64,000 nt of DNA from Bacteroidota bacterium (GTDB lineage Bacteria; Bacteroidota; Bacteroidia; JAHEXY01): NCBI GenBank assembly GCA_023251875.1, contig JAHEXY010000003.1, positions 372,001 through 436,000 of the forward strand, given 5' to 3'. The position numbers and the translations under genes were made by a program. Of this stretch, positions 1 to 64,000 are shown one piece after another. The notes beneath the pieces were generated by a model. The model searched no databases. It had not been told where the DNA came from and was given only the letters and a program-made list of their open reading frames with translations. How positions within the stretch are numbered: the first letter of the stretch is position 1; each line of letters opens with the position of its first letter.

Positions 1-2
1 TA

Positions 3-3000
3 GCTACTTCAAGCACATTTACAATTGCGGCAGGTACGTTTACCGGAGGTAATAGTGACATTGATATAAATAGCACGTTCACAATTAGTGGTGGAACTTT
101 TACTTCAACTACAGGTAATTTCTATTTAAATGGAGCGTGGACTCATACAGCCGGTGGTACCTTTAATCATAATAACGGAAGTATAATTAGTGATGCTTCT
201 GCAGATAGGACTTGGAATTTTATTACTAGCGAAACTTTTTACAATCTTAACATCAACCATACTGGTAATACGTATGATCTATTTGTTTCGGCAGGTGATA
301 ATTTAATTGTTACCAATACGCTACTGTTAACAAATGGAATTCTTACCCAAAATGATGCGGCTGCTAAATTAACTGCCCAAGCCAATGTAACTATAGCTTC
401 AACTTGGGATGGTGGTACCTGTGATATTGAATTTACCGGCTCTGTAGCTGTACAAGATTTTGATTTAACAGGGGCAACGGCATTACATACTTCTCCCATT
501 ACAATTAATAAAGCAAGTGGAAAAGTTCGTTTGCTTTCGGCACTTACAGCAGCCGGTTTGGTTACCATTACTTCCGGAGAGCTTGATCTAAATACCTATA
601 CCTTCACTTCTAGTGGCGGCTTTACTCAAACAGGAGGAATATTTACTTCAGGTGCCGCTACCATGGATTTTAATACGTCCGACTTTACCTTAAGTGGTGG
701 TACTTTTAATGCTACTACAGGAAATTGGAATTTAGATGGAGCCTTTACCCATACTGCCGGTGGTACTTTTAACTTAAATAACTGTAATTTAATTTGTGAT
801 TTTACGGCCGATAGAACATGGAATTTTGCTACCTCTGAAACTTTCTATAATCTTACCATCAATAATACGGCCAATACATACGATCTATTTGTTTCGGCAG
901 GTGATAATTTAATTGTTACCAATACGCTACTGTTAACCAATGGAATTCTTACCCAAAATGATGCGGCTGCTAAATTAACTGCCCAAGCCAATGTAACTAT
1001 AGCTTCAACTTGGGATGGTGGTACCTGTGATATTGAATTTACCGGCTCTGTGGCTGTACAAGATTTTGATTTAACAGGGGCAACGGCATTACATACTTCT
1101 CCCATTACAATTAATAAAGCAAGTGGAAAAGTTCGTTTGCTTTCGGCACTTACAGCAGCCGGTTTGGTTACCATTACTTCCGGAGAGCTTGATCTAAATA
1201 CTTATACCCTCACTTCTAGTGGCGGCTTTACTCAAACAGGAGGAATATTTACTTCAGGTGCCGCTACCATGGATTTTAATACGTCCGACTTTACCTTAAG
1301 TGGTGGTACCTTTAATGCTACTACTGGTACATGGTATTTAGATGGTACCTTTACCCATACTGCCGGTGGTACTTTTAACTTAAATAACTGTAATTTAATT
1401 TGTGATTTTACGGCCGATAGAACATGGAATTTTGCTACCTCTGAAACTTTCTATAACCTTACTATCAACAATACAGCTAGTACGTATGATCTATTTATTT
1501 CTGCAGGTGATAATTTAATTGTTACCAATACGCTGCTGTTAACCAATGGAATTCTTACCCAAAATGATGCGGCTGCTAAATTAACTGCCCAAGCCAATGT
1601 AACTATAGCTTCAACTTGGGATGGTGGTACATGTGATATTGAATTTACCGGCTCTGTAGCTGTACAAGATTTTGATTTAACAGGAGCTGCTGCTTTACAT
1701 ACAGGAGATATTACCATTAATAAAGCAAGTGGAAAAGTTCGCTTACTTTCAGCACTTACAGCAGCCGGTTTGGTTACCGTCACATCAGGTGAGCTTGATC
1801 TAAATACTTATACCCTCACTTCTAGTGGCGGCTTTACTCAAACAGGAGGAATATTTACTTCAGGTGCCGCTACCATGGATTTTAATACTTCCAACTTTAC
1901 CTTAAGTGGAGGTACATTTAATGCTACTACTGGTACATGGTATTTAGATGGTACCTTTACCCATACTGCCGGTGGTACTTTTAACTTAAATAACTGTAAT
2001 TTAATTTGTGATTTTACGGCCGATAGAACATGGAATTTTGCTACCTCTGAAACTTTCTATAACCTTACTATCAACAATACAGCTAGTACGTATGATCTAT
2101 TTATTTCTGCAGGTGATAATTTAATTGTTACCAATACGCTGCTGTTAACCAATGGAATTCTTACCCAAAATGATGCGGCTGCTAAATTAACTGCCCAAGC
2201 CAATGTAACTATAGCTTCAACTTGGGATGGTGGTACATGTGATATTGAATTTACCGGCTCTGTAGCTGTACAAGATTTTGATTTAACAGGAGCTGCTGCT
2301 TTACATACAGGAGATATTACCATTAATAAAGCAAGTGGAAAAGTTCGCTTACTTTCAGCACTTACAGCAGCCGGTTTGGTTACCGTCACATCAGGTGAGC
2401 TTGATCTAAATACTTATACCCTCACTTCTAGTGGCGGCTTTACTCAAACAGGAGGAATATTTACTTCAGGTGCCGCTACCATGGATTTTAATACTTCCAA
2501 CTTTACCTTAAGTGGAGGTACATTTAATGCTACTTCATCAATCTGGAATATTGACGGAGCATGGACTCATACAGCCGGTGGCACTTTTAATCATAATAAC
2601 GGAACTATTATTTTTGATGGCTCAGCAGATAGAACCTGGAACTTTGCTAATTATGAATCGTTTTACAATTTAACCATTAACTCTACCGCAGACGCTTATG
2701 ATTTAATTATTTCTGCATCTGATACCATTAAAACCAATGGCATCATAAATTTTATCAATGGTACTTATACACTTAGTGCATCCTCCTTTGTAAAAATAAT
2801 CGGGGGTATAAAAATGGAATCAACTTGGGATGGTAGTTTACCTGATTTATCATATACGGGAACAGGAAATCAAACACTTGATTTTACAGGTGCTGAAGCT
2901 AAACTGACGAGTAATCTTACCATTAATAAATCTAGCGGTTCTGTTCAATTACTTTCTAATATACAAATGGGAACTGCAAAAACGCTTACACTAACAGCCG

Positions 3001-4112
3001 GAGTGCTTGATTTAAATAGCAAAAAATTAATTATTACCAATTCAGCAACTAACGCAATTGCACGTACCAATGGTTATATTAAAAGTGAATCAACTGATAT
3101 GTCGGGGAAAGTACTTTGGTTTATTAATACAACTACCGGTGCTCACGTTATTCCATTCGGAGATCCTAATGGTGTTTATATTCCATTTACATTAAACATG
3201 ACTGCCGGTGACTGTGATACCATGAAGGTGGCCACTTATTATACCGCAAATTGCGCTACCAAACCACCAACGGTTAGTTATTTACATACAAATGCAGCAG
3301 CAGATGTTGCTTATCGTTTTTGGCAAATTGATAAAACAGGAGCAACAGGAACATTTGATATGACATTTTCTTATGCTGATCAGGATATTCCTACTGATGG
3401 AGAAAGTAATTTACAAGCCCAACGTTGGAACGGTACATCATGGGCAGCAGCAATTGCCGGGCAAACATTAACTACCGGAAGCAATACCGTTTTAGTTCCG
3501 GGAGTAACTAGTTTTTCTCCATGGGCTTTGGCAAGAAGCACAAATCCTTTGCCCGTAGAGTTGATTTCTTTTAGTGCCGAATATTCAAATAAACAAGTAA
3601 ATATTAAATGGGAAACAGCCTCAGAAATAAATAACGATTATTTTGTTGTAGAAAAAAGCATTAATGGTATTGATTATGTAGAAGTAGACAAGTATGACAT
3701 TGCAGAGAATGATGCCAATAGTAATGTGCCCAAATCATATATGGTAATAGATGCAAACCCATATACCGGCATATCCTATTATCGTTTAAAACAAGTTGAT
3801 TTAAATGGCGTGTATGAAATTTTTGCTCCTGTAGTTGTTAGTTGTGATGTTAGTACATCTTTTGATATCAATTCAGTTGTATCAGACGCAAATGCAAAAT
3901 CTATAAAAATTGTTTACGGATGCGATACTATAGAAAACGTAAGAATGTTGGTTTATAACCAAAGTGGGCAAGCTGTTTTTGAAAAACAATTTAAATCTAC
4001 TCAAGGTTCTAATATGGCTGAATTTAGATATTCTAATTTACCTAATGGAATTTATTTTATTAATCTTATCAACTCAAAACAAAGTGTAAACACTAAAGTT
4101 TATTTAGAATAG
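3..4112 (+). CDS. Repeat-rich exported surface protein with T9SS-type C-terminus (5' partial)
   Basis: The frame is open from the first bases, so the start and any signal peptide lie upstream; the stop is TAG at 4110-4112. The visible ~1370 residues are mainly beta-rich, Thr/Ser/Asn/Gly-rich repeats of 202 residues with motifs such as SGGTFNATTG, HTAGGTFN and ADRTWNF. A non-repeat region follows, then LPVELISFSAEYSNKQVNIKW and VEKSINGIDY, a linker common before type IX secretion C-terminal domains in Bacteroidota. The last ~80 residues (ending TKVYLE) look like a type A sorting domain with LPNGIYFINL. I infer a large protein exported by T9SS and held on or shed from the surface, perhaps an adhesin. 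No catalytic motif is seen. Antisense open frames in each repeat are codon-phase shadows. Confidence 0.85.
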   Translation, partial: ATSSTFTIAAGTFTGGNSDIDINSTFTISGGTFTSTTGNFYLNGAWTHTAGGTFNHNNGSIISDASADRTWNFITSETFYNLNINHTGNTYDLFVSAGDNLIVTNTLLLTNGILTQNDAAAKLTAQANVTIASTWDGGTCDIEFTGSVAVQDFDLTGATALHTSPITINKASGKVRLLSALTAAGLVTITSGELDLNTYTFTSSGGFTQTGGIFTSGAATMDFNTSDFTLSGGTFNATTGNWNLDGAFTHTAGGTFNLNNCNLICDFTADRTWNFATSETFYNLTINNTANTYDLFVSAGDNLIVTNTLLLTNGILTQNDAAAKLTAQANVTIASTWDGGTCDIEFTGSVAVQDFDLTGATALHTSPITINKASGKVRLLSALTAAGLVTITSGELDLNTYTLTSSGGFTQTGGIFTSGAATMDFNTSDFTLSGGTFNATTGTWYLDGTFTHTAGGTFNLNNCNLICDFTADRTWNFATSETFYNLTINNTASTYDLFISAGDNLIVTNTLLLTNGILTQNDAAAKLTAQANVTIASTWDGGTCDIEFTGSVAVQDFDLTGAAALHTGDITINKASGKVRLLSALTAAGLVTVTSGELDLNTYTLTSSGGFTQTGGIFTSGAATMDFNTSNFTLSGGTFNATTGTWYLDGTFTHTAGGTFNLNNCNLICDFTADRTWNFATSETFYNLTINNTASTYDLFISAGDNLIVTNTLLLTNGILTQNDAAAKLTAQANVTIASTWDGGTCDIEFTGSVAVQDFDLTGAAALHTGDITINKASGKVRLLSALTAAGLVTVTSGELDLNTYTLTSSGGFTQTGGIFTSGAATMDFNTSNFTLSGGTFNATSSIWNIDGAWTHTAGGTFNHNNGTIIFDGSADRTWNFANYESFYNLTINSTADAYDLIISASDTIKTNGIINFINGTYTLSASSFVKIIGGIKMESTWDGSLPDLSYTGTGNQTLDFTGAEAKLTSNLTINKSSGSVQLLSNIQMGTAKTLTLTAGVLDLNSKKLIITNSATNAIARTNGYIKSESTDMSGKVLWFINTTTGAHVIPFGDPNGVYIPFTLNMTAGDCDTMKVATYYTANCATKPPTVSYLHTNAAADVAYRFWQIDKTGATGTFDMTFSYADQDIPTDGESNLQAQRWNGTSWAAAIAGQTLTTGSNTVLVPGVTSFSPWALARSTNPLPVELISFSAEYSNKQVNIKWETASEINNDYFVVEKSINGIDYVEVDKYDIAENDANSNVPKSYMVIDANPYTGISYYRLKQVDLNGVYEIFAPVVVSCDVSTSFDINSVVSDANAKSIKIVYGCDTIENVRMLVYNQSGQAVFEKQFKSTQGSNMAEFRYSNLPNGIYFINLINSKQSVNTKVYLE
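239..2662 (+). repeat. Tandem 606-bp coding repeats (four units)
   Basis: Units begin near 239, 845, 1451 and 2057, exactly 606 bp (202 codons) apart. Units one and two share the variant ALHTSPI, units three and four share ALHTGDI. The stretch 1312-1926 and its counterpart 1918-2532 look identical by eye, a full unit long. Sequence before 239 and after about 2532 is a diverged version of the same unit. Near-identity in the middle and divergence at the edges point to recent unequal exchange or gene conversion. Confidence 0.9.
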
Positions 4113-4118
4113 AATTTA

Positions 4119-4153
4119 TTGCAAACATAATGCATTAAAAATGCTAATTTTGC
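4119..4153 (+). promoter_or_regulatory. Bacteroidota-type promoter for uvrA
   Basis: A -7 box TAATTTTG at 4145-4152 matches TAnnTTTG, with TTG at 4119-4121 as possible -33 element (23-nt spacing, at the long end). The box ends only 4 nt before the uvrA ATG, so the transcript would start at or near the start codon. Confidence 0.55.
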
Positions 4154-4156
4154 AAG

Positions 4157-6988
4157 ATGAATATAGACACTCTCGATCCCAAATTGAATATTATTATTAA
4201 AGGAGCCCGTGTACACAATTTAAAAAATTTAAGTGTCGCCATTCCTCGTAATAAATTAGTAGTTATTACAGGGCTTTCCGGTTCCGGTAAATCATCTTTG
4301 GCATTTGATACTCTGTACGCAGAAGGCCAAAGGCGATATGTGGAAAGCCTTTCATCTTATGCCCGTCAATTTTTAGGTAGAATAGAAAAACCAGAAGTGG
4401 ATTACATCACCGGAATTTCTCCGGCCATTGCCATCGAACAAAAAGTATATTCCTCCAACTCGCGTTCAACAGTTGGCACCTCAACAGAAATTTATGATTA
4501 CCTCAAATTACTCTATGCCAGAATTGGGAAAACTTATTCTCCCATCTCAGGTAATGAGGTAAAAAAACACACCGTAAGCGATGTAATTGAATTTATCAAT
4601 TCTTATCAGAACGATACAAAAATAATGATTGCCGCTCCCTATGTGGCAACGCATGAAAAGGTATTAAAAGATCAATTAGATCAATTGTTACAAAGAGGAG
4701 TTTCAAGATTAATATTTAAGGGCAGTACTTATAGAATTGACGAAGTTCTTAAGCAAACTTCGGTTCTAAAAGCCATGGAAAACAATCCGGGTATTATTAG
4801 AATTTTAATTGATAGACTTGTAGTAAAAAAAGGAGATGAAGCCAATGATGCGCGCATGGGCGATTCTATCAACACAGCCTTTTTTGAAGGAGAAGGATCA
4901 TGCATTATAGCAGTAAGCGGTGAAAATAATTTTTTAAAAGAATTTGAATTCTCTAATCATTTTGAACTGGATGGCTTTAAATTTGAAGAACCAACCGTGC
5001 ACATGTTTAGTTTTAACAATCCCTTTGGAGCTTGTAAAGCCTGCCAGGGATTTGGAACTGTGATTGGTATTGATGAAAACTTAGTAATTCCTGATAAAAA
5101 CATTTCGGTATTTGAAGATGCTATTGCCTGTTGGAAGGGCGAAAAAATGCAAGAATGGAAAAACAAATTAGTGATGAGTGCTCATAAATTCGACTTCCCC
5201 ATTCATCGACCCATTAAAGAACTCACTGCAAAACAAAAACGATTACTTTGGAGCGGTAACGAACATTTTGATGGTCTTACTGAATTTTTTCGTTACCTAG
5301 AATCTGAAGCATATAAAATTCAGTACCGCGTATTGCTTTCTCGTTACAGAGGTAAAACAGAATGTCCGGAATGCCATGGTTCCCGATTAAGAAAAGATGC
5401 AGCCTATGTAAAAATAAATGGAAAATCAGTAAATGAATTAGTCTTACTTCCAGTAACGGAATGCCTTGATTTTTTTAAAACCATTACATTAAATGAATAC
5501 CAAAACAAAGTAGCAAAAAGACTTCTGCTCGAAGTGCTGAATCGTTTGCAATTTTTAGATGATGTAGGTTTAGGATATCTCACCTTAAACCGTTTATCCA
5601 TGACCCTTTCGGGTGGAGAATCGCAAAGGATAAATCTAGCTACTTCTTTAGGCAGCAGCCTTGTTGGCTCTATGTATATTTTAGATGAACCTAGCATTGG
5701 CTTGCATCCTCGCGATACCGTAAGATTAATAAAAGTATTGAAATCATTACGTGATTTAGGAAACACTGTAATCATAGTTGAGCATGAAGAAGAAATTATG
5801 AAAGCTGCCGATCAAATAATTGATATTGGTCCGCTTGCAGGCAGACACGGGGGTGAATTGATTTTTCAAGGTAATCACGATCAAATAGCTAAAGAAACAA
5901 AAAGTATTACGGCCCGCTATTTAAATGGAACGGAAAAAATTCATGTTCCCTTAAAACGAAGATCTTGGAAAGAATATGTAGAAGTAATTGGTGCTCGTGA
6001 AAATAATCTCAAAAATATTGATGTTAAATTTCCCTTGGGAGTAATGACGGTTGTAACCGGTGTGAGCGGTTCCGGAAAATCTTCTTTAATTAAAAAAGTA
6101 CTATACCCATCCTTAAAAAAAATGTGCGGTGGCTATGCTGAACTATCCGGGCATTATGATACCATTGATGGTTACTACCATTCCATTGCTGATGTAGAAT
6201 TTGTAGATCAAAATCCCATTGGTAAATCATCAAGATCCAATCCTGTTACTTATGTAAAAGCTTATGATGAAATTCGCAATTTATTTGCAGGCTTGCCAAT
6301 GGCTAAATTAAAAGGATTTAAACCCTCTCATTTTTCTTTTAATGTAGATGCAGGCCGTTGTGAAGAATGTGAAGGTGAAGGTGAAATTACGGTTGAAATG
6401 CAATTTATGGCCGATGTTAAATTAACATGCGAAAGTTGTAATGGAAAACGTTTTAAAGAAGATGTGTTAGAAGTAGAATACAAAGGCAAAAATATTTTCG
6501 ATATTTTAAGTTTAACGGTTGATGAAGCACTTGATTTTTTTAATTCAGGAGAAACAAATACGCTAGATAAAAAAGTAATTGAAAAAATAAAACCATTATC
6601 AGAAGTTGGTTTAGGATATGTGCAATTAGGTCAATCATCAAGCACATTAAGTGGAGGAGAATCGCAACGTATTAAACTAGCATCCTTTTTAACCAAAAAT
6701 AGTGCAGAGAAAAAAATGCTTTTTATTTTTGATGAACCCACTACAGGTTTGCATTTTCACGATATCAACAAATTGCTTTATGCCTTTAATGCCTTAATTG
6801 AACAAGGCAATTCCATTATTATTATTGAACACAATGGAGAAGTGATTAAAAATGCAGATTGGGTGATTGATTTGGGTCCAGAAGGTGGTGAAACCGGTGG
6901 AAATATTGTTTTTGAAGGCACTCCGGAAGATTTGGTTAAGTGTAAAGATTCTTATACTGGAAAATATCTATTATCAAAATTAAATTAA
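4157..6988 (+). CDS. uvrA: Excinuclease ABC subunit A (UvrA)
   Basis: A 943-residue UvrA, the usual family length, the DNA damage sensor ATPase of nucleotide excision repair acting in the cytoplasm with UvrB and UvrC. There are two ABC modules: Walker A GLSGSGKS at residues 39-46 and GVSGSGKS near 635, signature motifs LSGGESQR in both halves, and Walker [14 protein letters not shown] and [11 protein letters not shown]. The C-terminal zinc finger is CEECEGEG...CESCNGKR; a CKACQG and CPECHGSR pair lies in the first half. The start ATG follows a -7 promoter box directly. It is convergent with the next gene, leaving 2 bp between stops. No partner uvr gene is in the window. Confidence 0.96.
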
Positions 6989-6990
6989 AA

Positions 6991-7557
6991 TCACAAAAGC
7001 CAATTCTTCAACATCTCCTTTCCGTATGGCGTTAAAATAGATTCAGGATGAAATTGAATACCACATATATCATAACTTTTGTGGCGCAAGCTCATAATTC
7101 TATTTTGAGTATCAATAGAAGTTATTTGCAAACAACCAGGCAAATTATTGTTGCTCACTATCCATGAATGATAACGACCAACATCAATTGTTGCAGGCAG
7201 TCCGGAAAATAATTTTTCTTCTTGAACTACAATTTTTATTTGTGATGAAACGCCATGCATCACCTCCGCCATATTTTCTAATTTAGCCCCGTATACTTCT
7301 GCAATAGCTTGGTGGCCTAAGCAAACTCCTAATATTTTTTTTGTACTTCCATATTTTTGTATGAGCTCGCACATAATGCCTGCATCAACTGGTAAGCCTG
7401 GCCCAGGAGAAAGAATAATATGGGAATATCTTTCTACTTCAGCAATTGAAATTTTATCGTTTCTGAAAACATCAATTTCTATTTCTGTAATCTCCTGCAT
7501 ATAATGCAAAAGATTATAAGTGAACGAATCGTAATTATCGAGAATTAATATTTTCAT
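6991..7557 (-). CDS. pabA: Anthranilate/aminodeoxychorismate synthase glutamine amidotransferase (TrpG/PabA)
   Basis: A class I glutamine amidotransferase of 188 residues. It releases ammonia from glutamine for anthranilate or 4-amino-4-deoxychorismate synthesis. The nucleophile is C79 in GVCLGHQ, and the His-Glu pair lies in FHPES near residue 170; PGPG at 51-54 is the oxyanion loop region. Its ATG overlaps the stop of the helicase gene by 4 bp (7554-7557), so it is the last gene of a three-gene operon. No TrpE/PabB partner is near, so trpG and pabA cannot be told apart; an orphan subunit shared by both pathways is possible. Confidence 0.85.
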   Translation of the reverse strand: MKILILDNYDSFTYNLLHYMQEITEIEIDVFRNDKISIAEVERYSHIILSPGPGLPVDAGIMCELIQKYGSTKKILGVCLGHQAIAEVYGAKLENMAEVMHGVSSQIKIVVQEEKLFSGLPATIDVGRYHSWIVSNNNLPGCLQITSIDTQNRIMSLRHKSYDICGIQFHPESILTPYGKEMLKNWLL

Positions 7558-10500
7558 AAAACAGAAACAATTTTACTTTCTTCTATATATGCTAAAAAAC
7601 CTTTTACGTTTTCATAGCCCATTTTTTGAAGAATATCCATGTATTCTTTTATTTGTTTTTCGTATGCCTCAGATTCTTTTCCTGTTTTGAAATCTATAAC
7701 AATAGCAGTTTTCCCATCTATTAAAACCTTATCCGGAATTTTTATTTTTCCTGAACCCAATAAAACGGCTCTTTCATTTTTCACTTTCCACCTTAAATCA
7801 AACCAATCCCGTACTTCATCTAAACTTAAAAACTTTTGTAAGCTTGTTGTTAAATGCAACTTTTGTTCAACAGAAATTTTTCCTTGCATGTATACATTTT
7901 CGAGTACTTGCTTATAATCTTCAGTCTTTCTCATATTCTTTAATACTTCATGCATAAGTGTACCGTAATTTATTTTTTCAGCACCTGTATCGTTTGAAGG
8001 TAAAAAATAATCTTTTGCATGCCGCCTAATGGTTATTCTGTTTCTCCAAGGATAAGAATGAAAAGCTGTAAGCGAAAATTGATTTTCATTTTTAGCTGGC
8101 TTAATTTTATTTTTTATTTCTCCAATTTCAAAAACTCCTGTTTCTTCATTCCAATTATTTCCGAATTGAATGTAATGATCAACATCTAAAGTAATGGCAT
8201 TGCCTTGTTGTAAAACTGTAAACAGCAAATCGCCTATTGTTTTTATTGCAAATATCTTTTCATCATTTTTATTTGAATTATTTTTCTTGTTTGAATTAGG
8301 TCTTTCACTCATAATCACCATAGCATCTATAGCCCTGGTGCTTGCTACATATAATAAATTAAGATTATCAATATATCCGTTTAACATTTCTTCGTAATAA
8401 GCGGCAGCAAAATCAGTATTGGCTAAGTCCTTTGAATATTTAATGGGCAAATAGGGAAAATCATTAAAGGGAGCTGTAGTAGTTTCTGCCCAAATAATAT
8501 TTTCCTTCATTGGATCTGTTCCTATTTTCCAATTACAGAAAGGAAGAAAAACTATTTTAAATGCCAATCCTTTTGATTTATGAACTGTCATAATTTGAAC
8601 AGCATTTTGCCCCTCTGAGATAAATACGGTTTTCTTTTTCCCATATTCAATCCACCAATCAAGAAAAGAAGAAAGATCTGTTTTTCGTTTACGCGAATAA
8701 CTTAGTACAACATCTTGAAAAGCCTGCAAATAAGGTAATTCTTCTTGTTTTACAGACAAATCAAAAACAGAAATCAGTTCTTCAACCAATTCATACAAAG
8801 GCAATTTTTTAAGATAGGTTAAATGCTCTTTGTTATTTAACAGTTGCAGCTCATGAATGGTAAATAAATCATGCAATTTGCTTTCTTCAATAGGTTCTAC
8901 ATTTTTATATTGGGCATATTCATATGCAAGCACTGTTTTATTTATTGCATCTGAGGGCTCATTCAAATACCCAATTACAGCCATAACTATTTTTACGGCT
9001 TTTGAATTGCTTAAAGACAAAGATTCAGAAGAAATAACATCAATATTATTTTGCAACAAAATATCGGCCATTTCTTTTGCTTCTCTGTTATCACGTACCA
9101 GTATTGCCATATCGCTATAAGTGTACGTTTGTTGAACAAAAGAATTTATTCTTTCAATTACATCTAATTTAGCTTGCTCCTTCCATTTATTATTTTCCTC
9201 TTCTTCTTTTTCGTAAAACTTTATCTGCACATAGCCTGCATGATCTGTTTTTGAAAGGGGAAAATATTGCATACTATCTTCATATATTTTTTTGATATTA
9301 AAGATTTCGTTTTTTTGAAGAAATTCCGGAAGTGCATTTTGCAATGCCTCAGCAGCTCTATTAAACAAAGTATTATTGAATTTGATAATATTAATGCCGC
9401 TCCTCCAATTTTGATTCAGGTTCAATACCTCTGTTCCTTGAATTGCTTCTTCCACTCTATTGTTTATAAGTGTCCAATTCCCCCCTCGCCAACGGTAAAT
9501 AGATTGTTTTACATCTCCAACAATCATGTTTAAATTTGTTCCTTCAGCAATGCTATTTTCAATTAAAGGTTTAAAATTATCCCACTGAAAAAGTGAGGTA
9601 TCTTGAAATTCATCAATGATATAATGTTTATACCAATTGGCCGTTTTTTCAAACACAAACGAACTGTCATTTTCTCCGATAATTTGCTTTAATATGCCTG
9701 CAACATCAGAGATTAATAATTTATGTTCATTTTGTCGGAATTCTTTAAGCTTTCTAAGTATTTCGGCAATGATTCCAAAAACATTATAATAGCGCAGTAC
9801 TTCGCAAGCGGTATTGTATTTCAATCCATCTTTATCGTATAAATCAAATGCCTGCTTTAATAAGGGATTTAAAGAAGCAAAAGCTTGCTGTTTAGTACCC
9901 TCAGCTATTGCTGAAGTTTTAGAAAACCATTTATCAATAATATCTATCGCTTCTAGTACTCGTTTTTTATCTCTTTCAAAAGTGTTATTTACCATTTTAG
10001 CAAATGAAGCCGCCACGCCACTTTTTCCGTAACTAAAATCGTTAACACTTAATTGAAGACTTAGTATTACTTTTACGCCCTTCTCCCCTATTTCTTTTTG
10101 TTGTTTTTCAAATTCATTTTGTATAACAAACATTCTTTTCTGAAAAGCCTCAACATTTTTCATATTTGCTAAAACAGCAATAAGCTTTTGTTCTTTTATT
10201 TTAAAATCTTCTTTAAATATTTCTTTCGAAAGCTGTTTCAATTCCTTTTCAATATCCCAATGAAGGCCCTCTACAATTTTTTCCTTTGAAAATTTAACCA
10301 GCCATTGGGTTAGCAATTTATTTTCACCCAACTCCAATAACAACTGATCTACCACTTGATCTGTAACCAAATTCTGATCCATTTCAATAACATAGCCTGA
10401 ATGCAAACCAATTTCTTTCAAAAAAGAAGTCAGTATTTTTTGAAAAAAACTATCAATAGTAGTAACTGAAAAGTGAGAAAAATCGTGCAATATTTTTTTT

Positions 10501-10772
10501 AGAATTAACTCCGCTCTTTCTTGAATTTTATCTTCAGCAATAATTGCTGTGAGCACTTGAATGTGTTCGCTTTTTTCTCCTTTCGCCAATTTATGAAGTT
10601 CCTCCATAATTCGCGACTTCATCTCACCAGTAGCTTTTTTAGTAAAGGTTACAGCCAATATTTGCCGGTAATTATCCGGATACTTAAAAAGTAATTTTAA
10701 AAACTCTTCGGTAAGTTTATGTGTTTTTCCTGCACCGGCAGAAGCACGATATAGTTTAAGCGATTGTTCCAT
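7554..10772 (-). CDS. UvrD/Rep-family helicase-nuclease (AddA/RecB-like)
   Basis: A 1072-residue SF1A helicase with C-terminal nuclease, for double-strand break processing. Motif I is ASAGAGKTHK (about 9-18). Motif II is IIDEFQDTS, followed by GDVKQSIYRWRGG, the NQNWRSG motif, and motifs V-VI in MTVHKSKGLAFKIVFLP and LLYVASTRA. The last ~150 residues carry GTLMHEVL and VIDFKTGKE, a PD-(D/E)XK (RecB-type) nuclease. Layout and length fit the Bacteroidota AddA-like/exodeoxyribonuclease V beta-like group. Its start overlaps the preceding membrane protein gene by 17 bp and its stop overlaps pabA by 4 bp. No AddB partner is in the window. Confidence 0.9.
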   Translation of the reverse strand: MEQSLKLYRASAGAGKTHKLTEEFLKLLFKYPDNYRQILAVTFTKKATGEMKSRIMEELHKLAKGEKSEHIQVLTAIIAEDKIQERAELILKKILHDFSHFSVTTIDSFFQKILTSFLKEIGLHSGYVIEMDQNLVTDQVVDQLLLELGENKLLTQWLVKFSKEKIVEGLHWDIEKELKQLSKEIFKEDFKIKEQKLIAVLANMKNVEAFQKRMFVIQNEFEKQQKEIGEKGVKVILSLQLSVNDFSYGKSGVAASFAKMVNNTFERDKKRVLEAIDIIDKWFSKTSAIAEGTKQQAFASLNPLLKQAFDLYDKDGLKYNTACEVLRYYNVFGIIAEILRKLKEFRQNEHKLLISDVAGILKQIIGENDSSFVFEKTANWYKHYIIDEFQDTSLFQWDNFKPLIENSIAEGTNLNMIVGDVKQSIYRWRGGNWTLINNRVEEAIQGTEVLNLNQNWRSGINIIKFNNTLFNRAAEALQNALPEFLQKNEIFNIKKIYEDSMQYFPLSKTDHAGYVQIKFYEKEEEENNKWKEQAKLDVIERINSFVQQTYTYSDMAILVRDNREAKEMADILLQNNIDVISSESLSLSNSKAVKIVMAVIGYLNEPSDAINKTVLAYEYAQYKNVEPIEESKLHDLFTIHELQLLNNKEHLTYLKKLPLYELVEELISVFDLSVKQEELPYLQAFQDVVLSYSRKRKTDLSSFLDWWIEYGKKKTVFISEGQNAVQIMTVHKSKGLAFKIVFLPFCNWKIGTDPMKENIIWAETTTAPFNDFPYLPIKYSKDLANTDFAAAYYEEMLNGYIDNLNLLYVASTRAIDAMVIMSERPNSNKKNNSNKNDEKIFAIKTIGDLLFTVLQQGNAITLDVDHYIQFGNNWNEETGVFEIGEIKNKIKPAKNENQFSLTAFHSYPWRNRITIRRHAKDYFLPSNDTGAEKINYGTLMHEVLKNMRKTEDYKQVLENVYMQGKISVEQKLHLTTSLQKFLSLDEVRDWFDLRWKVKNERAVLLGSGKIKIPDKVLIDGKTAIVIDFKTGKESEAYEKQIKEYMDILQKMGYENVKGFLAYIEESKIVSVL

Positions 10773-11340
10773 TGGTATTTCTTAAAGAAATTAAATATTT
10801 GGTCATTTCAATAAAAAATCCTGCTGCAATAATCCATAAAACAGGTAACCAATAGGGCACAATAAAAGTTGGAAAATTATAGTTAAAAAATCCTGTAGAA
10901 GAAATTAGCATTTCATTAAGAGGCCCTACAATTGCCGTAACAAGAATAATGAATCGTTCTCTTTTTTCTTTATGAATTACTAATGTGAAAAGAGCAAAAG
11001 GAATCAACAATAAAAATGTTAATAGATTATTACCAACAAACCATCCTGTAATTAAATATCCCATTAATAAAAGCAAAGCATTATAGATGCAATTTTTAAG
11101 ATTTGTTTCCTCAAATCTTCCCGTTTTCCAAATAATAATTTCCATCCAAAAAGTAAATTGTACTGCAGCTAAACCAAATTCAGGAAATACCCAAAGTGAT
11201 TCTCCATAAAAATGTGGATGGGTATAATACAATACGCCATAAACAACATGTATAAAATCATAAAACATGCCCAATAGAGAACCAAAAACAAAAACAATTA
11301 AATAGGTTACAATTTTTTTCACGAAAATGAATATTAACAA
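10756..11340 (-). CDS. Unrecognised six-helix membrane protein
   Basis: A 194-residue integral membrane protein with about six hydrophobic segments (roughly 9-29, 52-70, 84-104, 106-122, 130-150, 161-180). Aromatic-rich loops contain YTHPHFYGESLWVFPEF and FPTFIVPYWLPVLW. The overall look recalls small bacterial membrane families of the DUF2878 kind, but I cannot assign it. It is the first gene of the minus-strand operon and overlaps the helicase start by 17 bp, a coupling that may be translational and need not mean a shared function. The assumed ATG is the only one before the first helix. Confidence 0.75.
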   Translation of the reverse strand: MLIFIFVKKIVTYLIVFVFGSLLGMFYDFIHVVYGVLYYTHPHFYGESLWVFPEFGLAAVQFTFWMEIIIWKTGRFEETNLKNCIYNALLLLMGYLITGWFVGNNLLTFLLLIPFALFTLVIHKEKRERFIILVTAIVGPLNEMLISSTGFFNYNFPTFIVPYWLPVLWIIAAGFFIEMTKYLISLRNTNGTIA

Positions 11341-11530
11341 ATTACATGTGGGGCGTTGAATTTATCAAAAAAAAAGAACATTATACCTAAAATTATGCTT
11401 TCATCTATTTAAAGAATTAAACCATAAAGATCCCATTTATTATAAAACCATTTAATGTATAAAAAGAGGCTTCCATTTATCAATTTTTAATGTATATTTA
11501 CTTTTAAAATAATACGTAAAATAATACGCT

Positions 11531-11622
11531 ATGAAATAGCCATGCACCGAACCAGTGCACAAACACTGATAAACATTGAATGGCGTATACCATATGACTT
11601 TAAAAAAATAAATAATGCACAT
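11531..11622 (+). repeat. Dispersed ~90-bp intergenic element, copy A
   Basis: This segment starts ATGAAATAGCC, contains CAAACACTGAT and GGCGTAT, and ends directly at the ATG of nuoA. Closely similar copies lie at 42685-42772 and 53149-53237. Read in frame, it gives a spurious N-terminal extension containing NIEWRIPYDF before the true NuoA start. Confidence 0.8.
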
Positions 11623-11994
11623 ATGAATCCTACCAGTTTACCTATTGATTATTTACCTATATTTTTTGTTTTTTTAGTTGCGGCAGGCTTTGTCGTGGGC
11701 ACTATGTTGGTTTCGCATTTTTTAGGACCAAAACGCAATACAAAAATTAAACTCGACACATTTGAATGTGGTATTGAATCGAAAGGCAATGCCCGCGTTC
11801 CCTTCTCAATTAAATATTTTATCGTAGCCATTTTATTTGTATTGTTTGATGTAGAAGTAATTTTCATGTATCCTTGGGCGGTAAATTTTAAAGAACTAGG
11901 TATGACAGGTTTTGTTGAAATGCTTTTATTTATGGCATTTTTACTTGCCGGATTTTATTACATCATTAAAAAAGGAGCATTAAAATGGGAGTAG
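11623..11994 (+). CDS. nuoA: NADH-quinone oxidoreductase subunit A
   Basis: A 123-residue NuoA, a small membrane subunit of respiratory complex I with three transmembrane helices (near 8-30, 62-84, 92-112). The family loop between helices one and two is present: KLDTFECGIESKG, with the conserved Cys, and then IKYFIVAILFVLFDVEVIF. I chose ATG 11623 because the 27 codons upstream in frame lie inside a dispersed intergenic repeat and are not conserved family sequence. It heads the nuoABC group; nuoB starts 102 bp downstream, the gap being filled by a hairpin repeat. Confidence 0.93.
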   Translation: MNPTSLPIDYLPIFFVFLVAAGFVVGTMLVSHFLGPKRNTKIKLDTFECGIESKGNARVPFSIKYFIVAILFVLFDVEVIFMYPWAVNFKELGMTGFVEMLLFMAFLLAGFYYIIKKGALKWE

Positions 11995-12066
11995 CTTCGA
12001 GAGCCTCAGCTACCGGGCTTTGGGAGTCTCGGCCAACGATGAAGCTGGTGCCTGAGGTTCTCGAAG
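11995..12066 (+). repeat. Imperfect long hairpin between nuoA and nuoB
   Basis: Arms 11995-12014 (CTTCGAGAGCCTCAGCTACC) and 12047-12066 (GGTGCCTGAGGTTCTCGAAG) are complementary at about 17 of 20 positions around a ~32-nt loop. The left arm starts at the base after the nuoA stop. It resembles CTTCGAGAACCTCAGG-type intergenic repeats common in Bacteroidota; it could stabilise or trim the nuo transcript. Confidence 0.7.
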
Positions 12067-12095
12067 GCACAATTAACAATTAACAATTGTACAAC

Positions 12096-12656
12096 ATGAA
12101 CGAAAACAAAACAACCAATAAATTAAATCTTGTAGAAAAACCAGACGGTCTTGAAGGTGCAGGATTTTTTGCTACTTCATTGGATAAAGCAGTAGGCCTT
12201 GCCCGTAAAAATTCTATTTGGCCATTACCCTTTGCTACTTCATGCTGTGGTATTGAATTTATGGCTACTATGGGTGCTCATTATGATTTAGGCCGATTTG
12301 GTTCCGAGCGATTAAGTTTTTCTCCTCGTCAGGCTGATTTACTTATGGTAATGGGAACCATTGCTAAAAAAATGGGCCCCATTTTAAAACAAGTTTACAT
12401 TCAAATGGCCGAACCCAGATGGGTAATTGCGGTTGGTGCTTGCGCCTCAAGTGGAGGTATATTTGACACGTATAGCGTTCTTCAGGGTATCGATAGAGTT
12501 ATTCCTGTTGATGTTTATGTACCGGGATGCCCCCCAAGACCTGAACAAATTATAGATGGCATAATGAAAATTCAGGACCTGATTCAAAATGAATCATTAC
12601 GAAGAAGAGAATCACCTGAATACAAAGCTTTGATGACTAAATATGGAATAGAATAA
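12096..12656 (+). CDS. nuoB: NADH-quinone oxidoreductase subunit B
   Basis: A 186-residue NuoB, the subunit that holds iron-sulfur cluster N2 next to the quinone site of complex I. The ligands are visible: the tandem cysteines in TSCCGIEFMAT, the cysteine in VGACASSGG, and GCPPRPE near residue 150. DLGRFGSERLSFSPRQADLL is the typical family stretch. I chose ATG 12096; an upstream in-frame TTG at 12087 would add only three residues. It sits between nuoA and nuoC in canonical order. The upstream sequence AATTAACAATTAACAATTG is a short direct repeat, and no Shine-Dalgarno is seen. Confidence 0.96.
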   Translation: MNENKTTNKLNLVEKPDGLEGAGFFATSLDKAVGLARKNSIWPLPFATSCCGIEFMATMGAHYDLGRFGSERLSFSPRQADLLMVMGTIAKKMGPILKQVYIQMAEPRWVIAVGACASSGGIFDTYSVLQGIDRVIPVDVYVPGCPPRPEQIIDGIMKIQDLIQNESLRRRESPEYKALMTKYGIE

Positions 12657-12663
12657 TCAATTT

Positions 12664-12730
12664 GATAATTTGGAAATGTACCAATTTGAAAATGAATTGG
12701 AAATTTTCAAATTTTCAAATTTTCAAATTA
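12664..12730 (+). repeat. AT-rich direct and inverted repeats between nuoB and nuoC
   Basis: Units of ATTTTCAAA occur three times at 12703-12729, and AATTTGAAAAT (12683-12693) is perfectly complementary to ATTTTCAAATT (12703-12713), giving an 11-bp stem. Low-complexity spacers of this kind are frequent between genes in this window. Confidence 0.7.
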
Positions 12731-12735
12731 ATAAT

Positions 12736-13245
12736 ATGACAACACAAGAACTCCACGATCAAGTTTTAAATAAACTAAAAGCAGAATTTACTGATGCTGT
12801 TATTTCTTCAGAAGTACAGTATGATTTTCCTGTTATAACTGTTAGCAAAAGCAAATTGTACGATATTCTAAAGTTCTTAAAAACCAATACCGATTTAGGA
12901 TTTGAATATTTAACTACTGCTTGTGGCATTCATTATCCCGATGTAAAAGGAAAAGAATTGGGAATGGTTTACCAATTGCATAACATGCCTAAAAATTTAA
13001 GAATACGCATTAAATGTTTTACGGCATTAAGCGATGCAATTTATCCAACCATTACCACAATATGGCCATCCGCCAATTGGATGGAACGCGAAGCCTTTGA
13101 TTTTTTTGGTTTACGTTTTCAAGGCCACCCTAATCTTATTCGCATTTTAAATACAGAAGATTTTGAAGGCTTCCCTATGCGAAAAGAATTTCCATTGGAA
13201 GATCAAACAAGAGAGGATAAAAAAGATTATATGTTTGGGAGGTAA
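12736..13245 (+). CDS. nuoC: NADH-quinone oxidoreductase subunit C
   Basis: A 169-residue NuoC (30 kDa subunit), part of the peripheral arm of complex I next to NuoD and NuoB. The family signature is near the C-terminus: WMEREAFDFFGLRFQGHP, followed by LNTEDFEGFPMRKEFPLED. The start is ATG 12736 (MTTQELHD); an upstream TTG at 12670 would only translate the low-complexity spacer. NuoD normally follows directly, but here 2.6 kb of unrelated genes intervene before it. Confidence 0.94.
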   Translation: MTTQELHDQVLNKLKAEFTDAVISSEVQYDFPVITVSKSKLYDILKFLKTNTDLGFEYLTTACGIHYPDVKGKELGMVYQLHNMPKNLRIRIKCFTALSDAIYPTITTIWPSANWMEREAFDFFGLRFQGHPNLIRILNTEDFEGFPMRKEFPLEDQTREDKKDYMFGR

Positions 13246-13501
13246 TTCAATTAAGAATTAAGAATTAAGAATGATGAATTAAGAATTAAAAGAGGTAATT
13301 GCCCCGGCCTTTAGGTCGGGGTATAAAAAATATCACTATTGTCCGAGTAAGTGGTCAAGACTAAAGTCAATCAGGGAGTTGCATTTAGTAACCCCATGCT
13401 TAAGCATGGGGTTGTGAAAAGCCTTATGGAGAAAGGGCTTTAGCCCCAATGATAACAAAAGTTTTATTTGAGAGAACAAAATAAAGTTTATTATACCGAA
13501 A
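13246..13501 (+). repeat. Low-complexity repeat plus REP-like palindromes after nuoC
   Basis: At 13250-13289 there are repeated AATTAAGA units. CCCCGGCCT-TT-AGGTCGGGG (13302-13321) is a 20-bp hairpin with one mismatch. The stretch 13390-13413 is a perfect 24-bp palindrome (half site AACCCCATGCTT), and GGGCT-TT-AGCCC lies at 13435-13446. Such GC-rich palindromes standing out of AT-rich DNA look like REP sequences or the ends of a mobile element. No gene is seen here. Confidence 0.75.
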
Positions 13502-13840
13502 ATGACAAAGAAAGAGCTATTTCATATTTTAAACGCTAAAAAAGCCTTTTGGACTTATGATGTAAAAAAAGTGAATGAAATAAGTGACGCACTACTTATT
13601 GAACATACTTTAGTATGGGGAGATGTTGCAGAATTAAAGGCATTATTTTCTTTGTATGAATTTAAAACAATAAAAAATATTTGGAACCTTTATTTAGTGC
13701 CCGATACAAGGTATGAAAAGCTTAATTATTACTTAGCAAAATTTTTCTTTGACATAAAAAACATAAAGGCATATTTAAAAAAGAAAGGGTTTGAAAACAG
13801 CCGATACCAAAAACTTAAAAAGCTTAGTGAAAAATACTAA
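13502..13840 (+). CDS. Probable antitoxin of an AbiE-like (DUF6922-type) pair, possibly truncated
   Basis: A 112-residue basic protein beginning MTKKELFHILNAKKAFWTYD. The FW-x-YD motif and the following ALLIEHTLVWGDVAELKALF resemble small proteins (DUF6922-like) encoded before AbiEii nucleotidyltransferase toxins, as best I can recall. The next reading frame is the C-terminal part of such a toxin, which supports the assignment. The last ~15 residues overlap that frame, where a deletion seems to have fused the two genes, so the C-terminus may not be native. It lies inside the complex I gene series, between nuoC and nuoD. Confidence 0.6.
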   Translation: MTKKELFHILNAKKAFWTYDVKKVNEISDALLIEHTLVWGDVAELKALFSLYEFKTIKNIWNLYLVPDTRYEKLNYYLAKFFFDIKNIKAYLKKKGFENSRYQKLKKLSEKY

Positions 13841-14138
13841 AGAGGTAGAATTGCTTACAGCAATGAAAATTAATACACTATTTTTAAGGGCAAAGTATAG
13901 AGATTATTACGACCTATATGTAATCAATAAAAAAGTTTATTCAATAAAAGAAATGTTTAACATTGGCAAAAAATACATCCCTGAAATAAATCAAAAATTA
14001 TTTCAAATGGCGATGACTTATACCAATGATATTACTGAAGATCATATCAAACATTTAAAGCCAGAGTATAAAATAACTACTCAGGCAATCAGTAAGCATT
14101 TTGAAAACGAAATTAAAAAATGGTTGAAAACAAAATGA
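13791..14138 (+). pseudogene. C-terminal remnant of an AbiEii/AbiGii-type nucleotidyltransferase toxin
   Basis: The translation carries ELLTAMKINTLFLRAKYRDY followed by DLYVINKKVYSIKEMF, which resembles the C-terminal half of AbiEii-family toxins (the AMK...RDYYDLY region). The N-terminal nucleotidyltransferase core with its GGT/S and DxD metal motifs is absent. The only possible start is a TTG within the preceding gene. An intact toxin is about 250-300 residues; here about 95 remain. I read this as an inactivated type IV toxin-antitoxin or abortive infection locus. Confidence 0.6.
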
Positions 14139-14150
14139 ACATACTTCACA

Positions 14151-14966
14151 ATGAAAACTCCTCCTATTGATTTAAATACCCCAGTAGAAAATCCAAAATT
14201 AATTGCTGCTATTAAAAAGCATCAACAAATTAAGTCTGATGAGACGGCTTATGAACTTTTCGAGGCTTTTAAAAAATCCATTTTTTTAGCAGGAATGGTA
14301 CTCAACAAGCGTCTTCCAAATAATTCAGGAGAAATTTTATTAGAAGTAGGAGAACGCTTGCTCATATTCGATGTTTTAGATAATGAAAATAATAGACTCT
14401 TAGCATTATTTGCAGATCATAATCATCTACAAAAATTTACTACTGAAGCCAACTCTACTCTTGTTTTGCCTGCAAAAATGGCAATGGAGGCTGCTGTTCG
14501 TGATTATTTTGGACTTGTAATAAATCCTAACTCTGAAACAGAATTGCGGATCAATAAAGATTTTATAGTTAGTATTCTACATCAAATAGAAGATACTGAT
14601 AAATATAAGCTTCACTCCCAATATGAACCAACGGAAAGCTCAAATTTACCAGAATATATCCATAAGTTTGAAGAAAATAATATACGTCATATAGTAAAAG
14701 ATGATTTTATTTTTGTTGGAGTTGGAGAATTTCCAAAAAAGCAAATACTGAAATTATGGATCCATGAAGAAGATTGGAATAGAGCATTAGTAATATTAGG
14801 TGTTATTACTGGTTATGATGAAAAAGAAGATTCTATCTTAAAGGCACAAAGAGAAGAAAATGAGTGGGAATGGCAAGCTTCTTTAGAGAAATCAAAACAA
14901 AAAAATAAGAGGGCTTGGAAAATTTTTATCTTTTCAGTTATTATTTTGACCTTAACAGGATTTTAG
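14151..14966 (+). CDS. SseB-like domain protein with C-terminal membrane anchor
   Basis: A 271-residue protein. Residues ~20-140 (AYELFEAFKKSIFLAGMVL, LLIFDVLDNENNRLLALFAD, LPAKMAMEAAVRDYFGLVIN) resemble the SseB N-terminal domain found in many proteins of unknown role. Residues ~180-220 (DDFIFVGVGEFPKKQIL, LWIHEEDWNRALVIL) resemble DUF2007, a putative signal-transducing domain. A charged stretch and one C-terminal hydrophobic helix (IFIFSVIILTLTGF) suggest a tail-anchored topology. It stands alone between the AbiE remnant and the antitoxin genes. The function is unknown. Confidence 0.65.
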   Translation: MKTPPIDLNTPVENPKLIAAIKKHQQIKSDETAYELFEAFKKSIFLAGMVLNKRLPNNSGEILLEVGERLLIFDVLDNENNRLLALFADHNHLQKFTTEANSTLVLPAKMAMEAAVRDYFGLVINPNSETELRINKDFIVSILHQIEDTDKYKLHSQYEPTESSNLPEYIHKFEENNIRHIVKDDFIFVGVGEFPKKQILKLWIHEEDWNRALVILGVITGYDEKEDSILKAQREENEWEWQASLEKSKQKNKRAWKIFIFSVIILTLTGF

Positions 14967-15066
14967 TAGTAAAGTATTATTTTAAATAGACTTTAGCCAT
15001 TAACAAATCATTTATGGAAAACTACAAACACTAGAAAAGGAAATCATAGTAGAAAAATATTAAAAT

Positions 15067-15074
15067 TAACTTTG
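15067..15074 (+). promoter_or_regulatory. -7 box (TAACTTTG) for the antitoxin genes
   Basis: TAACTTTG matches TAnnTTTG and lies 27 nt before the ATG at 15102. No TTG is found at the expected -33 position. Confidence 0.45.
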
Positions 15075-15101
15075 TAAAACACATTAAAAATTAAGAATAC
15101 T

Positions 15102-15290
15102 ATGAAAGGAATTAATTTTGTAACCAATGATCAAAACCAGCAAGTAGCGGTAATGATTGATTTAAAAAAGTACGGTGCATTATGGGAAGACTTTTATGAT
15201 TATCTAATTGCTTCAATGCGTAAAAATGAAGAAAAAGTTCCTTTTGATAAAATAGTAAAAGACTTAAAAAAATCTGGCAGACTAAAATGA
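15102..15290 (+). CDS. Small antitoxin-like protein
   Basis: A 62-residue protein: an N-terminal strand (INFVTNDQNQQVAVMIDLKKYG), then acidic helices and a basic tail (KIVKDLKKSGRLK). This is the shape of Phd/RelB-type antitoxins, whose N-terminus binds DNA and C-terminus masks a toxin. No toxin gene follows directly; the next gene is another antitoxin-like frame 36 bp on, with a RelE-like toxin after it. It may be an orphan, or the first gene of a three-gene module. Confidence 0.65.
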   Translation: MKGINFVTNDQNQQVAVMIDLKKYGALWEDFYDYLIASMRKNEEKVPFDKIVKDLKKSGRLK

Positions 15291-15326
15291 GTATGAAAAA
15301 ATAAATATTTTAAAAAATAAATAAAC

Positions 15327-15530
15327 ATGAAAGCAGTAGTAATAACCGCGCACAATCAATCTGAGTTAGGCTTTTTAGCTACTCTCTTTAAAAAATTAGG
15401 TATTTCTTCAAAGGTTATTGACACCGAAGAAATTGAAGATCTAGGTCTTTCTGAAATGATGAAAGAAGTTGATAGAACTAAAAAAGTGAGTCGAGAAACA
15501 ATAATGAAAAAACTGAAAGCCAAATATTAA
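15327..15530 (+). CDS. Antitoxin of the adjacent RelE-like toxin
   Basis: A 67-residue protein with SELGFLATLFKKLGISSKVI and EDLGLSEMMKEVDRTKKVSR, a pattern I know from antitoxins paired with RelE-like toxins in Bacteroidota. It should bind the toxin and repress the operon. The toxin ATG lies 6 bp after its stop, so the two are co-transcribed. A promoter box at 15067 probably serves this and the preceding gene. Confidence 0.75.
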   Translation: MKAVVITAHNQSELGFLATLFKKLGISSKVIDTEEIEDLGLSEMMKEVDRTKKVSRETIMKKLKAKY

Positions 15531-15536
15531 TAAATT

Positions 15537-15803
15537 ATGCAAGTTGAATTTCTTGAAAAGTTCAATCGAGATTTAGATAAAATATCTAATAAATCACTTC
15601 ATTCTTCTTTAGTTAAAATTATTGAAAGAGTGGAAAACGCTAAAAATATTTTTGAAATTTCTAACGTAAAAAAACTAAGTGGGCATAAATCTGCTTATCG
15701 AATTCGAATAGGAGATTACCGCATTGGTATTTTTATAGATAATAACTTGGTGCAGTTTGGACGGGTAGCTCATAGAAAAGATATTTACAAAATTTTCCCA
15801 TAA
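15537..15803 (+). CDS. RelE/ParE-family toxin
   Basis: An 88-residue protein with the RelE/ParE fold signature: helical N-terminus (VEFLEKFNRDLDKI), then NVKKLSGHKSAYRIRIGDYRIGIFI and the C-terminal VAHRKDIYKIFP. The Arg residues in YRIRIGDYRI and the final HRKDIY are the positions used by mRNA-cleaving RelE-type toxins, so a ribosome-dependent mRNase is likely. It pairs with the antitoxin 6 bp upstream. The gene ends 14 bp before nuoD, so any read-through from the toxin operon would enter nuoD. Confidence 0.85.
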   Translation: MQVEFLEKFNRDLDKISNKSLHSSLVKIIERVENAKNIFEISNVKKLSGHKSAYRIRIGDYRIGIFIDNNLVQFGRVAHRKDIYKIFP

Positions 15804-15817
15804 AACAATTGGTCCCC

Positions 15818-17026
15818 ATGGCAAAACATGAAACACTAGAAACAAATACTGTAGTAGAAGCCAAAGAATACTCAACACTCAATCTTGGCCCTACGCATCC
15901 TGCAACACATGGTATTTTTCAAAACATTCTAAAAATGGATGGTGAAATTATTATGGATTCAGAAGCTACAATTGGTTATATACACCGTGCATTTGAAAAA
16001 ATTGCAGAGCATCGCCCCTTTTATCAAATTACGCCCTTAACCGATCGTTTAAATTATTGCTCCTCCCCCATTAACAATATGGGCTGGCACATGACGGTTG
16101 AAAAACTGATTAAAGTTGAACTGCCCAAACGAGTAGAGTATATGCGGGTAATTGCAATGGAGCTTGCGCGAATTGCTGATCATATTATTTGCAATAGCGT
16201 AATTGGAGTTGATAGTGGCGCGCTAACCGGTTTCGTTTATATTTTTCAATGGAGAGAATACATTTATGAAATTTATGAAGAAATTTGTGGTGCTCGTTTA
16301 ACCACTAACATGGGCCGTATTGGAGGTTTTGAAAGAGATTTTAGTGATAAAGCCTGGGAAAAAATAAAATACTTTTTGAAAGAATTTCCAAAAGGCTTAA
16401 AAGAGTTTGAAAACTTATTGGTGCGTAATCGCATTTTTATGGATCGTACCATTAATGTTGGTCCAATTACTGCTGAAAAAGCATTGTCATATAGCTTCAG
16501 CGGACCTAACTTGCGCGCAGCAGGTGTAGATTACGATGTACGCGTAATGAACCCATATTCATCATACCAAGATTTTGATTTTATTGTTCCGGTTGGTAGC
16601 AATGGTGATACTTACGATCGTTTTATGGTGCGCCAAGAAGAAATGTGGCAGAGCTTGAAAATAATTGAACAAGCCATTAAAAATTTACCTGATGGTTCTT
16701 TCCATGCCAAGGTTCCTGATTTTTATCTTCCTCCAAAAGAAGAAGTATACAATAACATGGAAGCACTTATTTACCATTTTAAAATTGTAATGGGAGAAAC
16801 AGATGTTCCTGTTGGAGAAGTATACCATTCTGTTGAGGGTGGAAATGGAGAACTTGGTTTTTATTTAGTAAGTGAAGGCGGTCGCTCACCTTATCGCCTA
16901 CACATGCGCAGGCCTTGTTTTATTTATTACCAAGCTTATGCAGATATGATAAGAGGCTCCATGCTTTCTGATGCTATTTTAACACTCAGTAGTATGAATG
17001 TTATTGCAGGGGAATTGGATGCTTAA
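15818..17026 (+). CDS. nuoD: NADH-quinone oxidoreductase subunit D
   Basis: A 402-residue NuoD (49 kDa subunit), which with NuoB forms the quinone-binding cavity of complex I. Near the N-terminus are LGPTHPATHGIFQNILKMDG and IGYIHRAFEKIAEHRPF; later VGPITAEKALSYSFSGPNLRA and the C-terminal MRRPCFIYYQ are typical. I chose ATG 15818; a TTG at 15809 would add three residues. It is separated from nuoC by the 13.2-15.8 kb insert, so its expression now depends on an upstream toxin-antitoxin operon or an unseen promoter. Confidence 0.96.
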   Translation: MAKHETLETNTVVEAKEYSTLNLGPTHPATHGIFQNILKMDGEIIMDSEATIGYIHRAFEKIAEHRPFYQITPLTDRLNYCSSPINNMGWHMTVEKLIKVELPKRVEYMRVIAMELARIADHIICNSVIGVDSGALTGFVYIFQWREYIYEIYEEICGARLTTNMGRIGGFERDFSDKAWEKIKYFLKEFPKGLKEFENLLVRNRIFMDRTINVGPITAEKALSYSFSGPNLRAAGVDYDVRVMNPYSSYQDFDFIVPVGSNGDTYDRFMVRQEEMWQSLKIIEQAIKNLPDGSFHAKVPDFYLPPKEEVYNNMEALIYHFKIVMGETDVPVGEVYHSVEGGNGELGFYLVSEGGRSPYRLHMRRPCFIYYQAYADMIRGSMLSDAILTLSSMNVIAGELDA

Positions 17027-17034
17027 TTCATTAG

Positions 17035-17066
17035 ATGATTAGCTGATTTGGTGATTAGCTGATTGA
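17035..17066 (+). repeat. Two 16-bp direct repeats after nuoD
   Basis: Near-identical units (atgattagctgatttg, gtgattagctgattga) follow one another within the nuoD-antitoxin gap. Confidence 0.65.
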
Positions 17067-17079
17067 AATAATTTTTGAG

Positions 17080-17087
17080 TAACTTTG
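17080..17087 (+). promoter_or_regulatory. -7 box (TAACTTTG) for the VapBC-like pair
   Basis: TAACTTTG fits TAnnTTTG and lies 26 nt before the ATG at 17114; the same octamer precedes the other antitoxin operon at 15067. A TTG at 17063-17065 is too close for a normal -33 element. Confidence 0.45.
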
Positions 17088-17113
17088 TATTTAAACTTTA
17101 GTATAAAAATAAT

Positions 17114-17323
17114 ATGAGTGATCAAGTTTTGATATCTCAAATGAATCAACTTCCAGAAAACATTAGGAAGGTTGCCTTTGATTTTATTGGATATTTAATA
17201 TCGAAATATACTCCGATAAAAGAAAATGAAAAGAAACGTCCAAAATTTGGAAGCGCGAAAGGAAAGTATAAAATGTCGGCTGATTTTGATGCTCCATTAG
17301 AAGATTTTAAAGACTATATGTAA
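17114..17323 (+). CDS. DUF2281-like antitoxin (VapB-type)
   Basis: A 69-residue protein. The N-terminal helix region LISQMNQLPENIRKVAFDFI and the C-terminal GSAKGKYKMSADFDAPLEDF are typical of DUF2281 antitoxins, whose C-terminal tail wraps the PIN toxin active site. Its TAA stop overlaps the toxin ATG (TAATG), so translation is coupled. It forms the first part of the second insertion in the complex I gene series. Confidence 0.82.
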   Translation: MSDQVLISQMNQLPENIRKVAFDFIGYLISKYTPIKENEKKRPKFGSAKGKYKMSADFDAPLEDFKDYM

Positions 17324-17709
17324 TGAAGTTATTATTGGATACGCATACTTTTATTTGGTTTGTTGAAGGTTCTAAATCATTAACTACTACAGCTAGAAAA
17401 GCAATAGACAATTCCAATAATACATCCTATGTTAGTATTGCAAGTCTTTGGGAAATGTCAATTAAAGTAGGTTTAAAAAAACTAAAACTTAATAGCTCAT
17501 TTGCTACAGTAATTGATGATGTTAGAGAAAATAATTTTGAATTATTACCCATCGAATTTTGGCATACGCTCGAAAATACTAAGCTAGCTCCTCACCACAA
17601 AGATCCATTTGATAGGTTATTAATTGCCCAAGCAATAGTTGAAGACATGCACATTATTTCTGCTGATGATATTTTTGAAAAATATAAGGTTAAACGAATT
17701 TGGAAGTAA
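17323..17709 (+). CDS. vapC: PIN-domain ribonuclease toxin (VapC-like)
   Basis: A 128-residue PIN-domain protein, the expected length. The acidic metal ligands are visible: D6 in LLLDTHTFIWF, a glutamate in SIASLWEMSIK, and aspartates in HHKDPFDRLLIAQA and IISADDIFEKY. The family cleaves tRNA or rRNA and is held inactive by its antitoxin. It overlaps the antitoxin gene by one base. The gene lies between nuoD and nuoE together with a protease gene, in the same orientation as the nuo genes. Confidence 0.9.
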   Translation: MKLLLDTHTFIWFVEGSKSLTTTARKAIDNSNNTSYVSIASLWEMSIKVGLKKLKLNSSFATVIDDVRENNFELLPIEFWHTLENTKLAPHHKDPFDRLLIAQAIVEDMHIISADDIFEKYKVKRIWK

Positions 17710-17726
17710 ATTAACAAATTAAATTT

Positions 17727-18596
17727 ATGGAGTTAAAATGGGGGCGCTTTATACTTACTGCGTTCATCGCGTTTTTTTCATTCATTATTGGGAGTTTAGT
17801 TCAGGGAGGTATTATTGTACTTTTAAATGGTGGAATTAATCCCAAACATATAACAGACTATAACGTACTAGGAATTTCTGAAAGCCTGGGATTATTTCTT
17901 GATATGTTACCATTCTTAATTGGAACAATTACATTATTTGTTTCACATAAATTTATTAATAAACAACCTATTCAAACACTGATATCCTCCAATAACAATA
18001 GTATTATAAGTTGGTGGAAGATACTAAAACTAATACCCTTGTATTTTCTATTGGCCTCATTAGTTGAGCTAAGCCTTTGCTTATTGGGATATTCAACCTA
18101 TAAGTTTAATCCTAATATTTCAATTACTGCTTTAATTTCATTTATATTTCTTGTTCCAATCGCACCATTATTTGAAGAGCTCTTTCATAGGGGTTATTTA
18201 TTCCAAGGCCTTTCTATTTTAACTAAGAATAAAATTTTTGCGTTAATTTTTACCTCCCTTTTTTTTGGCGCTTTACATGCAGGAACATCTACAGTTAAAG
18301 ATGATGGATATATAACTATTATTTATTTCATAGGGATGGGGGTTGTTTTGGGGTACATGGCAATGAAAAGTAAATCTATAGTAGTACCCTTAGGGATGCA
18401 TATAGGAAATAATTTATTTTCAAGTTTATTAGCTTCTCAAGTTAATGATCATTCCCTATTTATAAATACAAACTCAATTACTAATCGTATTTTGAATATG
18501 GTTACTTGGATTATTCCTCCCATTTTATTTTTACTTTTGTGTAGTAAATTAAAAATATTAGAAAATAATTCTATCGAACCTCTACGAGGTATTTAA
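17727..18596 (+). CDS. CPBP-family intramembrane glutamic protease (CAAX protease-like)
   Basis: A 289-residue membrane protein with about seven or eight helices. The conserved motifs are all present: EELFHRG (EExxxR), FGALHAG with the first catalytic His, and GMHIGNN in the third motif. Bacterial CPBP proteins are linked to peptide maturation, bacteriocin immunity and membrane protein processing; the substrate here cannot be predicted. It begins 17 bp after the VapC-like gene, so it may have arrived with that cassette. A hairpin element follows. Confidence 0.88.
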   Translation: MELKWGRFILTAFIAFFSFIIGSLVQGGIIVLLNGGINPKHITDYNVLGISESLGLFLDMLPFLIGTITLFVSHKFINKQPIQTLISSNNNSIISWWKILKLIPLYFLLASLVELSLCLLGYSTYKFNPNISITALISFIFLVPIAPLFEELFHRGYLFQGLSILTKNKIFALIFTSLFFGALHAGTSTVKDDGYITIIYFIGMGVVLGYMAMKSKSIVVPLGMHIGNNLFSSLLASQVNDHSLFINTNSITNRILNMVTWIIPPILFLLLCSKLKILENNSIEPLRGI

Positions 18597-18614
18597 TTTT
18601 TTTCATATTTGATA

Positions 18615-18720
18615 CTACAATAATATATGCCCTATGGGCAATTATTAAAATGCAAATACGCCATAGGCGTTTTATTATTGTAGAATAAATAAACAACCAA
18701 TAATTTATACCGCGTAGCGG
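18615..18720 (+). repeat. Nested inverted-repeat element with 3-nt-loop hairpins upstream of nuoE
   Basis: Outer 10-bp arms CTACAATAAT (18615-18624) and ATTATTGTAG (18674-18683) enclose two perfect hairpins, TGCCC-TAT-GGGCA (18628-18640) and ACGCC-ATA-GGCGT (18658-18670). A third hairpin, CCGC-GTA-GCGG (18710-18720), lies just outside. It resembles a REP/BIME or MITE-like element; a comparable array lies at 57505-57712. Confidence 0.8.
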
Positions 18721-18738
18721 TTAAACAATTAAAATAAA

Positions 18739-19266
18739 ATGACAAAAGAATTAAAATTCTCAGACGAAACATTAGCTCTTGCTAATAAAATAATTGCACG
18801 CTACCCTGAAGGAAAACAAAAATCTGCTTTGCTGCCGCTTTTGCATTTGGCGCAAGCTGAATTTGATGGCTGGCTTAGCCCGGCTGCTATGGATTATGTT
18901 GCTTCTCTTTTAAAAATACTACCGGTAGAAGTATATGAAGTAGCTTCTTTTTATAGCATGTACAATTTAAAGCCAGTTGGCAAATGTACACTCGAAGTTT
19001 GCCGTACTGTGCCTTGTTGGCTCAATGGCTCTGAAGATTTAGTGGCTTATTTAGAAAAAAAATTAGGTGTTAAAGATGGCGAAACAACCAAAGATGGTAT
19101 GTTCACCATAAAAACTGTTGAATGTTTAGGCTCATGCGGAACAGCCCCAATGTTACAATGTGGTGCCGAATTTCATGAAAATCTTACCAATGAAAAAGTA
19201 GATGCTTTACTCACTAAGCTAAAAACTGAAGGCACAAGAAAAACATATTGCTTAGGAGATAAATAG
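18739..19266 (+). CDS. nuoE: NADH-quinone oxidoreductase subunit E
   Basis: A 175-residue NuoE (24 kDa subunit) with a thioredoxin-like fold that carries the [2Fe-2S] cluster N1a in the NADH dehydrogenase module. The four ligands are in CRTVPC and ECLGSCGTAP. The N-terminal helical part (YPEGKQKSALLPLLHLAQ) is typical. NuoF, its usual partner, does not follow; the next gene is an unrelated peptidase with its own promoter box, so the remaining complex I genes must lie elsewhere in the genome or be absent. Confidence 0.95.
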   Translation: MTKELKFSDETLALANKIIARYPEGKQKSALLPLLHLAQAEFDGWLSPAAMDYVASLLKILPVEVYEVASFYSMYNLKPVGKCTLEVCRTVPCWLNGSEDLVAYLEKKLGVKDGETTKDGMFTIKTVECLGSCGTAPMLQCGAEFHENLTNEKVDALLTKLKTEGTRKTYCLGDK

Positions 19267-19385
19267 ATATTACTGTCTATTGATCTAAACCGATTTATTT
19301 TTTTTCTAAAAATGCAACAAGGAGAGTTGTGCTTATGTGTTCATAAAATCCACCCCAATTTAATCTGCCAAATGCTTTAAATGCA

Positions 19386-19393
19386 TATCTTTG
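19386..19393 (+). promoter_or_regulatory. -7 box (TATCTTTG) for the S9 peptidase gene
   Basis: TATCTTTG matches TAnnTTTG, 25 nt before the ATG at 19419. No TTG is seen at -33. Confidence 0.5.
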
Positions 19394-19418
19394 CAGCTCT
19401 TTAACCAAAAAAATCTTT

Positions 19419-21740
19419 ATGAATAAACAATCGCTCCTATTAATGGCAATGATTTTATTGAATACTTGCCTCTTTTCTCAAAACAAACCAACGCCTGAGC
19501 AACAAGAACAAATGCGTAGGCAAGCCGAAGAAATAATGAAACAAGAAAATGCAAAAAGGCAACAACCAAATGGAGTCAATAATACTACTGCACCAAGCAA
19601 TTTAACTAATTCAGCATCCCCCAATAAATTTACTCCTGAAAAAGAAGCCGAAATGCGTAAACAGGCTGAGGAAATAATGAAACAAGAAAATGCAAAAAGA
19701 AATACCGGTACAGGCAATACCAATACAGCAATAACAAATCCTATGGCAGGGTCTATGGGTAATACATCTGGCGGTAAACTTACACCTGAAGTTCTTTGGA
19801 GTTTAGGCAGAATTGGAGAGTTCTCTATTTCTCCTGATGGAGGTAAAATTGCTTATGAAGTTACTTGGCCCGATATCAAAGAAAATACTTTAAACAAAGA
19901 TTTATATGTAATCCCTGCCAAAGGAGGAGCCGCTATAGAGCTTACTAAAACACCAAAATCAGAATCACATCCTGTATGGAGCAAGGATGGAAGCAAAATT
20001 TATTTTCTTGCTCCTAGTGATAAAGATGAAGATCAACTATGGGTTATGGCCGCTGATGGCGGCAATAAAAAACAAATTTCCGGCATTAGCGGTGGAATTT
20101 CAGATTTTACTTTTGCCCCTTCTTATACTTGGCTTATTGTTAAGCAAGATGTAAAATTAGGACAAGATATTCATATGAGATATCCTGATTTACCAAAAGC
20201 CAATGCAAAAATTATTGACGATTTATTGTATCGCCATTGGGATCAATGGGACGATGCATCCTATACGCACATTCTATTTTCAAAAATTGAAAACGATGAA
20301 TTAAAAGAAGCTTTTGTTGATGTTAATAAAGGTGAAGCTTTTGATGCGGGAGATTATAGTATTAGTCCGGATGAGCAATCTATTGTTTATTCCATGAAAA
20401 AAATGAAAGGCAAACAAGATGCCTTAAATACCAATACCGATTTATTTGTTTACAATAAAACTGCCGGCACAACCGAAAATATAACCATGGGAATGCTAGG
20501 TTACGACAATACACCTAAATATTCGCCAGATGGCAAATCAATAGCATGGCTAAGTATGGAAGAGCCTGGATACGAGTCAGACCGAAACAGAATTTTTGTT
20601 TATGACTTTGCTACTAAAACAAAATCTGAATTAACCACAAGTTTTTCTGAAACTGTTGAAGAATTTGCTTGGTCATCAGATAATAAAAGCATTTATTTTA
20701 TTGGCGGTAAGCAAGCTACTTTTCCATTATTTTCATTAGATATAAAAACTAAGGCTGTTAAACAAATTACTTTTGGTGATTTTGATTACACTGCATTTAA
20801 ATTAGGGAAAGATCAAATTATTGGCTCAAAAATGTCGATGAGTATGCCAACTGAAATATATAGCATCGACTTAAAAACCGGAAAAGAAGATGAATTAACA
20901 TTTACCAATAAACCAATGCTCGACAAACTTAAAGTTGGTAAAGTTGAGAAACGTTGGGTAACTACAATAGATAAAAAAACAGAATTGGTTTGGATGATTT
21001 ATCCACCTGATTTTGATCCAACAAAAAAATACCCAACTCTTCTTTATTGCCAAGGTGGGCCACAATCAGCCGTTAGTCAATTTTATTCTTACAGATGGAA
21101 TTTTCAAATTATGGCCGCCAATGGATATATTGTTGTAGCACCAAATCGCAGAGGCTTACCAACCTTTGGTGAAGATTGGAACGATCAAATTGGTGGAGAA
21201 TGGGGCGGACTTGCTATGCAAGATTATCTTTCAGCTATTGATTCAGCAGCTAAATTACCATTTGTAGATAAAGACAAATTAGGTGCAGTTGGTGCAAGCT
21301 TTGGAGCTTATTCAGTTTATTGGTTAGCCGGTAATCATAATAAAAGATTCAAAACTTTTGTGGCACATTGTGGAGTATTTAATCTTACCAGCTGGTACGG
21401 TACTACTGACGAAATGTTTTTTGCCAACCACGATTTAAAAGGTGCTTATTGGAATACACCTGCACCAAAGAGCTACGAAAAATTTTCTCCTTCTAGTTTT
21501 GTTGGTCATTGGGACACCCCTCTTTTGGTTATTCATGGAGCAAAAGATTTCAGAGTTCCTGAATCTGAAGGCATGCAAGCATTTCAAGCTGCCCAGTTAA
21601 AAAATATTCCTAGTCGCTTTTTGTATTTTCCTGAAGAAGGCCATTGGGTGAGCAAACCTCAAGATGGAATTTTATGGCAAAGAGTTTATTTCGAATGGCT
21701 AGACCGCTATTTAAAAACGAGTTTAACCGGTGAAAAATAA
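19419..21740 (+). CDS. Exported prolyl oligopeptidase-family (S9) peptidase
   Basis: A 773-residue serine peptidase of the S9 (DPP/acylaminoacyl peptidase) type. A signal peptide (residues 1-20, ending NTCLFSQ) sends it to the periplasm. Residues ~120-480 form a WD40-like beta-propeller (ISPDGGKIAYEVTW, YSPDGKSIAWLS). The C-terminal alpha/beta hydrolase has the nucleophile in VGASFGAYS, the Asp in HGAKDFRVP and the His in EEGHWVSKP. Between signal and propeller is an unusual charged linker with a 23-residue motif repeated at 25-47 and 72-94 (each with QAEEIMKQENAKR). It is a single-gene unit: a promoter box precedes it and a terminator follows. Confidence 0.93.
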   Translation: MNKQSLLLMAMILLNTCLFSQNKPTPEQQEQMRRQAEEIMKQENAKRQQPNGVNNTTAPSNLTNSASPNKFTPEKEAEMRKQAEEIMKQENAKRNTGTGNTNTAITNPMAGSMGNTSGGKLTPEVLWSLGRIGEFSISPDGGKIAYEVTWPDIKENTLNKDLYVIPAKGGAAIELTKTPKSESHPVWSKDGSKIYFLAPSDKDEDQLWVMAADGGNKKQISGISGGISDFTFAPSYTWLIVKQDVKLGQDIHMRYPDLPKANAKIIDDLLYRHWDQWDDASYTHILFSKIENDELKEAFVDVNKGEAFDAGDYSISPDEQSIVYSMKKMKGKQDALNTNTDLFVYNKTAGTTENITMGMLGYDNTPKYSPDGKSIAWLSMEEPGYESDRNRIFVYDFATKTKSELTTSFSETVEEFAWSSDNKSIYFIGGKQATFPLFSLDIKTKAVKQITFGDFDYTAFKLGKDQIIGSKMSMSMPTEIYSIDLKTGKEDELTFTNKPMLDKLKVGKVEKRWVTTIDKKTELVWMIYPPDFDPTKKYPTLLYCQGGPQSAVSQFYSYRWNFQIMAANGYIVVAPNRRGLPTFGEDWNDQIGGEWGGLAMQDYLSAIDSAAKLPFVDKDKLGAVGASFGAYSVYWLAGNHNKRFKTFVAHCGVFNLTSWYGTTDEMFFANHDLKGAYWNTPAPKSYEKFSPSSFVGHWDTPLLVIHGAKDFRVPESEGMQAFQAAQLKNIPSRFLYFPEEGHWVSKPQDGILWQRVYFEWLDRYLKTSLTGEK

Positions 21741-21747
21741 AAATTTC

Positions 21748-21782
21748 TTAAACCCTCTCTACTAAAAATAAAGAGGGTTTAA
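21748..21782 (+). terminator. Hairpin terminator after the S9 peptidase
   Basis: TTAAACCCTCT (21748-21758) and AGAGGGTTTAA (21772-21782) form a perfect 11-bp stem, with AAATTT on both outer sides. It starts 8 nt after the peptidase stop. Confidence 0.75.
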
Positions 21783-21803
21783 AATTTAATAAAAATATTA
21801 ACG

Positions 21804-21828
21804 AAACTGTGACTAACTGTCACGGTTT
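21804..21828 (+). other. Second hairpin in the peptidase-DUF4290 gap
   Basis: AAACTGTGAC (21804-21813) and GTCACGGTTT (21819-21828) pair with one wobble around a 5-nt loop. It could be a second terminator or an operator; it lies about 55 nt upstream of the next -7 box. Confidence 0.5.
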
Positions 21829-21881
21829 AAAAAATGAGAGGCATTAAATATAAAATCTAAAATAATAATTTCTCATCTCTG

Positions 21882-21889
21882 TAAGTTTG
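21882..21889 (+). promoter_or_regulatory. -7 box (TAAGTTTG) for the DUF4290 gene
   Basis: TAAGTTTG fits TAnnTTTG. It contains the only upstream in-frame TTG, which argues that translation begins at ATG 21947 and not inside the promoter. Confidence 0.5.
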
Positions 21890-21946
21890 GGCATAAACAA
21901 TAAACCCTTAACTTTAAACTTTCAAATTTCGAATCTAATAAAGAAT

Positions 21947-22654
21947 ATGAATAATTTAGAATACAATTCTCAGCGTGGCCGCATGTTTATTCCTGAATAC
22001 GGAAGAAACATTCAAAAAATGGTAAACTATGCTATGAGCGTAGAAGATCGTGAACATCGTAATAAAGTGGCACAATCCATCATTAATGTAATGGGGCAAT
22101 TGAATCCTCATCTTAGAGATATAAATGATTTTAAACACAAATTGTGGGATCATTTATTTATCATCTCCGATTTTAAATTAGATGTTGATTCTCCCTATCC
22201 AAAGCCTACACCTGCAACATTCGAAGGCAAACCTGATAAAGTAAAATATCCATTTTACAATATCAAGTTTCGCTTTTATGGAAAAACCATTGAGTTGATG
22301 ATTCAAAAAGCAATTGGAATGGAAGAAGGTGAATTAAAAAACCTCCTAATTCAAGCCATTGCCAATCACATGAAAAAATCATACCTCAATTGGAACAAAG
22401 AAACGGTAAGCGATGATGTAATCATTAATCATCTTTCAGATCTTTCTGGAGGTAAGCTAAAGCTTGCCGAAGATTTTAGGTTAAATGCAACAGGAGATAT
22501 CCTTGCTCGTACCAAGAAAAAAATGGATAGTAATACCAATACGGGCACTTATCAAAAACGAGATAATAACAATAATAATCGCAACTTTCGTCAAGGAGGC
22601 GGTGGACATGGCCAAAATAATAACTTCAAAAAAAATAATCACAAAAAGTATTAA
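21947..22654 (+). CDS. DUF4290 domain-containing protein
   Basis: A 235-residue cytoplasmic protein of a family largely confined to Bacteroidota. The N-terminal domain is highly typical: LEYNSQRGRMFIPEYGRNIQ, then EDREHRNKVAQSIINVMG and LRDINDFKHKLWDHLFIISD. The function is unknown. The C-terminal ~45 residues are low-complexity and rich in Asn, Gly and Lys (RDNNNNNRNF, GGGGHGQNNN), resembling a disordered RNA-binding tail. The start is ATG 21947, where the conserved sequence begins. murA lies 122 bp downstream in the same direction, separated by a repeat-rich spacer. Confidence 0.88.
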   Translation: MNNLEYNSQRGRMFIPEYGRNIQKMVNYAMSVEDREHRNKVAQSIINVMGQLNPHLRDINDFKHKLWDHLFIISDFKLDVDSPYPKPTPATFEGKPDKVKYPFYNIKFRFYGKTIELMIQKAIGMEEGELKNLLIQAIANHMKKSYLNWNKETVSDDVIINHLSDLSGGKLKLAEDFRLNATGDILARTKKKMDSNTNTGTYQKRDNNNNNRNFRQGGGGHGQNNNFKKNNHKKY

Positions 22655-22661
22655 TTTATTA

Positions 22662-22770
22662 GTTCAAAGTTCAAAGTTTATAAGTTCAAAGTTTTTTAAT
22701 TAGATATGAACTCTAATAATTAAACTTATAGGTACTTCAACTTTGCACCTTGAACTTTCCAACCTCGAAC
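22662..22770 (+). repeat. GTTCAAAG-type repeats between DUF4290 gene and murA
   Basis: GTTCAAA units recur at 22662-22693, and the complementary AACTTT/GAAC units recur at 22735-22770 in the opposite sense, so the spacer could fold back on itself. This is a common low-complexity spacer style in Bacteroidota. No promoter box is evident. Confidence 0.6.
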
Positions 22771-22776
22771 TAAATA

Positions 22777-24078
22777 ATGATATTCCAAATAGAAGGAGGC
22801 CACAAACTCAAAGGAGAGCTCGTACCACAAGGAGCTAAAAATGAAGCCCTGCAAATTATTTCGGCTGTTTTATTAAGTGCTGAAAAAATTACAGTCAACA
22901 ATATTCCTGATATATTAGATGTAAACAAACTCATTTCTCTTTTAAAAGGGATGGGCGTTAAAGTTGAAAAATTAGGGGCTGAATCCTATAGCTTTCAAGC
23001 AGATGATGTTAATTTAGATTTTATTTACTCGGAAGAATTTATCAAATTGGGCGGTGGACTTCGTGGTTCTATAATGATTGTAGGGCCATTGTTGGCTCGC
23101 TTTGGAAAAGCACACATCCCCACTCCCGGTGGTGATAAAATTGGAAGAAGAAGATTAGATACCCATTTTATTGGCTTTCAACATTTAGGAGCAAATTTTC
23201 ATTACGATGCTGAAAATCGCAACTATACTATTGAAGGAAAAAATTTAAAAGGAGGCTATGTGTTAATGGACGAGATTTCTGTTACCGGTACTGCCAATTT
23301 AGTTATGGCCGCAGTATTGGTAAAAGGAACTACAACAATATACAATGCTGCATGCGAACCTTATGTTCAACAATTATGCAAAATGCTTATTAGCATGGGA
23401 GCAAAAATTGATGGATTAGGATCAAATCTTCTTCGAATAACAGGCGTAGAAAAACTCGGAGGCTGTACGCATCGTATTTTACCTGATATGATTGAAGTAG
23501 GCAGTTTTATTGGCCTTGCCGCCATGACCCAATCTGAAATTACCATTAAAGATGTGGCGTATGATGAACTGGGGCAAATACCCAATATTTTTAGTAAGCT
23601 GGGAATAAAAATGGAAAGAAGAGGAGATGATATTTACATCCCATCTCAAAGCAATTATGAAATAGATACTTTTATTGATGGTTCTATACTTACCATTTAT
23701 GATGCCCCTTGGCCGGGTTTTACACCTGATTTATTAAGTATTATTCTAGTAGTGGCCACACAAGCAAAAGGCAGCGTTTTAATACATCAGAAAATGTTTG
23801 AGAGCCGCTTGTTTTTTGTAGATAAATTAATTGATATGGGCGCACAAATCATTCTTTGCGACCCACATAGAGCTACTGTAATTGGGCTTAATCGTGATCA
23901 TCCTTTAAGAGGAATCAGCATGACTTCACCCGATATACGCGCAGGAGTATCCTTGCTTATTGCAGCCCTTTCTGCCGAAGGCACAAGTACCATCCACAAT
24001 ATTGAACAAATTGACAGGGGCTACCAAAATATTGATATTCGCTTAAATAAATTAGGAGCAAAAATTAAAAGAGTGTAA
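22777..24078 (+). CDS. murA: UDP-N-acetylglucosamine 1-carboxyvinyltransferase (MurA), Asp variant
   Basis: A 433-residue MurA, the cytoplasmic enzyme that transfers enolpyruvate from PEP to UDP-GlcNAc, the first committed step of peptidoglycan synthesis. KNEALQIISAVLL near the N-terminus holds the catalytic Lys-Asn pair. In the active-site loop the residue that is Cys115 in E. coli is Asp: D120 in PTPGGDKIGRRR (codon 23134-23136). Cys-to-Asp MurA is known from several groups, including mycobacteria and chlamydiae, and gives intrinsic fosfomycin insensitivity because the drug alkylates the Cys. The rest of the fold looks intact, so the enzyme should be active. The next gene follows after 50 bp. 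Confidence 0.95.
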   Translation: MIFQIEGGHKLKGELVPQGAKNEALQIISAVLLSAEKITVNNIPDILDVNKLISLLKGMGVKVEKLGAESYSFQADDVNLDFIYSEEFIKLGGGLRGSIMIVGPLLARFGKAHIPTPGGDKIGRRRLDTHFIGFQHLGANFHYDAENRNYTIEGKNLKGGYVLMDEISVTGTANLVMAAVLVKGTTTIYNAACEPYVQQLCKMLISMGAKIDGLGSNLLRITGVEKLGGCTHRILPDMIEVGSFIGLAAMTQSEITIKDVAYDELGQIPNIFSKLGIKMERRGDDIYIPSQSNYEIDTFIDGSILTIYDAPWPGFTPDLLSIILVVATQAKGSVLIHQKMFESRLFFVDKLIDMGAQIILCDPHRATVIGLNRDHPLRGISMTSPDIRAGVSLLIAALSAEGTSTIHNIEQIDRGYQNIDIRLNKLGAKIKRV

Positions 24079-24128
24079 TTTTGGTACGATTAATGTAATG
24101 TGTATATTAAACAAAAAAACATAGGTAT

Positions 24129-24668
24129 ATGAAAAAGATAAATTTGTTATTAATTATAGTAGCTATAGCTTTTATAGGCTTTGGTTTTATTGCTTCAAAA
24201 CAACAAAGCAAACCTGTAGTGGGTATTGAAGTGGGTAACCAAGCCCCTGAATTAAGCTTTAATAATCCCGATGGAAAGCCAATTACCCTATCATCATTAA
24301 AGGGCAATGTGGTGTTAGTTGATTTTTGGGCTTCTTGGTGCGGACCATGCCGAAGAGAAAACCCGAACGTGGTAGCAGCATACAATAAATACAAAGACAA
24401 AAAATTTACAAACGGTAAAACATTTACCATTTACAGTGTTTCTCTCGACAAAACAAAAGAGGCTTGGTTGGCAGCCATTAAACAAGATAATTTAGCTTGG
24501 CCTAATCATGTTAGCGATTTGTTGTGGTGGCAATCAGAAGCAGCTCGTTTGTATCAGATAAATTCAATTCCAACCAATTTTTTGTTAGACAAAAACGGGA
24601 TCATAATCGGTAAAAATCTAAGAGGCCCTGCTTTAGAAGCCGAATTAGATAAATACATTAAAAAATAA
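24129..24668 (+). CDS. TlpA-like thioredoxin-fold protein
   Basis: A 179-residue protein with an N-terminal hydrophobic anchor or signal ([19 protein letters not shown]), then a thioredoxin/redoxin domain. The active-site motif is [14 protein letters not shown], with both Cys of CXXC present; the cis-Pro loop is [14 protein letters not shown]. Such TlpA/ResA-like proteins reduce disulfides or support cytochrome c maturation and other periplasmic redox tasks. The neighbours do not reveal the partner. A 14-bp hairpin with a T-run begins 8 nt after its stop and extends into the next gene. Confidence 0.88.
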
Positions 24669-24676
24669 TATTTTTT

Positions 24677-24724
24677 ACGGTTATAATAATGTATGAAGAA
24701 ACTCTCCTATATTATTATAACCGT
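24677..24724 (+). terminator. Perfect 14-bp hairpin with T-run spanning the start codon of the next gene
   Basis: ACGGTTATAATAAT (24677-24690) and ATTATTATAACCGT (24711-24724) are fully complementary around a 20-nt loop and are followed by TTTTCTTT. This is the form of an intrinsic terminator for the thioredoxin gene, but its loop holds the ATG (24693) of the SGNH hydrolase gene and its right arm encodes part of that protein's membrane anchor. Confidence 0.75.
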
Positions 24725-25760
24725 TTTTCTTTCCCTCATCATTCTTGAAATAGGGTTCAGCCTAATTTTTTATTTTAAAGATCAATCCGTACAAGCCATA
24801 AATTTGCCTTGCACTAAAGACACGCCTTATTTGTATTATTCTTTTCTTCCCTCCAATACTGATAGAATTAGCCAAAATACAGATGGATTCCTTACCAATT
24901 CTCCAATAGAAAAAAAAGATAGTAGCATATACAGAATTGCTTTAATTGGGGGAAGCGTTGCTGAACATTTAGGAGCCGAAAAAGATTCTGCTAATCAATT
25001 TGTATTGCAAAAAGAACTAAATACTATTTTAAGAACCAATAATATTGAAATTATCGATGCCGGTACTTCGGCCTATGTTGTAGAACAAGAATTTTTACTT
25101 ATCCAGTTAATATTACAGAAATATAAACCCGATTTAATAATTGGCCTCCATGGTTATAATGATTTAAGTAGTTTTAAATTTAACCGATATGTAAATAATC
25201 AAATTCTTTTACCCCCTCTCAATTACCGCGATTTTTTAGTAATTGAACAAGGAAAACGAAACAATCAATTTATATCAAGATTTACATCTCTATTTAAAAA
25301 TACATACCGTGCTTATGATTTTGTTAAACGATATTTTACCAAACAAAATACTTATGACTATTCATCGGTAACAAACCAAACGTATGAAGCCTATTCAAAC
25401 CAATATATAACTATTATTAATGACATAAAGGATTTTAGTCAATCAAAGGGAATAAAATATTATGATTTTTTACAACCTATACGGTATTATAATAATCAAT
25501 CAGAAAATTATTTACTTAGCCATGATGAAGTAATACAAATGACAAAAATGTATCATGCCTTTGAAGAAAAACAAACTAAATTAAATTTTGCATTCTCATT
25601 AAGCCACCTATTTGATACCCATTTAAATGTTTATACAGATGATTGTCATGTAACACCTGAAGGCAATAGTATTTTAGCCAAAGCCATAGCATCACAATTA
25701 AAGAATATAATTGAAGTTGATTCTGTTTATAGAAAAAAGAAAAATTCTTTTTCTCTATAG
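24693..25760 (+). CDS. SGNH/GDSL-family hydrolase, membrane-anchored
   Basis: A 355-residue protein with an N-terminal membrane segment (residues 5-27) and an extracytoplasmic SGNH-like domain. Expected blocks are visible: block I around IALIGGSVAEHLG with the nucleophile Ser, block III in GLHGYNDLSS (Asn), and block V in DDCHVTPEGN with the Asp-x-x-His pair. The family includes esterases and O-acetylases acting on lipids, peptidoglycan or glycans. The substrate is unknown. Its ATG lies in the loop of a strong hairpin, so initiation may be limited by RNA structure. No alternative Met lies close downstream. Confidence 0.82.
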   Translation: MKKLSYIIITVFLSLIILEIGFSLIFYFKDQSVQAINLPCTKDTPYLYYSFLPSNTDRISQNTDGFLTNSPIEKKDSSIYRIALIGGSVAEHLGAEKDSANQFVLQKELNTILRTNNIEIIDAGTSAYVVEQEFLLIQLILQKYKPDLIIGLHGYNDLSSFKFNRYVNNQILLPPLNYRDFLVIEQGKRNNQFISRFTSLFKNTYRAYDFVKRYFTKQNTYDYSSVTNQTYEAYSNQYITIINDIKDFSQSKGIKYYDFLQPIRYYNNQSENYLLSHDEVIQMTKMYHAFEEKQTKLNFAFSLSHLFDTHLNVYTDDCHVTPEGNSILAKAIASQLKNIIEVDSVYRKKKNSFSL

Positions 25761-25913
25761 ACTAATTCTAAAAACCATTCCCTATTCATCAAATCAAATA
25801 TACTTTTAAGTGATAATTCATGAAATTCGTTTTAAAAATACCTTCTGAACTATACATATATTCATTAAATTTATATCCCACCAAGAAAACCATTAATTTG
25901 TAAAATTATTAGA

Positions 25914-27371
25914 ATGTCTTCTTTTCCCCTTAATGGTACTTCAAAAGATGCTTTGCTAAATTCGATGCAGCAACTTATTAAGCATGATGCCAATTATAAA
26001 GATGGAAAAATATGGAGTTTAGTCTATTACTCAGGAGATGAACTATCAGATTTCTTACAAAAAGCCTATTGCGAACGCTGGAACGAGAGTTCTGCCAACG
26101 AAGATTTATTTCCTGCTATAGTTGAATTAGAAAAAGAAGTAATTTCTATTGCATCTCATTTACTAAATGGCAATGAAAATACCTGTGGAAATATTACATC
26201 AGGTGGTACCGAAAGTATTTTATTGGCTATTAAAACGGCTAGAGATTATGCAAGAATTACAAAACCTCATATTACACATCCTGAAATAATTTTACCTGCA
26301 ACAGCACATCCTGCTTTTTTTAAAGCAGCAAAATACTTTGATATAAAACCCATAACGGTTGTTGTAGATTCAGACTTTAGAGCTGATATTCTTGCAATTA
26401 AAAATAACATTACGTCCAATACCATTTTAGTAATGGGCTCTGCACCTAATTATCCACAAGGTGTTGTAGATCCTATTGCTGAAATAGCTCAATTGGCTCT
26501 TGAATACAATTTATGGTGCCACGTTGATGCTTGTGTGGGAGGTTTTCTTTTACCATTTGTAAAAAAAGCAGGGTTTCCAGTTCCAGATTTTGATTTTTGT
26601 GTAGAGGGTGTAACTTCTATCTCTGCTGATATTCATAAATACGGTTATGCCGCAAGGGGTGCTTCTTTAGTGCTTTATAAAAACAAAGCATTATACCAAT
26701 ACCAAGCATACAGTGCCGATGATTGGTACGGTAAAAAATATATTTCAAATACATTATTAGGCGCAAGGCCCGCAGGACCAATTGTTGCTGCATGGTCGAT
26801 ATTACAATGTTTAGGAGAAGAGGGTTATTTAAAACTGGCTAATGAAGTAATGCATACTGCTAGTAAAATTAAAAATGCTATAGCTTCAATTCCTGAACTT
26901 AAAATTTTAGGCAATCCTTCAGCATGTGTGTTGGGTATTGCTTCAGATGAATTAGATATTTATATGTTAGGAGATGAGCTCGATGTGTTGGGTTGGAATT
27001 TAGAACGTCAACAACTCCCTCCTAGCCTTCATTTGGTTATAACACCTGCACATACACAAGCTTCAGAAAAATTAATTAGTGATTTACATATTGCTGTCCA
27101 AAAACTAAGAAAAGGTAAATGGAGACAAGCACTTACATCTGCGCAAGCAAAGTTAACTTCAATGGCAATAAATATATTGCCCATGGGCTTGGTAAAAAAA
27201 TTCAACAATACTTCATCTGCAACAAAACCTCAATCAGAAAAAAAACAACGTTCAGCTCCTATGTATGGAATGATTGGAGCTGTATCAAACAGAGAAAATA
27301 TACAGGAGTTTATTATAGATTTTTTAGATGAAGTAACTACAATTAAAAAGGAAAAAAATGAACCTCGTTGA
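25914..27371 (+). CDS. S1P-lyase-like PLP-dependent enzyme (group II decarboxylase family)
   Basis: A 485-residue PLP enzyme of the pyridoxal-dependent decarboxylase family, closest in look to sphingosine-1-phosphate lyase. The phosphate-binding motif is TSGGTESILLA, the Asp contacting the PLP ring is in HVDACVGGFLLPF, and the Schiff-base Lys is K242 in SISADIHKYGYAARG. S1P lyases split phosphorylated long-chain bases into a fatty aldehyde and phosphoethanolamine; many Bacteroidota make sphingolipids, so such a substrate is plausible but not shown. The C-terminal ~50 residues are basic and low-complexity. The stop overlaps the next, paralogous gene by 14 bp. It is the first gene of a three-gene operon. 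Confidence 0.88.
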   Translation: MSSFPLNGTSKDALLNSMQQLIKHDANYKDGKIWSLVYYSGDELSDFLQKAYCERWNESSANEDLFPAIVELEKEVISIASHLLNGNENTCGNITSGGTESILLAIKTARDYARITKPHITHPEIILPATAHPAFFKAAKYFDIKPITVVVDSDFRADILAIKNNITSNTILVMGSAPNYPQGVVDPIAEIAQLALEYNLWCHVDACVGGFLLPFVKKAGFPVPDFDFCVEGVTSISADIHKYGYAARGASLVLYKNKALYQYQAYSADDWYGKKYISNTLLGARPAGPIVAAWSILQCLGEEGYLKLANEVMHTASKIKNAIASIPELKILGNPSACVLGIASDELDIYMLGDELDVLGWNLERQQLPPSLHLVITPAHTQASEKLISDLHIAVQKLRKGKWRQALTSAQAKLTSMAINILPMGLVKKFNNTSSATKPQSEKKQRSAPMYGMIGAVSNRENIQEFIIDFLDEVTTIKKEKNEPR

Positions 27372-28512
27372 GAAAGGCAAAAATTCGGCCCAAGTATTTT
27401 CTCTCTTACAACAGAAAATAGTGAGTAAAAAATCTTTTTTACCTGAAAAAACTTTTAGCGGATATTTTGCCTCACCTGAAATTGAAGATCTATTAAAAGA
27501 AACCAACAAAATGTTCTTTTGGGCAAATGCATTGAGCCCAATGTCGTTCCCGAGTTTAAAAAAATACGAATCAGAAGTAGTGGCGTTTCTTATTGATTTA
27601 ATGCAAGGTGATGAAACTGTAGTAGGAAACATGACTACAGGTAGTGATGAAAATATTTTAATGGCTTTAAAAGTTGCACGTGATTATTGCAGAGAAACAA
27701 AACCTCATATTAAAAATCCTGAGATCATTATTTCCAGAACTGCTCACCCTGCATTCTTAAAAGCAGCTCATTATTTTAACTTAAAAGTGCAAATTGTTCC
27801 TCTGGATGAAAATTACCTGCCTCATTTAAATGAATTAGAAAAACTAATTAATGATAACACCATTTTAATTGCAGCCTCAGCTCCTTCTTATGCATTAGGC
27901 ATAATTGATCCTGTTGAAAAAATGGGAGTACTAGCAGCTAAAAATAATTTACTTTTTCATGTTGATGCAAATGTTGGGGGAATGATTTTGCCTTTTCTAA
28001 AGCATCAACCATCAATACCTAAATTTGATTTCAAAGTAAAAGGTGTAAGCTCTATCTCAATTGATTTATATTATGGCATGGGACCAAAAGGTGCTGGAGT
28101 TAATTTATATAGAGATAAAATTTTACGTAAACATCAATATTTTGCATATACAGAGTATCCAGGAGGCTTATACGGCTCTCCATCACTTACAGGCTCTCGT
28201 GCAGGAGGGCCCCTAGCCGCATCATGGGCATTACTAAATTATTTAGGAAGAAAAGGATTAGAAGCTTCTATCCCAACCCTTCCGCAAAGAAGAATGAACT
28301 TGCAGGTGCTAGGAGAACCTTTAGCAAATATCTTTGCCTTTACATGCCCTAAAATAGATCAAGTTCATGAACAATTATTACAGAAAGGCTGGTATCTCGA
28401 AAAATTATCTTTCGTTTCGGCATTACGCATACACCTCTCTCCTATTCACACCCATTCTCTTGAATTATTTTTTAACGATTTAGATAACATCCTTAATGAG
28501 CAATCAAAATAA
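27358..28512 (+). CDS. S1P-lyase-like paralogue lacking the PLP lysine (probable pseudoenzyme)
   Basis: A 384-residue paralogue of the preceding protein, e.g. ARDYCRETKPHIKNPEIIIS and HVDANVGGMILPF. The Schiff-base region reads SISIDLYYGMGPKGAG: the His-Lys pair of the paralogue is replaced by a single Tyr (residues 236-240, 28063-28077). The phosphate loop is changed from SGGTES to TGSDEN. About nine residues of a helix and the C-terminal tail are missing. The frame is otherwise intact, so it looks like a maintained non-catalytic subunit. Family members are dimers with shared active sites, so a heterodimer with the upstream enzyme is possible. It overlaps both neighbours (14 and 17 bp). Confidence 0.85.
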   Translation: MNLVEKGKNSAQVFSLLQQKIVSKKSFLPEKTFSGYFASPEIEDLLKETNKMFFWANALSPMSFPSLKKYESEVVAFLIDLMQGDETVVGNMTTGSDENILMALKVARDYCRETKPHIKNPEIIISRTAHPAFLKAAHYFNLKVQIVPLDENYLPHLNELEKLINDNTILIAASAPSYALGIIDPVEKMGVLAAKNNLLFHVDANVGGMILPFLKHQPSIPKFDFKVKGVSSISIDLYYGMGPKGAGVNLYRDKILRKHQYFAYTEYPGGLYGSPSLTGSRAGGPLAASWALLNYLGRKGLEASIPTLPQRRMNLQVLGEPLANIFAFTCPKIDQVHEQLLQKGWYLEKLSFVSALRIHLSPIHTHSLELFFNDLDNILNEQSK

Positions 28513-29833
28513 ATTAAGTTTAAAAGAAAAAATAGCATACGGCTCTGGAGCATTTGGATATTCTATTTCCAATACATTGCTTCTTGTTTTTTTTAATTTT
28601 TACTTAACTGATGTTGTGGGTTTTGCTCCTGTTTATGCTACTATAATTCAGGTTTTGCGAAAAGCATGGGATGCCTTTAACGATCCCCTAATTGGCACTT
28701 TAAATGATCGTTCAAATGGGCGTTGGGGCAGAAGAAAAACCTTTATTATTGTTGGCCTTATTCCCTATGGTTTATTATTCGCCTTGCTTTGGCAAGTACC
28801 TTATTTTTCATCATCCATAGAAAATTTACTGTGGTTTATTTTTTTAGTTTTTGCTTACGATACCGCCATGACTTTGGTTTGGATACCTTACAATGCTATT
28901 ACACCCGAACTAACGCAAGATTATAATGAACGCACCAATCTCAATGGCTACCGACAAGCATTTTCTATGTTGGCCGGTTTGGTTGCAGTTGCATCTGTTG
29001 ATATATTGGCCGGATATTACTCTAATGAAAAAGAAAAATTTAGTGTTTTAGGAATTATAGCTGCCATTGCAATTGTATTACCTTTTTTAATAGTGCTATG
29101 GGGTATAAAAGAAAAACCGCATGTAGTAAATAAACAGGAAGCTCAAAAAATAGCAACTTTATTTAAAGAAACTTTTTCAAACAAAGCCTTTGTAGTAGCA
29201 GTTGCCATTTTTTTTCTTTCATGGGTATCCATTGCTATTGGCACCAGCATGGTTGCTTATTTTGTAAAATATTGGATGCATATTAAACCCATGAAAATAT
29301 TACTTGCCATTCAATTATCTGCCCTTGTTTCTATTCCATTTTTAGTAAAACTATCTGAAAAAATAGGTAAAAAACAGACCTATATTTTTGGCATTTTATT
29401 TTGGGCAGTGGTACAAATATGCATGATATTTCTCCAACCTGATCAAGAAACATTTTCTATTGTATTGGCTGCCTTAGCCGGCATTGGTGTAGGAGCTGCA
29501 CATGTAATTCCATGGGCCATGATACCGGATTGCATAGATGCAGGAGAATTACAAACAGGCCAAAGACGTGAAGGAGCTTATTACGGTGTACTTACTTTTG
29601 TAGAAAAAGTAGGGTCGGCACTTGCCTTAGGTGGAGTAGGCTTAGTATTACAATTATGCGGCTATGTTGGTGCTGCTGAACATCAATCATCCTTATCTAT
29701 TTGGGCCATTCGTATTTTAATGAGTATCGGCCCTGCCATATTTTTACTCATTTCTATTTTTGTTGCTTTTTATTATCCTTTAAGCAAACAAAAACATGAT
29801 GAGATTAGAAAGCAGTTATCTAAAGCAATTTAA
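28496..29833 (+). CDS. MFS_2 (GPH/MelB-MFSD2-type) transporter
   Basis: A 445-residue, twelve-helix carrier of the glycoside-pentoside-hexuronide (MFS_2) family. Typical features are the N-terminal LKEKIAYGSGAFGYSIS and the acidic helix-II/loop motif DPLIGTLNDRSNGRWGRR, where family members bind cations. Bacterial members mostly carry sugars with Na+ or H+. The animal relatives MFSD2A and MFSD2B carry lysolipids and sphingosine-1-phosphate. Its start overlaps the S1P-lyase-like pseudoenzyme gene by 17 bp, so a lipid-like or long-chain-base substrate is worth considering; that is inference from context only. Confidence 0.88.
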   Translation: MSNQNKLSLKEKIAYGSGAFGYSISNTLLLVFFNFYLTDVVGFAPVYATIIQVLRKAWDAFNDPLIGTLNDRSNGRWGRRKTFIIVGLIPYGLLFALLWQVPYFSSSIENLLWFIFLVFAYDTAMTLVWIPYNAITPELTQDYNERTNLNGYRQAFSMLAGLVAVASVDILAGYYSNEKEKFSVLGIIAAIAIVLPFLIVLWGIKEKPHVVNKQEAQKIATLFKETFSNKAFVVAVAIFFLSWVSIAIGTSMVAYFVKYWMHIKPMKILLAIQLSALVSIPFLVKLSEKIGKKQTYIFGILFWAVVQICMIFLQPDQETFSIVLAALAGIGVGAAHVIPWAMIPDCIDAGELQTGQRREGAYYGVLTFVEKVGSALALGGVGLVLQLCGYVGAAEHQSSLSIWAIRILMSIGPAIFLLISIFVAFYYPLSKQKHDEIRKQLSKAI

Positions 29834-29844
29834 AATCACCTTTC

Positions 29845-29866
29845 CTTAATCAACTCATTGATTAAG
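29845..29866 (+). terminator. Hairpin after the MFS gene
   Basis: CTTAATCAA (29845-29853) and TTGATTAAG (29858-29866) form a perfect 9-bp stem with a 4-nt loop, 12 nt after the MFS stop. It is AT-rich with only a weak following T-run. Confidence 0.55.
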
Positions 29867-30016
29867 TATTAAAATTTTCTTGCTTTTAAAAAATTTATTT
29901 AGATCCCCAATATTTACATAAAAATACGTATAAGAATTATTACTTTTTTGTACAGAGAAAAATTAACATGATAAGTAAAAACTAGCATTAAATAATTCGA
30001 TTTTCAATTTTATAAC

Positions 30017-30024
30017 TATATTTG
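30017..30024 (+). promoter_or_regulatory. -7 box (TATATTTG) for tRNA-Leu
   Basis: TATATTTG matches TAnnTTTG and lies 30 nt before the tRNA 5' end, a normal distance for a short processed leader. Confidence 0.55.
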
Positions 30025-30054
30025 CGGTTCCAATTACTCTTTAAATAAAAAGTT

Positions 30055-30136
30055 GCGGATGTGGCGTAATTGGCAGCCGCACCAGACTTAGGATCTGGCG
30101 CTGAAAGGCGTGGGGGTTCGAGTCCCTTCATCCGCA
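30055..30136 (+). tRNA. tRNA-Leu (anticodon UAG)
   Basis: Acceptor arms GCGGATG (30055-30061) and CATCCGC (30129-30135) pair fully, with discriminator A at 30136. The anticodon stem CCAGA/TCTGG encloses the loop CTTAGGA, giving anticodon TAG (reads CUA). A long variable arm (CGCTGAAAGGCG) and the T-arm GGGGTTCGAGTCCC fit a class II leucine tRNA. CCA is not encoded. Confidence 0.95.
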
Positions 30137-30141
30137 CTTAT

Positions 30142-30185
30142 AAAAACCGTAAACCTTGTTTTATCAAGTGTTTGCGGTTTTTTGT
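30142..30185 (+). terminator. Intrinsic terminator of tRNA-Leu
   Basis: AAAACCGTAAAC (30143-30154) pairs with GTTTGCGGTTTT (near 30170-30181) with one G-T wobble, followed by TTTG; an inner CTTG/CAAG pair extends the stem. It begins a few bases after the tRNA. Confidence 0.75.
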
Positions 30186-30349
30186 TTGTGGAGTTTTCCC
30201 ACATTTTTCCCACAACATCATTATTTTGTAAAATTAATGTTACTTGATTTTTTAGGTTGTGATTGTAGTTGCTTTGTGTTATTTCTTAATCGGATTGCTC
30301 TTTAGTGTATATCAAGTTGGTTAATAGCTTATAAAAAATATTTCCCTTC

Positions 30350-31105
30350 TCATATTTTTATTGCTAAACCTCCTTGTATTAAAGATTTTGTTAATCCTAC
30401 TTCAGTAAAAAAACCAATATTAGGGCTAACATAAACTCTTAGTCCCATACTCATTTCAAAACCAATAGGTATTATTGCTGAAGTAGATGAATAGTATGCC
30501 TCATCATCAAAAGTTGGATCATCAGAAAAGTAGTCAGTATTGGCATTTCTATATCCAATACCGAAACCAAAATATGGATCTAAAATTTTAGAAGTAGCAA
30601 AGTGAAGATTCATCCTACCCAATACACTTAGTGAATTAAACGTTTTACCTGTTGTATAACCATTTTGATAATATTGACCACTATAATAGTTGTAATAATC
30701 TGTCCATTGCGCTTTGGCATTAACATAATTAATACTTAATCCCAAACTAACTATTTCAGAAAGAGCATATTCAGCTTTAAAATGCAAGGGGCCAATACCT
30801 GTTACTTTATAATTTTCATAATAGCCATCGCCTGAATAATAATCATAGTTATATAAATCAGTATTTGCCCATTCGTATTTCCAAAAATTAAGGGCTCCAT
30901 AGCCTATTGATAAAATAACATTACCAGGCTTGTATGCTTTGGCGCCTCTATGGTTTCCACCACCACCTCTATTATATTGGTTTAAAACAGAATAATTTTC
31001 AAGCCCCAGTTTACCATTTGAGAGAGATAAATCTGAGTTAAGTTCAGCCCTTGTTGAAAGTGAAAATAATACTAAAAGAAATAGAGATACAATTTTGATG
31101 TTCAT
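30350..31105 (-). CDS. Outer-membrane beta-barrel protein
   Basis: A ~251-residue exported protein. From the chosen ATG at 31105 the signal peptide is MNIKIVSLFLLVLFSLSTRA; an ATG at 31132 would add nine residues before it. The mature part alternates polar and aromatic residues in strands typical of eight-stranded OmpA/OmpW-like barrels (VILSIGYGALNFWKYEW, FGFGIGYRNANTD, GFEMSMGLRVYV). A Gly-rich linker (NRGGGGNHRGAK) precedes the barrel. The Tyr-rich loops (YYSGDGYYENY, YYNYYSGQYYQNGY) probably face outward. It is a lone gene on the minus strand between tRNA-Leu and the polysaccharide cluster. The ligand is unknown. Confidence 0.82.
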   Translation of the reverse strand: MNIKIVSLFLLVLFSLSTRAELNSDLSLSNGKLGLENYSVLNQYNRGGGGNHRGAKAYKPGNVILSIGYGALNFWKYEWANTDLYNYDYYSGDGYYENYKVTGIGPLHFKAEYALSEIVSLGLSINYVNAKAQWTDYYNYYSGQYYQNGYTTGKTFNSLSVLGRMNLHFATSKILDPYFGFGIGYRNANTDYFSDDPTFDDEAYYSSTSAIIPIGFEMSMGLRVYVSPNIGFFTEVGLTKSLIQGGLAIKI

Positions 31106-31256
31106 TTTAAGAATAGTTTTATAGTTAAACACAATTTTTTATAAACAGAAAAAATTAAACGAAACGTGCGAAATTACCAAATATTGTGCCACAGATATCT
31201 TAGGAGGAAACTAACACAATAGTGGTTCTATCAGGGAGCTAAATTTTCGCAAAGGT

Positions 31257-31290
31257 AATTAATTTTCTTATAAAAGCAAGAAAATTAATT
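31257..31290 (+). repeat. Perfect 13-bp inverted repeat
   Basis: AATTAATTTTCTT (31257-31269) and AAGAAAATTAATT (31278-31290) are fully complementary around an 8-nt loop. It lies upstream of the barrel gene and before a broken gene. It could be an operator, a bidirectional terminator or the scar of a rearrangement. Between 31133 and 31392 I see nothing else. Confidence 0.6.
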
Positions 31291-31392
31291 GGAGCCGTTA
31301 ATCGAGGCATGAAAATAGTGGCATTATGAGCGAATTAAAATTCCATTTTTGAAATTTTCCCTTTTCTTATTCCGTATAAGGCATAATTGTAA

Positions 31393-31700
31393 TTTCCACA
31401 GAAAGCTGTAGAAGATGCCGCAGGAGCATCTGTAGCAGGAGATAATCAATCTTTTCAAAATGTAACATTTAACTTTAGCCAGCCTACCGGTACTTCCTAT
31501 TTTATTTTTGGAAACAATAGTGGAGCACCAAGTATTGGTGGAAATGCAACCATTGCATCAACCGGTAGTGGAGCTGTTTATTTTGGAAATGCCACCAATA
31601 CATCTATTACTATAACGCTGCATTACCATCCGGTTTGTATAAAACCATTTTTGATGTTAACGATCAAGTGTTTTCAAGCAATTTAATTGTAAATCGTTAA
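31393..31700 (+). pseudogene. C-terminal remnant of an exported T9SS-type protein (frameshifted)
   Basis: One frame from 31393 encodes QKAVEDAAGASVAGDNQSF, PTGTSYFIFGNNSGAPS and STGSGAVYFGNAT without any start. Near 31620 the sense continues in another frame as ALPSGLYKTIFDVNDQVF, then SSNLIVNR and a stop at 31698-31700. LPSGLYK...LIV is the usual ending of a type A sorting domain. So the 5' part of the gene is gone and the rest carries a frameshift. From 31701 to 31910 nothing else is recognisable. Confidence 0.6.
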
Positions 31701-31910
31701 TAAAACATATCACTTGTAAAAACCTCCTTATTATCTCTTTAGCTTCCGATCAACCTATTTCTAATAAAAATATCTCAATTTTCTTTATCAAATTTATTCC
31801 AAAATAAATACAGTTTTCAATAACAGACACTTATAAAATATCATTGATTGTTTGGCTTTTAGAGTTAAAAAAGGCTTTTATTCTTCTGCTCGCTCTAATA
31901 ATATTTTTAT

Positions 31911-31918
31911 TACCTTTG
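31911..31918 (+). promoter_or_regulatory. -7 box (TACCTTTG) before the polysaccharide export gene
   Basis: TACCTTTG fits TAnnTTTG, 25 nt before ATG 31943. It lies inside the longer open frame that begins at TTG 31844, which supports the downstream start. It may drive the whole export/antitermination group. Confidence 0.5.
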
Positions 31919-31942
31919 CAGCTCAAAATAAAAAACTATCCC

Positions 31943-34318
31943 ATGCTCACAAAAAAAAACTGTTTTGTTTTCATTTTAGGATTTTTATTTTTTAAGATAT
32001 CTGTTGCTCAATTAAGTAGTAATCCCTTACTAAAGGATATTGACATTACAAAAATGTCACCGGATCAAATTCCTAGCGAAGAAGAACTTAAAAAATTGGG
32101 TGCTACTCCTGATGAAATAAAAACCATTATGGAGTATAAAACCAAAAGCCCATCACCCCAACCTTCTAATGAAAAAGCAGTAGAACATCCAACAACAAAT
32201 ACACAAAAAAACGAAACCGAAAATACTTCTGAAACGAAACCGGAACCGGCTAAAGCTAAAGAAGAAAAAGTACCAGATGAAGCCAAGGTATATGGCCAAG
32301 ATTTTTTCAGGAATAAAAACATTAAATTTTATGACAAAGCAACAGATGCTAAAGCATCTGATAATTATGTTTTAGCGGCAGGCGATGAAATTAGTATTTC
32401 AATTTGGGGATATGCTTCCTATAATGAAACTTTTGTTGTTGATCCGGATGGCTCTATTAAGCCTACTGAAACAGGACGAATTTATCTTAAAGGACTTACC
32501 TTTGCCGATGCTAAATCATTAATTACCAAAAAATTTGGTCAGAGCTTTGACCTCTCTAGTTCAAAAATAGAAATCACGTTAGTTTATTCAAGAGTAATTA
32601 ATGTTAATATTGTTGGAGAAGTATACAATCCCGGCTCCTATTCTATTTCAGCTATCAATACTGCGTTTAATGCATTACTTGCAGCTAGCGGACCTACGCC
32701 AATTGGTTCGGTTAGAAAAATAGCTGTAAAACGTGCCGGAAAAACAATTAAAACATTAGATGTATATGAATATCTATTAAATCCAAGCAGCAACGAAGAT
32801 TTCTTTTTAGAAAATAATGATTATTTATTTGTTCCTCTTGCAGAAAAAGTCGTTACCATTTCCGGTGGAGTTAAAAGACCTAAACAATATGAATTAATTG
32901 AAAATGAAGATCTGCAAACTTTAATTAAATATGCAGGTGGATTAACAGCCAATGCCTATAGCCAATCCATACAAATTAAACGAACCACCAATAATAAAAC
33001 ATTTATTACTGATATAAGCCTTGATAGTTTAATTTCAAATAATAAGATTTTTAAACTATTTGATGGGGATGTAATTACTATTAAAACAACTAATGGAGAT
33101 GAAGATAACTTTGTAGATATTGATGGGGCAGTAAGGGTTCCGGGCAGATATGAATTAAAAGCAGGCGACAAAATCTCTGATGTTATTCTTAAAGCTAAAG
33201 GTGTTTTAGATAACGCATATTTAGATAGGGCGTATTTGGTTCGACAAAAAAGTGACTTAACAAAAGAATATATTTCTTTAAACTTGGGCGCTATTCTAAA
33301 GAATAAAAACCTTCCTGATAATTATAAACTTCAGAAATATGATTTATTAAATATTTATTCTAAGAATCAGTTTCTTGATCATGATAGCATTAGTGTTATT
33401 GGTTCAGTAAGAAGCCCTAGAAATTTTTTATATGGAGATGGTATGACGGTAAAAGATGCCATTTATTTTGCAGGTGGTTTAAAAAGTGAAGCTGCCAACA
33501 ATCGTATAGAGATTTCAAGAGTTATCAATTTTGTGGATACAACCAAACGTATAATTATTCTACAAGATTCCATTAGTAAAGATCTAAGTTTACCTGATGG
33601 CGTAAATGAATTTAAGCTACGGCCATACGATATCATATTTGTTAGAAAAATCGCTCATTTTTCATATCAAGAAAATGTTGTTTTAGAAGGTGAAGTTAAT
33701 TACCCGGGTGTATATACATTAAGAGAAAATGAAAAATTAACTGATTTAATAGAACGTGCCGGAGGATTAAGCCAATATGCCTTTATAGAAGGCGCTAGAT
33801 TGTATAGAAATGAAAAAAAGATAGGCTATCTTTTTCTTGATCTTAAACAAGTAATGAAAAAAAAGACCTCCAATTTTAATTACATTTTAAAAAGTGGAGA
33901 TGTTATTTCCATTCCTAAAATAAATGAATTAATTGCAATTAAAGGTGCAATTAGATATCCCGAAATTGATAAAATAAATCAGATTAATGCCCCATTTACA
34001 AAGTCAAAAAGAGCTCGCTTTTATATAAATGAATATGGTGGTGGGTTTGAAAAGAAAGCGGCCAGAGGAAAGACATACGTTATAGAACCGGGAGGATTTA
34101 TTAAAAAAACAATTAATATTGGCTTTATTCATATTTACCCTAAAGTAAAAATTAGTGGTGTTATTTGTACTCTGTATAAGGAAACCAAAGAAAAAGATAA
34201 AAAACAAAAAAATGAACCGGTAAATTGGAATACAGTAATTGAAAAAACAACGGTTAAGGTTACAGGGCTTTTAACTTTATGGCTTTTAATTACAAATGTT
34301 GTGAATTTGAATAAATAA
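31943..34318 (+). CDS. Polysaccharide export outer-membrane protein, multi-SLBB (Wza-like)
   Basis: A 791-residue exported protein that should form the outer-membrane channel for a capsule or other surface polysaccharide. The start is ATG 31943, giving signal peptide MLTKKNCFVFILGFLFFKIS. An acidic, Lys/Glu/Pro-rich linker follows (to ~130). The Poly_export domain is at YVLAAGDEISISIWGYASYN. At least five SLBB units follow, marked by INVNIVGEVYNPGSYSI, VTISGGVKRPKQYELIEN, FVDIDGAVRVPGRYELKAGD, SVIGSVRSPRNFLYGDG and NVVLEGEVNYPGVYTLREN. A C-terminal helix (LLTLWLLITNVVNL) could span the outer membrane as in Wza. It is larger than Wza (~380) but typical of Bacteroidota. The Wzz-like gene follows after 21 bp. 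Confidence 0.92.
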   Translation: MLTKKNCFVFILGFLFFKISVAQLSSNPLLKDIDITKMSPDQIPSEEELKKLGATPDEIKTIMEYKTKSPSPQPSNEKAVEHPTTNTQKNETENTSETKPEPAKAKEEKVPDEAKVYGQDFFRNKNIKFYDKATDAKASDNYVLAAGDEISISIWGYASYNETFVVDPDGSIKPTETGRIYLKGLTFADAKSLITKKFGQSFDLSSSKIEITLVYSRVINVNIVGEVYNPGSYSISAINTAFNALLAASGPTPIGSVRKIAVKRAGKTIKTLDVYEYLLNPSSNEDFFLENNDYLFVPLAEKVVTISGGVKRPKQYELIENEDLQTLIKYAGGLTANAYSQSIQIKRTTNNKTFITDISLDSLISNNKIFKLFDGDVITIKTTNGDEDNFVDIDGAVRVPGRYELKAGDKISDVILKAKGVLDNAYLDRAYLVRQKSDLTKEYISLNLGAILKNKNLPDNYKLQKYDLLNIYSKNQFLDHDSISVIGSVRSPRNFLYGDGMTVKDAIYFAGGLKSEAANNRIEISRVINFVDTTKRIIILQDSISKDLSLPDGVNEFKLRPYDIIFVRKIAHFSYQENVVLEGEVNYPGVYTLRENEKLTDLIERAGGLSQYAFIEGARLYRNEKKIGYLFLDLKQVMKKKTSNFNYILKSGDVISIPKINELIAIKGAIRYPEIDKINQINAPFTKSKRARFYINEYGGGFEKKAARGKTYVIEPGGFIKKTINIGFIHIYPKVKISGVICTLYKETKEKDKKQKNEPVNWNTVIEKTTVKVTGLLTLWLLITNVVNLNK

Positions 34319-34339
34319 TTCTTTTATATTTTATTTTAA

Positions 34340-35413
34340 ATGAATAAATCGGTTAAACAAGATGACGAAATTGATCTAAAAGATATTTTATTAAAAATAA
34401 AAGATTTATACTTATTACTTCGTCCTCATTTTTTTTTAATTATAATTCTTTCAGTTGGTGGTGGAGCAATAGGATTTAGCTATGCGCATTTTTCTACTCC
34501 TAAATATGTGGCTACCCTAACTTTTATGGTTGATGCGGGTAAATCTAGTTCTATGGGAGGTGTTTCACAATTAGCTTCTTCATTTGGACTAGGATCTCTA
34601 GGGGGAGGTAGTACGCTTGACACAAAAAAATTGGAAGATCTTCTTCTTTCTAACAAAATAAATACAATAACATTATTTGAAAAACAAACTATTGATGGCA
34701 ATACAGACTATTTGGCCAATCATTTTATAAATTTATTTGAAATAAAAAAAGAAAAAGGATTTATTAAAAATGATTCTATTAAAGATTTTACAGAATTTAA
34801 AAGTGCTGACTTTAAAAAGTTTACCCAAAAAGAAAATACAATATTGAATATGATATTGGGCAGAATAATAGGCGAAAAAGGAATGCTATCTGTAGATGTA
34901 GCAAAAAATGAAATTATTACTGTTAAACTTAATTCTGAATCAAATACATTTGCAAAATATTATGTTGAGCATTTGGTAAATGCATTAACTAATTTTTATG
35001 TTACCAGCTCCATAAAAAAGGAAAAAATTACATTGAATATTATTACCAATAGAGAAGATTCCGTAAAAGATGCATTGTATGCCGCAGAAAACACCTATGC
35101 AGCCTATAAGGACGAAAACAGCAGAATGATAAAAGTTAAAGGTTATGTAGAAGAACTAAGATTGAAAAGAAACGTTGAAATACTCAATACCATGTATGGA
35201 GAAATTATTAAGAGTAAAGAAATGGCTAATTTTGCTTTGCTTAATAAAACACCACTTTTTCAAGTAATTGATGAACCAAGCTTCCCATTATTAACAATAT
35301 CCAAATCATGGCTTATGTATACCATTTTTGGTGCATTTATGGGATTTTTAATTACGAGTGGTATTATTATTTTAAAAAAACACCAATCTAGTATTGTTGA
35401 AACCGTGGACTAG
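34340..35413 (+). CDS. Wzz/Wzc-like chain-length determinant (no kinase domain)
   Basis: A 357-residue inner-membrane protein that likely sets polysaccharide chain length with the polymerase. Transmembrane segments are at about 32-52 (FFLIIILSVGGGAIGFSYA) and 322-345 (LMYTIFGAFMGFLITSGIII). The periplasmic part is helical. A Ser/Gly-rich stretch (SSMGGVSQLASSFGLGSLGG) follows the first beta part, as in Wzz-fold proteins. It ends soon after the second helix, so the BY-kinase domain of Wzc-type proteins is absent. The UpxY-like gene begins 3 bp after its stop. Confidence 0.88.
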   Translation: MNKSVKQDDEIDLKDILLKIKDLYLLLRPHFFLIIILSVGGGAIGFSYAHFSTPKYVATLTFMVDAGKSSSMGGVSQLASSFGLGSLGGGSTLDTKKLEDLLLSNKINTITLFEKQTIDGNTDYLANHFINLFEIKKEKGFIKNDSIKDFTEFKSADFKKFTQKENTILNMILGRIIGEKGMLSVDVAKNEIITVKLNSESNTFAKYYVEHLVNALTNFYVTSSIKKEKITLNIITNREDSVKDALYAAENTYAAYKDENSRMIKVKGYVEELRLKRNVEILNTMYGEIIKSKEMANFALLNKTPLFQVIDEPSFPLLTISKSWLMYTIFGAFMGFLITSGIIILKKHQSSIVETVD

Positions 35414-35416
35414 TGT

Positions 35417-35971
35417 ATGAACTTGAATAAATTCAATAACCCCAATACTACTGTTTCTTCTCCAATAAATTGGTATGCCATTTATACAAAAGCCCGAGCC
35501 GAAAAAAAAGTATACGAACGCCTTTCACTAAATGGCTTCAATGCTTATTTGCCTTTAGTTACAAGCCTTAGAAAATGGAGCGATCGTAAAAAGAAAATAG
35601 TAAGTCCTCTAATCTCCTCTTATGTTTTTGTAAATATTCACAAAGACTCCCTATACGATGCCTTAAAAATTAAAGGTACATCAGGCTTGCTTCGATATTT
35701 AGGAAAACCTGCAATAATAAGGGATTATGAAATTGAAAACTTACAAATTTTAATGAACGACATCGAGCAAGTCTCATTGCTCAAAAATGAGAAATTTGAA
35801 AAAGGCGAAGCAGTTGAAGTCATCAAAGGCCCTTTTACCGGCTTAATAGCTCAATCCGTTTGTATACAAGGCAAATATAGAATTATTGTAGAAATTGAAG
35901 CGATGGGTAGTAAGTTAGCCGTAAACATACCGTTAGCATTTGTAAAAAAAAGAATAACCCTGCATAACTAA
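35417..35971 (+). CDS. UpxY/NusG-like transcription antiterminator
   Basis: A 184-residue NusG-family protein. The NGN domain begins with WYAIYTKARAEKKVYERL and includes NAYLPLVTSLRKWSDRKK and PLISSYVFVNI; the C-terminal KOW part has FEKGEAVEVIKGPFTGL. In Bacteroides such UpxY proteins bind the 5' leader of their own capsule operon and prevent premature termination. The location, as the last gene of the export group and just before a 273-bp gap leading to the sugar genes, fits control of the ~27-kb cluster downstream. Confidence 0.9.
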   Translation: MNLNKFNNPNTTVSSPINWYAIYTKARAEKKVYERLSLNGFNAYLPLVTSLRKWSDRKKKIVSPLISSYVFVNIHKDSLYDALKIKGTSGLLRYLGKPAIIRDYEIENLQILMNDIEQVSLLKNEKFEKGEAVEVIKGPFTGLIAQSVCIQGKYRIIVEIEAMGSKLAVNIPLAFVKKRITLHN

Positions 35972-36108
35972 ATCGATTTATAATAAATTTCCCCTTCTTT
36001 CTACATCCAAAATTTATTCGCCTTTTATCTCAGTATCCAATACTAAACTAAAGTTTATAAACTATGTATTTTGTAGATAATTCGTGCCGTAAAGTCAATT
36101 AAAATTGT

Positions 36109-36116
36109 TAATTTTG
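36109..36116 (+). promoter_or_regulatory. Possible -7 box (TAATTTTG) in the leader of the sugar gene cluster
   Basis: TAATTTTG fits TAnnTTTG and would give a ~125-nt leader before pseB. No TTG lies at -33. The leader contains a small hairpin ATGGC-GAA-GCCAT at 36162-36174. The rest of the 35972-36244 gap shows nothing else clear. Confidence 0.4.
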
Positions 36117-36244
36117 TGCGCTTTTAACACCATTAGAATCAGACTATAATTGTGACTGACAATGGCGAAGCCATGTAAAATATAATCTTTTATTTTTTCC
36201 TAAATCGAAAAATAAATTCTTTATTCAAATTCAAAAAAAAAAGA

Positions 36245-37261
36245 ATGCTAGATCTAAACAACAAATCAATTTTAATTACTGGCGGAACAGGTTCTCTAGG
36301 CAAACAACTTACCAAAACTATCTTAGAACGTTGGCCAAAAGTAAAGCGTTTGGTTATTTTTTCAAGAGATGAGCAAAAGCAATTTCAAATGAATCAAGAA
36401 TTTCCTGAGCATAAGTATGAAGCCATACGCTATTTTATTGGTGATGTTCGCGATTATGACCGTTTGTTAAGAGCTTTTGAAGGTATTCAATATATTATTC
36501 ATACTGCTGCAATGAAGCATGTTCCCATTGCAGAATACAATCCTATGGAGTGTGTAAAAACAAATGTACTCGGAGCCGAAAATATCATCAATGCTGCTCT
36601 TGCTACAAATATAGAAAATGTTGTTGCACTATCTACCGATAAAGCAGCTGCCCCCATTAATTTATATGGCGCTACCAAATTATGTTCTGATAAACTTTTT
36701 GTAGCAGCAAATAATATTAGAGGAGCACGGAAAATTAAATTTTCAGTAGTGCGTTATGGCAATGTAATGGGATCTAATGGCTCTGTTATTCCCTTTTTCT
36801 TAAAGAAAAGAAAAGAAGGTGTTTTACCCATTACCGACATCACCATGACCCGTTTTAATATTTCACTTAATGAAGGCGTTGAAATGGTATTGCATGCTTT
36901 AGAAACGGCTTGGGGAGGAGAAATTTTTGTGCCTAAAATTCCGTCTTACAAAATTACAGAAGTTGCAAAAGCAATTGGCCCAAATTGCAAAATAGAAGTG
37001 GTGGGCATTAGGCCGGGAGAAAAAATTCATGAAGAAATGATTACTTCCTCAGATTCATTTTCAACTTACGATTTAGGTAAATACTATGCCATACTACCGC
37101 AAGTGCCCAATTTTAATGTAAACGAATACATTAAGCATTTTAAAGCACAACCCGTAAAAAAAGGTTTCGAATATAATTCAGGCGAAAATTCGGATTGGGT
37201 TGATGCAATAGAATTACGTAAACTTATTAAAGAACATATTGATCCTGAATTTGTAAATTGA
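36245..37261 (+). CDS. pseB: UDP-GlcNAc 4,6-dehydratase (inverting), PseB-type
   Basis: A 338-residue short-chain dehydrogenase. Inverting dehydratases convert UDP-GlcNAc to UDP-2-acetamido-2,6-dideoxy-beta-L-arabino-hex-4-ulose, the first step to pseudaminic-type nonulosonic acids. The NAD-binding motif is ILITGGTGSLGKQL, and DEQKQFQMNQEF is typical of the PseB/FlaA1 group. STDKAAAPINLYGATK contains the TDK triad residues and the YxxxK pair. RYGNVMGSNGSVIPFF is also characteristic. pseC follows after about 120 bp, so the pair makes the 4-amino sugar intermediate. It is the first gene after the UpxY-linked leader. Confidence 0.93.
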   Translation: MLDLNNKSILITGGTGSLGKQLTKTILERWPKVKRLVIFSRDEQKQFQMNQEFPEHKYEAIRYFIGDVRDYDRLLRAFEGIQYIIHTAAMKHVPIAEYNPMECVKTNVLGAENIINAALATNIENVVALSTDKAAAPINLYGATKLCSDKLFVAANNIRGARKIKFSVVRYGNVMGSNGSVIPFFLKKRKEGVLPITDITMTRFNISLNEGVEMVLHALETAWGGEIFVPKIPSYKITEVAKAIGPNCKIEVVGIRPGEKIHEEMITSSDSFSTYDLGKYYAILPQVPNFNVNEYIKHFKAQPVKKGFEYNSGENSDWVDAIELRKLIKEHIDPEFVN

Positions 37262-37270
37262 GGGTAGTTT

Positions 37271-37312
37271 GGAGTCGAAAGACCGAAGTACTTCCGGCTT
37301 CGAGCTTCCGAC
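37271..37312 (+). repeat. Quasi-palindromic CTTCCG/CGGAAG-family repeat after pseB
   Basis: The stretch contains GTCGAAAGACCGAAG and CTTCCGGCTTCGAGC around the perfect palindrome GAAGTACTTC (37285-37294). It belongs to the same family as repeats at 38611-38668, 46735-46845 and 48451-48498. It produces a false N-terminal extension of pseC. Confidence 0.65.
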
Positions 37313-37379
37313 AAATAATTTTATTAATACAAAAATTCAGCTCATTCCTTGTATAAGTATTATAGATAATCAATATAGT

Positions 37380-38558
37380 ATGATTCTTGAAAAAACATTA
37401 GACGTGAAACCCATTCCATACGGCAGACAAAATATTACACAAGAAGACATTGATGCAGTAGTTAAATCACTCCAGTCTGATTTTCTTACACAAGGCCCTG
37501 CCATTGCAAAATTTGAAAACGCCTTTGCTGAATATATTGGAGTAAAATATGCTGTAGCGGTTTCTAACGGTACCGCTGCTCTGCATTTATGTACAATGGC
37601 CATGAATGTACAACCTGGAGATAAAGTAATTACTACTCCCATAACATTTGTGGCAAGTGCTAATTGCATTCGCTATTGCGGAGGTGAGGTAGTTTTTTCA
37701 GATATCGATCCTAATACATTTTTATTAGATGTAGAGATAGTACGTACTCTTTTAGAAAAACATCCTAAGGGAACTTTTAAAGGTATTATTCCTGTTGATT
37801 TTGCAGGTGCTGCTATAAATTTAGAAACTTTTAAAAAACTGGCAGATGAACATGATCTATGGCTTATTGAAGATGCCTGCCATGCACCCGGTGGTTTTTT
37901 TATAGATAGTAAAGAAAAAAAACAAAATTGTGGAAATAGTGCTTATGCAGATCTAGCTATTTTTTCTTTTCATCCCGTAAAGCATATTGCTACAGGTGAA
38001 GGTGGAATGATTACAACAAACAATAAAAAATTATATGATAAATTATGTTTGTTGCGTACACACGGAATCACACGAGATATTGAATTATTACAAGAAAATC
38101 ATGGAATTTGGTACCATGAAATGCAAGAACTAGGATACAATTATCGTTTAAGTGATATTCAAGCGGCTTTAGGTAGCACGCAATTGAAACGTGCTGATGA
38201 GGGATTAAAAAGAAGAAAAGAAATTGCTCACCGATATGATGAGGCTTTTTCTTCTTATAAATTAAATATAAAAACTCCAAAATATAATGAAGGTCATGCC
38301 TTTCATTTGTATATAATTCAAGTTGAAGATCGTAAAGATTTATACAACCACTTACGTGAAAATAATATTTTTGCACAGGTGCATTATATTCCCGCACACA
38401 CAATGCCTTATTATAAAAATTTAGGTTATAAAAAAGGCGATTATCCTATAGCTGAAAAGTATTACGAGCATTGTTTGAGTTTACCCATGTATCCAACATT
38501 AAGCAACGAAGAACAAGACTACGTTATAGAAACAATTTTGAATTACTTTACAAAATAA
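37380..38558 (+). CDS. pseC: UDP-4-amino sugar aminotransferase, PseC-type
   Basis: A 392-residue PLP-dependent DegT/DnrJ/EryC1 aminotransferase, which transaminates the 4-keto sugar made by PseB to the 4-amino-4,6-dideoxy intermediate. The start is ATG 37380 (MILEKTLDVKPIPYGRQNI); an in-frame TTG at 37269 would translate the repeat upstream. The family marks are SNGTAALHLCTMAM, IEDACHAPGG and the PLP Lys in FSFHPVKHIATGEGG. The C-terminal HYIPAHTMPYYKNLGY is typical of the PseC subgroup. The next gene lies 142 bp downstream across another repeat. Confidence 0.92.
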   Translation: MILEKTLDVKPIPYGRQNITQEDIDAVVKSLQSDFLTQGPAIAKFENAFAEYIGVKYAVAVSNGTAALHLCTMAMNVQPGDKVITTPITFVASANCIRYCGGEVVFSDIDPNTFLLDVEIVRTLLEKHPKGTFKGIIPVDFAGAAINLETFKKLADEHDLWLIEDACHAPGGFFIDSKEKKQNCGNSAYADLAIFSFHPVKHIATGEGGMITTNNKKLYDKLCLLRTHGITRDIELLQENHGIWYHEMQELGYNYRLSDIQAALGSTQLKRADEGLKRRKEIAHRYDEAFSSYKLNIKTPKYNEGHAFHLYIIQVEDRKDLYNHLRENNIFAQVHYIPAHTMPYYKNLGYKKGDYPIAEKYYEHCLSLPMYPTLSNEEQDYVIETILNYFTK

Positions 38559-38610
38559 TGAGAAAATCCATTATACTTGGATAAACAATTACATAATCAC
38601 AATATCAGAA

Positions 38611-38668
38611 GCTGGAAGACGGGAGACGGAAGTCAGGTTTACTTCGGACTTCCGTCTTCCGACTCCTA
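38611..38668 (+). repeat. CTTCCG/CGGAAG-family hairpin repeat after pseC
   Basis: GGGAGACGGAAGTC (38621-38634) pairs with GACTTCCGTCTTCC (38647-38660) with one mismatch around a 12-nt loop. It could act as a terminator or mRNA-stabilising hairpin inside the operon. Confidence 0.7.
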
Positions 38669-38700
38669 ACCAAAAAATATATAATTCTGTTTCACTTATA

Positions 38701-39582
38701 ATGCCTCCCACCAATAAAATCATTCTCGGTACTGTTCAATTTGGTTTAGAATATGGCATTAATAATCATTCAGGAAAACCAACTCCGGCAACGGTAAATA
38801 CTATTTTAGATGTAGCATTTGAAAATAGTATAAACATACTTGATACTGCCGAAGTATATGGTAACGCTCAAGAAGTAATAGGAAACTATCATCTATCATC
38901 AAAAAACAAATTTGATGTTATTACTAAATTTAGTTCAAGTAGAAATGATCTTTCTGAAAATTTAAAAAATCGAATTCGTCAAAACTTAAATACACTAAAT
39001 ATTGATTCATTATACTGCTACATGTTTCACTCATTTAATGATTTTAAAAAATATTTTGATTTTTATAAAAATGAAATAGCAGCCTTAAAAGAAGAAGGAC
39101 TTATCAAGAAATTTGGAGTTTCTGTATATACAAATCATGAAATAGAAGAATTGTTGGGATTTGAAGGTATAGATGTAATACAATTACCATTTAATTTATT
39201 AGACAATACACAACAACGTTCAAGTACAATTAAAAAAGCAAAAGAAAAAGGAGTTGAAATTCATACTAGGTCGGCATTTTTGCAAGGACTTTTTTTCAAA
39301 AATACCAATGAATTACCCAAAAAGTTAATTCCTCTTCTCCCCTATCTTAACGAGATAAACAGCATTTCAAAAAACAATAATATTGACTTAAATAGTTTAT
39401 CCTTAAACTACGCTATACAACAAAATACTATTGATCATGTTTTAATTGGAGTTGATACAGTTGATCAATTAATAGCAAATATATCTTTATTGCAAAAAAG
39501 TATTTCTAGAGAAGTGTGTCAGCAAATTGATTCAATTATTGTAAAAGAAACCGATTTACTAAATCCATCAAATTGGAATTGA
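38701..39582 (+). CDS. Aldo/keto reductase of the nonulosonic acid block
   Basis: A 293-residue NAD(P)H-dependent aldo/keto reductase with the TIM-barrel start ILGTVQFGLEYGINN. The catalytic tetrad is visible: Asp and Tyr in NILDTAEVYGNAQ, Lys in VITKFSSS, His in CYMFHSFND. Such reductases recur in flagellin or spore coat type nonulosonic acid clusters next to SpsF and HemL-like genes. Their exact step is not settled; a keto-sugar reduction is the natural guess. Its TGA overlaps the start of the next gene (TTGA), so they are translationally coupled. Confidence 0.87.
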   Translation: MPPTNKIILGTVQFGLEYGINNHSGKPTPATVNTILDVAFENSINILDTAEVYGNAQEVIGNYHLSSKNKFDVITKFSSSRNDLSENLKNRIRQNLNTLNIDSLYCYMFHSFNDFKKYFDFYKNEIAALKEEGLIKKFGVSVYTNHEIEELLGFEGIDVIQLPFNLLDNTQQRSSTIKKAKEKGVEIHTRSAFLQGLFFKNTNELPKKLIPLLPYLNEINSISKNNNIDLNSLSLNYAIQQNTIDHVLIGVDTVDQLIANISLLQKSISREVCQQIDSIIVKETDLLNPSNWN

Positions 39583-40328
39583 AAAAAGTTATAGCCATAA
39601 CACAAGCTCGAGTTGGATCAACAAGATTACCCAATAAGGTTTTAATGAATATTAAAAATAAAACCTTACTCGAAATTCATTTGGGGAGAATATTAAAATC
39701 TAAATTAATTGACGAATTAATTGTTGCCACCACAGTTGATCCAAAAGACGATGCCATAGTTGGTATTTGTAAAAAAATGCAAGTACAATATTCTAGAGGA
39801 AGCGAGAATAATGTACTGGATCGTTTTTATCAGGCAGCAATAAAAAAAAATCCTACTCATGTTGTTCGATTAACTTCCGATTGCCCTTTAATAGATCCTC
39901 AATTAATTGATGCTGTAATTGATTTCACCATAAAAAATGATTTGGATTATGGTTCAAATATATTTGTAGAAGATTTTCCTGATGGCCAAGATATTGAAGT
40001 AATGAAATTTTCTGTCCTGGAAAATGCATGGAAAAATGCAGACAAACAATACCAGAAAGAACATGTAACGCCATACATCCGTGAACATTCTACTTTTATG
40101 GGTGGAACTTTATTTAAATCAGATAATTTTGCTTGCGAAGGCAAATACGGAAAAATCAGATTAACGGTTGATGAGCAAAAAGATTTTGAAGTAATTTCTA
40201 TTCTTGCCAATGACTTAGGTGAGGAAAAAAGATGGTTTGAATACGCCAACTACTATGAAAATAATCAAAAGATAAAAAATTTAAATTCTAATATAAAACG
40301 CAATGAAGGTTTTAGAAAAACAATTTGA
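39579..40328 (+). CDS. SpsF-type cytidylyltransferase (CMP-nonulosonate synthetase-like)
   Basis: A ~249-residue nucleotidyltransferase with N-terminal MKKVIAITQARVGSTRLPNK, the CTP-binding signature of the SpsF/NeuA/KdsB superfamily. Later come TSDCPLIDPQLID with the metal-binding Asp residues and TVDEQKDFEVI. It should activate a sugar acid with CTP, taking the place of PseF. No ATG is available; TTG 39579 overlaps the upstream stop as TTGA, and TTG 39573 is a second choice. The next gene begins before its stop or just after it, depending on the start chosen there. Confidence 0.85.
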   Translation: MKKVIAITQARVGSTRLPNKVLMNIKNKTLLEIHLGRILKSKLIDELIVATTVDPKDDAIVGICKKMQVQYSRGSENNVLDRFYQAAIKKNPTHVVRLTSDCPLIDPQLIDAVIDFTIKNDLDYGSNIFVEDFPDGQDIEVMKFSVLENAWKNADKQYQKEHVTPYIREHSTFMGGTLFKSDNFACEGKYGKIRLTVDEQKDFEVISILANDLGEEKRWFEYANYYENNQKIKNLNSNIKRNEGFRKTI

Positions 40329-41664
40329 GGAAAAGATGAAATTAACAAATTCCGACAAGTACAAGAGCAAAATTCACAAATTAATTCCGGGAGGTGCACA
40401 TACCTATTCTAAAGGCGATGATCAATTTCCGGAATTATCTCCCGCTGCCATTTCGCATGGAAAAGGCGCTTGGGTATGGGATATCGATGGCAATAAATTT
40501 CTCGATTGCTCCATGGGATTAACCTCTGTAACATTGGGTCATGCATTTGAACCTGTTATTAATCGCGTAAAAGATGAATTAGATAAGGGCGTAAATTTTC
40601 AACGTCCATCCTATATTGAAATGGAAATGGCTGAGAAATTTTTGTCTTTGGTACCAGAACATGATATGATCAAATTTGCTAAAAACGGATCAATTGTTAC
40701 AACAGCTGCAGTTAAATTGGCAAGAACTTTTACAAACAGAAAACTAGTGGCTTTTCCTGCCGATCATCCTTTTTATTCTTATGACGATTGGTTTATTGGA
40801 AAAACAGCTTGCAACATTGGTGTACCAGATGAAATTGCTGCACTTTCTGTAACTTTTAAATCAGGCGATTTAGATTCTTTAAAACAATTATTTGCAAAAT
40901 ATCCCAATCAAATAGCCTGTGTAATTACCGAGCCTGAGAAAAATTTCGATCGTGAAAACGGAATAGATCCTCAAGCCTATATAAAAGAAGCCATTGATAT
41001 TGCGCATAAAAATGGAGCACTGTTTATTTTAGATGAAATGATTACCGGATTTAAAGTAGATATTCCGGGGGCCATGAAAAAATATAAGTTGGAACCCGAT
41101 ATGGCTACTTGGGGAAAAAGTACAGCCAATGGCTTTTCATTTTGTGCTTTAACAGGAAAAAGAAATGTAATGCAATTGGGAGGCATTGATAGAATTGGGC
41201 AAGAAAAAGTATTTCTAGTATCAACTACACATGGTGGCGAAACGCATGCCATTGCAGCAGGCCTTGCAACTATCGATTTTTATTTAAAGAATAATGTAAT
41301 AGAAAAAAATAGTAATACCGGAAATATACTTCGCAATAATTGCAATAAAATTATTAGCGCAATGCAGCTAGATTCCGCTATTAATATTTCTAATTCTCCA
41401 TGGATGTTGGTTTTCAATTTCAAAAACGCCAAAGGAGAGGCTGATGCTGGCTTGCGCACTTTGTTTATGCAAGAAATGATTAAACATGGAGTACTTTTTC
41501 AAGGCGCATTTGTTCCTTGCTATACTCATAACAACGAGGAAATTGATTTTTTCACTAACGCATTTGAACAATCTTGTGAAATTTACAAAATGGCATTACA
41601 TGAAGGATATGAAAAATATTTAATTGGTGAACCTGCCAAAGCAGTTTTTAGAAAGTATTTGTAA
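40303..41664 (+). CDS. Glutamate-1-semialdehyde aminotransferase-like (HemL-like) class III aminotransferase
   Basis: A 453-residue class III PLP aminotransferase. The HemL-like start LIPGGAHTYSKGDDQFPELS, the Asp in LFILDEMITGFKVD and the PLP Lys in TWGKSTANGFSFCALTGKR are present. Context argues against tetrapyrrole synthesis: HemL-like enzymes recur in nonulosonic acid clusters beside SpsF and aldo/keto reductases and probably aminate a keto-sugar. ATG 40303 overlaps the previous gene by 26 bp. ATG 40336, preceded by GAGGAAAAG, is a good alternative start giving 442 residues. Confidence 0.87.
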   Translation: MKVLEKQFEEKMKLTNSDKYKSKIHKLIPGGAHTYSKGDDQFPELSPAAISHGKGAWVWDIDGNKFLDCSMGLTSVTLGHAFEPVINRVKDELDKGVNFQRPSYIEMEMAEKFLSLVPEHDMIKFAKNGSIVTTAAVKLARTFTNRKLVAFPADHPFYSYDDWFIGKTACNIGVPDEIAALSVTFKSGDLDSLKQLFAKYPNQIACVITEPEKNFDRENGIDPQAYIKEAIDIAHKNGALFILDEMITGFKVDIPGAMKKYKLEPDMATWGKSTANGFSFCALTGKRNVMQLGGIDRIGQEKVFLVSTTHGGETHAIAAGLATIDFYLKNNVIEKNSNTGNILRNNCNKIISAMQLDSAINISNSPWMLVFNFKNAKGEADAGLRTLFMQEMIKHGVLFQGAFVPCYTHNNEEIDFFTNAFEQSCEIYKMALHEGYEKYLIGEPAKAVFRKYL

Positions 41665-41672
41665 GAGTCGGA

Positions 41673-42704
41673 ATGAAAAGAACCTACAAATCCTTATCTC
41701 AGCAAGAATTCTCAAATGGTGCATATAAAATTGTTCCCATTCGAGATGAAGATAAGTATGCCATTATGCAATGGCGCAATGAGCAAATTGACATTCTGCG
41801 TCAAAAAGAATTGCTTACAAAAGAAAAACAAGAATGGTATTTTAAAAATGTGGTAGATAAATTATTTGAAGAAGAAAAACCCACTCAACTTTTATTTAGT
41901 TTTTTAGAAAACGATATTTTAGTTGGCTATGGAGGATTGGTACACATTGATTGGGAAAGTGGAAATGCAGAAATATCATTTATTACAGAAACAAATAGAA
42001 ATCTAAATCAAGAACAATTTTGTAATGATTGGGAAGAATATTTAAATATTTTAAAAAAAATTGCAGATATAAATCTGAATTTTAATAAAATCTATACCTA
42101 CGCTTATGATATTCGCCCTTCCTTATTTCAAACCTTATTAAACAACTATTTTGTTGAAGAAGCACGTCTTAAAGACCACATAGTAATTAATAATATAAAG
42201 CACGATATTTTAATTCATTCTTACTTTTTTAATACTATGTCGTTACGTTTAGCAAATGAAAAAGATATGTTATTGTATTTTAACTGGGCAAATGATGAAA
42301 GTGTTAGAAATAATTCATTCAATAACACTAAAATAGAATTAGAAAATCATAAAAAATGGTTTGCAAAAAAATTAAATGATCCGGATTGTGTAATGTTTGT
42401 GGCATATGTGCAAAATGAAGCTGTTGGCCAAATTAGGTTCGATAAGAATGCTCAATCTGATTTTGAAATTGATTTCTCAATAGACAAAAAATATAGAGGT
42501 AAAGGAATAGGTGCAAAAATTCTAAGAACTGGAACATTAACATTATTCAATAACAATACATCCATTAAAAGAGTTGTTGGTAAAGTAAAATCAGATAATT
42601 CTTCCTCTAAAAAATCTTTTGTAAATGCCGGATTTAAACAATTTTTACCTATAGATAGCAACAATCATGTAGTTACTTTTAAATATGAAATAGCCATGCA
42701 CTGA
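41673..42704 (+). CDS. Double-GNAT protein (two PseH-like acetyltransferase domains)
   Basis: A 343-residue protein made of two GNAT-like halves. The N-half (to ~185) has YKIVPIRDEDKYAIMQWRNE and VGYGGLVHIDWESGNAEISF. The C-half (from ~190) has MSLRLANEKDMLLYFNWAND, EAVGQIRFD and the acetyl-CoA loop KYRGKGIGAKILR. Both openings resemble PseH, which N-acetylates the 4-amino group in pseudaminic acid synthesis. The C-half also resembles the GNAT domain sometimes fused to PseG. The N-half lacks a clear acetyl-CoA loop (Q/RxxGxG/A), so it may be substrate-binding or inactive. Its last codons (FKYEIAMH) lie in the dispersed ~90-bp element, so the native C-terminus may have been altered. Confidence 0.8.
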   Translation: MKRTYKSLSQQEFSNGAYKIVPIRDEDKYAIMQWRNEQIDILRQKELLTKEKQEWYFKNVVDKLFEEEKPTQLLFSFLENDILVGYGGLVHIDWESGNAEISFITETNRNLNQEQFCNDWEEYLNILKKIADINLNFNKIYTYAYDIRPSLFQTLLNNYFVEEARLKDHIVINNIKHDILIHSYFFNTMSLRLANEKDMLLYFNWANDESVRNNSFNNTKIELENHKKWFAKKLNDPDCVMFVAYVQNEAVGQIRFDKNAQSDFEIDFSIDKKYRGKGIGAKILRTGTLTLFNNNTSIKRVVGKVKSDNSSSKKSFVNAGFKQFLPIDSNNHVVTFKYEIAMH

Positions 42705-42772
42705 ACGTACTCAAACACTGATGAACATTGAATGGCGTATTCCATGACTTTTAAAAAACAAATAAAGTAGAT
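42685..42772 (+). repeat. Dispersed ~90-bp intergenic element, copy B
   Basis: The same element as at 11531 and 53149, from ATGAAATAGCC to just before an ATG at 42773. The first 20 bp code for the C-terminus of the preceding protein. A two-base deletion here breaks the short WRIPYD reading frame. After it a 26-codon frame (42773-42853) is possible before pseI, but I would not call it a gene. Confidence 0.8.
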
Positions 42773-42867
42773 ATGAAAATTAATATTGGCTTGAAAATTA
42801 TTTCTACCTCTAATCTGGTTTATTCTGTTTTTGCACTTTTATTATTTATCTAAAATTAGCAACACAA

Positions 42868-43923
42868 ATGATTGAAGATATAAAAATTGGAAATTTTACA
42901 ATAGGTTTATCCCATAAACCCTTTATTATTGCTGAAATGTCTGGTAATCATAACCAGTCTATTGACCGAGCATTTGCAATTGTTGATGCCGCTGCAAAAG
43001 CAGGTGCTCATGCATTAAAACTTCAAACCTATACTCCAGACACCATTACCATAAACCATTCCGGAGGATTGTTCTCAATAAATGACAATTCTTCTCTTTG
43101 GAACAATCGTAATTTATATGATTTATATAAAGAAGCGCACACACCTTGGGAATGGCATAAACCAATTTTTGATTATGCCCATAAAAAAGGAATGATTATT
43201 TTTAGTACTCCTTTTGATGAAACTGCTGTTGATTTTTTAGAAGAGCTAAATGTTCCTGCATACAAAGTGGCTTCTTTTGAAAATAATCACCTTCCATTAC
43301 TTAGAAAAATTGCATCTACAAAAAAACCTGTTATTATTTCTTCAGGCCTCTCAACATTAAATACATTAGAAGAGGCAATAAATACTTTGAGAGAAAATGG
43401 TGCTAAAGAAATAGTTTTATTAAAATGTACAAGCACATATCCTGCCAGCCCTGAAAACACAAATTTAAGAACCATTCCACACATGTCATCAATATTTAAT
43501 TGCCATGTTGGTTTGTCTGATCATACCATGGGAATTGGCGCTGCAATTGCATCTGTTGCAATGGGGGCACGAGTAATAGAAAAACATTTTACAATTAGCA
43601 GAGCAGATGGAGGTGTTGATAGTACATTTTCTATTGAACCTGATGAGTTAAAAAATCTAGTTGTAGAGAGCGAAAGAGCCTTTCTTTCATTAGGGCATAT
43701 TCAATATGGAATACAAAAAGATGAAGAAAAAAGCATACGATTTAAAAGGTCTATTTATATAGTTAAAGACATTCAAAAGGGTGAAGAATTTACTAAAGAA
43801 AATATACGTATTATCAGACCGGGAGATGGACTATCTCCTCGATATTTTGAAATAATAATTGGAAAAAAAGCAAATAAAAATTTAACAACAGGCACACCAT
43901 TAACTTGGAATAATTTAATATAA
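42868..43923 (+). CDS. pseI: Pseudaminic acid synthase (PseI/NeuB family)
   Basis: A 351-residue enzyme that condenses PEP with a six-carbon sugar to form a nine-carbon nonulosonic acid. The N-terminal NeuB barrel begins with FIIAEMSGNHNQSIDRAF and contains ALKLQTYTPDTI, IIFSTPFDETAVDFLEEL, KVASFE and GLSDHTMGIGAAIASVAMGA. RVIEKHFTISRADGGVDSTF is nearer to PseI than to NeuB. The C-terminal SAF antifreeze-like domain (from ~290) has RSIYIVKDIQKGEEFTKENI and RPGDGL. It follows the double-GNAT gene across a repeat; the methyltransferase gene begins 10 bp after its stop. Confidence 0.93.
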   Translation: MIEDIKIGNFTIGLSHKPFIIAEMSGNHNQSIDRAFAIVDAAAKAGAHALKLQTYTPDTITINHSGGLFSINDNSSLWNNRNLYDLYKEAHTPWEWHKPIFDYAHKKGMIIFSTPFDETAVDFLEELNVPAYKVASFENNHLPLLRKIASTKKPVIISSGLSTLNTLEEAINTLRENGAKEIVLLKCTSTYPASPENTNLRTIPHMSSIFNCHVGLSDHTMGIGAAIASVAMGARVIEKHFTISRADGGVDSTFSIEPDELKNLVVESERAFLSLGHIQYGIQKDEEKSIRFKRSIYIVKDIQKGEEFTKENIRIIRPGDGLSPRYFEIIIGKKANKNLTTGTPLTWNNLI

Positions 43924-43933
43924 TCAGAAACCT

Positions 43934-44701
43934 ATGAACAATAATGAAACCAAAACAGACTTTTTAATGGCTAGAATAAGCCAAAACGAAAACAATCAAA
44001 CAGTTGATATCAATAAATGGGCATTTGAAAAAATAAAGAATACGGATGAAAAAATAAATATTTTAGAATTGTGTTGCGGCACAGGAAAACAAACAGAATA
44101 TTTAGTTCAAAAGTTTCCAAATGCCACTATATCATGTTTAGATATTTCAATTGATGCTATTAGTGCAGTAAAAAATAAATTTCATTCTCATGATTCAAGA
44201 ATGAAATTTTTTAATACAGGAATTGATGATTTCTTTAAAAACAATGAAGAAAAATTTGATATCATTTTTTGTTCGTATGGCTTATACTATTCTAGAGATA
44301 TGGATTATGTATTAGCAAAAATTAATGAATCATTAAATAATAGTGGAAGGTTGGTCGTAATGGGGCCTTATGGAGAAAATAACAAACAGCTTTTTGATAT
44401 ACTTTTAAGTTTAAAAGTAAAACTCCCTGATTTAGTAATTTCATCCTCTTCAACATTTATGCGTGAAAAGGTTTTGGGTTTTTCTATTAATAATTGTAAT
44501 GCCATCCAAATTTATACTACTCAAAATAACATTATTTGGGAAAATGTTGAAAGTGTAATGAATTATTGGAAAAATTCCACTTTTTATAATTCATCCATTG
44601 AACAAGAGTTTCAAAAAATAGTAGAAGCTCAAATCAATAGCAGTGGTAAATTTATAAATGAAAAAAAAATAATGTTAATTGTAGCAACAAAAAATGCTTG
44701 A
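43934..44701 (+). CDS. SAM-dependent class I methyltransferase
   Basis: A 255-residue protein with motif I ILELCCGTGKQTEYL, the acidic residue of motif II in SCLDIS, and motif III near FDIIFCSYGLYYS. The fold is a class I (UbiE-like) methyltransferase. Between PseI and a PIG-L deacetylase it probably methylates a nonulosonic acid or its N-acyl group; this is inferred from position. It overlaps the next gene by 8 bp, so the pair is likely made together. Confidence 0.87.
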   Translation: MNNNETKTDFLMARISQNENNQTVDINKWAFEKIKNTDEKINILELCCGTGKQTEYLVQKFPNATISCLDISIDAISAVKNKFHSHDSRMKFFNTGIDDFFKNNEEKFDIIFCSYGLYYSRDMDYVLAKINESLNNSGRLVVMGPYGENNKQLFDILLSLKVKLPDLVISSSSTFMREKVLGFSINNCNAIQIYTTQNNIIWENVESVMNYWKNSTFYNSSIEQEFQKIVEAQINSSGKFINEKKIMLIVATKNA

Positions 44702-45410
44702 ATCTCTAAAAAATAAAAGACTTATGCTCGTTGTAGCTCATCCTGATGATGAGTTATTAGGATTAGGCGCAACCATGCATCGTTTAATCAATGAATTTAA
44801 AGTAACAGCTCACGTTGTTATATTAGGAGAAGGTATTACATCTCGATCCGATAATCGAGATGTAGAAAAATGGCAAGAACAACTTAGCATTCATAAACAG
44901 AATATAAAAAATGCCCAGGCTGCAATCGGATATCAAAGTATGAGCATATTAGACTTTCCTGATAATCGATTCGATACAGTTGCTTTGCTTGATATTACTA
45001 AAGTAATCGAAAAAGAAAAAGAAAATTTTAAACCCAACACCATTTTCACCCATCATGGAGGAGATGTAAATATTGATCATCAAAAAACCTTTGAGGCTGT
45101 AATAACAGCATGCAGGCCAATGAAACATGAGAATGTAAAGAACATTATTACATTTGAAACACCTTCCGGAACTGAATGGAGAGCGTCATCAGATCCGAAA
45201 CACTTTATTCCTAATCTCTTTTTTGAAATTTCAGAAAAAGACCTTCAAGCAAAAATAAAAGGCATGGAATCTTACGAATTTGAAAAGCGCCAATTCCCAC
45301 ATCCACGATCACCCGAAGCCTTAAAAATTCAAGCACAAAGATGGGGAATATCAATAGGATGTGAGCTTGCAGAAGCATTCTATTTGGTAAGAAGCAGACA
45401 ACTCCTATAA
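44694..45410 (+). CDS. PIG-L family N-deacetylase
   Basis: A 238-residue zinc-dependent de-N-acetylase. The metal-binding motif AHPDDELLGLGATM and the later HHGGDVNIDHQKTF with the third His are intact. Family members remove acetyl groups from GlcNAc derivatives or other amino sugars. Coupled to the methyltransferase gene, it may strip an N-acetyl group from the nonulosonic acid so another acyl group can be placed. The substrate is not known. Confidence 0.88.
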   Translation: MLESLKNKRLMLVVAHPDDELLGLGATMHRLINEFKVTAHVVILGEGITSRSDNRDVEKWQEQLSIHKQNIKNAQAAIGYQSMSILDFPDNRFDTVALLDITKVIEKEKENFKPNTIFTHHGGDVNIDHQKTFEAVITACRPMKHENVKNIITFETPSGTEWRASSDPKHFIPNLFFEISEKDLQAKIKGMESYEFEKRQFPHPRSPEALKIQAQRWGISIGCELAEAFYLVRSRQLL

Positions 45411-45431
45411 AAAAATAATCACAAAAAAAAT

Positions 45432-46706
45432 TTGGAATCTTTTTCACTACTCAAATTTCTTAAAGACAATTCATATTTAAACCAATCTAGATATGATAAT
45501 CTGCGTTATGAACTTGATAAACGCTTGTATTATTATGGAAACCATTTTAAATATCCACATGAAATTAATGATACCCAATATAAAACTCAACTCTTCTCTT
45601 ATTTAATATACTTAGTTACACTTTATAAAATTAGTCAAACCCAAAAATCAGAAATCAAAGGAGAGGTAATTGTATCTAATTCTTATTTCACTGTAAATGA
45701 TGAGTTAAAAAAACTAGGTTATAAAGTATTTGATCCCAGCTGGCAAATTAGTCGGGATGGCAATGTGCTAAGCAATTTTGAAATATTTTTTAAAGGTGAG
45801 AAAATTAAGTCTAGTTTAAAGAATTCAAATTTTAGAGAACTAATTAAGGAAGATTTTATAAATGAAATAACGCAATATGAAGATGTATTGAAAAAATTAT
45901 TTCAACACAAAAAAGTAAAGTCCATATTTGTTCCAAATGATCTTGGTTTTTTTGAAAATCTATCTATTCAAATATGTAAACAAATTAGTATTCCTTCATT
46001 TATTTTTCTTCACGGACTTCCAGCAATATATAATCAAATTGACAACCATCGCTCTGATTACTTAATTGTTTGGGGAGAAAAAATAAAAGAGAATTATGTA
46101 AAATCAGGAATGAATGCAAATAAAATATTTGTTTCTGGCCATCCTTATTATAAACAACAAAAGCTAACTCAGTTAAAATTTTCTCTTGACAATATCCTCG
46201 TTTTAACCAAATCATTAAATGGAGTTCATTATAGTGACGGAGCTATTTTAGGAGATAGATCTAATTTAATTTTATTTCTATATTCTGTTGAAAAAAGCCT
46301 GAGAAAATTTGGGGTAAAATCAGTTCGTTTTAGGCCCCATCCATGCGAAAATGGAAATTGGTATTTGAAATACATTAATAATGATTTTTATAAATTGGAT
46401 GAAGATAATTTACAACAATCCATTCAAAAATCGAGTTTAGTTATTGGTCCTACATCTACTGTTTTTTTAGAAAGCTTGTACTATGGAGTAGATTATGTTA
46501 TTTATGAGCCTTCTTTAAATAATATAGATATTGCCAATTATCCACTTGTTCCTCCATTTGATGGGTCTGATTCAAAAATACCGGTTTCAAAAAATGAAGA
46601 TGAACTCGAATACATTCTTAAAAATAAAATTAGGGTTGATGCAACATGTTTTAATGACTATATAACATGTCCCTTTGATTTAAACTTTATAAAAAAACTT
46701 ATTTAA
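45432..46706 (+). CDS. GT-B-like glycosyltransferase/capsule biosynthesis protein
   Basis: A 424-residue soluble protein. The C-half reads like a GT-B donor-binding domain: FVSGHPYYKQQK, ILVLTKSLNGVHYSDG, RFRPHPCENGNW and SSLVIGPTSTVFLESLYYG, where the Ser/Thr-rich turn and HP motif recall sialyltransferase or capsule transferase families. It may transfer the nonulosonic acid made by the neighbouring genes; no family can be named with certainty. No ATG is available: the frame opens at TTG 45432, 21 bp after the PIG-L stop. Its last five codons lie in a direct repeat that recurs beyond the HipBA genes. Confidence 0.7.
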   Translation: MESFSLLKFLKDNSYLNQSRYDNLRYELDKRLYYYGNHFKYPHEINDTQYKTQLFSYLIYLVTLYKISQTQKSEIKGEVIVSNSYFTVNDELKKLGYKVFDPSWQISRDGNVLSNFEIFFKGEKIKSSLKNSNFRELIKEDFINEITQYEDVLKKLFQHKKVKSIFVPNDLGFFENLSIQICKQISIPSFIFLHGLPAIYNQIDNHRSDYLIVWGEKIKENYVKSGMNANKIFVSGHPYYKQQKLTQLKFSLDNILVLTKSLNGVHYSDGAILGDRSNLILFLYSVEKSLRKFGVKSVRFRPHPCENGNWYLKYINNDFYKLDEDNLQQSIQKSSLVIGPTSTVFLESLYYGVDYVIYEPSLNNIDIANYPLVPPFDGSDSKIPVSKNEDELEYILKNKIRVDATCFNDYITCPFDLNFIKKLI

Positions 46707-46874
46707 AAAATGAAAGACTATACAACAGATAATTTCTTCCGTCTTCGGACTTCCGTCTTCGGTCTTCGGTCTTCCGTCTTCCGTCTTCGGTCTTCCGTCT
46801 TCGGTCTTCCGTCTTCCGTCTTCGGACTTCCGTCTTCTGTCTTCCAACTTTTTAATAATAAATAATCAATTGGC
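46690..46874 (+). repeat. Left direct repeat bracketing HipBA, with 15-copy 7-bp minisatellite
   Basis: The first 50 bp (46690-46739) are identical to 48406-48455. Then fifteen 7-bp units of the GTCTTCC/GTCTTCG/GACTTCC type run from 46741 to 46845. The final 36 bp (46839-46874) match 48492-48527 with two differences. The stop codon of the GT-B-like gene is inside the left part. Confidence 0.9.
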
Positions 46875-46943
46875 TAATGTATGAAATGTTATTACCAGCC
46901 ATTATATTAGCCATAAACTAAAATAATTTAATTAACAGCCAAA

Positions 46944-47270
46944 ATGTTATCCGATCAATTTGTTAACCTTGATGTTTTTAATCCACATGCCATAGCAAAA
47001 CAAATAGCTATGCGTGTACGCGAAAAACGATTGTCATTAAATCTTACACAACAAGCATTGGCTAAAAAGGCTGGCCTTAGTTTAGGTTCTTTAAAAAGAT
47101 TTGAAAACCGGTATGAAATATCATTGAATCACTTGTTGTTACTGGCTATTTCGCTTCAGGCTACAGAGGAATTTATGCAATTATTTTCAGTCACCATTTA
47201 TCAAAGTGTTGATGATGTGGTAAACCAAAAACAGTTATCGAAAAAGAAACGGGGAAGAAAAAATGTTTAA
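46944..47270 (+). CDS. hipB: HipB-like helix-turn-helix antitoxin
   Basis: A 108-residue protein with an XRE-type HTH at about 22-75: AMRVREKRLSLNLTQQALAK, then KAGLSLGSLKRFENRYEISL. HipB-type proteins bind operators, repress the operon and bind HipA. The basic tail (KKKRGRKNV) is typical. Its end overlaps the HipA ATG by 8 bp. Upstream, GGCTAAT (46872-46878) and ATTAGCC (46906-46912) form an inverted pair that may be its operator. The module lies inside the polysaccharide cluster, between direct repeats. Confidence 0.9.
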   Translation: MLSDQFVNLDVFNPHAIAKQIAMRVREKRLSLNLTQQALAKKAGLSLGSLKRFENRYEISLNHLLLLAISLQATEEFMQLFSVTIYQSVDDVVNQKQLSKKKRGRKNV

Positions 47271-48360
47271 CCCGGTTAAAAAGATACGCATTACTATCTT
47301 TGACAAAATTGTTGGGCAAATGGCAGTATCAACTGATCAGCGAGCTGTTTTTGAATACGACACTCACTGGTTGCAAAACGGTTTTTCTATATCTCCTTTT
47401 TATCTTCCTCTAAAACCTGATGTGTTTGTTGCAAAACAAAACCCTTTTAACGGACTTTTTGGAGTGTTTAACGATAGTATACCTGACGGATGGGGTAATC
47501 TTTTAATTGATAGGTTATTATTGAAACAAGGCACAAATCCTAAAACACTTTCAATAATAGACAGGTTAAGTATTGTTGGAAAAAGTGGAATGGGGGCTTT
47601 ATGCTATGAGCCGGATAATAGTTTTAAAACAGATTTAGACACCAATGAATTAGATTTCTTTGCCGCAGAAATTTCGAAAATATTAAAAGAGCAAGAGTCC
47701 GATTCCTTAGAAATTTTGGTTAATAAAAATGGTTCATCCGGAGGAGCACGTCCAAAAGTGTTAATTACAATAGGTGACGAAAATTGGATGGTGAAGTTCC
47801 CTTCATCTTTTGATTCATCTGATTTTGGACAAATTGAATACCACTATGCCTTAATAGCAAAGCAATGTGGTGTTGAAATGCCCGAAACAAGATTGTTTGA
47901 AAATAAATACTTTGGAGTAAAACGTTTTGACAAGCATCAAAATTCGCGCTTTCATGTGCACTCTATTGCCGGCTTACTTTATGCCGATTATAGACTGCCG
48001 TCACTTGATTATACAGAGCTGATAAAAGCTGCTTGGGCATTAACACAAAATATAGAAGAAGTAAAAAAAATATTTCGCCTTATGATTTTTAATGTACTTA
48101 CGGGTAATAAAGATGATCATGCCAAGAATTTTTCGTTTATTTTCACAAACAATCAGTGGCAATTTGCTCCAGCTTATGATTTAACTCCCAGCTATGGTAT
48201 CAATGGAAATCATTCAACTACTATTATGGGGCAAGGCAATCCAACAAAAAGCAATATAATGGAAGTTGCAAAACAAGCCGGCATCAAAGAAAAAACTGCA
48301 AGAGAAATTTTTGAAGAAGTATATGAAAATTGTGCAGCAATTAGGGTTGTAAATTTTTGA
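47263..48360 (+). CDS. hipA: HipA-like serine/threonine kinase toxin
   Basis: A 365-residue HipA-family kinase, somewhat shorter than E. coli HipA (440). The N-terminal domain has PFNGLFGVFNDSIPDGWGNL; a Gly-rich loop follows in VGKSGMGALCYEP. The kinase core has SSGGARPKVL, the ATP-binding Lys in WMVKFPS, the catalytic Asp in LTGNKDDHAKNFSF and the metal-binding Asp in APAYDLTPSYG. HipA phosphorylates glutamyl-tRNA synthetase and induces dormancy; other family members have other targets. All core residues are present, so it should be active. The C-terminus looks a little early and may be trimmed. Confidence 0.9.
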   Translation: MFNPVKKIRITIFDKIVGQMAVSTDQRAVFEYDTHWLQNGFSISPFYLPLKPDVFVAKQNPFNGLFGVFNDSIPDGWGNLLIDRLLLKQGTNPKTLSIIDRLSIVGKSGMGALCYEPDNSFKTDLDTNELDFFAAEISKILKEQESDSLEILVNKNGSSGGARPKVLITIGDENWMVKFPSSFDSSDFGQIEYHYALIAKQCGVEMPETRLFENKYFGVKRFDKHQNSRFHVHSIAGLLYADYRLPSLDYTELIKAAWALTQNIEEVKKIFRLMIFNVLTGNKDDHAKNFSFIFTNNQWQFAPAYDLTPSYGINGNHSTTIMGQGNPTKSNIMEVAKQAGIKEKTAREIFEEVYENCAAIRVVNF

Positions 48361-48405
48361 TTTATAAAGATATTGATCATTCTAAACAGTGAAAATAGAT
48401 CATGG

Positions 48406-48527
48406 TAAAAAAACTTATTTAAAAAATGAAAGACTATACAACAGATAATTTCTTCGGTCTTCGGACTTCGGTCTTCGATCTTCGAACTTTGGTCTTCCAA
48501 CTTTTTAATAATTAATAATCCATTGGC
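48406..48527 (+). repeat. Right direct repeat bracketing HipBA, with 6-unit 7-bp minisatellite
   Basis: It repeats the left copy: 50 identical bases (48406-48455), a shorter run of degenerate 7-bp units (48457-48498) and the shared right end (48492-48527). It contains a copy of the last five codons of the GT-B-like gene, so the duplication started from the left side. The TTG start of the flippase gene is at its right edge. Confidence 0.9.
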
Positions 48528-50082
48528 CAAATCCTACAACAATAAAATACTCTTAATATACTTAACCAAATCTGTTGGCATCATTACCGGATTTTTATCC
48601 ATGTTAATGGTTGTTCCTAAGCTTACCTCTAATCCTGATATTTATGGTATTTATACCGTATGCATTAGCCTTAGTATGTTTTTTTCGTATGCCGATTTAG
48701 GTTTTTTAGCAGCCGGACAAAAATATGCAGCCGAATTTTTTGCTCAAAAAAATTTAAATAAAGAAATGCGAGTGATTGGTTTTGTTCTATTCTTTTTGGG
48801 AATTTTTATGTTGCTATCAAGTATTATATTATTATTTGTTGCATACAATCCTGCAATTCTAATAAAATCTAATAATGTAAATGATTTAGCCATTAGCAGT
48901 AAACTACTAACTATATTAGCATTATCCTCTATTGTTATTTTACTTCAACGATTCAACTCCTTGGTATATTCAATTAGAATTGAAGATTATATTTATCAAT
49001 CAATAGATGTTGCGGCTAATCTTTTAAAAATACTGAGTATTCAATTTTTTATAACAAAAAACACGTATGATATTGTTGGTTATTTTTTTACAATACAAAT
49101 TCTATCATTGTTTTCAAGTATGCTAAGCGTAGCAATTGCAACTAAAAAATATAATTATAATATAAAACAGTTTTTAAGTTATTTTCGGTTTTCAAAAGAG
49201 ATGTATATTCTAACAAAAACCTTAGCTTTTAGTTCGTTATTAACTACCATTGCATGGATATTGTATTTTGAATTAGATGCTGTAATTTTAAGCACTTTTT
49301 ACGGTGTAAAAATAGTTGCTATGTATGCCATAGGATTTACTTTTTTATCATTTACTAGAAATTTATACAACACAATATATTCTCCATTCTTATCACGATT
49401 CAACCATTTTGTTGGCGATAATGATGATGAAGGTTTATACCAAACATTCCGTTTTTTAATTAAAGTAACTTTTCCTTTATGCATCATACCTCCAATGGTT
49501 TTAATTTTTTATATGAAAAACATTGTAGTAACATGGGTTGGATACGATTATTTATCTTCTATTTTTATTTGTCAACTTTTTCTTATAACAACAGCATTAA
49601 CCGGATTGTCAATTCCAATTGGTTATATGATTATTGCAAAATCACAAAACACCATTTTACGTATTAATGCTATTATTTTACCTGTAATTTTTTATACCAG
49701 TTTGGCTGTACTAAATTTTTATGTGGGTGAGAGAAGTTTAGCCATTGCAAAAGTAATTACCATTTTTTGCAGCTTAATTTTAGTTCTTTATTTTATCCAC
49801 AAAATATTGGGAAGTAAGATTCTAAAATTTTATAAAGAAGCAACTAAAACTATTTTACTTCCAATACTTTCTATGGCAATTATATTTTGGCTATTGCCAA
49901 ATTCTCAAAACATAGAGCCGAAAACCTTTAATGCATATTATACACTTGCTTGGAATATAATACCTGCATTATTAATACCTCTGCTAGTATATTATTTAAT
50001 GGAAACGCAAACGAGAGTTTTTGTGTTTACCGGATTAACAAATACCTTTAAATCCCTTAAATTTAGGTATACTAATGCATAG
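48523..50082 (+). CDS. Wzx-like polysaccharide flippase (MATE/MOP superfamily)
   Basis: A 519-residue membrane protein with about fourteen helices and the opening ILLIYLTKSVGIITGFLSML. It should flip the lipid-linked repeat unit across the inner membrane. The segment FFSYADLGFLAAGQKYAAEF is typical of Wzx/PST-family proteins. No ATG is available near the first helix; the frame opens at TTG 48523 at the very end of the right direct repeat. It overlaps the next glycosyltransferase gene by 8 bp. A Wzy-like polymerase lies at 59112, so the cluster has the parts of a Wzx/Wzy system. Confidence 0.88.
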   Translation: MAKSYNNKILLIYLTKSVGIITGFLSMLMVVPKLTSNPDIYGIYTVCISLSMFFSYADLGFLAAGQKYAAEFFAQKNLNKEMRVIGFVLFFLGIFMLLSSIILLFVAYNPAILIKSNNVNDLAISSKLLTILALSSIVILLQRFNSLVYSIRIEDYIYQSIDVAANLLKILSIQFFITKNTYDIVGYFFTIQILSLFSSMLSVAIATKKYNYNIKQFLSYFRFSKEMYILTKTLAFSSLLTTIAWILYFELDAVILSTFYGVKIVAMYAIGFTFLSFTRNLYNTIYSPFLSRFNHFVGDNDDEGLYQTFRFLIKVTFPLCIIPPMVLIFYMKNIVVTWVGYDYLSSIFICQLFLITTALTGLSIPIGYMIIAKSQNTILRINAIILPVIFYTSLAVLNFYVGERSLAIAKVITIFCSLILVLYFIHKILGSKILKFYKEATKTILLPILSMAIIFWLLPNSQNIEPKTFNAYYTLAWNIIPALLIPLLVYYLMETQTRVFVFTGLTNTFKSLKFRYTNA

Positions 50083-51112
50083 GCTTTCAATCTGTATTCC
50101 CACCTATAACAGAGCAGCACATCTAACAAATTGTTTGCAATCTATTATCTCAATTAACCATGCTCCTCAATTTGATTTCGAGATTTGTGTTTCTGATAAT
50201 TGTTCTACAGATAATACAGAACAGGTAGTACGTGATGCACAACAAAAAATAGCTATTAAGTATCAGAAAAACAGCACAAACATTGGAATGACGAAAAATT
50301 TTTTGAATGTTGTTAAAATGGCCGATGGGGAATTTGTATGGCTTATAGGTGATGACGATCTTTTATTGCCCAATACTTTTACCCGTCTTTTTGAATTGCT
50401 GAATACATATCCCAAAATTGATTTTTTTTACCTGAATTCATATCATCTAACAACAGAATTTGTTTTTTCATTTCCCCAACCCTTTAATACGGAAAACTTA
50501 CCTAAAAATATGAAGCCATTTTCAAAATATACGAAAAGCGGAGAAATGAGATTTTTAGATTTGATAGACCCTGCCATTTCGTTTGATTTTTTAGGTGGGA
50601 TATTTCTTTCTGTTTTTAGAAGGAGTAATTGGGTTGAAAACACAAATGCACTTGATCAATCTGCTATAAATGATTCTCGTACTTTTTCATATTTTGATAA
50701 TACATTTCCACATCTAAAAATATATGCCAAGGCATTTTCTAAATCAAAAGCGTATTTTAATACCGAACCACTGAGCGTTTGTCTTACGGGTGCCCGTGAA
50801 TGGTCGCCAATGCAGCCATTAGTAATGAGTATTCGATTAATTGAAGCATTAGATGAATACAAAAAAAACGGATTATCTTATTTCAAATATCTGTACTGTA
50901 AAAATTATGCCCTTAATAATTTTATCCCTGATATTGGATCAATGGTTTATTATAAAAAAACAGGTTTGGAATACATCAACCCAATAAAGCTAGTTTTTGA
51001 AAATTGCCTTTTCCCTAATTTTTATTTTTCTTTGATTCATTTTATTTTTCGAAAGTTTATTATTCTTTTGAAAAAATCAGTACCTAAAACCATTGCAATT
51101 TTTAAAAAATAA
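50075..51112 (+). CDS. Family 2 glycosyltransferase (abequosyltransferase-like)
   Basis: A 345-residue GT-A enzyme with LSICIPTYNRAAHLTNCLQS, the nucleotide-binding SDNCSTDNT, and the metal-binding motif in WLIGDDDLLLPNT. GDDD with an acidic-rich loop is also found in transferases for dideoxyhexoses such as abequose (WbaV-like), and the next genes make a CDP-3,6-dideoxyhexose, so this is the best candidate to add that sugar. That assignment is inference. The gene overlaps the flippase gene by 8 bp and is followed after 6 bp by rfbH. Confidence 0.85.
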   Translation: MHRLSICIPTYNRAAHLTNCLQSIISINHAPQFDFEICVSDNCSTDNTEQVVRDAQQKIAIKYQKNSTNIGMTKNFLNVVKMADGEFVWLIGDDDLLLPNTFTRLFELLNTYPKIDFFYLNSYHLTTEFVFSFPQPFNTENLPKNMKPFSKYTKSGEMRFLDLIDPAISFDFLGGIFLSVFRRSNWVENTNALDQSAINDSRTFSYFDNTFPHLKIYAKAFSKSKAYFNTEPLSVCLTGAREWSPMQPLVMSIRLIEALDEYKKNGLSYFKYLYCKNYALNNFIPDIGSMVYYKKTGLEYINPIKLVFENCLFPNFYFSLIHFIFRKFIILLKKSVPKTIAIFKK

Positions 51113-51118
51113 TCCATA

Positions 51119-52438
51119 ATGCAAGACGCTAAAATTCTAAGAGACGAAATTATTCAAAAAACCATTGAATATTATAATGCAAAATTTGGCAAAAAAGAAT
51201 ATGTAGCCGGTATAAGTAGAGTAAATTATGCGGGACGCGTATTTGATGAAAAAGAAATAGTGAATGCCGTTGAAGCCTCACTTGATTTCTGGCTTACCGA
51301 GGGTCGTTTTTCTGAAGAATTTTCAGAGAAAATATCCGAATTTCTTGGTATTAAACATGTGTTGCTTACAAATTCAGGATCTTCGGCAAATTTGTTAGCA
51401 TTTGCTTCACTAACTTCAGAAAAATTGGGTGATAAAAGATTAAAGCCTGGTGATGAGGTTATTTCTGTGGCGGCCGGGTTTCCGGCTACTGTTACACCAA
51501 TTATTCAATATGGTTTGATACCGGTTTTTGTAGATGTTGATTTTCCTACATACAACATTAATATTGAAATGATGCGAAAAGCCATTACGGCTAAAACGAA
51601 ATGCATTTTTATAGCACACACACTGGGAAATCCATTTAATCTTGATGAAGTAATAAAGTTGGCTTCAGAGCACAATTTATGGGTAATTGAAGATAATTGC
51701 GATGCATTTGGAAGTAAATACAAGGAGAAATACACCGGAACTTTCGGGCATCTTTCAACCATTTCTTTTTATCCAGCCCATCATATAACAACTGGTGAAG
51801 GCGGTGCAATTTGTACCAATGATCCCATCTTAGCAAATCTTGTAAGGGCATTTCGTGATTGGGGAAGAGATTGTTACTGCGCTGGTGGAGAAAATAATAC
51901 TTGTGGAAAACGCTATTCTCAACAGTTTGGATGTCTTCCTTTCGGATACGATCATAAATATGTTTATTCCGAAATAGGATATAATTTAAAAATGATTGAT
52001 ATAGGTGCTGCTATTGGTGCTGCACAAATAGAAAAGCTACCTGAATTCTGTGAAAAAAGAAAGGCTAATTATAAAAGGCATCTTAAAACATTTAAAAAAT
52101 ATTCAGAGTATTTTATTTTACCTGTTGCTACTGAAAATTCAGATCCTGCATGGTTTAGTTTTATTGTTACGCTAAAAAAAGACAAATGTAAATTTACGCG
52201 CGATGATTTAACTAAATTTTTAAGCACCAAATTAATTGAAACACGTAATCTTTTTGCAGGAAACATTACTAAGCAACCCGCTTTTGTTGATAAACAATGG
52301 CGATTAGCTGAGCATTTAGAAAACACTGAATATATTATGGAACATACTTTCTTTTTAGGAACCTATCCGGGCCTAAGCGAAGAAATGATGAATTATATTG
52401 AGGTAGCAATAGATGAATTTATGTTAAATAATAAATAA
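51119..52438 (+). CDS. rfbH: CDP-4-dehydro-6-deoxyglucose 3-dehydratase (E1), RfbH
   Basis: A 439-residue PMP-dependent [2Fe-2S] enzyme that removes the C3 hydroxyl of CDP-4-keto-6-deoxyglucose, working with an E3 reductase. It has an aminotransferase fold (TNSGSSANLLAF), but the PLP Lys is replaced by His: H221/H222 in SFYPAHHITTGEGGA, the hallmark of E1. The iron-sulfur cysteines are in CYCAGGENNTCGKRY and FGCLPFGYDHKY. It is followed after 1 bp by the reductase gene. RfbF and RfbG, which supply the substrate, are 2-3 kb downstream. Confidence 0.95.
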   Translation: MQDAKILRDEIIQKTIEYYNAKFGKKEYVAGISRVNYAGRVFDEKEIVNAVEASLDFWLTEGRFSEEFSEKISEFLGIKHVLLTNSGSSANLLAFASLTSEKLGDKRLKPGDEVISVAAGFPATVTPIIQYGLIPVFVDVDFPTYNINIEMMRKAITAKTKCIFIAHTLGNPFNLDEVIKLASEHNLWVIEDNCDAFGSKYKEKYTGTFGHLSTISFYPAHHITTGEGGAICTNDPILANLVRAFRDWGRDCYCAGGENNTCGKRYSQQFGCLPFGYDHKYVYSEIGYNLKMIDIGAAIGAAQIEKLPEFCEKRKANYKRHLKTFKKYSEYFILPVATENSDPAWFSFIVTLKKDKCKFTRDDLTKFLSTKLIETRNLFAGNITKQPAFVDKQWRLAEHLENTEYIMEHTFFLGTYPGLSEEMMNYIEVAIDEFMLNNK

Positions 52439-52439
52439 C

Positions 52440-53129
52440 ATGGCTATTGTAAAAAAACAGCAAGTAAAAGTTGTTGCTATAAATAAGTTTATTGATGATG
52501 TTTATACAATAGATCTTCAATCTTTAAGTAAACCATTTAAATATGAGCCTGGCCAATTTTTGCATTTGGCTTTAGATAAATATGATCCTAGTAATGCTTG
52601 GCCTGAATCGCGATGCTTTTCAATGCAATCAAATCCATCTGAAGAAAATATTAGAATTACGTATGCAGTAAAAGGTGATTTTACAAAAAAAATGGCCGAA
52701 GCCTTGCACTTAAATACTGAACTTTGGATCAAATTACCATTTGGAGATCTTTTTACTCAGCAACATCATGTTGAAAATACAGTTTTTATTGCCGGAGGTA
52801 CTGGAATTACTCCATTTCTTTCATTGTTTACATCGTCTTCTTTTTCTGCTTATAATAACGCATGTTTATACGCAGGCTTTAGAAATAAAGAATTGAATTT
52901 ATATCATGATGAAATTGCAAAAGCAAAGCAAATAAATCCATCTTTTCAAGCAAATTATATTTATCAAAACGAAAAAGGCATAATTGATATTGCAAAAATA
53001 CTTGATAAAAGTAATGCAGGTAGCACATTTTTTATTTCAGGTCCCCCTATAATGATTAAGCAGTTTAAAAAATATTTGCTTGAACATGGAGTATCAGAAA
53101 GCCTTGTAAAAACTGATGAATGGGAATAA
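52440..53129 (+). CDS. FAD/NAD(P)H reductase for RfbH (E3-like, without ferredoxin domain)
   Basis: A 229-residue ferredoxin reductase-type protein. The FAD domain has PGQFLHLAL and ESRCFSMQSNP; the NAD domain has VFIAGGTGITPFLSLF and FFISGPPIMIKQF. It should pass electrons from NAD(P)H to RfbH during C3 deoxygenation. The known E3 enzymes (AscD/DdhD, about 330 residues) carry an N-terminal plant-type [2Fe-2S] domain; that domain is absent here, so electrons must go directly from FAD or through a separate ferredoxin. The gene begins 1 bp after rfbH. Confidence 0.87.
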   Translation: MAIVKKQQVKVVAINKFIDDVYTIDLQSLSKPFKYEPGQFLHLALDKYDPSNAWPESRCFSMQSNPSEENIRITYAVKGDFTKKMAEALHLNTELWIKLPFGDLFTQQHHVENTVFIAGGTGITPFLSLFTSSSFSAYNNACLYAGFRNKELNLYHDEIAKAKQINPSFQANYIYQNEKGIIDIAKILDKSNAGSTFFISGPPIMIKQFKKYLLEHGVSESLVKTDEWE

Positions 53130-53148
53130 TATCTAACACTAATTATTA

Positions 53149-53237
53149 ATGAAATAGCCAAACACTAACTTGCACAAACACTGATGAACATTAAGTGGCG
53201 TATTCCATATGACCTTTTAAAAACAAATAATATACAT
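53149..53237 (+). repeat. Dispersed ~90-bp intergenic element, copy C
   Basis: The same element as at 11531 and 42685. It begins ATGAAATAGCC, includes CAAACACTGATGAACATT and ends at the ATG of the next gene (53238). As in copy A, it is open in frame with that gene (NIKWRIPYD), producing a false upstream start at 53184. Confidence 0.82.
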
Positions 53238-54119
53238 ATGAAAATTATACTCATTACCGGTATTAATGGATTTTTAGGTAGCCATTTGGCCAAAACATTA
53301 TCAAAAAACTATACCATTATTGGCCTAGCCAGTTCAAAAGAGAATCTATACCGACTTCAAGATTATTCATTTAAAATTTACACAACACAAGATAATTTAG
53401 AAGACATTTTTCGTGAAAACGAAATATTTGCAATCATTCATGCAGCAACAGTTTATAAAAGAAACAATGATCCGGTTGAAAAACTAATCAATACTAATAT
53501 TCTTCTTCCCGTTAGATTATATGAATTTGCAAAAAAATATAAAGTAAAAAGTTTTTTGAATTCAGATACTTTTTTTAATGATTCCAATTACACGCATAAA
53601 TATTTACCTGAATACACCTTATCAAAAAAACATGTGATTGAATGGTTAAAAATGATACAAAGTGAAGTGATACTAATAAATATGAAAATTTTTCACATGT
53701 ATGGACCTCATGATGCTCAAAATAAGTTTATACCAAATATAATTTCAACATTGGTTGAAAATAAACCAAATATAGATTTGTCGCCCGGTGGGCAAACAAG
53801 AGATTTTGTATATATAGACGATGTAGTTGCGGCATATAAAATTGTACTGGATAAACAATCTACTTTTACAAATGCCTTCACAGAATTTGAAATTGGTACA
53901 GGTAAATCAACATCAATAAAAGAAATAGTTTTGGCTATTAAAGAAATTTCAAAAAGTAAAACACAACTATCATTTGGGGCAATTCCTTATAATGAAAATG
54001 AAATAATGGAATCAGAAGCAAAAAACACTGAATTGCATAAACTAGGATGGACTCCTTTATATAATATTACCGAAGGCTTAAGTATTTTAGTTAATGTTTG
54101 CAAAAAACAATATGCCTAA
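53238..54119 (+). CDS. SDR family CDP-dideoxyhexose synthase-like (RfbJ/RfbS-type)
   Basis: A 293-residue extended SDR. NAD(P)-binding motif ILITGINGFLGSHLAK, the active-site pair in YTLSKKH (YxxxK), and FHMYGPHDAQNKFIPNII, GGQTRDFVYIDDVVAAY. Placed directly after RfbH and E3 and before RfbF/RfbG, it probably reduces C4 of the 3,6-dideoxy-4-keto sugar to give CDP-abequose or CDP-paratose. Which epimer cannot be told from sequence by eye. The start is ATG 53238; the 18 codons upstream belong to the dispersed repeat. Confidence 0.83.
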   Translation: MKIILITGINGFLGSHLAKTLSKNYTIIGLASSKENLYRLQDYSFKIYTTQDNLEDIFRENEIFAIIHAATVYKRNNDPVEKLINTNILLPVRLYEFAKKYKVKSFLNSDTFFNDSNYTHKYLPEYTLSKKHVIEWLKMIQSEVILINMKIFHMYGPHDAQNKFIPNIISTLVENKPNIDLSPGGQTRDFVYIDDVVAAYKIVLDKQSTFTNAFTEFEIGTGKSTSIKEIVLAIKEISKSKTQLSFGAIPYNENEIMESEAKNTELHKLGWTPLYNITEGLSILVNVCKKQYA

Positions 54120-54137
54120 ATTTCTTAGTTTAGTTGG

Positions 54138-54168
54138 TTGCATATAAAATAGAATAAAACTACTTTTG
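54138..54168 (+). promoter_or_regulatory. Bacteroidota-type promoter for rfbF
   Basis: TTG at 54138-54140 and TACTTTTG at 54161-54168 are separated by 20 nt, a good match to the TTG/TAnnTTTG promoter. It gives a ~60-nt leader before the rfbF ATG, so the RfbFG part can be transcribed on its own. Confidence 0.7.
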
Positions 54169-54235
54169 TGCAGCGGTAAACACTTGAAAGTCTATTTCAA
54201 ACAAAACAAAATTTAATTTAAAAAATTATTCGAAA

Positions 54236-55015
54236 ATGAAAGTAGTTATACTTTGTGGAGGACAAGGAACAAGAATCAGGGATGTAGCGGATAATATTCC
54301 CAAACCAATGATTCCTATTGGAGGCTATCCAATATTATGGCATATAATGAAGTATTATTCTTTATTTGGTCATAATGAATTTATTTTATGTTTAGGCCAT
54401 AAAGGAAATGTAATCAAAGAATTTTTTCTTAATTACGAAGTAAACACTTCAGATTTTACCTTACAATTAGGAAACAAAAATTCAATTCATTTTCATAACC
54501 AAATTGATGAAAATGATTGGAAAATTACTTTTGCCGATACCGGAGAAAAAGCCATGACAGGAGCGAGAGTAAGAAAAATAAAGAAATATATTGGTAATGA
54601 TACGGAGTTTATGCTTACGTATGGAGATGGACTAAGTGATGTTGACATCAATCAATTAATCGCCTATCATAAAAAAAACAATGCCGTACTCACATTAACA
54701 GGCGTTCGACCTGCAGGTAGATTTGGAGAGATTAAGTGTACGGATGAAGGCGTAATCTCAGAATTTAACGAAAAACCACAAGCTGCTGAGGGGCGTATCA
54801 ATGGTGGTTTTTTTGTTTGTAGCAATAAACTCTTTAATTACTTAGATGAAGGAGATCATTTAGTTTTTGAAAAAGACCCCATGATGAAACTGGTAAAAGA
54901 TAAAAAATTGATGCAATTTAATCACGATGGATTTTGGCAACCAATGGATACCATGCGAGAATACTTATTGCTTAATGAAATGTATGATTCAAAAAATGCT
55001 CCATGGATAAAATAA
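54236..55015 (+). CDS. rfbF: Glucose-1-phosphate cytidylyltransferase
   Basis: A 259-residue nucleotidyltransferase that makes CDP-glucose from CTP and glucose 1-phosphate. The N-terminal VVILCGGQGTRIRDVADNIP with KPMIPIGGYPILWH is diagnostic, and MLTYGDGLSDVDINQLI holds the metal-binding Asp. NGGFFVCSNKLFNYL and FWQPMDTMREYLLL are typical of RfbF. Its stop overlaps the RfbG start by 13 bp. It has its own promoter at 54138. Confidence 0.95.
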   Translation: MKVVILCGGQGTRIRDVADNIPKPMIPIGGYPILWHIMKYYSLFGHNEFILCLGHKGNVIKEFFLNYEVNTSDFTLQLGNKNSIHFHNQIDENDWKITFADTGEKAMTGARVRKIKKYIGNDTEFMLTYGDGLSDVDINQLIAYHKKNNAVLTLTGVRPAGRFGEIKCTDEGVISEFNEKPQAAEGRINGGFFVCSNKLFNYLDEGDHLVFEKDPMMKLVKDKKLMQFNHDGFWQPMDTMREYLLLNEMYDSKNAPWIK

Positions 55016-56127
55016 ATTTTTCTGAAGTTTTCAATTCCTTTAAAGGAAAAAACATTTTCTTAACCGGCCATACCGGTTTCAAGGGAACCTGGTTAACATT
55101 TTTGCTTACTGAAGTGGGCGCAAATGTAATGGGTTATGCTTTAGAACCGGAATCAGGCCCTAGCCATTTCAATATGCTAAAGCTTGATAAGAAAATTAAA
55201 CATATTATTGGTGATGTTCGTGACACCTCAAAATTAGCAACAACGTTGAAATCATTCAAACCTGAATATGTAATTCATCTTGCGGCACAACCATTGGTAA
55301 AAAAATCGTATGCCGATCCGGTTGATACATTTTCAACTAATTTAATGGGTTCCGTTAACCTTCTTGATGCTGTTAGAAAATGTGATTCTGTACGTTCTTT
55401 AGTTTTTATTACATCAGATAAATGTTATGAAAATGTTGAATGGCTTTGGGGCTATAGAGAGATCGACAGAATGGGAGGCCATGATCCATATAGTGCTTCA
55501 AAAGGAGCAGCTGAACTTGTTTTTTCATCGTATGCACGCTCTTATTTTTCAAAAATACCAAGCTTAGGTGCTGCTTCTGCTCGTGCAGGAAATGTTATTG
55601 GTGGTGGAGATTGGGCTGCAGACCGTATTATACCGGATTGCATTCGTGCAATAGAAAAAAATGAACCCATACAATTACGAAACCCCAATGCTACTCGCCC
55701 TTGGCAACATGTATTAGAACCGCTCTCCGGCTACTTGGCCCTAGCATCAAAATTATACAATGAGCCTGTAAAGTATTCCGGTTCATGGAACTTTGGACCG
55801 TCTGCTACCGAAGTTAGAACCGTAGAAGATGTTTCAAAAACAATCATTAAACACATGGAGCGGGGCAGAATTGAAATTATGGGCTCGCAAAATCATGCTC
55901 ATGAAGCACAATTACTTCAATTAAATTGCGATAAAGCCCATCAAAATTTAGGTTGGTATCCGCGTTGGAACATTGAAGAAACATTAGAAAAAACAGCCCT
56001 TTGGTACAAAAACATTTTAGAAGGTGGCGATGCTGAAACAATAACAAGAAATCAACTTTATAAATATTTTAAAGAATTAAAAAATGATAGATGGAGTAAT
56101 AATTACACCATTGCGGCAAATATTTGA
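55003..56127 (+). CDS. rfbG: CDP-glucose 4,6-dehydratase
   Basis: A 374-residue SDR that converts CDP-glucose to CDP-4-keto-6-deoxyglucose. The NAD-binding motif is IFLTGHTGFKGTWLTFLL; ITSDKCYENVEWLWGYRE, DPYSASKGAAELV (YxxxK) and ARAGNVIGGGDWA are characteristic of RfbG. It overlaps rfbF by 13 bp. Its last 44 bp overlap the start of the cupin gene in another frame. The product feeds RfbH for the dideoxyhexose and may also feed the cupin epimerase. Confidence 0.95.
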   Translation: MDKINFSEVFNSFKGKNIFLTGHTGFKGTWLTFLLTEVGANVMGYALEPESGPSHFNMLKLDKKIKHIIGDVRDTSKLATTLKSFKPEYVIHLAAQPLVKKSYADPVDTFSTNLMGSVNLLDAVRKCDSVRSLVFITSDKCYENVEWLWGYREIDRMGGHDPYSASKGAAELVFSSYARSYFSKIPSLGAASARAGNVIGGGDWAADRIIPDCIRAIEKNEPIQLRNPNATRPWQHVLEPLSGYLALASKLYNEPVKYSGSWNFGPSATEVRTVEDVSKTIIKHMERGRIEIMGSQNHAHEAQLLQLNCDKAHQNLGWYPRWNIEETLEKTALWYKNILEGGDAETITRNQLYKYFKELKNDRWSNNYTIAANI

Positions 56128-56533
56128 TGAACGTGGTAAAGTAATGCACATGCTTCGTGAAGACTCTTCTGTTTTTCAAAAATTTGGTGAAATATATTTT
56201 TCTTGCACAAATCCGGGAGCAATAAAAGCTTGGCATTTGCACAAACAAATGACACTTAATTATGCCGTTATTTATGGCGAAATTAAATGTGTGCTTTATG
56301 ATGATAGGCCTGGAAGTAAAACAAGAGGTTGTATTGACGAGTATTTTTTGTCGCCTGAAAATTATTGCCTGGTAACTGTACCGCCTTTGATATGGAACGG
56401 GTTCAAAGGAATCGGCCAAAAAGTTTCTATAGTTGCAAACTGCGCAACAATTCCACATGATGCAAATGAAATTGAACGTAAGTTGGCAGATGATCCAAGT
56501 ATTCCATACGACTGGCAAATCAAGAATAAGTAA
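56084..56533 (+). CDS. RmlC-like cupin (dTDP-4-dehydrorhamnose 3,5-epimerase family)
   Basis: A 149-residue cupin starting MIDGVIITPLRQIFDERGKV. It has AIKAWHLHKQMTLNYAVIYG with the catalytic His region, VLYDDRPGS and VTVPPLIWNGFKGIG. Family members epimerise 4-keto-6-deoxy sugar nucleotides at C3 and/or C5. After RfbG it may act on CDP-4-keto-6-deoxyglucose, analogous to the 5-epimerase of CDP-ascarylose synthesis. It overlaps rfbG by 44 bp, and the next SDR gene follows after 2 bp, so the three form a unit. Confidence 0.85.
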   Translation: MIDGVIITPLRQIFDERGKVMHMLREDSSVFQKFGEIYFSCTNPGAIKAWHLHKQMTLNYAVIYGEIKCVLYDDRPGSKTRGCIDEYFLSPENYCLVTVPPLIWNGFKGIGQKVSIVANCATIPHDANEIERKLADDPSIPYDWQIKNK

Positions 56534-56535
56534 TT

Positions 56536-57528
56536 ATGAAGATAGTTATTACAGGTGGTAATGGATATATAGGAGCAAGACTCTCTTTATATTTAGCAAA
56601 TAAAAAACATGATGTAATACCCCTTTGTTTTTCTTCAATTCCGGTAGACGAAAACTGGAAAAGCAAAATGTTTTCAATTTTAAAAGCTGACATAAGACAA
56701 GAAGAAACCATTGCAAAAATTGCAGCTTTAAAACCCGATGTAATTATTCATTTGGTATCGTTAGATCATCATGCATCTGAAAAAGAGCCAAGCATTGTTA
56801 ATCAAGTAAATGTTTTGCCAACATGGCAATTGTTAGATGCTTGTACAAAAAATGGATTGAAAAAATTTATTTATTTTTCTACCATTCAGGTTTATGGAAA
56901 ATTACCTAATGAGATTTTTGATGAAACTTTTCCGATTAGCACCGTAAATGCTTATGGACTCACACACCTTTTAAGCGAACAAATTTGTGAACATTACAAT
57001 AGAAAAACAGATACCAATGTAATTACAATCCGCCTTTCTAATTCGTACGGAAATCCAATATTTTACGAAAATAACTGTTGGTGGCTAGCAATAAACGATC
57101 TGTGTAGAAATGCATTTATCAATAAAGAAATTCGATTATTATCGGATGGAACTCCCCAACGAGATTTTATTCATGGCAATGATGTTTGCAAGGCAATTGA
57201 TTGTTTAATCAATTATAATGAAAAACAAAAAAACAATATCTATCATATTAGTTCAGGAGAAACATTAACCTTATTAGAAATAGCTCAAATTATTAAACAA
57301 GAATTTCAAATTAGGTATAATCAATCATTGCCTATTATAACACCACAAGGAACCGTTTCAGAAAAAGCAGTAAATATTCCAATAGAAAAATATACCATTA
57401 GCAATAACAAGATTAAAACCCTGGGCTTTTCTCCTGATTACTCTATCAACAAAGGAGTTCAGGAAATATTTAGTTATTTAGAAAGAAATGTCACCTTGAG
57501 CGGACAATGTCGTTTAGTTAAGGAGTAA
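56536..57528 (+). CDS. NAD-dependent epimerase/reductase (extended SDR) with YxxxH active site
   Basis: A 330-residue extended SDR. Motif I is IVITGGNGYIGARLSLYL, the Ser/Thr is in YFSTIQVYG, and GTPQRDFIHGNDVCKAI is typical of the family. The catalytic pair normally written YxxxK is Y140 and H144 in NAYGLTHLLSEQ. It follows the cupin gene by 2 bp and probably reduces its product to a 6-deoxy sugar nucleotide. The last ~8 codons (GQCRLVKE) lie in the left inverted repeat of a hairpin array, so the C-terminus may have been remade by that element. Confidence 0.83.
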   Translation: MKIVITGGNGYIGARLSLYLANKKHDVIPLCFSSIPVDENWKSKMFSILKADIRQEETIAKIAALKPDVIIHLVSLDHHASEKEPSIVNQVNVLPTWQLLDACTKNGLKKFIYFSTIQVYGKLPNEIFDETFPISTVNAYGLTHLLSEQICEHYNRKTDTNVITIRLSNSYGNPIFYENNCWWLAINDLCRNAFINKEIRLLSDGTPQRDFIHGNDVCKAIDCLINYNEKQKNNIYHISSGETLTLLEIAQIIKQEFQIRYNQSLPIITPQGTVSEKAVNIPIEKYTISNNKIKTLGFSPDYSINKGVQEIFSYLERNVTLSGQCRLVKE

Positions 57529-57712
57529 TGCTTTGTTGATCAGCCAATCCCGAAGGGATTAAATTTGAATAACCTCTGATGAAATCAGGGGAAAATGCAA
57601 ACAAATCAGTTGAACCCCTACGGGGTTCAATAATCAACAATCAAACTCTTACCTCCGATAAAATCGGAGGCTATTGATATTAAAGCCTTTCAGGCTTAAC
57701 TAAACGACATTG
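57505..57712 (+). repeat. Hairpin array with 18-bp terminal inverted repeats
   Basis: Outer arms 57505-57522 and 57695-57712 are complementary over 18 of 18 bases. Inside are five hairpins, each with a 3-nt loop: AATCCC-GAA-GGGATT (57546-57560), CCTCTGAT-GAA-ATCAGGGG (57573-57591, one wobble), TTGAACCCC-TAC-GGGGTTCAA (57610-57630), CCTCCGAT-AAA-ATCGGAGG (57652-57670) and AAGCCT-TTC-AGGCTT (57683-57697). The element fills most of the 235-bp gap and covers the end of the upstream gene. Confidence 0.85.
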
Positions 57713-57763
57713 CTTGAGCGAAGTTGAAACGTTTAAAAAATAAACTCAAATAGAATCCTTGGC

Positions 57764-58528
57764 ATGCCCAGAGTAAGTGTTATTGTAACTACCTATAACC
57801 GTAAAGAATTTCTTACAGAAACAATTCAATCTATCTTAAATCAAACCTATCAAGATTTTGAATTAATTGTGGTTGATAATTTCTCAAATTATGATTTTTT
57901 TGATCTTATTAATAATTTTAAAAGTGAAAAAATAATTCCTTTTCAAAATCAAAACAATGGAATTATTGCAGTTAACCGCAATTTTGGTATTAAAAATGCA
58001 AAAGGTGAATTTCTTGCTTTTTGTGATGATGATGACAGTTGGATGCCTAAGAAGCTTGAAGAACAGGTTAAAATTTTAGAAAACAACAATTCCGATTTGG
58101 TTTATGCAAACGCATTTACAAATTACGAATCAGGTAAAACAGAAATTACCAACTATTCTGCCACAAACACTTTTAACCAATTGGTTTTTACAAATCATAT
58201 TACCCTTTCAAGTGTTGTTTTACGAAATAATTACCAAATTCAATTTAATGAAAATCGTTTTTTTGCCGGAATAGAAGATTATGAACTTTGGTTAAAACTA
58301 AGCATGGATGGGTTTAAATTCAATTTTATTCAAACTCCATTAGTAAAATATAGGGTTTTAAACGCCTCATTTAGTCGTTTGTCCAGATCTAAAAATGAAA
58401 CAAAAATTATTGAATTAAAATACACATTATTAAACAACAAATTAAATTTCAATTCCAAATTATTTCTATATTCATCATTAATGAAAAGTTACATTAGATA
58501 TAGCATATTAAAACTACTTAAACGTTAA
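57764..58528 (+). CDS. Family 2 glycosyltransferase
   Basis: A 254-residue GT-A enzyme. VSVIVTTYNRKEFLTETIQS opens the nucleotide-binding fold, VVDNFSNYD follows, and the metal-binding DxD is in FLAFCDDDDSWMPKKLEEQ. FFAGIEDYELWLKLSMDGF is the usual acceptor-side motif. It adds one sugar of the repeat unit on the cytoplasmic face; donor and acceptor are unknown. The acetyltransferase gene starts 3 bp after its stop. Confidence 0.9.
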   Translation: MPRVSVIVTTYNRKEFLTETIQSILNQTYQDFELIVVDNFSNYDFFDLINNFKSEKIIPFQNQNNGIIAVNRNFGIKNAKGEFLAFCDDDDSWMPKKLEEQVKILENNNSDLVYANAFTNYESGKTEITNYSATNTFNQLVFTNHITLSSVVLRNNYQIQFNENRFFAGIEDYELWLKLSMDGFKFNFIQTPLVKYRVLNASFSRLSRSKNETKIIELKYTLLNNKLNFNSKLFLYSSLMKSYIRYSILKLLKR

Positions 58529-58531
58529 ATA

Positions 58532-59077
58532 ATGAAATACCCCGGTTATTTGGTTTTGTACTTAAAAAAAGCTGTTTCAAAATTAATGATGTACTTATAC
58601 AAGCCATTATTCAAACAGGTTGGAAAAAATGTAATATTTTATTCTAAGGATAGTTTTTCATATAACACAATAAGCATTGGCAATGATGTTTTTATTGGCT
58701 CAGGAGCTAACTTTTCTTCCATAAAATCTATTTCAATAGGAAATAAAGTAATGTTCGGACCGAATGTAACTATAATGGGAGGTGATCATAATACTAAAAA
58801 AATCGGAAAATACATGTTCGATGTTGAAGAAAAATTACCTGAAAATGATCTTCCGATTGTGATAAAAGATGACGTTTGGATCGGTACTGGATCTATCATA
58901 TTAAAAGGAGTTACAATAGAAGAGGGTAGTATTATTGCGGCAGGATCTCTCGTTAATAAAAATGTTCCTCCTTATACTATTGTTGGGGGGATACCTGCAA
59001 AAATATTAAAAGCAAGATTCTCCCCTTCTCAATTAAATGAACATTTAAAAATTCTAAAAGAAACTAAACCGAAGTAA
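58532..59077 (+). CDS. Left-handed beta-helix O-acetyltransferase (WbbJ/CatB-like)
   Basis: A 181-residue hexapeptide-repeat transferase. Repeats are visible in ISIGNDVFIGSGANF, ISIGNKVMFGPNVTI and VWIGTGSIILKGVTI, ending with IVGGIPAKILKARF. The active-site His lies in GGDHNTKKIG. Such enzymes O-acetylate sugars of O-antigens and capsules. The N-terminal ~45 residues are hydrophobic and basic and may attach to the membrane. It stands between a GT2 and the polymerase gene. Confidence 0.88.
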   Translation: MKYPGYLVLYLKKAVSKLMMYLYKPLFKQVGKNVIFYSKDSFSYNTISIGNDVFIGSGANFSSIKSISIGNKVMFGPNVTIMGGDHNTKKIGKYMFDVEEKLPENDLPIVIKDDVWIGTGSIILKGVTIEEGSIIAAGSLVNKNVPPYTIVGGIPAKILKARFSPSQLNEHLKILKETKPK

Positions 59078-59111
59078 ATTTTCAAAAGATTCTTTTTGAA
59101 TAAAAATTATT

Positions 59112-60380
59112 ATGCAATCAATAGTAAGGTTAAGCCCATCTATAAATAACGATTCTTCAAATAACAGCAGATTTGTTTTTATATTATTTTGCATAGTTAT
59201 CATTTTCCAAATAACCGCACTTAAATATATTTGGTCTTTAGAAAACGTTTCAAGAATAGTAAATCTTTTTGCTTTAATAACATTAGTTCCATACGCTTTT
59301 ATTGCAGTTGGAACAGAATATCACCCTAAAAAAATATGGTATTATTATTTAGCACCCGGCATATTTATTTTTTGCGGAATGTTTCTAAATATAAGCTTAG
59401 GTGTTATTTCAAATTCTAAATTAATTAGCATATATGGATTAACCTTGCCTTGGGTTATTTATTTAATTATACCGGGAATAATAAAAAAGAAAGAAATCGA
59501 TACCCAAATATTATGGAAATTTTATTATTATTTTATGCTTTGCTCTAATATTTTTGGAATATTAGATTATATTCTAATGTATTATGGAGTTTCAAATTTA
59601 CGTGTATTAAATACCCCATTTGGGGTGTTTTTGGGTGGTTCTTTTTCATTACTATATATGCTGGAAGATGGAGCAGCACACTATCGTTATTACTCCTGTT
59701 TTATGGAACCGGGTACTCTTGCTATGTTTTTATTACCCGCAATTTCTTATGCCTTTTTCCATAAAAAATATTTTGGTCTTTTAGTATTTCTAATCGCGTT
59801 TTTTTTAACAGATTCATTAGGTGGAATAATTAGTCTATTAATTCTCATTATCATAATTTTGTTTTTGGTATTAAATCAATATAAAAAATATTTACTATTT
59901 GGAATGTCAAGCCTCTTTGTAATTACCTTAATTTTGTGGTTTAATTATGGCGGTATCCTTTTAGATCGATATGATAATAAAAATAATTCAGCAACTGTTA
60001 GAGAAAATAATTTAACAAACACCATTGCTAATTTACCATTGCTCTTAATAAACAATCCTCTTGGGATTAAATTAGTTGAAAGCACCGAATCTTTTGAAAA
60101 AAACAAAGCATATATTGGCTCTAACTTTTCACCTGTCAATTATCTTCAATATGGAGGCATACTTTCTTTTGTAGGATATGTTATCTGTTTAGTTGTTTCC
60201 TTATCAGTTTCATTAATGTCGATCTTAAGAAATAATTTATTACTTGAGCAAAAAGTAGTGTTTTCTTCTATAATTGTTTTATTTCCTTTTATTTTTCAAA
60301 GAACAACTGTTTGGGAAAGTGCATTATTCGCCTTCCTATTTGCTCCTACCATCATTAAAGCAATTCATCTAGCAAAATAG
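59112..60380 (+). CDS. Wzy-like O-antigen/capsule polymerase
   Basis: A 422-residue integral membrane protein with about eleven helices and a long periplasmic loop in the middle of the C-half (NKNNSATVRENNLTNTIANL), the layout of Wzy polymerases and O-antigen ligases. It should polymerise the flipped repeat units. HYRYYSCFMEPGTLAMFLLP and FFLTDSLGGIISLL resemble Wzy family segments. With the Wzx-like and Wzz-like proteins it completes a Wzx/Wzy pathway. The 163-bp gap that follows contains only a weak CTGAC/GTCAG hairpin. Confidence 0.83.
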   Translation: MQSIVRLSPSINNDSSNNSRFVFILFCIVIIFQITALKYIWSLENVSRIVNLFALITLVPYAFIAVGTEYHPKKIWYYYLAPGIFIFCGMFLNISLGVISNSKLISIYGLTLPWVIYLIIPGIIKKKEIDTQILWKFYYYFMLCSNIFGILDYILMYYGVSNLRVLNTPFGVFLGGSFSLLYMLEDGAAHYRYYSCFMEPGTLAMFLLPAISYAFFHKKYFGLLVFLIAFFLTDSLGGIISLLILIIIILFLVLNQYKKYLLFGMSSLFVITLILWFNYGGILLDRYDNKNNSATVRENNLTNTIANLPLLLINNPLGIKLVESTESFEKNKAYIGSNFSPVNYLQYGGILSFVGYVICLVVSLSVSLMSILRNNLLLEQKVVFSSIIVLFPFIFQRTTVWESALFAFLFAPTIIKAIHLAK

Positions 60381-60543
60381 TTCTAATAAAACAGTATAAC
60401 AAATTATATAGTTGCGCTGGTATTTACAGATTCAAATTAAAAAACGAAAATAAATGAGTTGTTTGAAGTGGTATAATTATTAATTTTACTGACTTATGAT
60501 CGTCAGAATAAATGTATAAAATTATAGTTTAAATAATAATAGA

Positions 60544-60939
60544 ATGAAAATTGGTGATGCTGCTCAAACAATAAAATGCTATAAAAAAGAATTAGTTATA
60601 GGATTTTCTCAATTAACAGGGGATATAAACCCTATACATATTGATTCTGAATATGCCGCAAAAACAATTTTTAAAAAACCAATCGTCCATGGTATGCTGG
60701 TTGCTAGTCAGATTTCTGAATTACTTGCCAATAATTTTCCGGGACCAGGTACTATTTATTTAAGTCAAAGTTTAAATTTTATTAAACCGGTTTATTATGA
60801 TGACGAAATTAAATGTGTTGTTGAAGTAATGGAAATAGAAAATGAAAAAGGAAATATTAAACTCAAAACACAATGTTACAATCAAGAAAATAAGATTGTG
60901 ATTGACGGAGTTGCTATAGTTAAATTATTAAAAAAATAA
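60544..60939 (+). CDS. MaoC-like hot-dog dehydratase/enoyl-CoA hydratase
   Basis: A 131-residue single hot-dog domain. The hydratase 2 motif is FSQLTGDINPIHIDSEYA, with Asp and His as the catalytic pair; KPIVHGMLVASQIS is the other typical stretch. (R)-specific enoyl-CoA hydratases of this type act on acyl-CoA or acyl-ACP. Within a glycan cluster it may supply a 3-hydroxyacyl group, such as the 3-hydroxybutyryl groups found on some amino sugars and nonulosonic acids. That is inference from position next to the AAC(3)-like transferase. Confidence 0.85.
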   Translation: MKIGDAAQTIKCYKKELVIGFSQLTGDINPIHIDSEYAAKTIFKKPIVHGMLVASQISELLANNFPGPGTIYLSQSLNFIKPVYYDDEIKCVVEVMEIENEKGNIKLKTQCYNQENKIVIDGVAIVKLLKK

Positions 60940-61031
60940 GGCTTTCTACATTTTTAGAACAATAAAATGAAAATAAATTAACCACATTATGGTAATAAAA
61001 TTTAACCCTTTCAAAAAGCAATATTGATTAA

Positions 61032-62003
61032 ATGGCTAATAATACTATTTTAAGGAAAATCATGTCATTTTCACCATATATAGAGGTGATGATAAGAAAT
61101 ATTTATTGGAAAAATTACAATATATTTTCAAAATATAAACAAAAAAAAGAAACTAAAAAAACCCTTGAAATAAATAAAAATATATTTCCTAAGATTATTG
61201 AAAAATTAATTTCTTTAGGTATAAAAAAGGGATCTCTTATTGTAGTTCATTCAGCATATGGGCCATTAAAAATTACAGGCCTTAAACCCAATGAAATTAT
61301 TGATGAATTATTAAACTTAATAGGTGAGAATGGAACTCTTGCAATGCCGGGTATACCCTATTTTGAAAATGAATTGATCGGAACAGAATACTCTGCAGGA
61401 AATGTAGATAATATTATTTTTGAGTATGATGTTCAAAAAACTCCCATAATCACAGGAGTTTTACCTAAAGTTTTATTTGAAAAGAAAAATGCAATTAGAA
61501 GTAAATTTCCGATAAATTCGATGGTAGCCTTTGGGCCATTAGCAAAAGAAATGATGAAGAATAATTTTAATGCACAAGACCCTCTTCCTTGTGGAATTGG
61601 TTCTACCTGGGATTTTTGCGAAAAAAACAATGCAATTATAATTGGCTTAGGAACAGATCTAACACATAGTTTAACAATGATTCATGTTGCGGAGGATAGG
61701 TTAGATAAAAAATGGCCGGTTAAAAATTGGTATCGACTTAAAAAATTTAGAATAAAAGATGGTGATTATTGTGAAGAAAAGATACTGAGAGAAAGGCACC
61801 CGAAATGGGGTACTTTACATTATGCCGAAAGAACACTTTGTAAAGATTTAATAGATACAGGAATTTTAAAAACCACCGAAGTAGAAGGAGTTCTACTTGA
61901 AGTAATTAAATCGAACGAATTGTTAAACTTTCTGAATAAAAAAAATGAGCATGGATACCCATATTATGGAGTTAAAAAATATTTATCCGACAAAAATAAT
62001 TAG
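61032..62003 (+). CDS. AAC(3)-family N-acyltransferase
   Basis: A 323-residue protein of the Antibiotic_NAT (AAC(3)/FrbF-like) family. SLIVVHSAYGPLKITGLKPN, GTLAMPGIPYF, NSMVAFGPLAKEMM and LPCGIGSTWDF are its conserved parts; AEDRLDKKWPVKNWYRL and the His in LTHSLTMIHVAED lie in the active-site region. In polysaccharide clusters such proteins acylate amino sugars, not antibiotics, so a resistance role should not be assumed. A basic ~50-residue N-terminal extension precedes the domain. Its end overlaps the next frame. Confidence 0.83.
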   Translation: MANNTILRKIMSFSPYIEVMIRNIYWKNYNIFSKYKQKKETKKTLEINKNIFPKIIEKLISLGIKKGSLIVVHSAYGPLKITGLKPNEIIDELLNLIGENGTLAMPGIPYFENELIGTEYSAGNVDNIIFEYDVQKTPIITGVLPKVLFEKKNAIRSKFPINSMVAFGPLAKEMMKNNFNAQDPLPCGIGSTWDFCEKNNAIIIGLGTDLTHSLTMIHVAEDRLDKKWPVKNWYRLKKFRIKDGDYCEEKILRERHPKWGTLHYAERTLCKDLIDTGILKTTEVEGVLLEVIKSNELLNFLNKKNEHGYPYYGVKKYLSDKNN

Positions 62004-63072
62004 AAACTGTAAGCCTATTTGTTTTCATGAAAATAAATTAGTTGTAAACAAATACGACTCCTTATTTTTTTTGGAAAATGATAAATTATCAAATAAACCA
62101 ATTTGTAATTTACCTAACACGTGGAGTAAAAAAATTCTAAACTTAAATAGTCTAGCCTATAGAGTTCTTAGGTCAGGAGTAAATTTTGGTATTTCATTTG
62201 ATGAATTTATTTATGTAATACATACTAAAAAATTATACCAAATTAATCCAAAATCAGGAATAATAAAACTTGAAATTAATTTTAAAAATGGAAATGGACC
62301 TCTATCAATTGCTAAAATAATTTCTATTGATGGATTCTATGACGGATTGTATTTTGGAGATTACTTTTCAAATCTTAATAAGGATGTAATAAATATTTAT
62401 AGAAGAACTACCTCTTCAAATATGTGGGAAGTAATATATACTTTCAAAAAAGGAGAAATTAATCACATTCATTCACTAATCCCGGATGAAAAAAATAAGT
62501 GTGTGTGGATTTTAGCCGGTGATTTTGATAATTCTGCCGGCATTTGGAAAGCTACAGACAACTTTAATAATGTTGAACCTATACTTTGTGGAAACCAACA
62601 ATACAGAGCATGTGTAGCATTCCCTTTAAATGGAGGATTATTATATGCAACCGATTCACAACTAGAAACCAATTATATTAGATTTTTAAAAAAAACAGAA
62701 GATGTTTGGAAGAGCGAAATAATTTCAGAAATTAATGGATCTTGTATATATGGCTGTATGTTAAAAGACAATTTTGTTTTCTCAACAACAACTGAACCTT
62801 ATGGCTTAAAGGACTCATTTATACAAAATTTATTTGATCGTAAGAGAGGAAAAGGAATAATTAAGAATGAATCTCATATTATTATTGGAAACATTGAAAA
62901 TGGATTTAATATCATATTTAAAAATAAAAAAGATATTTTTCCATATAACCTTTTTCGCTTTGGCACTATAATATTTCCTAATGGTAAAAATGAAACTAAC
63001 ACATTGTATTCATATAGCATTGCAAACAAAATAAACGATCTAGATTTAGAAATAAGGTGTGTTGACATTTAA
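61966..63072 (+). CDS. Unrecognised cluster protein, possible beta-propeller
   Basis: A ~368-residue protein that I do not recognise. Repeating units around NHIHSLIPDEKNKCVWILAG, GIWKATDNFNNVEPILCG, ACVAFPLNGGLLYATDSQ and GCMLKDNFVFSTTTEP suggest a blade-like beta-propeller with aromatic-Asp turns, as in BNR/sialidase-like folds, but no complete Asp box or catalytic residues are evident. There is no signal peptide. ATG 61966 (MELKNIYPTK) overlaps the upstream gene by 38 bp; ATG 61945 is also possible. Proteins of this look accompany glycan clusters and might bind or check sugar chains. Confidence 0.65.
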   Translation: MELKNIYPTKIIRNCKPICFHENKLVVNKYDSLFFLENDKLSNKPICNLPNTWSKKILNLNSLAYRVLRSGVNFGISFDEFIYVIHTKKLYQINPKSGIIKLEINFKNGNGPLSIAKIISIDGFYDGLYFGDYFSNLNKDVINIYRRTTSSNMWEVIYTFKKGEINHIHSLIPDEKNKCVWILAGDFDNSAGIWKATDNFNNVEPILCGNQQYRACVAFPLNGGLLYATDSQLETNYIRFLKKTEDVWKSEIISEINGSCIYGCMLKDNFVFSTTTEPYGLKDSFIQNLFDRKRGKGIIKNESHIIIGNIENGFNIIFKNKKDIFPYNLFRFGTIIFPNGKNETNTLYSYSIANKINDLDLEIRCVDI

Positions 63073-63165
63073 AAATTTCAGGAAACAATCACTTCAAAAT
63101 ATAAAATGGGCAATGCATAAGAAAAAAAATATTCATTTATTTACACTCTACTCTACATCAATAAC

Positions 63166-63870
63166 ATGAGCAAAAGAGCCATTATTTTAGCTGGAGGGAA
63201 AGGAACCAGATTAAAGCCATATACAATCTCATTGCCAAAATCTTTGGTTCCTATTGGAGAAACTCCCATTTTAGAAATTATTATTCAACAATTAAGAAAA
63301 TCCGGTTTTGATCATATAACAATAACTGTCAACCACTTTGCTGAAATGATACAAGCATTTTTTGGTGATGGGAAAAAATGGGATATCAAAATTGACTATT
63401 CATTGGAAGAAAAGCCATTAAGTACCATGGGGCCTTTATCTTTAATTAATGATTTACCCGATAACTTTTTAATAATGAATGGAGATATACTTACTAATTT
63501 AGATTTTAATGTATTTTATAATAATCACATAAAGAGAGGGAGCAATTTTACAATAGGATCATATAAAAGATTTGATAAAGTTGAATACGGTGTTCTGCAT
63601 AAAAATGAGAAATCGGAATTAATAAAATTTGAAGAAAAACCAACAAATGAGTACTTAGTTAGTATGGGTATTTATATGATGAATAAAAACAATCTCAAAT
63701 ACATTCCCAAAAATACTTTTTTCGGTTTTGATCATTTAATGAATACTTTAATTGAAAATAATATTCTACCATCAATTTATGAATTTGATGGATATTGGTT
63801 GGATATTGGCCGACCGGATGATTACGAGAAAGCAATTAATGACAATAATAAAAATCCTTTTTTCGAATGA
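63166..63870 (+). CDS. Sugar-phosphate nucleotidyltransferase (GlmU/HddC-like N-terminal type)
   Basis: A 234-residue nucleotidyltransferase beginning AIILAGGKGTRLKPYTISLP with KSLVPIGETPILEI, then FLIMNGDILTNLDFNVF carrying the metal-binding Asp. YWLDIGRPDDYEKAI is the typical end. It makes an NDP-sugar; the short form without a C-terminal beta-helix is common for D-glycero-D-manno-heptose and mannose-type nucleotidyltransferases, but the sugar cannot be fixed. Its TGA overlaps the ATG of the next SDR gene (ATGA), suggesting that both act on the same sugar nucleotide. Confidence 0.88.
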   Translation: MSKRAIILAGGKGTRLKPYTISLPKSLVPIGETPILEIIIQQLRKSGFDHITITVNHFAEMIQAFFGDGKKWDIKIDYSLEEKPLSTMGPLSLINDLPDNFLIMNGDILTNLDFNVFYNNHIKRGSNFTIGSYKRFDKVEYGVLHKNEKSELIKFEEKPTNEYLVSMGIYMMNKNNLKYIPKNTFFGFDHLMNTLIENNILPSIYEFDGYWLDIGRPDDYEKAINDNNKNPFFE

Positions 63871-64000
63871 AAAAAATATTGATAACCGGTAGCTCTGGGT
63901 TTATTGGAAAATCACTAGTTAATTTTCTAAACTCAAAATTCTATCATATTATTGAAACGGGTAATAGTAAAATTATCGATTTATGTAAATGGAACGAAGT
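63867..64000 (+). CDS. NAD-dependent epimerase/dehydratase (3' partial)
   Basis: The first 44 codons are visible before the window ends. The start KILITGSSGFIGKSLVNFLN is the Rossmann motif GxxGFIG of extended SDR sugar epimerases, dehydratases and reductases. The ATG overlaps the stop of the nucleotidyltransferase gene by 4 bp. It shows that the polysaccharide cluster continues beyond the window. The exact reaction cannot be told from this fragment. Confidence 0.8.
   Translation, partial: MKKILITGSSGFIGKSLVNFLNSKFYHIIETGNSKIIDLCKWNE

Follow-up and report, generated by a model that had tools for sequence, protein, structure and literature searches.

The 64,000-nucleotide stretch of DNA analysed here (the window) carries three full-length copies of a short repeat, all on the forward strand, which share their ends and a conserved core, as the original prediction had it; the core has three matches in the window and none is expected from 100 shuffles. 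The copies had been described as stopping at an ATG. This is correct for the start codons of nuoA (11623) and of an SDR gene (53238) and for a 26-codon frame before pseI, but the common boundary is ATGAA and not ATG alone, and the true unit extends five bases beyond the ends first proposed. Each copy thus measures 93–97 bp, with ATGAA at either boundary. The features are as follows:

11531–11627, forward: copy 1, ATGAA to ATGAA inclusive, its right end being the nuoA start (covariance model, 103 bits; alignments)
11531–11535, forward: left ATGAA of copy 1 (TTCAT on the opposite strand), the same 5 bp that tandem copies have in common
11539–11543, forward: GCCAT, 5' side of the outer stem of copy 1, with its partner ATGGC at 11580–11584 (pair counts)
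11544–11547 and 11555–11558, forward: GCAC and GTGC, the hairpin inside the outer stem of copy 1 (pair counts)
11591–11596, forward: internal CATATG of copy 1, with its partner, the terminal CATATG, at 11620–11625 (98 of 116 copies perfectly complementary, five different pairings)
11607–11612, forward: A-rich block of copy 1, at -11 to -16 from the nuoA ATG (A frequencies in 174 copies)
11623–11627, forward: right ATGAA of copy 1, insertion target and nuoA start codon (nuoA starts of relatives)
11623–11994, forward: nuoA, 123 aa
42685–42777, forward: copy 2, in which the AT of the internal CATATG is lost (covariance model, 90 bits; alignment)
42773–42853, forward: 26-codon frame opening at the right ATG of copy 2, upstream of pseI (42868); probably not a gene
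53149–53242, forward: copy 3, its right end being the SDR gene start (covariance model, 97 bits)
53238–54119, forward: SDR/NAD-dependent epimerase-like gene, 293 codons (name assigned from the N-terminus only)

A dispersed family bounded by ATGAA

With a covariance model (cut-off E 0.01 or better) we found about 64 dispersed copies in the window's own genome (G000), where BLAST gave 41 matches. As first suggested, the element is not random junk. It is 86–105 bp long (143 copies), too short for a transposase gene. Oriented copies run from the left end ATGAAATAGCC to the right end CATATGAA; their orientation is fixed, and 57 of the 64 own-genome copies end in an exact ATGAA, with no fixed base after it (A 38, T 15, C 3, G 1). 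Where copies stand in tandem, the overlap is precisely this pentamer, as at L053 (1411–1505, 1501–1596, and 1592–1694). The five-base overlap and the free base that follows identify ATGAA as the junction unit. The element has no terminal inverted repeat (mean 4.9 of 15 matches versus 3.9 in shuffled sequences; 143 copies).

Several variants accompany the main form. A second subfamily within G000 has the right end AAATTATTTTCAGATGAA or one near it (L039, L040, L158, L160, and L162), and arrays in genome G030 contain a right arm with about 50 extra bases (ATGCTTTAGCATTCTTGAGTTCCTTAAAGG...) ahead of the usual end (L064 261–354, L225 1937–2030, L233 1954–1864, and L236 1507–1600). One copy (L218) is split by about 90 bp of other, non-coding sequence.

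The element is spread across many families of one class. The covariance model detected it in 39 of 295 sampled genomes of the same class and in 13 of 395 genomes of a phylum-wide draw, all 13 from this class; both figures include the own genome and are lower bounds, with few candidates scored per genome. BLAST with one copy as the query was positive for 6 of 60 genomes, again including the own. Phage, plasmid, and viral collections yielded no copies with one query each (an exact pattern for the viral one), and a scan of genome contigs with one pattern gave no match.

Insertion at ATGAA and the position of start codons

Two empty sites document the insertion. At the first, a copy in G005 stands before a gene beginning MKKIFIVLAFSF, and the orthologous site in the sister species G088, with flanks 88–90% identical, is empty: the leader there ends ...CTGTTTTTC and the gene starts ATGAAAAAG, giving the junction ...GTTTTTC/ATGAAAAAG. 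Judged from this alignment, the difference is an insertion of about 91 bp at the native start codon. In G005 the native leader is displaced by about 91 bp upstream, the start codon is unchanged, and the element now fronts the gene. At the second site, a G030 copy breaks a RAYT-like transposase gene at the codons AAT GAA; joining the flanks at a single ATGAA restores the reading frame, and two G030 paralogues (L084 and L090) are uninterrupted, with ATGCG and ATGCA at the matching position. A further locus, L204, had no clear orthologue. G005 and G088 also have one filled site in common (L077 and L197, flanks 92–94% identical), showing that some insertions are old. The inner hairpins of the two copies at this locus (L077 2072–2176 and L197 2981–3081) differ, which looks as though one had been replaced by another in situ.

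The same reading applies to copy 1 of the window. The element precedes nuoA in none of 80 relatives, and at least 30 of the 51 relatives' genes that were matched from residue 1 begin with ATGAA; the most plausible reading of copy 1 is therefore an insertion at the native start of nuoA. ATGAA is present at both element ends and once in the empty site, as would be seen with a retained target or with a duplication of 5 bp. A duplication would be the mark of a miniature element (MITE) moved by a cut-and-paste (DDE) transposase, with ATGAA as the invariable duplicated target; this we regard as improbable, given the lack of terminal inverted repeats and a pentamer that is identical in 57 of 64 copies, unlike ordinary target duplications. 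That the element is mobile and has ATGAA as its target is, in our judgement, almost certain.

Of the 60 own-genome copies without another copy directly after them, 40 have a terminal ATG that opens an ORF of at least 60 codons. Only 59 of the 343 other ATGAA sites in the window do so (17%; binomial p 3e-17), but the proportion rises to 30 of 66 (45%; binomial p 0.001) among ATGAA sites that are non-coding or start-proximal. Across all loci fetched, again excluding copies followed by another copy, 103 of 142 ATGAA-ending copies open such an ORF (40/54 in G000 and 63/88 in other genomes). Since the excess over non-coding sites is modest, special targeting is not required: the start-codon position results mainly from the ATGAA target and from the loss of damaging insertions in genes, with a small excess remaining.

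The original prediction took the element for a portable 5' leader and named copies unrelated to start codons as evidence against this. Such evidence exists in part: 20 of the 60 copies open no ORF of at least 60 codons. These, the one in-gene copy in a relative, and the 80 nuoA relatives without the element indicate that the start codon is the insertion target and not the element's own signal; portability in terms of position is upheld by the comparison of G005 with G088. The proteins downstream are varied and include, as named by eye from their N-termini, nuoA, UspA-like, RidA-like, permease-like, and response-regulator-like products; many have an apparent signal peptide starting at the terminal ATG.

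The alternative of a cis-regulatory RNA leader (riboswitch-like, or the site of a translational regulator), with copies that mark a regulon and are conserved for regulating it, would account for the 40 of 60 copies directly before an ORF, for a covarying folded structure that includes the AUG, and for a right end with an A-rich initiation context. We consider it very improbable nonetheless, because the genes behind it are of many kinds as judged from their N-termini, the element is absent from the orthologous G088 start and from nuoA of 80 relatives, one copy lies inside a coding sequence, and the copies form tandem arrays. Moreover, Rfam has no match to the element; its sole match in the window is an ordinary tRNA (30055–30136).

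In two window copies the element had been noted to read in frame into the gene, encoding NI(E/K)WRIPYD. The frame is indeed open upstream for 44 codons in copy 1 and 23 in copy 3, but this is not a property of the family: the 40 gene-start copies have a median of 8 open codons upstream, at least 28 in only 2 of 40, and lengths distributed 16/14/10 modulo 3. The in-frame peptide is a coincidence, and a conserved N-terminal extension is ruled out by these frame statistics. Gene callers may nevertheless extend genes into the element; the longest nuoA ORF would begin at 11542.

Folding and a candidate transposition mechanism

RNAalifold on a MAFFT alignment returned only 3 pairs, and the two structures tested here were drawn by eye after that result. 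In the outer stem, GCCAT/ATGGC, 93.7% of cells are paired (67 aligned copies), with C-G to T-A changes present, and the hairpin inside it varies widely between genomes (TGCAC..GTGCA, TCACGCC..GGCGTGA, or TATACC..GGTATA). For each of the two structures the covariation score exceeds those of all 500 shuffles. Sliding the 3' partners by +1 leaves just 8–9% of cells paired, but it yields similar numbers of doubly changed cells (18 versus 19 in one structure, 20 versus 17 in the other), so that these counts are weak by themselves; in the second structure, 22 of 500 shuffles have at least as many pairs with changes on both sides.

The clearest covariation evidence comes from the arm at the ATG end. 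Here, an internal CATNTG and the terminal CANATG are perfectly complementary in 98 of 116 copies and in five pairings (CATATG/CATATG 57, CATCTG/CAGATG 22, CATGTG/CACATG 16, others 3), counted as copies and not as independent events, with 61 of the 177 ATGAA-ending copies omitted as their internal block was not found. For six of seven copies, the TTCAT strand as single-stranded DNA folds better than its shuffled versions (z -1.65 to -4.40), the exception being copy 3 of the window (z +1.12).

On this strand, TTCATATG at the left junction and TATTTCAT at the right end are both possible pairing partners of the internal block CATATGGAATA; in copy 1, the internal CATATG shares positions with the block that is complementary to the left end. 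We infer a guide role for this block. The guide-like block is swapped for a CCCGAT..ATCGGG-type hairpin in 25 of 174 copies, as identified by pattern, and the ends of these copies are still proper. Copies of this subset (L016, L019, L026, L037, and L038 in G000; L053, L062, L063, L064, and L065 in G030; L190 2151–2270 in G266) span genomes of different families, and the replacement looks like a hairpin swap or a nested insertion.

For the overall reading, probable though by no means secure, we favour a mobile element, non-autonomous and about 90 bp long, that targets ATGAA, is moved in trans by a Y1 enzyme, and is tolerated at gene starts. Insertion takes place directly 5' of ATGAA (on the opposite strand, 3' of TTCAT) and leaves ATGAA at both ends; a new copy can then enter the left ATGAA of an old one and build a tandem array. 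The mover would be a single-strand transposase of the Y1 (HUH) type, supplied in trans, and the internal block CANATGGAA(TA) on the TTCAT strand may pair with the TTCAT of both ends in the manner of IS200/IS605 guides. Insertions elsewhere in genes would be lost. Those at start codons would be tolerated, since the codon itself is kept and the inserted sequence finishes with a Bacteroidota-type leader that is A-rich and free of Shine-Dalgarno sequences. For the Y1/HUH mechanism itself, which we propose by analogy, the balance tips only slightly in favour.

The arrays with their exact junctions, as well as the long imperfect bulged stem on one strand, would also suit a cassette of the integron attC kind, mobilised by a tyrosine recombinase that uses a folded single strand as its substrate. 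A short pentamer target scattered genome-wide and the lack of a conserved attC core recognisable by eye make this an unlikely account.

A search for the putative mobiliser returned 89 Y1_Tnp matches in 17 genomes (7 in the own genome, 25 in five relatives, and 57 in 11 others). The element is present at three of the 62 loci examined; one of these is an interrupted gene and the other two lie beside IS200-like genes with other end sequences, the G005 case being an orthologous neighbourhood common to G088. Covariance model and phmmer searches revealed no autonomous copy, that is, no Y1 gene with these ends, among the 62 loci. A right-end pattern matched 28 sites in G000 and 53 in G030 (0 in a reversed control), with no gene between two element halves among the loci looked at, and TnpB was not found in seven genomes. 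The IS200-like Y1 genes at L041–L046 of G000 are ringed, as seen by eye, by other short hairpin-like repeats that differ from gene to gene.

Among known systems, IS200/IS605 elements insert 3' of a fixed pentamer, TTGAT in the case of ISDra2 (PMC2806898, in part), and carry guide sequences that pair with their cleavage sites (PMC6006769, in part). The element resembles them, as far as these excerpts describe them, in one-strand insertion 3' of a fixed pentamer with fixed orientation, in its subterminal foldings, and in an internal sequence complementary to the ends. It differs in having neither tnpA nor tnpB, in a guide-like block of only 6–8 nt that serves both ends, and in the pairing of distant arms. 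PATEs, the palindrome-associated transposable elements of Haloquadratum, are likewise too short for a transposase and, in the portion of PMC3119063 drawn on here, share the lack of terminal inverted repeats, near-terminal palindromes, many divergent copies, and nested insertions. Unlike for PATEs, no IS605-type transposon with related ends was found (62 of the 89 Y1 loci examined), the ATGAA target coincides with start codons, and the host belongs to a different domain of life.

With REPs and REPtrons, and with TnpA_Y1 subclass 2.6 of Bacteroidetes, to which "atypical secondary structures" are ascribed (PMC6006769, in part), the element shares that it is a short folded repeat scattered through Bacteroidota genomes in which Y1 genes are present as well. 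However, the REP foot GT[AG]G is absent from both strands of the 67-copy consensus by eye, the element is about 90 bp long with a fixed target pentamer, and it was not found to flank a cognate gene at the 62 Y1 loci examined, where the two neighbouring copies are both beside IS200-like genes. By analogy, the element would work like a PATE or an IS200/IS605 derivative; with the REP foot missing, and with no transposase or IS605-type ends linked to it among the 62 Y1 loci, we assign it to none of these groups. The TAACTGA direct repeats of Beggiatoaceae, Cyanobacteria, and some Bacteroidetes, for which no insertion mechanism is evident in the available part of PMC4679880, are similarly dispersed just upstream of the start codons of unrelated genes, but they form heptamer arrays and not a 90-bp unit. 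A literature search, with Figure 7 and the supplements of PMC6006769 outside it, found no description of the element.

The inserted element as a possible leader

Where mobile elements usually disrupt genes or supply promoters, this element enters exactly at the boundary of leader and coding sequence. The protein is preserved, and such insertions number dozens per genome in many families of the class. Bacteroidota lack Shine-Dalgarno sequences, and the A-rich block on the gene side of the element sits where Bacteroidota place theirs, so the element may act as a portable leader. Adenine occupies -11, -12, and -13 in 97, 97, and 91% of 174 copies, compared to 52, 50, and 35% at 48 putative native starts (the first ATG of long ORFs in the window); -6 is A in 105 and -3 is C in 167 of the 174 copies. 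In the last 40 nt of 143 copies, the AUG lies in a weak stem (mean -2.8 kcal/mol). Initiation in Flavobacterium johnsoniae, a species without Shine-Dalgarno sequences, is favoured by A at -3, -6, -12, and -13 (PMC6847099, in part).

These features raise a further alternative, in which the mobile origin is the same but the start-codon copies are kept beyond mere tolerance for a useful leader, as a domesticated expression module. The enrichment of A at -11 to -13, where adenines promote initiation according to the same excerpt, and the 40 of 60 copies at gene starts compared to 30 of 66 other sites speak for it. The C at -3, disfavoured by the A-3 rule of that source, and the AUG within a weak stem speak against it, and the A-rich block could serve transposition only; overall, we hold domestication to be rather unlikely. 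That the inserted leader really changes or supports translation is, in our judgement, about as likely as not. A more speculative extension, which we put forward only tentatively, is a transposable element specialised for start codons, in which the end facing the gene has evolved to serve as a ready-to-use initiation region without a Shine-Dalgarno sequence; each insertion would then exchange the leader and spare the protein. If true, this would be a self-spreading 5'-UTR that rewires expression genome-wide, ATGAA being a very common gene start in an AT-rich bacterium. Beyond these readings, the family offers a natural experiment on translation start in Bacteroidota, with one leader before many unrelated genes and empty orthologues as controls.

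A promoter within the element was considered and set aside. The Bacteroidota -7 promoter consensus is TAnnTTTG. This motif occurs in 2 of 143 copies in the forward and in 2 of 143 in the reverse direction, and a one-base-longer form, TAnnnTTTG, is present in 63 of 143 reverse copies.

Follow-up and report, generated by a model that had tools for sequence, protein, structure and literature searches.

A possible one-site heterodimer of the S1P-lyase family encoded with an MFS_2 carrier in a Bacteroidota genome

Known S1P lyases (S1PLs) are homodimers with two equivalent active sites. Each site is completed by Asn126 and Ser353 of the other subunit (PMC6148460), and the N-terminal segment is described as 'primarily involved in dimerization' (PMC5234717). 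Burkholderia has two S1PLs, which share 86% identity and are both active enzymes (PMC5234717). A lysine-less S1PL partner was not described in the open-licence papers covered by our literature search. The eukaryotic serine palmitoyltransferase (SPT) offers a precedent: its LCB1 subunit lacks the lysine and retains other residues predicted to be catalytic, a single active site being the working hypothesis (PMC3794620). Among carriers of the MFS_2 family the cation-site residues are common to nearly all members analysed, whatever the substrate, and Asp19 and Asp124 are sugar-binding residues of MelB (PMC8329300).

In the window, i.e. the whole 64,000-nucleotide stretch of DNA analysed, three ORFs, here called g1, g2 and g3, were confirmed (Table 1). 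All lie on the + strand, and their coordinates, overlaps included, agree exactly with those of an earlier note on this DNA, which had read them as a complete S1P-lyase-like PLP enzyme, a paralogue without the PLP lysine and a MelB/MFSD2-type carrier; all three assignments were borne out by the matches and residues described below. The hydrolase-like gene upstream of g1 is possibly a member of the same transcription unit. An N-terminal membrane anchor was recognised by eye in its product.

Table 1. Features of the g1-g2-g3 locus (positions within the window)
Feature	Position	Strand	Remark
GDSL/SGNH hydrolase-like gene	24693..25760	+	153 bp upstream of g1
g1: S1P-lyase-family fold-type-I PLP enzyme	25914..27371	+	485 aa; predicted catalytic subunit
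Codon of g1 Schiff-base lysine Lys242 (= StSPL Lys311)	26637..26639	+	alignment
g1/g2 coding overlap, 14 bp	27358..27371	+	translational coupling inferred
g2: S1P-lyase-fold paralogue without PLP lysine	27358..28512	+	384 aa; predicted non-catalytic partner subunit
g2 Tyr238 at PLP-motif His site; following Lys deleted	28069..28071	+	alignment
g2/g3 coding overlap, 17 bp	28496..28512	+	translational coupling inferred
g3: MFS_2 / GPH-type carrier	28496..29833	+	445 aa

The best solved matches of g1 were S1P lyases (3mad, E 4.7e-110, 372 bits), the decarboxylase MfnA being a far weaker match (6e-31, 111 bits). With the bacterial enzymes StSPL (3MAD), Burkholderia S1PL2021 (5K1R) and Legionella LpSPL it shares the fold, the PLP motif, the GGT cup, the His/Cys ring sandwich and the C-terminal YGM gate. 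Active-site roles were taken from the StSPL table in PMC6148460, in which an asterisk marks residues contributed by the adjacent subunit (here N126, H129 and S353). The PLP site of g1 is complete, with equivalents of K311, H310, D274, C276, H201, G168 and T169 all present. The substrate-phosphate set (Y105, N126, H129 and K317, with A103 variable) is not fully kept: the Y105 equivalent is retained, N126 is replaced by Ser and K317 by Arg, and the H129 equivalent is Asn in the refined alignment, which is also the commonest residue there in the class. By these matches g1 is a member of the S1P-lyase family; retro-aldol cleavage of S1P is a putative activity.

S1P lyases were likewise the best matches of g2 (E 2.9e-61). 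The PLP motif, SADxHKYG in the family, reads SIDLY-YG in g2, in which both His and Lys are gone; the column of the PLP lysine, occupied by Lys in every homologue compared, is deleted, and g2 is predicted to be non-catalytic. Further changes within the cofactor site are GGT to GSD and Cys to Asn, the motif His being replaced by Tyr. The C-terminal extension, including the substrate gate Y482, is absent and the inter-domain helix is shortened. The best Foldseek matches of the g2 AlphaFold model (mean pLDDT 88.7, pTM 0.89) were again S1P lyases (TM 0.90-0.92; TMq 0.91-0.92 to 4q6r, 8ayf and 3mad), and g2 is confidently predicted to have the fold-type I structure of S1P lyase, as found in StSPL, S1PL2021 and LpSPL. 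It retains the N-terminal segment of S1P-lyase dimerization, and the dimer-interface Arg (human R222, PMC6148460) is kept in both proteins (R110 in g1, R108 in g2).

The third protein, g3, matches PF13347 MFS_2 with 306 bits (cut-off 27) and TIGR00792 GPH with 278 bits (cut-off 231). It has both profiles in common with MFSD2A, MFSD2B and MelB, and likewise the cation-site Asp pair (WDAFND) and the helix-XI Lys. Its best PDB matches were MFSD2A (1.7e-43), then MelB (5.1e-27). Unlike MelB, it has Ser and Trp at the sites of Asp19 and Asp124, and MelB-like galactoside transport was rejected on this ground. Since the cation-site residues are common to nearly all MFS_2 members, the likeness to MFSD2A does not fix the substrate, and transport of lysolipid or S1P by g3, as by MFSD2A/B, is a putative function. 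No match exceeded 35% identity to g3; the nearest seen was a plasmid-borne MFS gene of Pseudanabaena. A class search at 1e-50 returned one relative (32%), in whose short flanks no S1PL was seen.

In contrast to known S1P lyases, g2 has lost the PLP site and g1 the partner-donated residues. Of the within-subunit residues, all intact in g1, g2 has S, D, N and Y in place of G168, T169, C276 and H310, and its K311 position is deleted. At the N126 site, Asn is present in each of the 40 homologues from the class and from Myxococcota, as well as in each of the 10 from Alphaproteobacteria or Actinobacteria, and the S353 site is Ser/Thr in the same 40 and 10 sequences; the equivalents are Ser59 and Ala284 in g1 (refined alignment), Asn57 and Ser280 in g2. 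Among the approximately 50 family members compared, g1 alone has lost both. In these alignments the division of losses looks like the pattern expected of a one-site heterodimer. Because g1 uniquely lost two partner-donated residues and g2 keeps both, we favour the reading that g1 and g2 may form an obligate heterodimer within the S1P-lyase family, its single active site being composite, although we hold the balance of this proposal to be about level. Only two trans positions underlie the complementarity, and its statistical weight is modest (hypergeometric estimate over 13 functional sites: ~0.04 for g1 alone, ~0.01 jointly with g2). In the Burkholderia enzyme the Ser353 equivalent touches PLP via its backbone N (PMC5234717), so Ala at this site in g1 could be harmless. 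The K317 to Arg change lies within the subunit of g1 itself, and complementation by g2 does not account for it.

The genes with their order and overlaps, the intact coding state, the predicted fold and the complementary residues are what the analysis shows; from these we infer that g1 and g2 heterodimerise around one site, which reaction they carry out, on what class of substrate, and which way transport runs. In the proposed enzyme, Lys242 of g1 would carry PLP alongside the subunit's own His241, Asp205, Cys207, His132 and GGT cup, and g2 would fold against g1, donating in trans the Asn126-type and Ser353-type residues; the second site, on g2, would be dead. The reaction might be a retro-aldol cleavage between C2 and C3, or another PLP reaction close to it, acting on a 2-amino-3-hydroxy amphiphile with an acidic head group. 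The co-translated g3 would carry this substrate across the inner membrane; transport of a product is less likely. Such an enzyme would resemble LCB1/LCB2 of SPT in having a lysine-bearing and a lysine-less paralogue and one site, with the lysine-less subunit supplying catalytic residues. SPT, however, is an alpha-oxoamine synthase, condensing and not cleaving, membrane-bound and eukaryotic. Moreover, the physical complex of LCB1 and LCB2 is established, whereas that of g1 and g2 is predicted. If true, a natural pair with split losses would be a clean test of the evolution of a PLP homodimer into a one-site heterodimer, a step that eukaryotic SPT presumably took.

The earlier note had proposed a search for the triplet across Bacteroidota. 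In the overlapping sets searched, no other genome yielded either the triplet or the g1-g2 pair: 395 genomes of the class, 36 of a near order (that of the nearest MurA relative; 8 with S1PL) and 369 at phylum level, the last of which added only known S1PLs. The pair was not found in the singleton order of genome G046 either. The host is the only genome of its family and order in the set searched. Scanning contigs with g2 yielded only an S1PL of Myxococcales, whose lysine is intact, and short exact peptide patterns revealed no close g2 relative in the GTDB r220 representatives scanned. In the tree g1 and g2 were not resolved as sisters, and sisterhood was not rejected (p-AU 0.205). The catalytic/pseudo-catalytic heterodimer of the earlier note is favoured by the complementary losses, the dimerization segment kept in g2 and the gene overlaps. 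It is weakened by the restriction of the pair, in these searches, to a single genome and by the lack of a canonical SPT.

The changed pocket of g1 (N126 to Ser, K317 to Arg) could instead belong to a self-sufficient homodimeric lyase or decarboxylase with another, possibly non-lipid substrate, g2 then being a pseudoenzyme in its own right, with a regulatory, ligand-binding or chaperone-like role and no part in completing the g1 site. This is conceivable but doubtful. All within-subunit cofactor contacts are kept by g1, Arg at the K317 site also occurs in two alphaproteobacterial homologues, and the amino-acid ABC transporters and M20 peptidases adjoining alphaproteobacterial family members imply that substrates vary. 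On the other hand, independent losses that fall on exactly the two partner-donated residues would not be expected in a homodimer, even the divergent alphaproteobacterial homologues retain N126 and Ser/Thr353, and the g1/g2 overlap suggests matched synthesis of the two proteins. The complementarity might also be coincidental, if g2 were a silenced tandem duplicate becoming a pseudogene. Its end branch is the longest in the tree (1.89), and it lacks 12 of the 45 nearly invariant positions, is 101 aa shorter than g1 and belongs to a pair limited to one genome among those searched. However, stops would be expected in neutral sequence so divergent, and the 384-codon frame is intact at 35-37% identity to g1, with the other 33 nearly invariant positions and both overlapping junctions preserved. 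Its synonymous-codon score (0.223) falls among those of intact neighbouring genes (0.155-0.282), vs -0.017 +/- 0.038 for random synonymous codons (z ~6). Because of the open frame, native codon usage and confident predicted fold, g2 is a maintained gene and not a decaying one, and we consider the pseudogene explanation very unlikely.

Another alternative concerns the substrate. In a true sphingolipid system, host- or diet-derived sphingoid-base phosphates would be imported via an MFSD2B-like carrier and degraded to phosphoethanolamine and fatty aldehyde. Proven S1P lyases are the best solved relatives of g1, g3 is nearer MFSD2A than MelB, and Legionella and Burkholderia have S1PLs without SPT, which reportedly act on sphingolipids of the host (PMC6148460, PMC5234717). 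Nevertheless, g1 is altered at N126 and K317 of the phosphate site, the near-universal cation site (PMC8329300) means that the likeness to MFSD2A does not settle the substrate, and gene contexts point to a family that is not S1P-specific. The spt gene which the earlier note suggested looking for is also missing: the genome contains no canonical SPT or cysteate acyltransferase (CFAT), and its two alpha-oxoamine-synthase-family genes, i.e. a 2-amino-3-ketobutyrate CoA ligase and a BioF/SphA-like gene, are not closest to either. Such a system seems quite improbable. A retro-aldol counterpart of LCB1/LCB2 with an MFSD2-like carrier, dedicated to taking up and cleaving sphingoid-base-like phosphates or sulfonates from outside the cell in a host that itself makes no sphingolipids, is unlikely as well. 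As canonical SPT and CFAT are absent and distant family members lie beside amino-acid transporters, the sphingolipid reading is weaker than that of the g1-g2 heterodimer. The import or export and degradation of a long-chain-base phosphate, put forward in the earlier note, gains from lyase-carrier neighbours elsewhere and loses by the missing SPT/CFAT, the amino-acid ABC contexts and the lack of the triplet in other genomes. That note had named three outcomes as contrary to its reading. Best homologues among amino-acid decarboxylases were not what we found, g1 and g2 both being closest to S1P lyases; restriction of the triplet to this strain and a genome without sphingolipid genes largely were.

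The link between lyase and carrier has some support from other members of the family. LysE, DUF819 or MFS_1 genes adjoin other S1PL-like genes, and no recognisable transporter is adjacent to those of Embleya. The recurrence of transporters from unrelated families beside these genes suggests that the bacterial members of the family have transport-coupled substrates yet to be explored. Nonomuraea gerenzanensis (NZ_LT559118.1, ~335.8-339.2 kb) carries a TetR - MFS_2 - S1PL-like operon, independent of g1-g3, which resembles them in combining an MFS_2 carrier with an S1PL-like lyase in overlapping genes (4 bp, GTGA). It differs in that its single lyase has an intact lysine, with no lysine-less partner seen, and its carrier is only 24% identical to g3.

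The three overlapping genes reported in the earlier note were confirmed, with overlaps of 14 bp (g1/g2) and 17 bp (g2/g3). Against solved structures, g1 matched the S1P lyases best (bacterial StSPL, 3MAD, 4.7e-110; human, 3.2e-99), with the decarboxylase MfnA far behind (6e-31), and the top matches of its paralogue g2 were likewise S1P lyases (2.9e-61). As had been proposed, g3 is an MFS_2 (MFS_2/GPH) carrier, scoring above the curated cut-offs. The GDSL/SGNH hydrolase-like gene located 153 bp upstream of g1, which seems to encode an N-terminal membrane anchor, may be part of this unit as well and act outside the cell to free the substrate.

Features of the operon, its flanks and the compared loci
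Feature	Position or locus	Strand	Remark
GDSL/SGNH hydrolase-like gene	24693-25760	+	upstream of g1
g1	25914-27371	+	S1P-lyase-family PLP enzyme
g2	27358-28512	+	S1P-lyase-fold paralogue
g3	28496-29833	+	MFS_2/GPH carrier
tRNA	30055		downstream of g3
BioF/SphA-like alpha-oxoamine synthase	G000:C11:776978-778060 (L005:1207-2391)	-	source genome; closest to SphA/BioF-type structures
S1PL-like loci, LysE adjoining	L047, L049, L054, L055		
S1PL-like loci, DUF819 adjoining	L050, L056, L007		
S1PL-like locus, MFS_1 adjoining	L076		

In an alignment of 42 family sequences, g2 keeps 33 of the 45 nearly invariant columns and has lost 12. Among the losses, GGT has become GSD, Asn replaces a Cys and Tyr a His, and the Schiff-base Lys, whose absence the note had claimed, is deleted. 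The C-terminal extension bearing the substrate-gate Tyr482 is absent and the inter-domain helix is shortened. Nevertheless, g2 is a maintained gene, as its reading frame is uninterrupted, its synonymous codon score (0.223) lies within the range of neighbouring genes (0.155-0.282; random synonymous codons, -0.017 +/- 0.038) and an S1P-lyase fold is confidently predicted (pLDDT 88.7, pTM 0.89; Foldseek TM 0.90-0.92 to S1P lyases). Both g1 and g2 lie on long tree branches, and their sisterhood was neither supported nor rejected (p-AU 0.205).

Each active site of S1P lyases is built from residues of both subunits: the neighbour donates N126*, H129* and S353* (StSPL numbering; asterisks mark this origin), and the remainder come from the PLP-bearing chain (PMC6148460, Table 3; PMC5234717). 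Mapped onto StSPL, g1 retains its own-subunit cofactor residues and carries Ser for N126* and Ala for S353*. Elsewhere, N126 is Asn in 40/40 class and Myxococcota homologues and in 10/10 alphaproteobacterial and actinobacterial ones, and at S353 every one of these has Ser or Thr. Most cofactor residues of g2 are gone; it has Asn and Ser at the two donated positions and retains both the N-terminal segment used in dimerisation and the Arg of the dimer interface (human R222). As g2 has both residues and g1 neither, the site on g1 Lys242 would regain them in a g1-g2 heterodimer, while the other site would be dead. The same logic has been proposed for SPT, in which LCB1 has no lysine but keeps other residues predicted to be catalytic, and its heterodimer with LCB2 is held to have one active site (PMC3794620). 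These complementary losses give the heterodimer proposed in the earlier note an independent structural argument, although only two trans positions are informative (chance probability ~0.01-0.04, our hypergeometric estimate), and we give a one-site g1-g2 enzyme an even chance. The K317 to Arg change in g1, found also in two alphaproteobacterial relatives, is not explained by complementation.

The source genome, assembled into 23 contigs totalling 4.8 Mb and 100% complete, was the only representative of its family and order in the comparison set. S1PL-like genes, ~420-540 aa when whole, occurred in 55 of the 395 sampled class genomes, none of which had a second, lysine-less copy adjoining the first (lysine checked by alignment in 39 class homologues and one from Myxococcota). 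The order to which the closest relatives in MurA belong, covered completely, has S1PL in 8 of 36 genomes and the pair in none, and short exact peptide patterns detected no close g2 relative among 84,980 GTDB representatives. As far as these searches reached, the pair is thus unconserved. One S1PL-like gene (L072:5522-6798, G056) is interrupted and forms at least two short frames, probably through a frameshift or assembly error.

No close relative of g3 was found in the class sample either (best 32%); the nearest one seen, a Pseudanabaena plasmid gene (35%), suggests horizontal acquisition. Among solved structures g3 is nearer MFSD2A than MelB, whose sugar-binding Asp residues it lacks. Since the MFS_2 cation site is conserved in nearly all members (PMC8329300), the resemblance to MFSD2A does not tell the substrate. 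Transporter genes directly adjoin lysine-bearing S1PL-like genes, in the same orientation, at several loci: LysE-type translocators at four (two families), DUF819 permeases at two within one family and at another in a Myxococcales MAG, and an MFS_1 carrier at one. Nonomuraea gerenzanensis has an operon TetR - MFS_2 - S1PL-like, its last two genes overlapping by GTGA. Lyase-transporter coupling therefore recurs with non-homologous transporters, MFS_2 twice, which supports a functional link of g3 to the lyase genes and suggests transport-coupled use of the lyase family. The link drawn earlier is moderately strengthened, although many other S1PL-like loci have no such neighbour. In the Myxococcales MAG (L007:4968-9415), the permease comes after the S1PL-like gene, together with an AAT-type Ntn-hydrolase-domain protein, a possible amide-hydrolase/permease/lyase set.

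The sphingolipid assignment fared less well. A search for alpha-oxoamine-synthase-family genes in the source genome found only two and no canonical SPT or cysteate acyltransferase (CFAT). One, a 2-amino-3-ketobutyrate CoA ligase, scores 556 bits against KBL; the other, BioF/SphA-like, scores 152 bits against Bacteroidota SPT and 143 bits against CFAT. This second gene adjoins UbiA-like and TPR genes, and its product may have a non-canonical role. Absence of SPT is compatible with scavenging, as Legionella and Burkholderia have S1PL without SPT (PMC6148460, PMC5234717). However, alphaproteobacterial S1PL-like genes lie near amino-acid ABC transporters and M20 peptidases, so that the family overall does not look S1P-specific. 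Sphingoid phosphates are thus left as one possibility among several, and the full reading of the operon in these terms is unlikely.

Other S1PL-like genes have different surroundings. In several genomes of one family of the class (f44; L039, L048, L052, L074, L075) a CFAT-like gene (L052: 515 bits to 28eh) lies a few genes upstream. Capnine is a sulfonate analogue of a sphingoid-base phosphate, so that the S1PL-like proteins of these genomes may be lyases that cleave capnine and release taurine. In one clade (L059, L063, L066, L068, L069, L077) an FGGY-family kinase, possibly the substrate kinase, directly adjoins the S1PL-like gene. On a Rhizobium sp. CCGE532 plasmid (L127), hypotaurine-pyruvate aminotransferase (tpa) lies ~5.5 kb from the S1PL-like gene, with an IS630 element and other genes between them.
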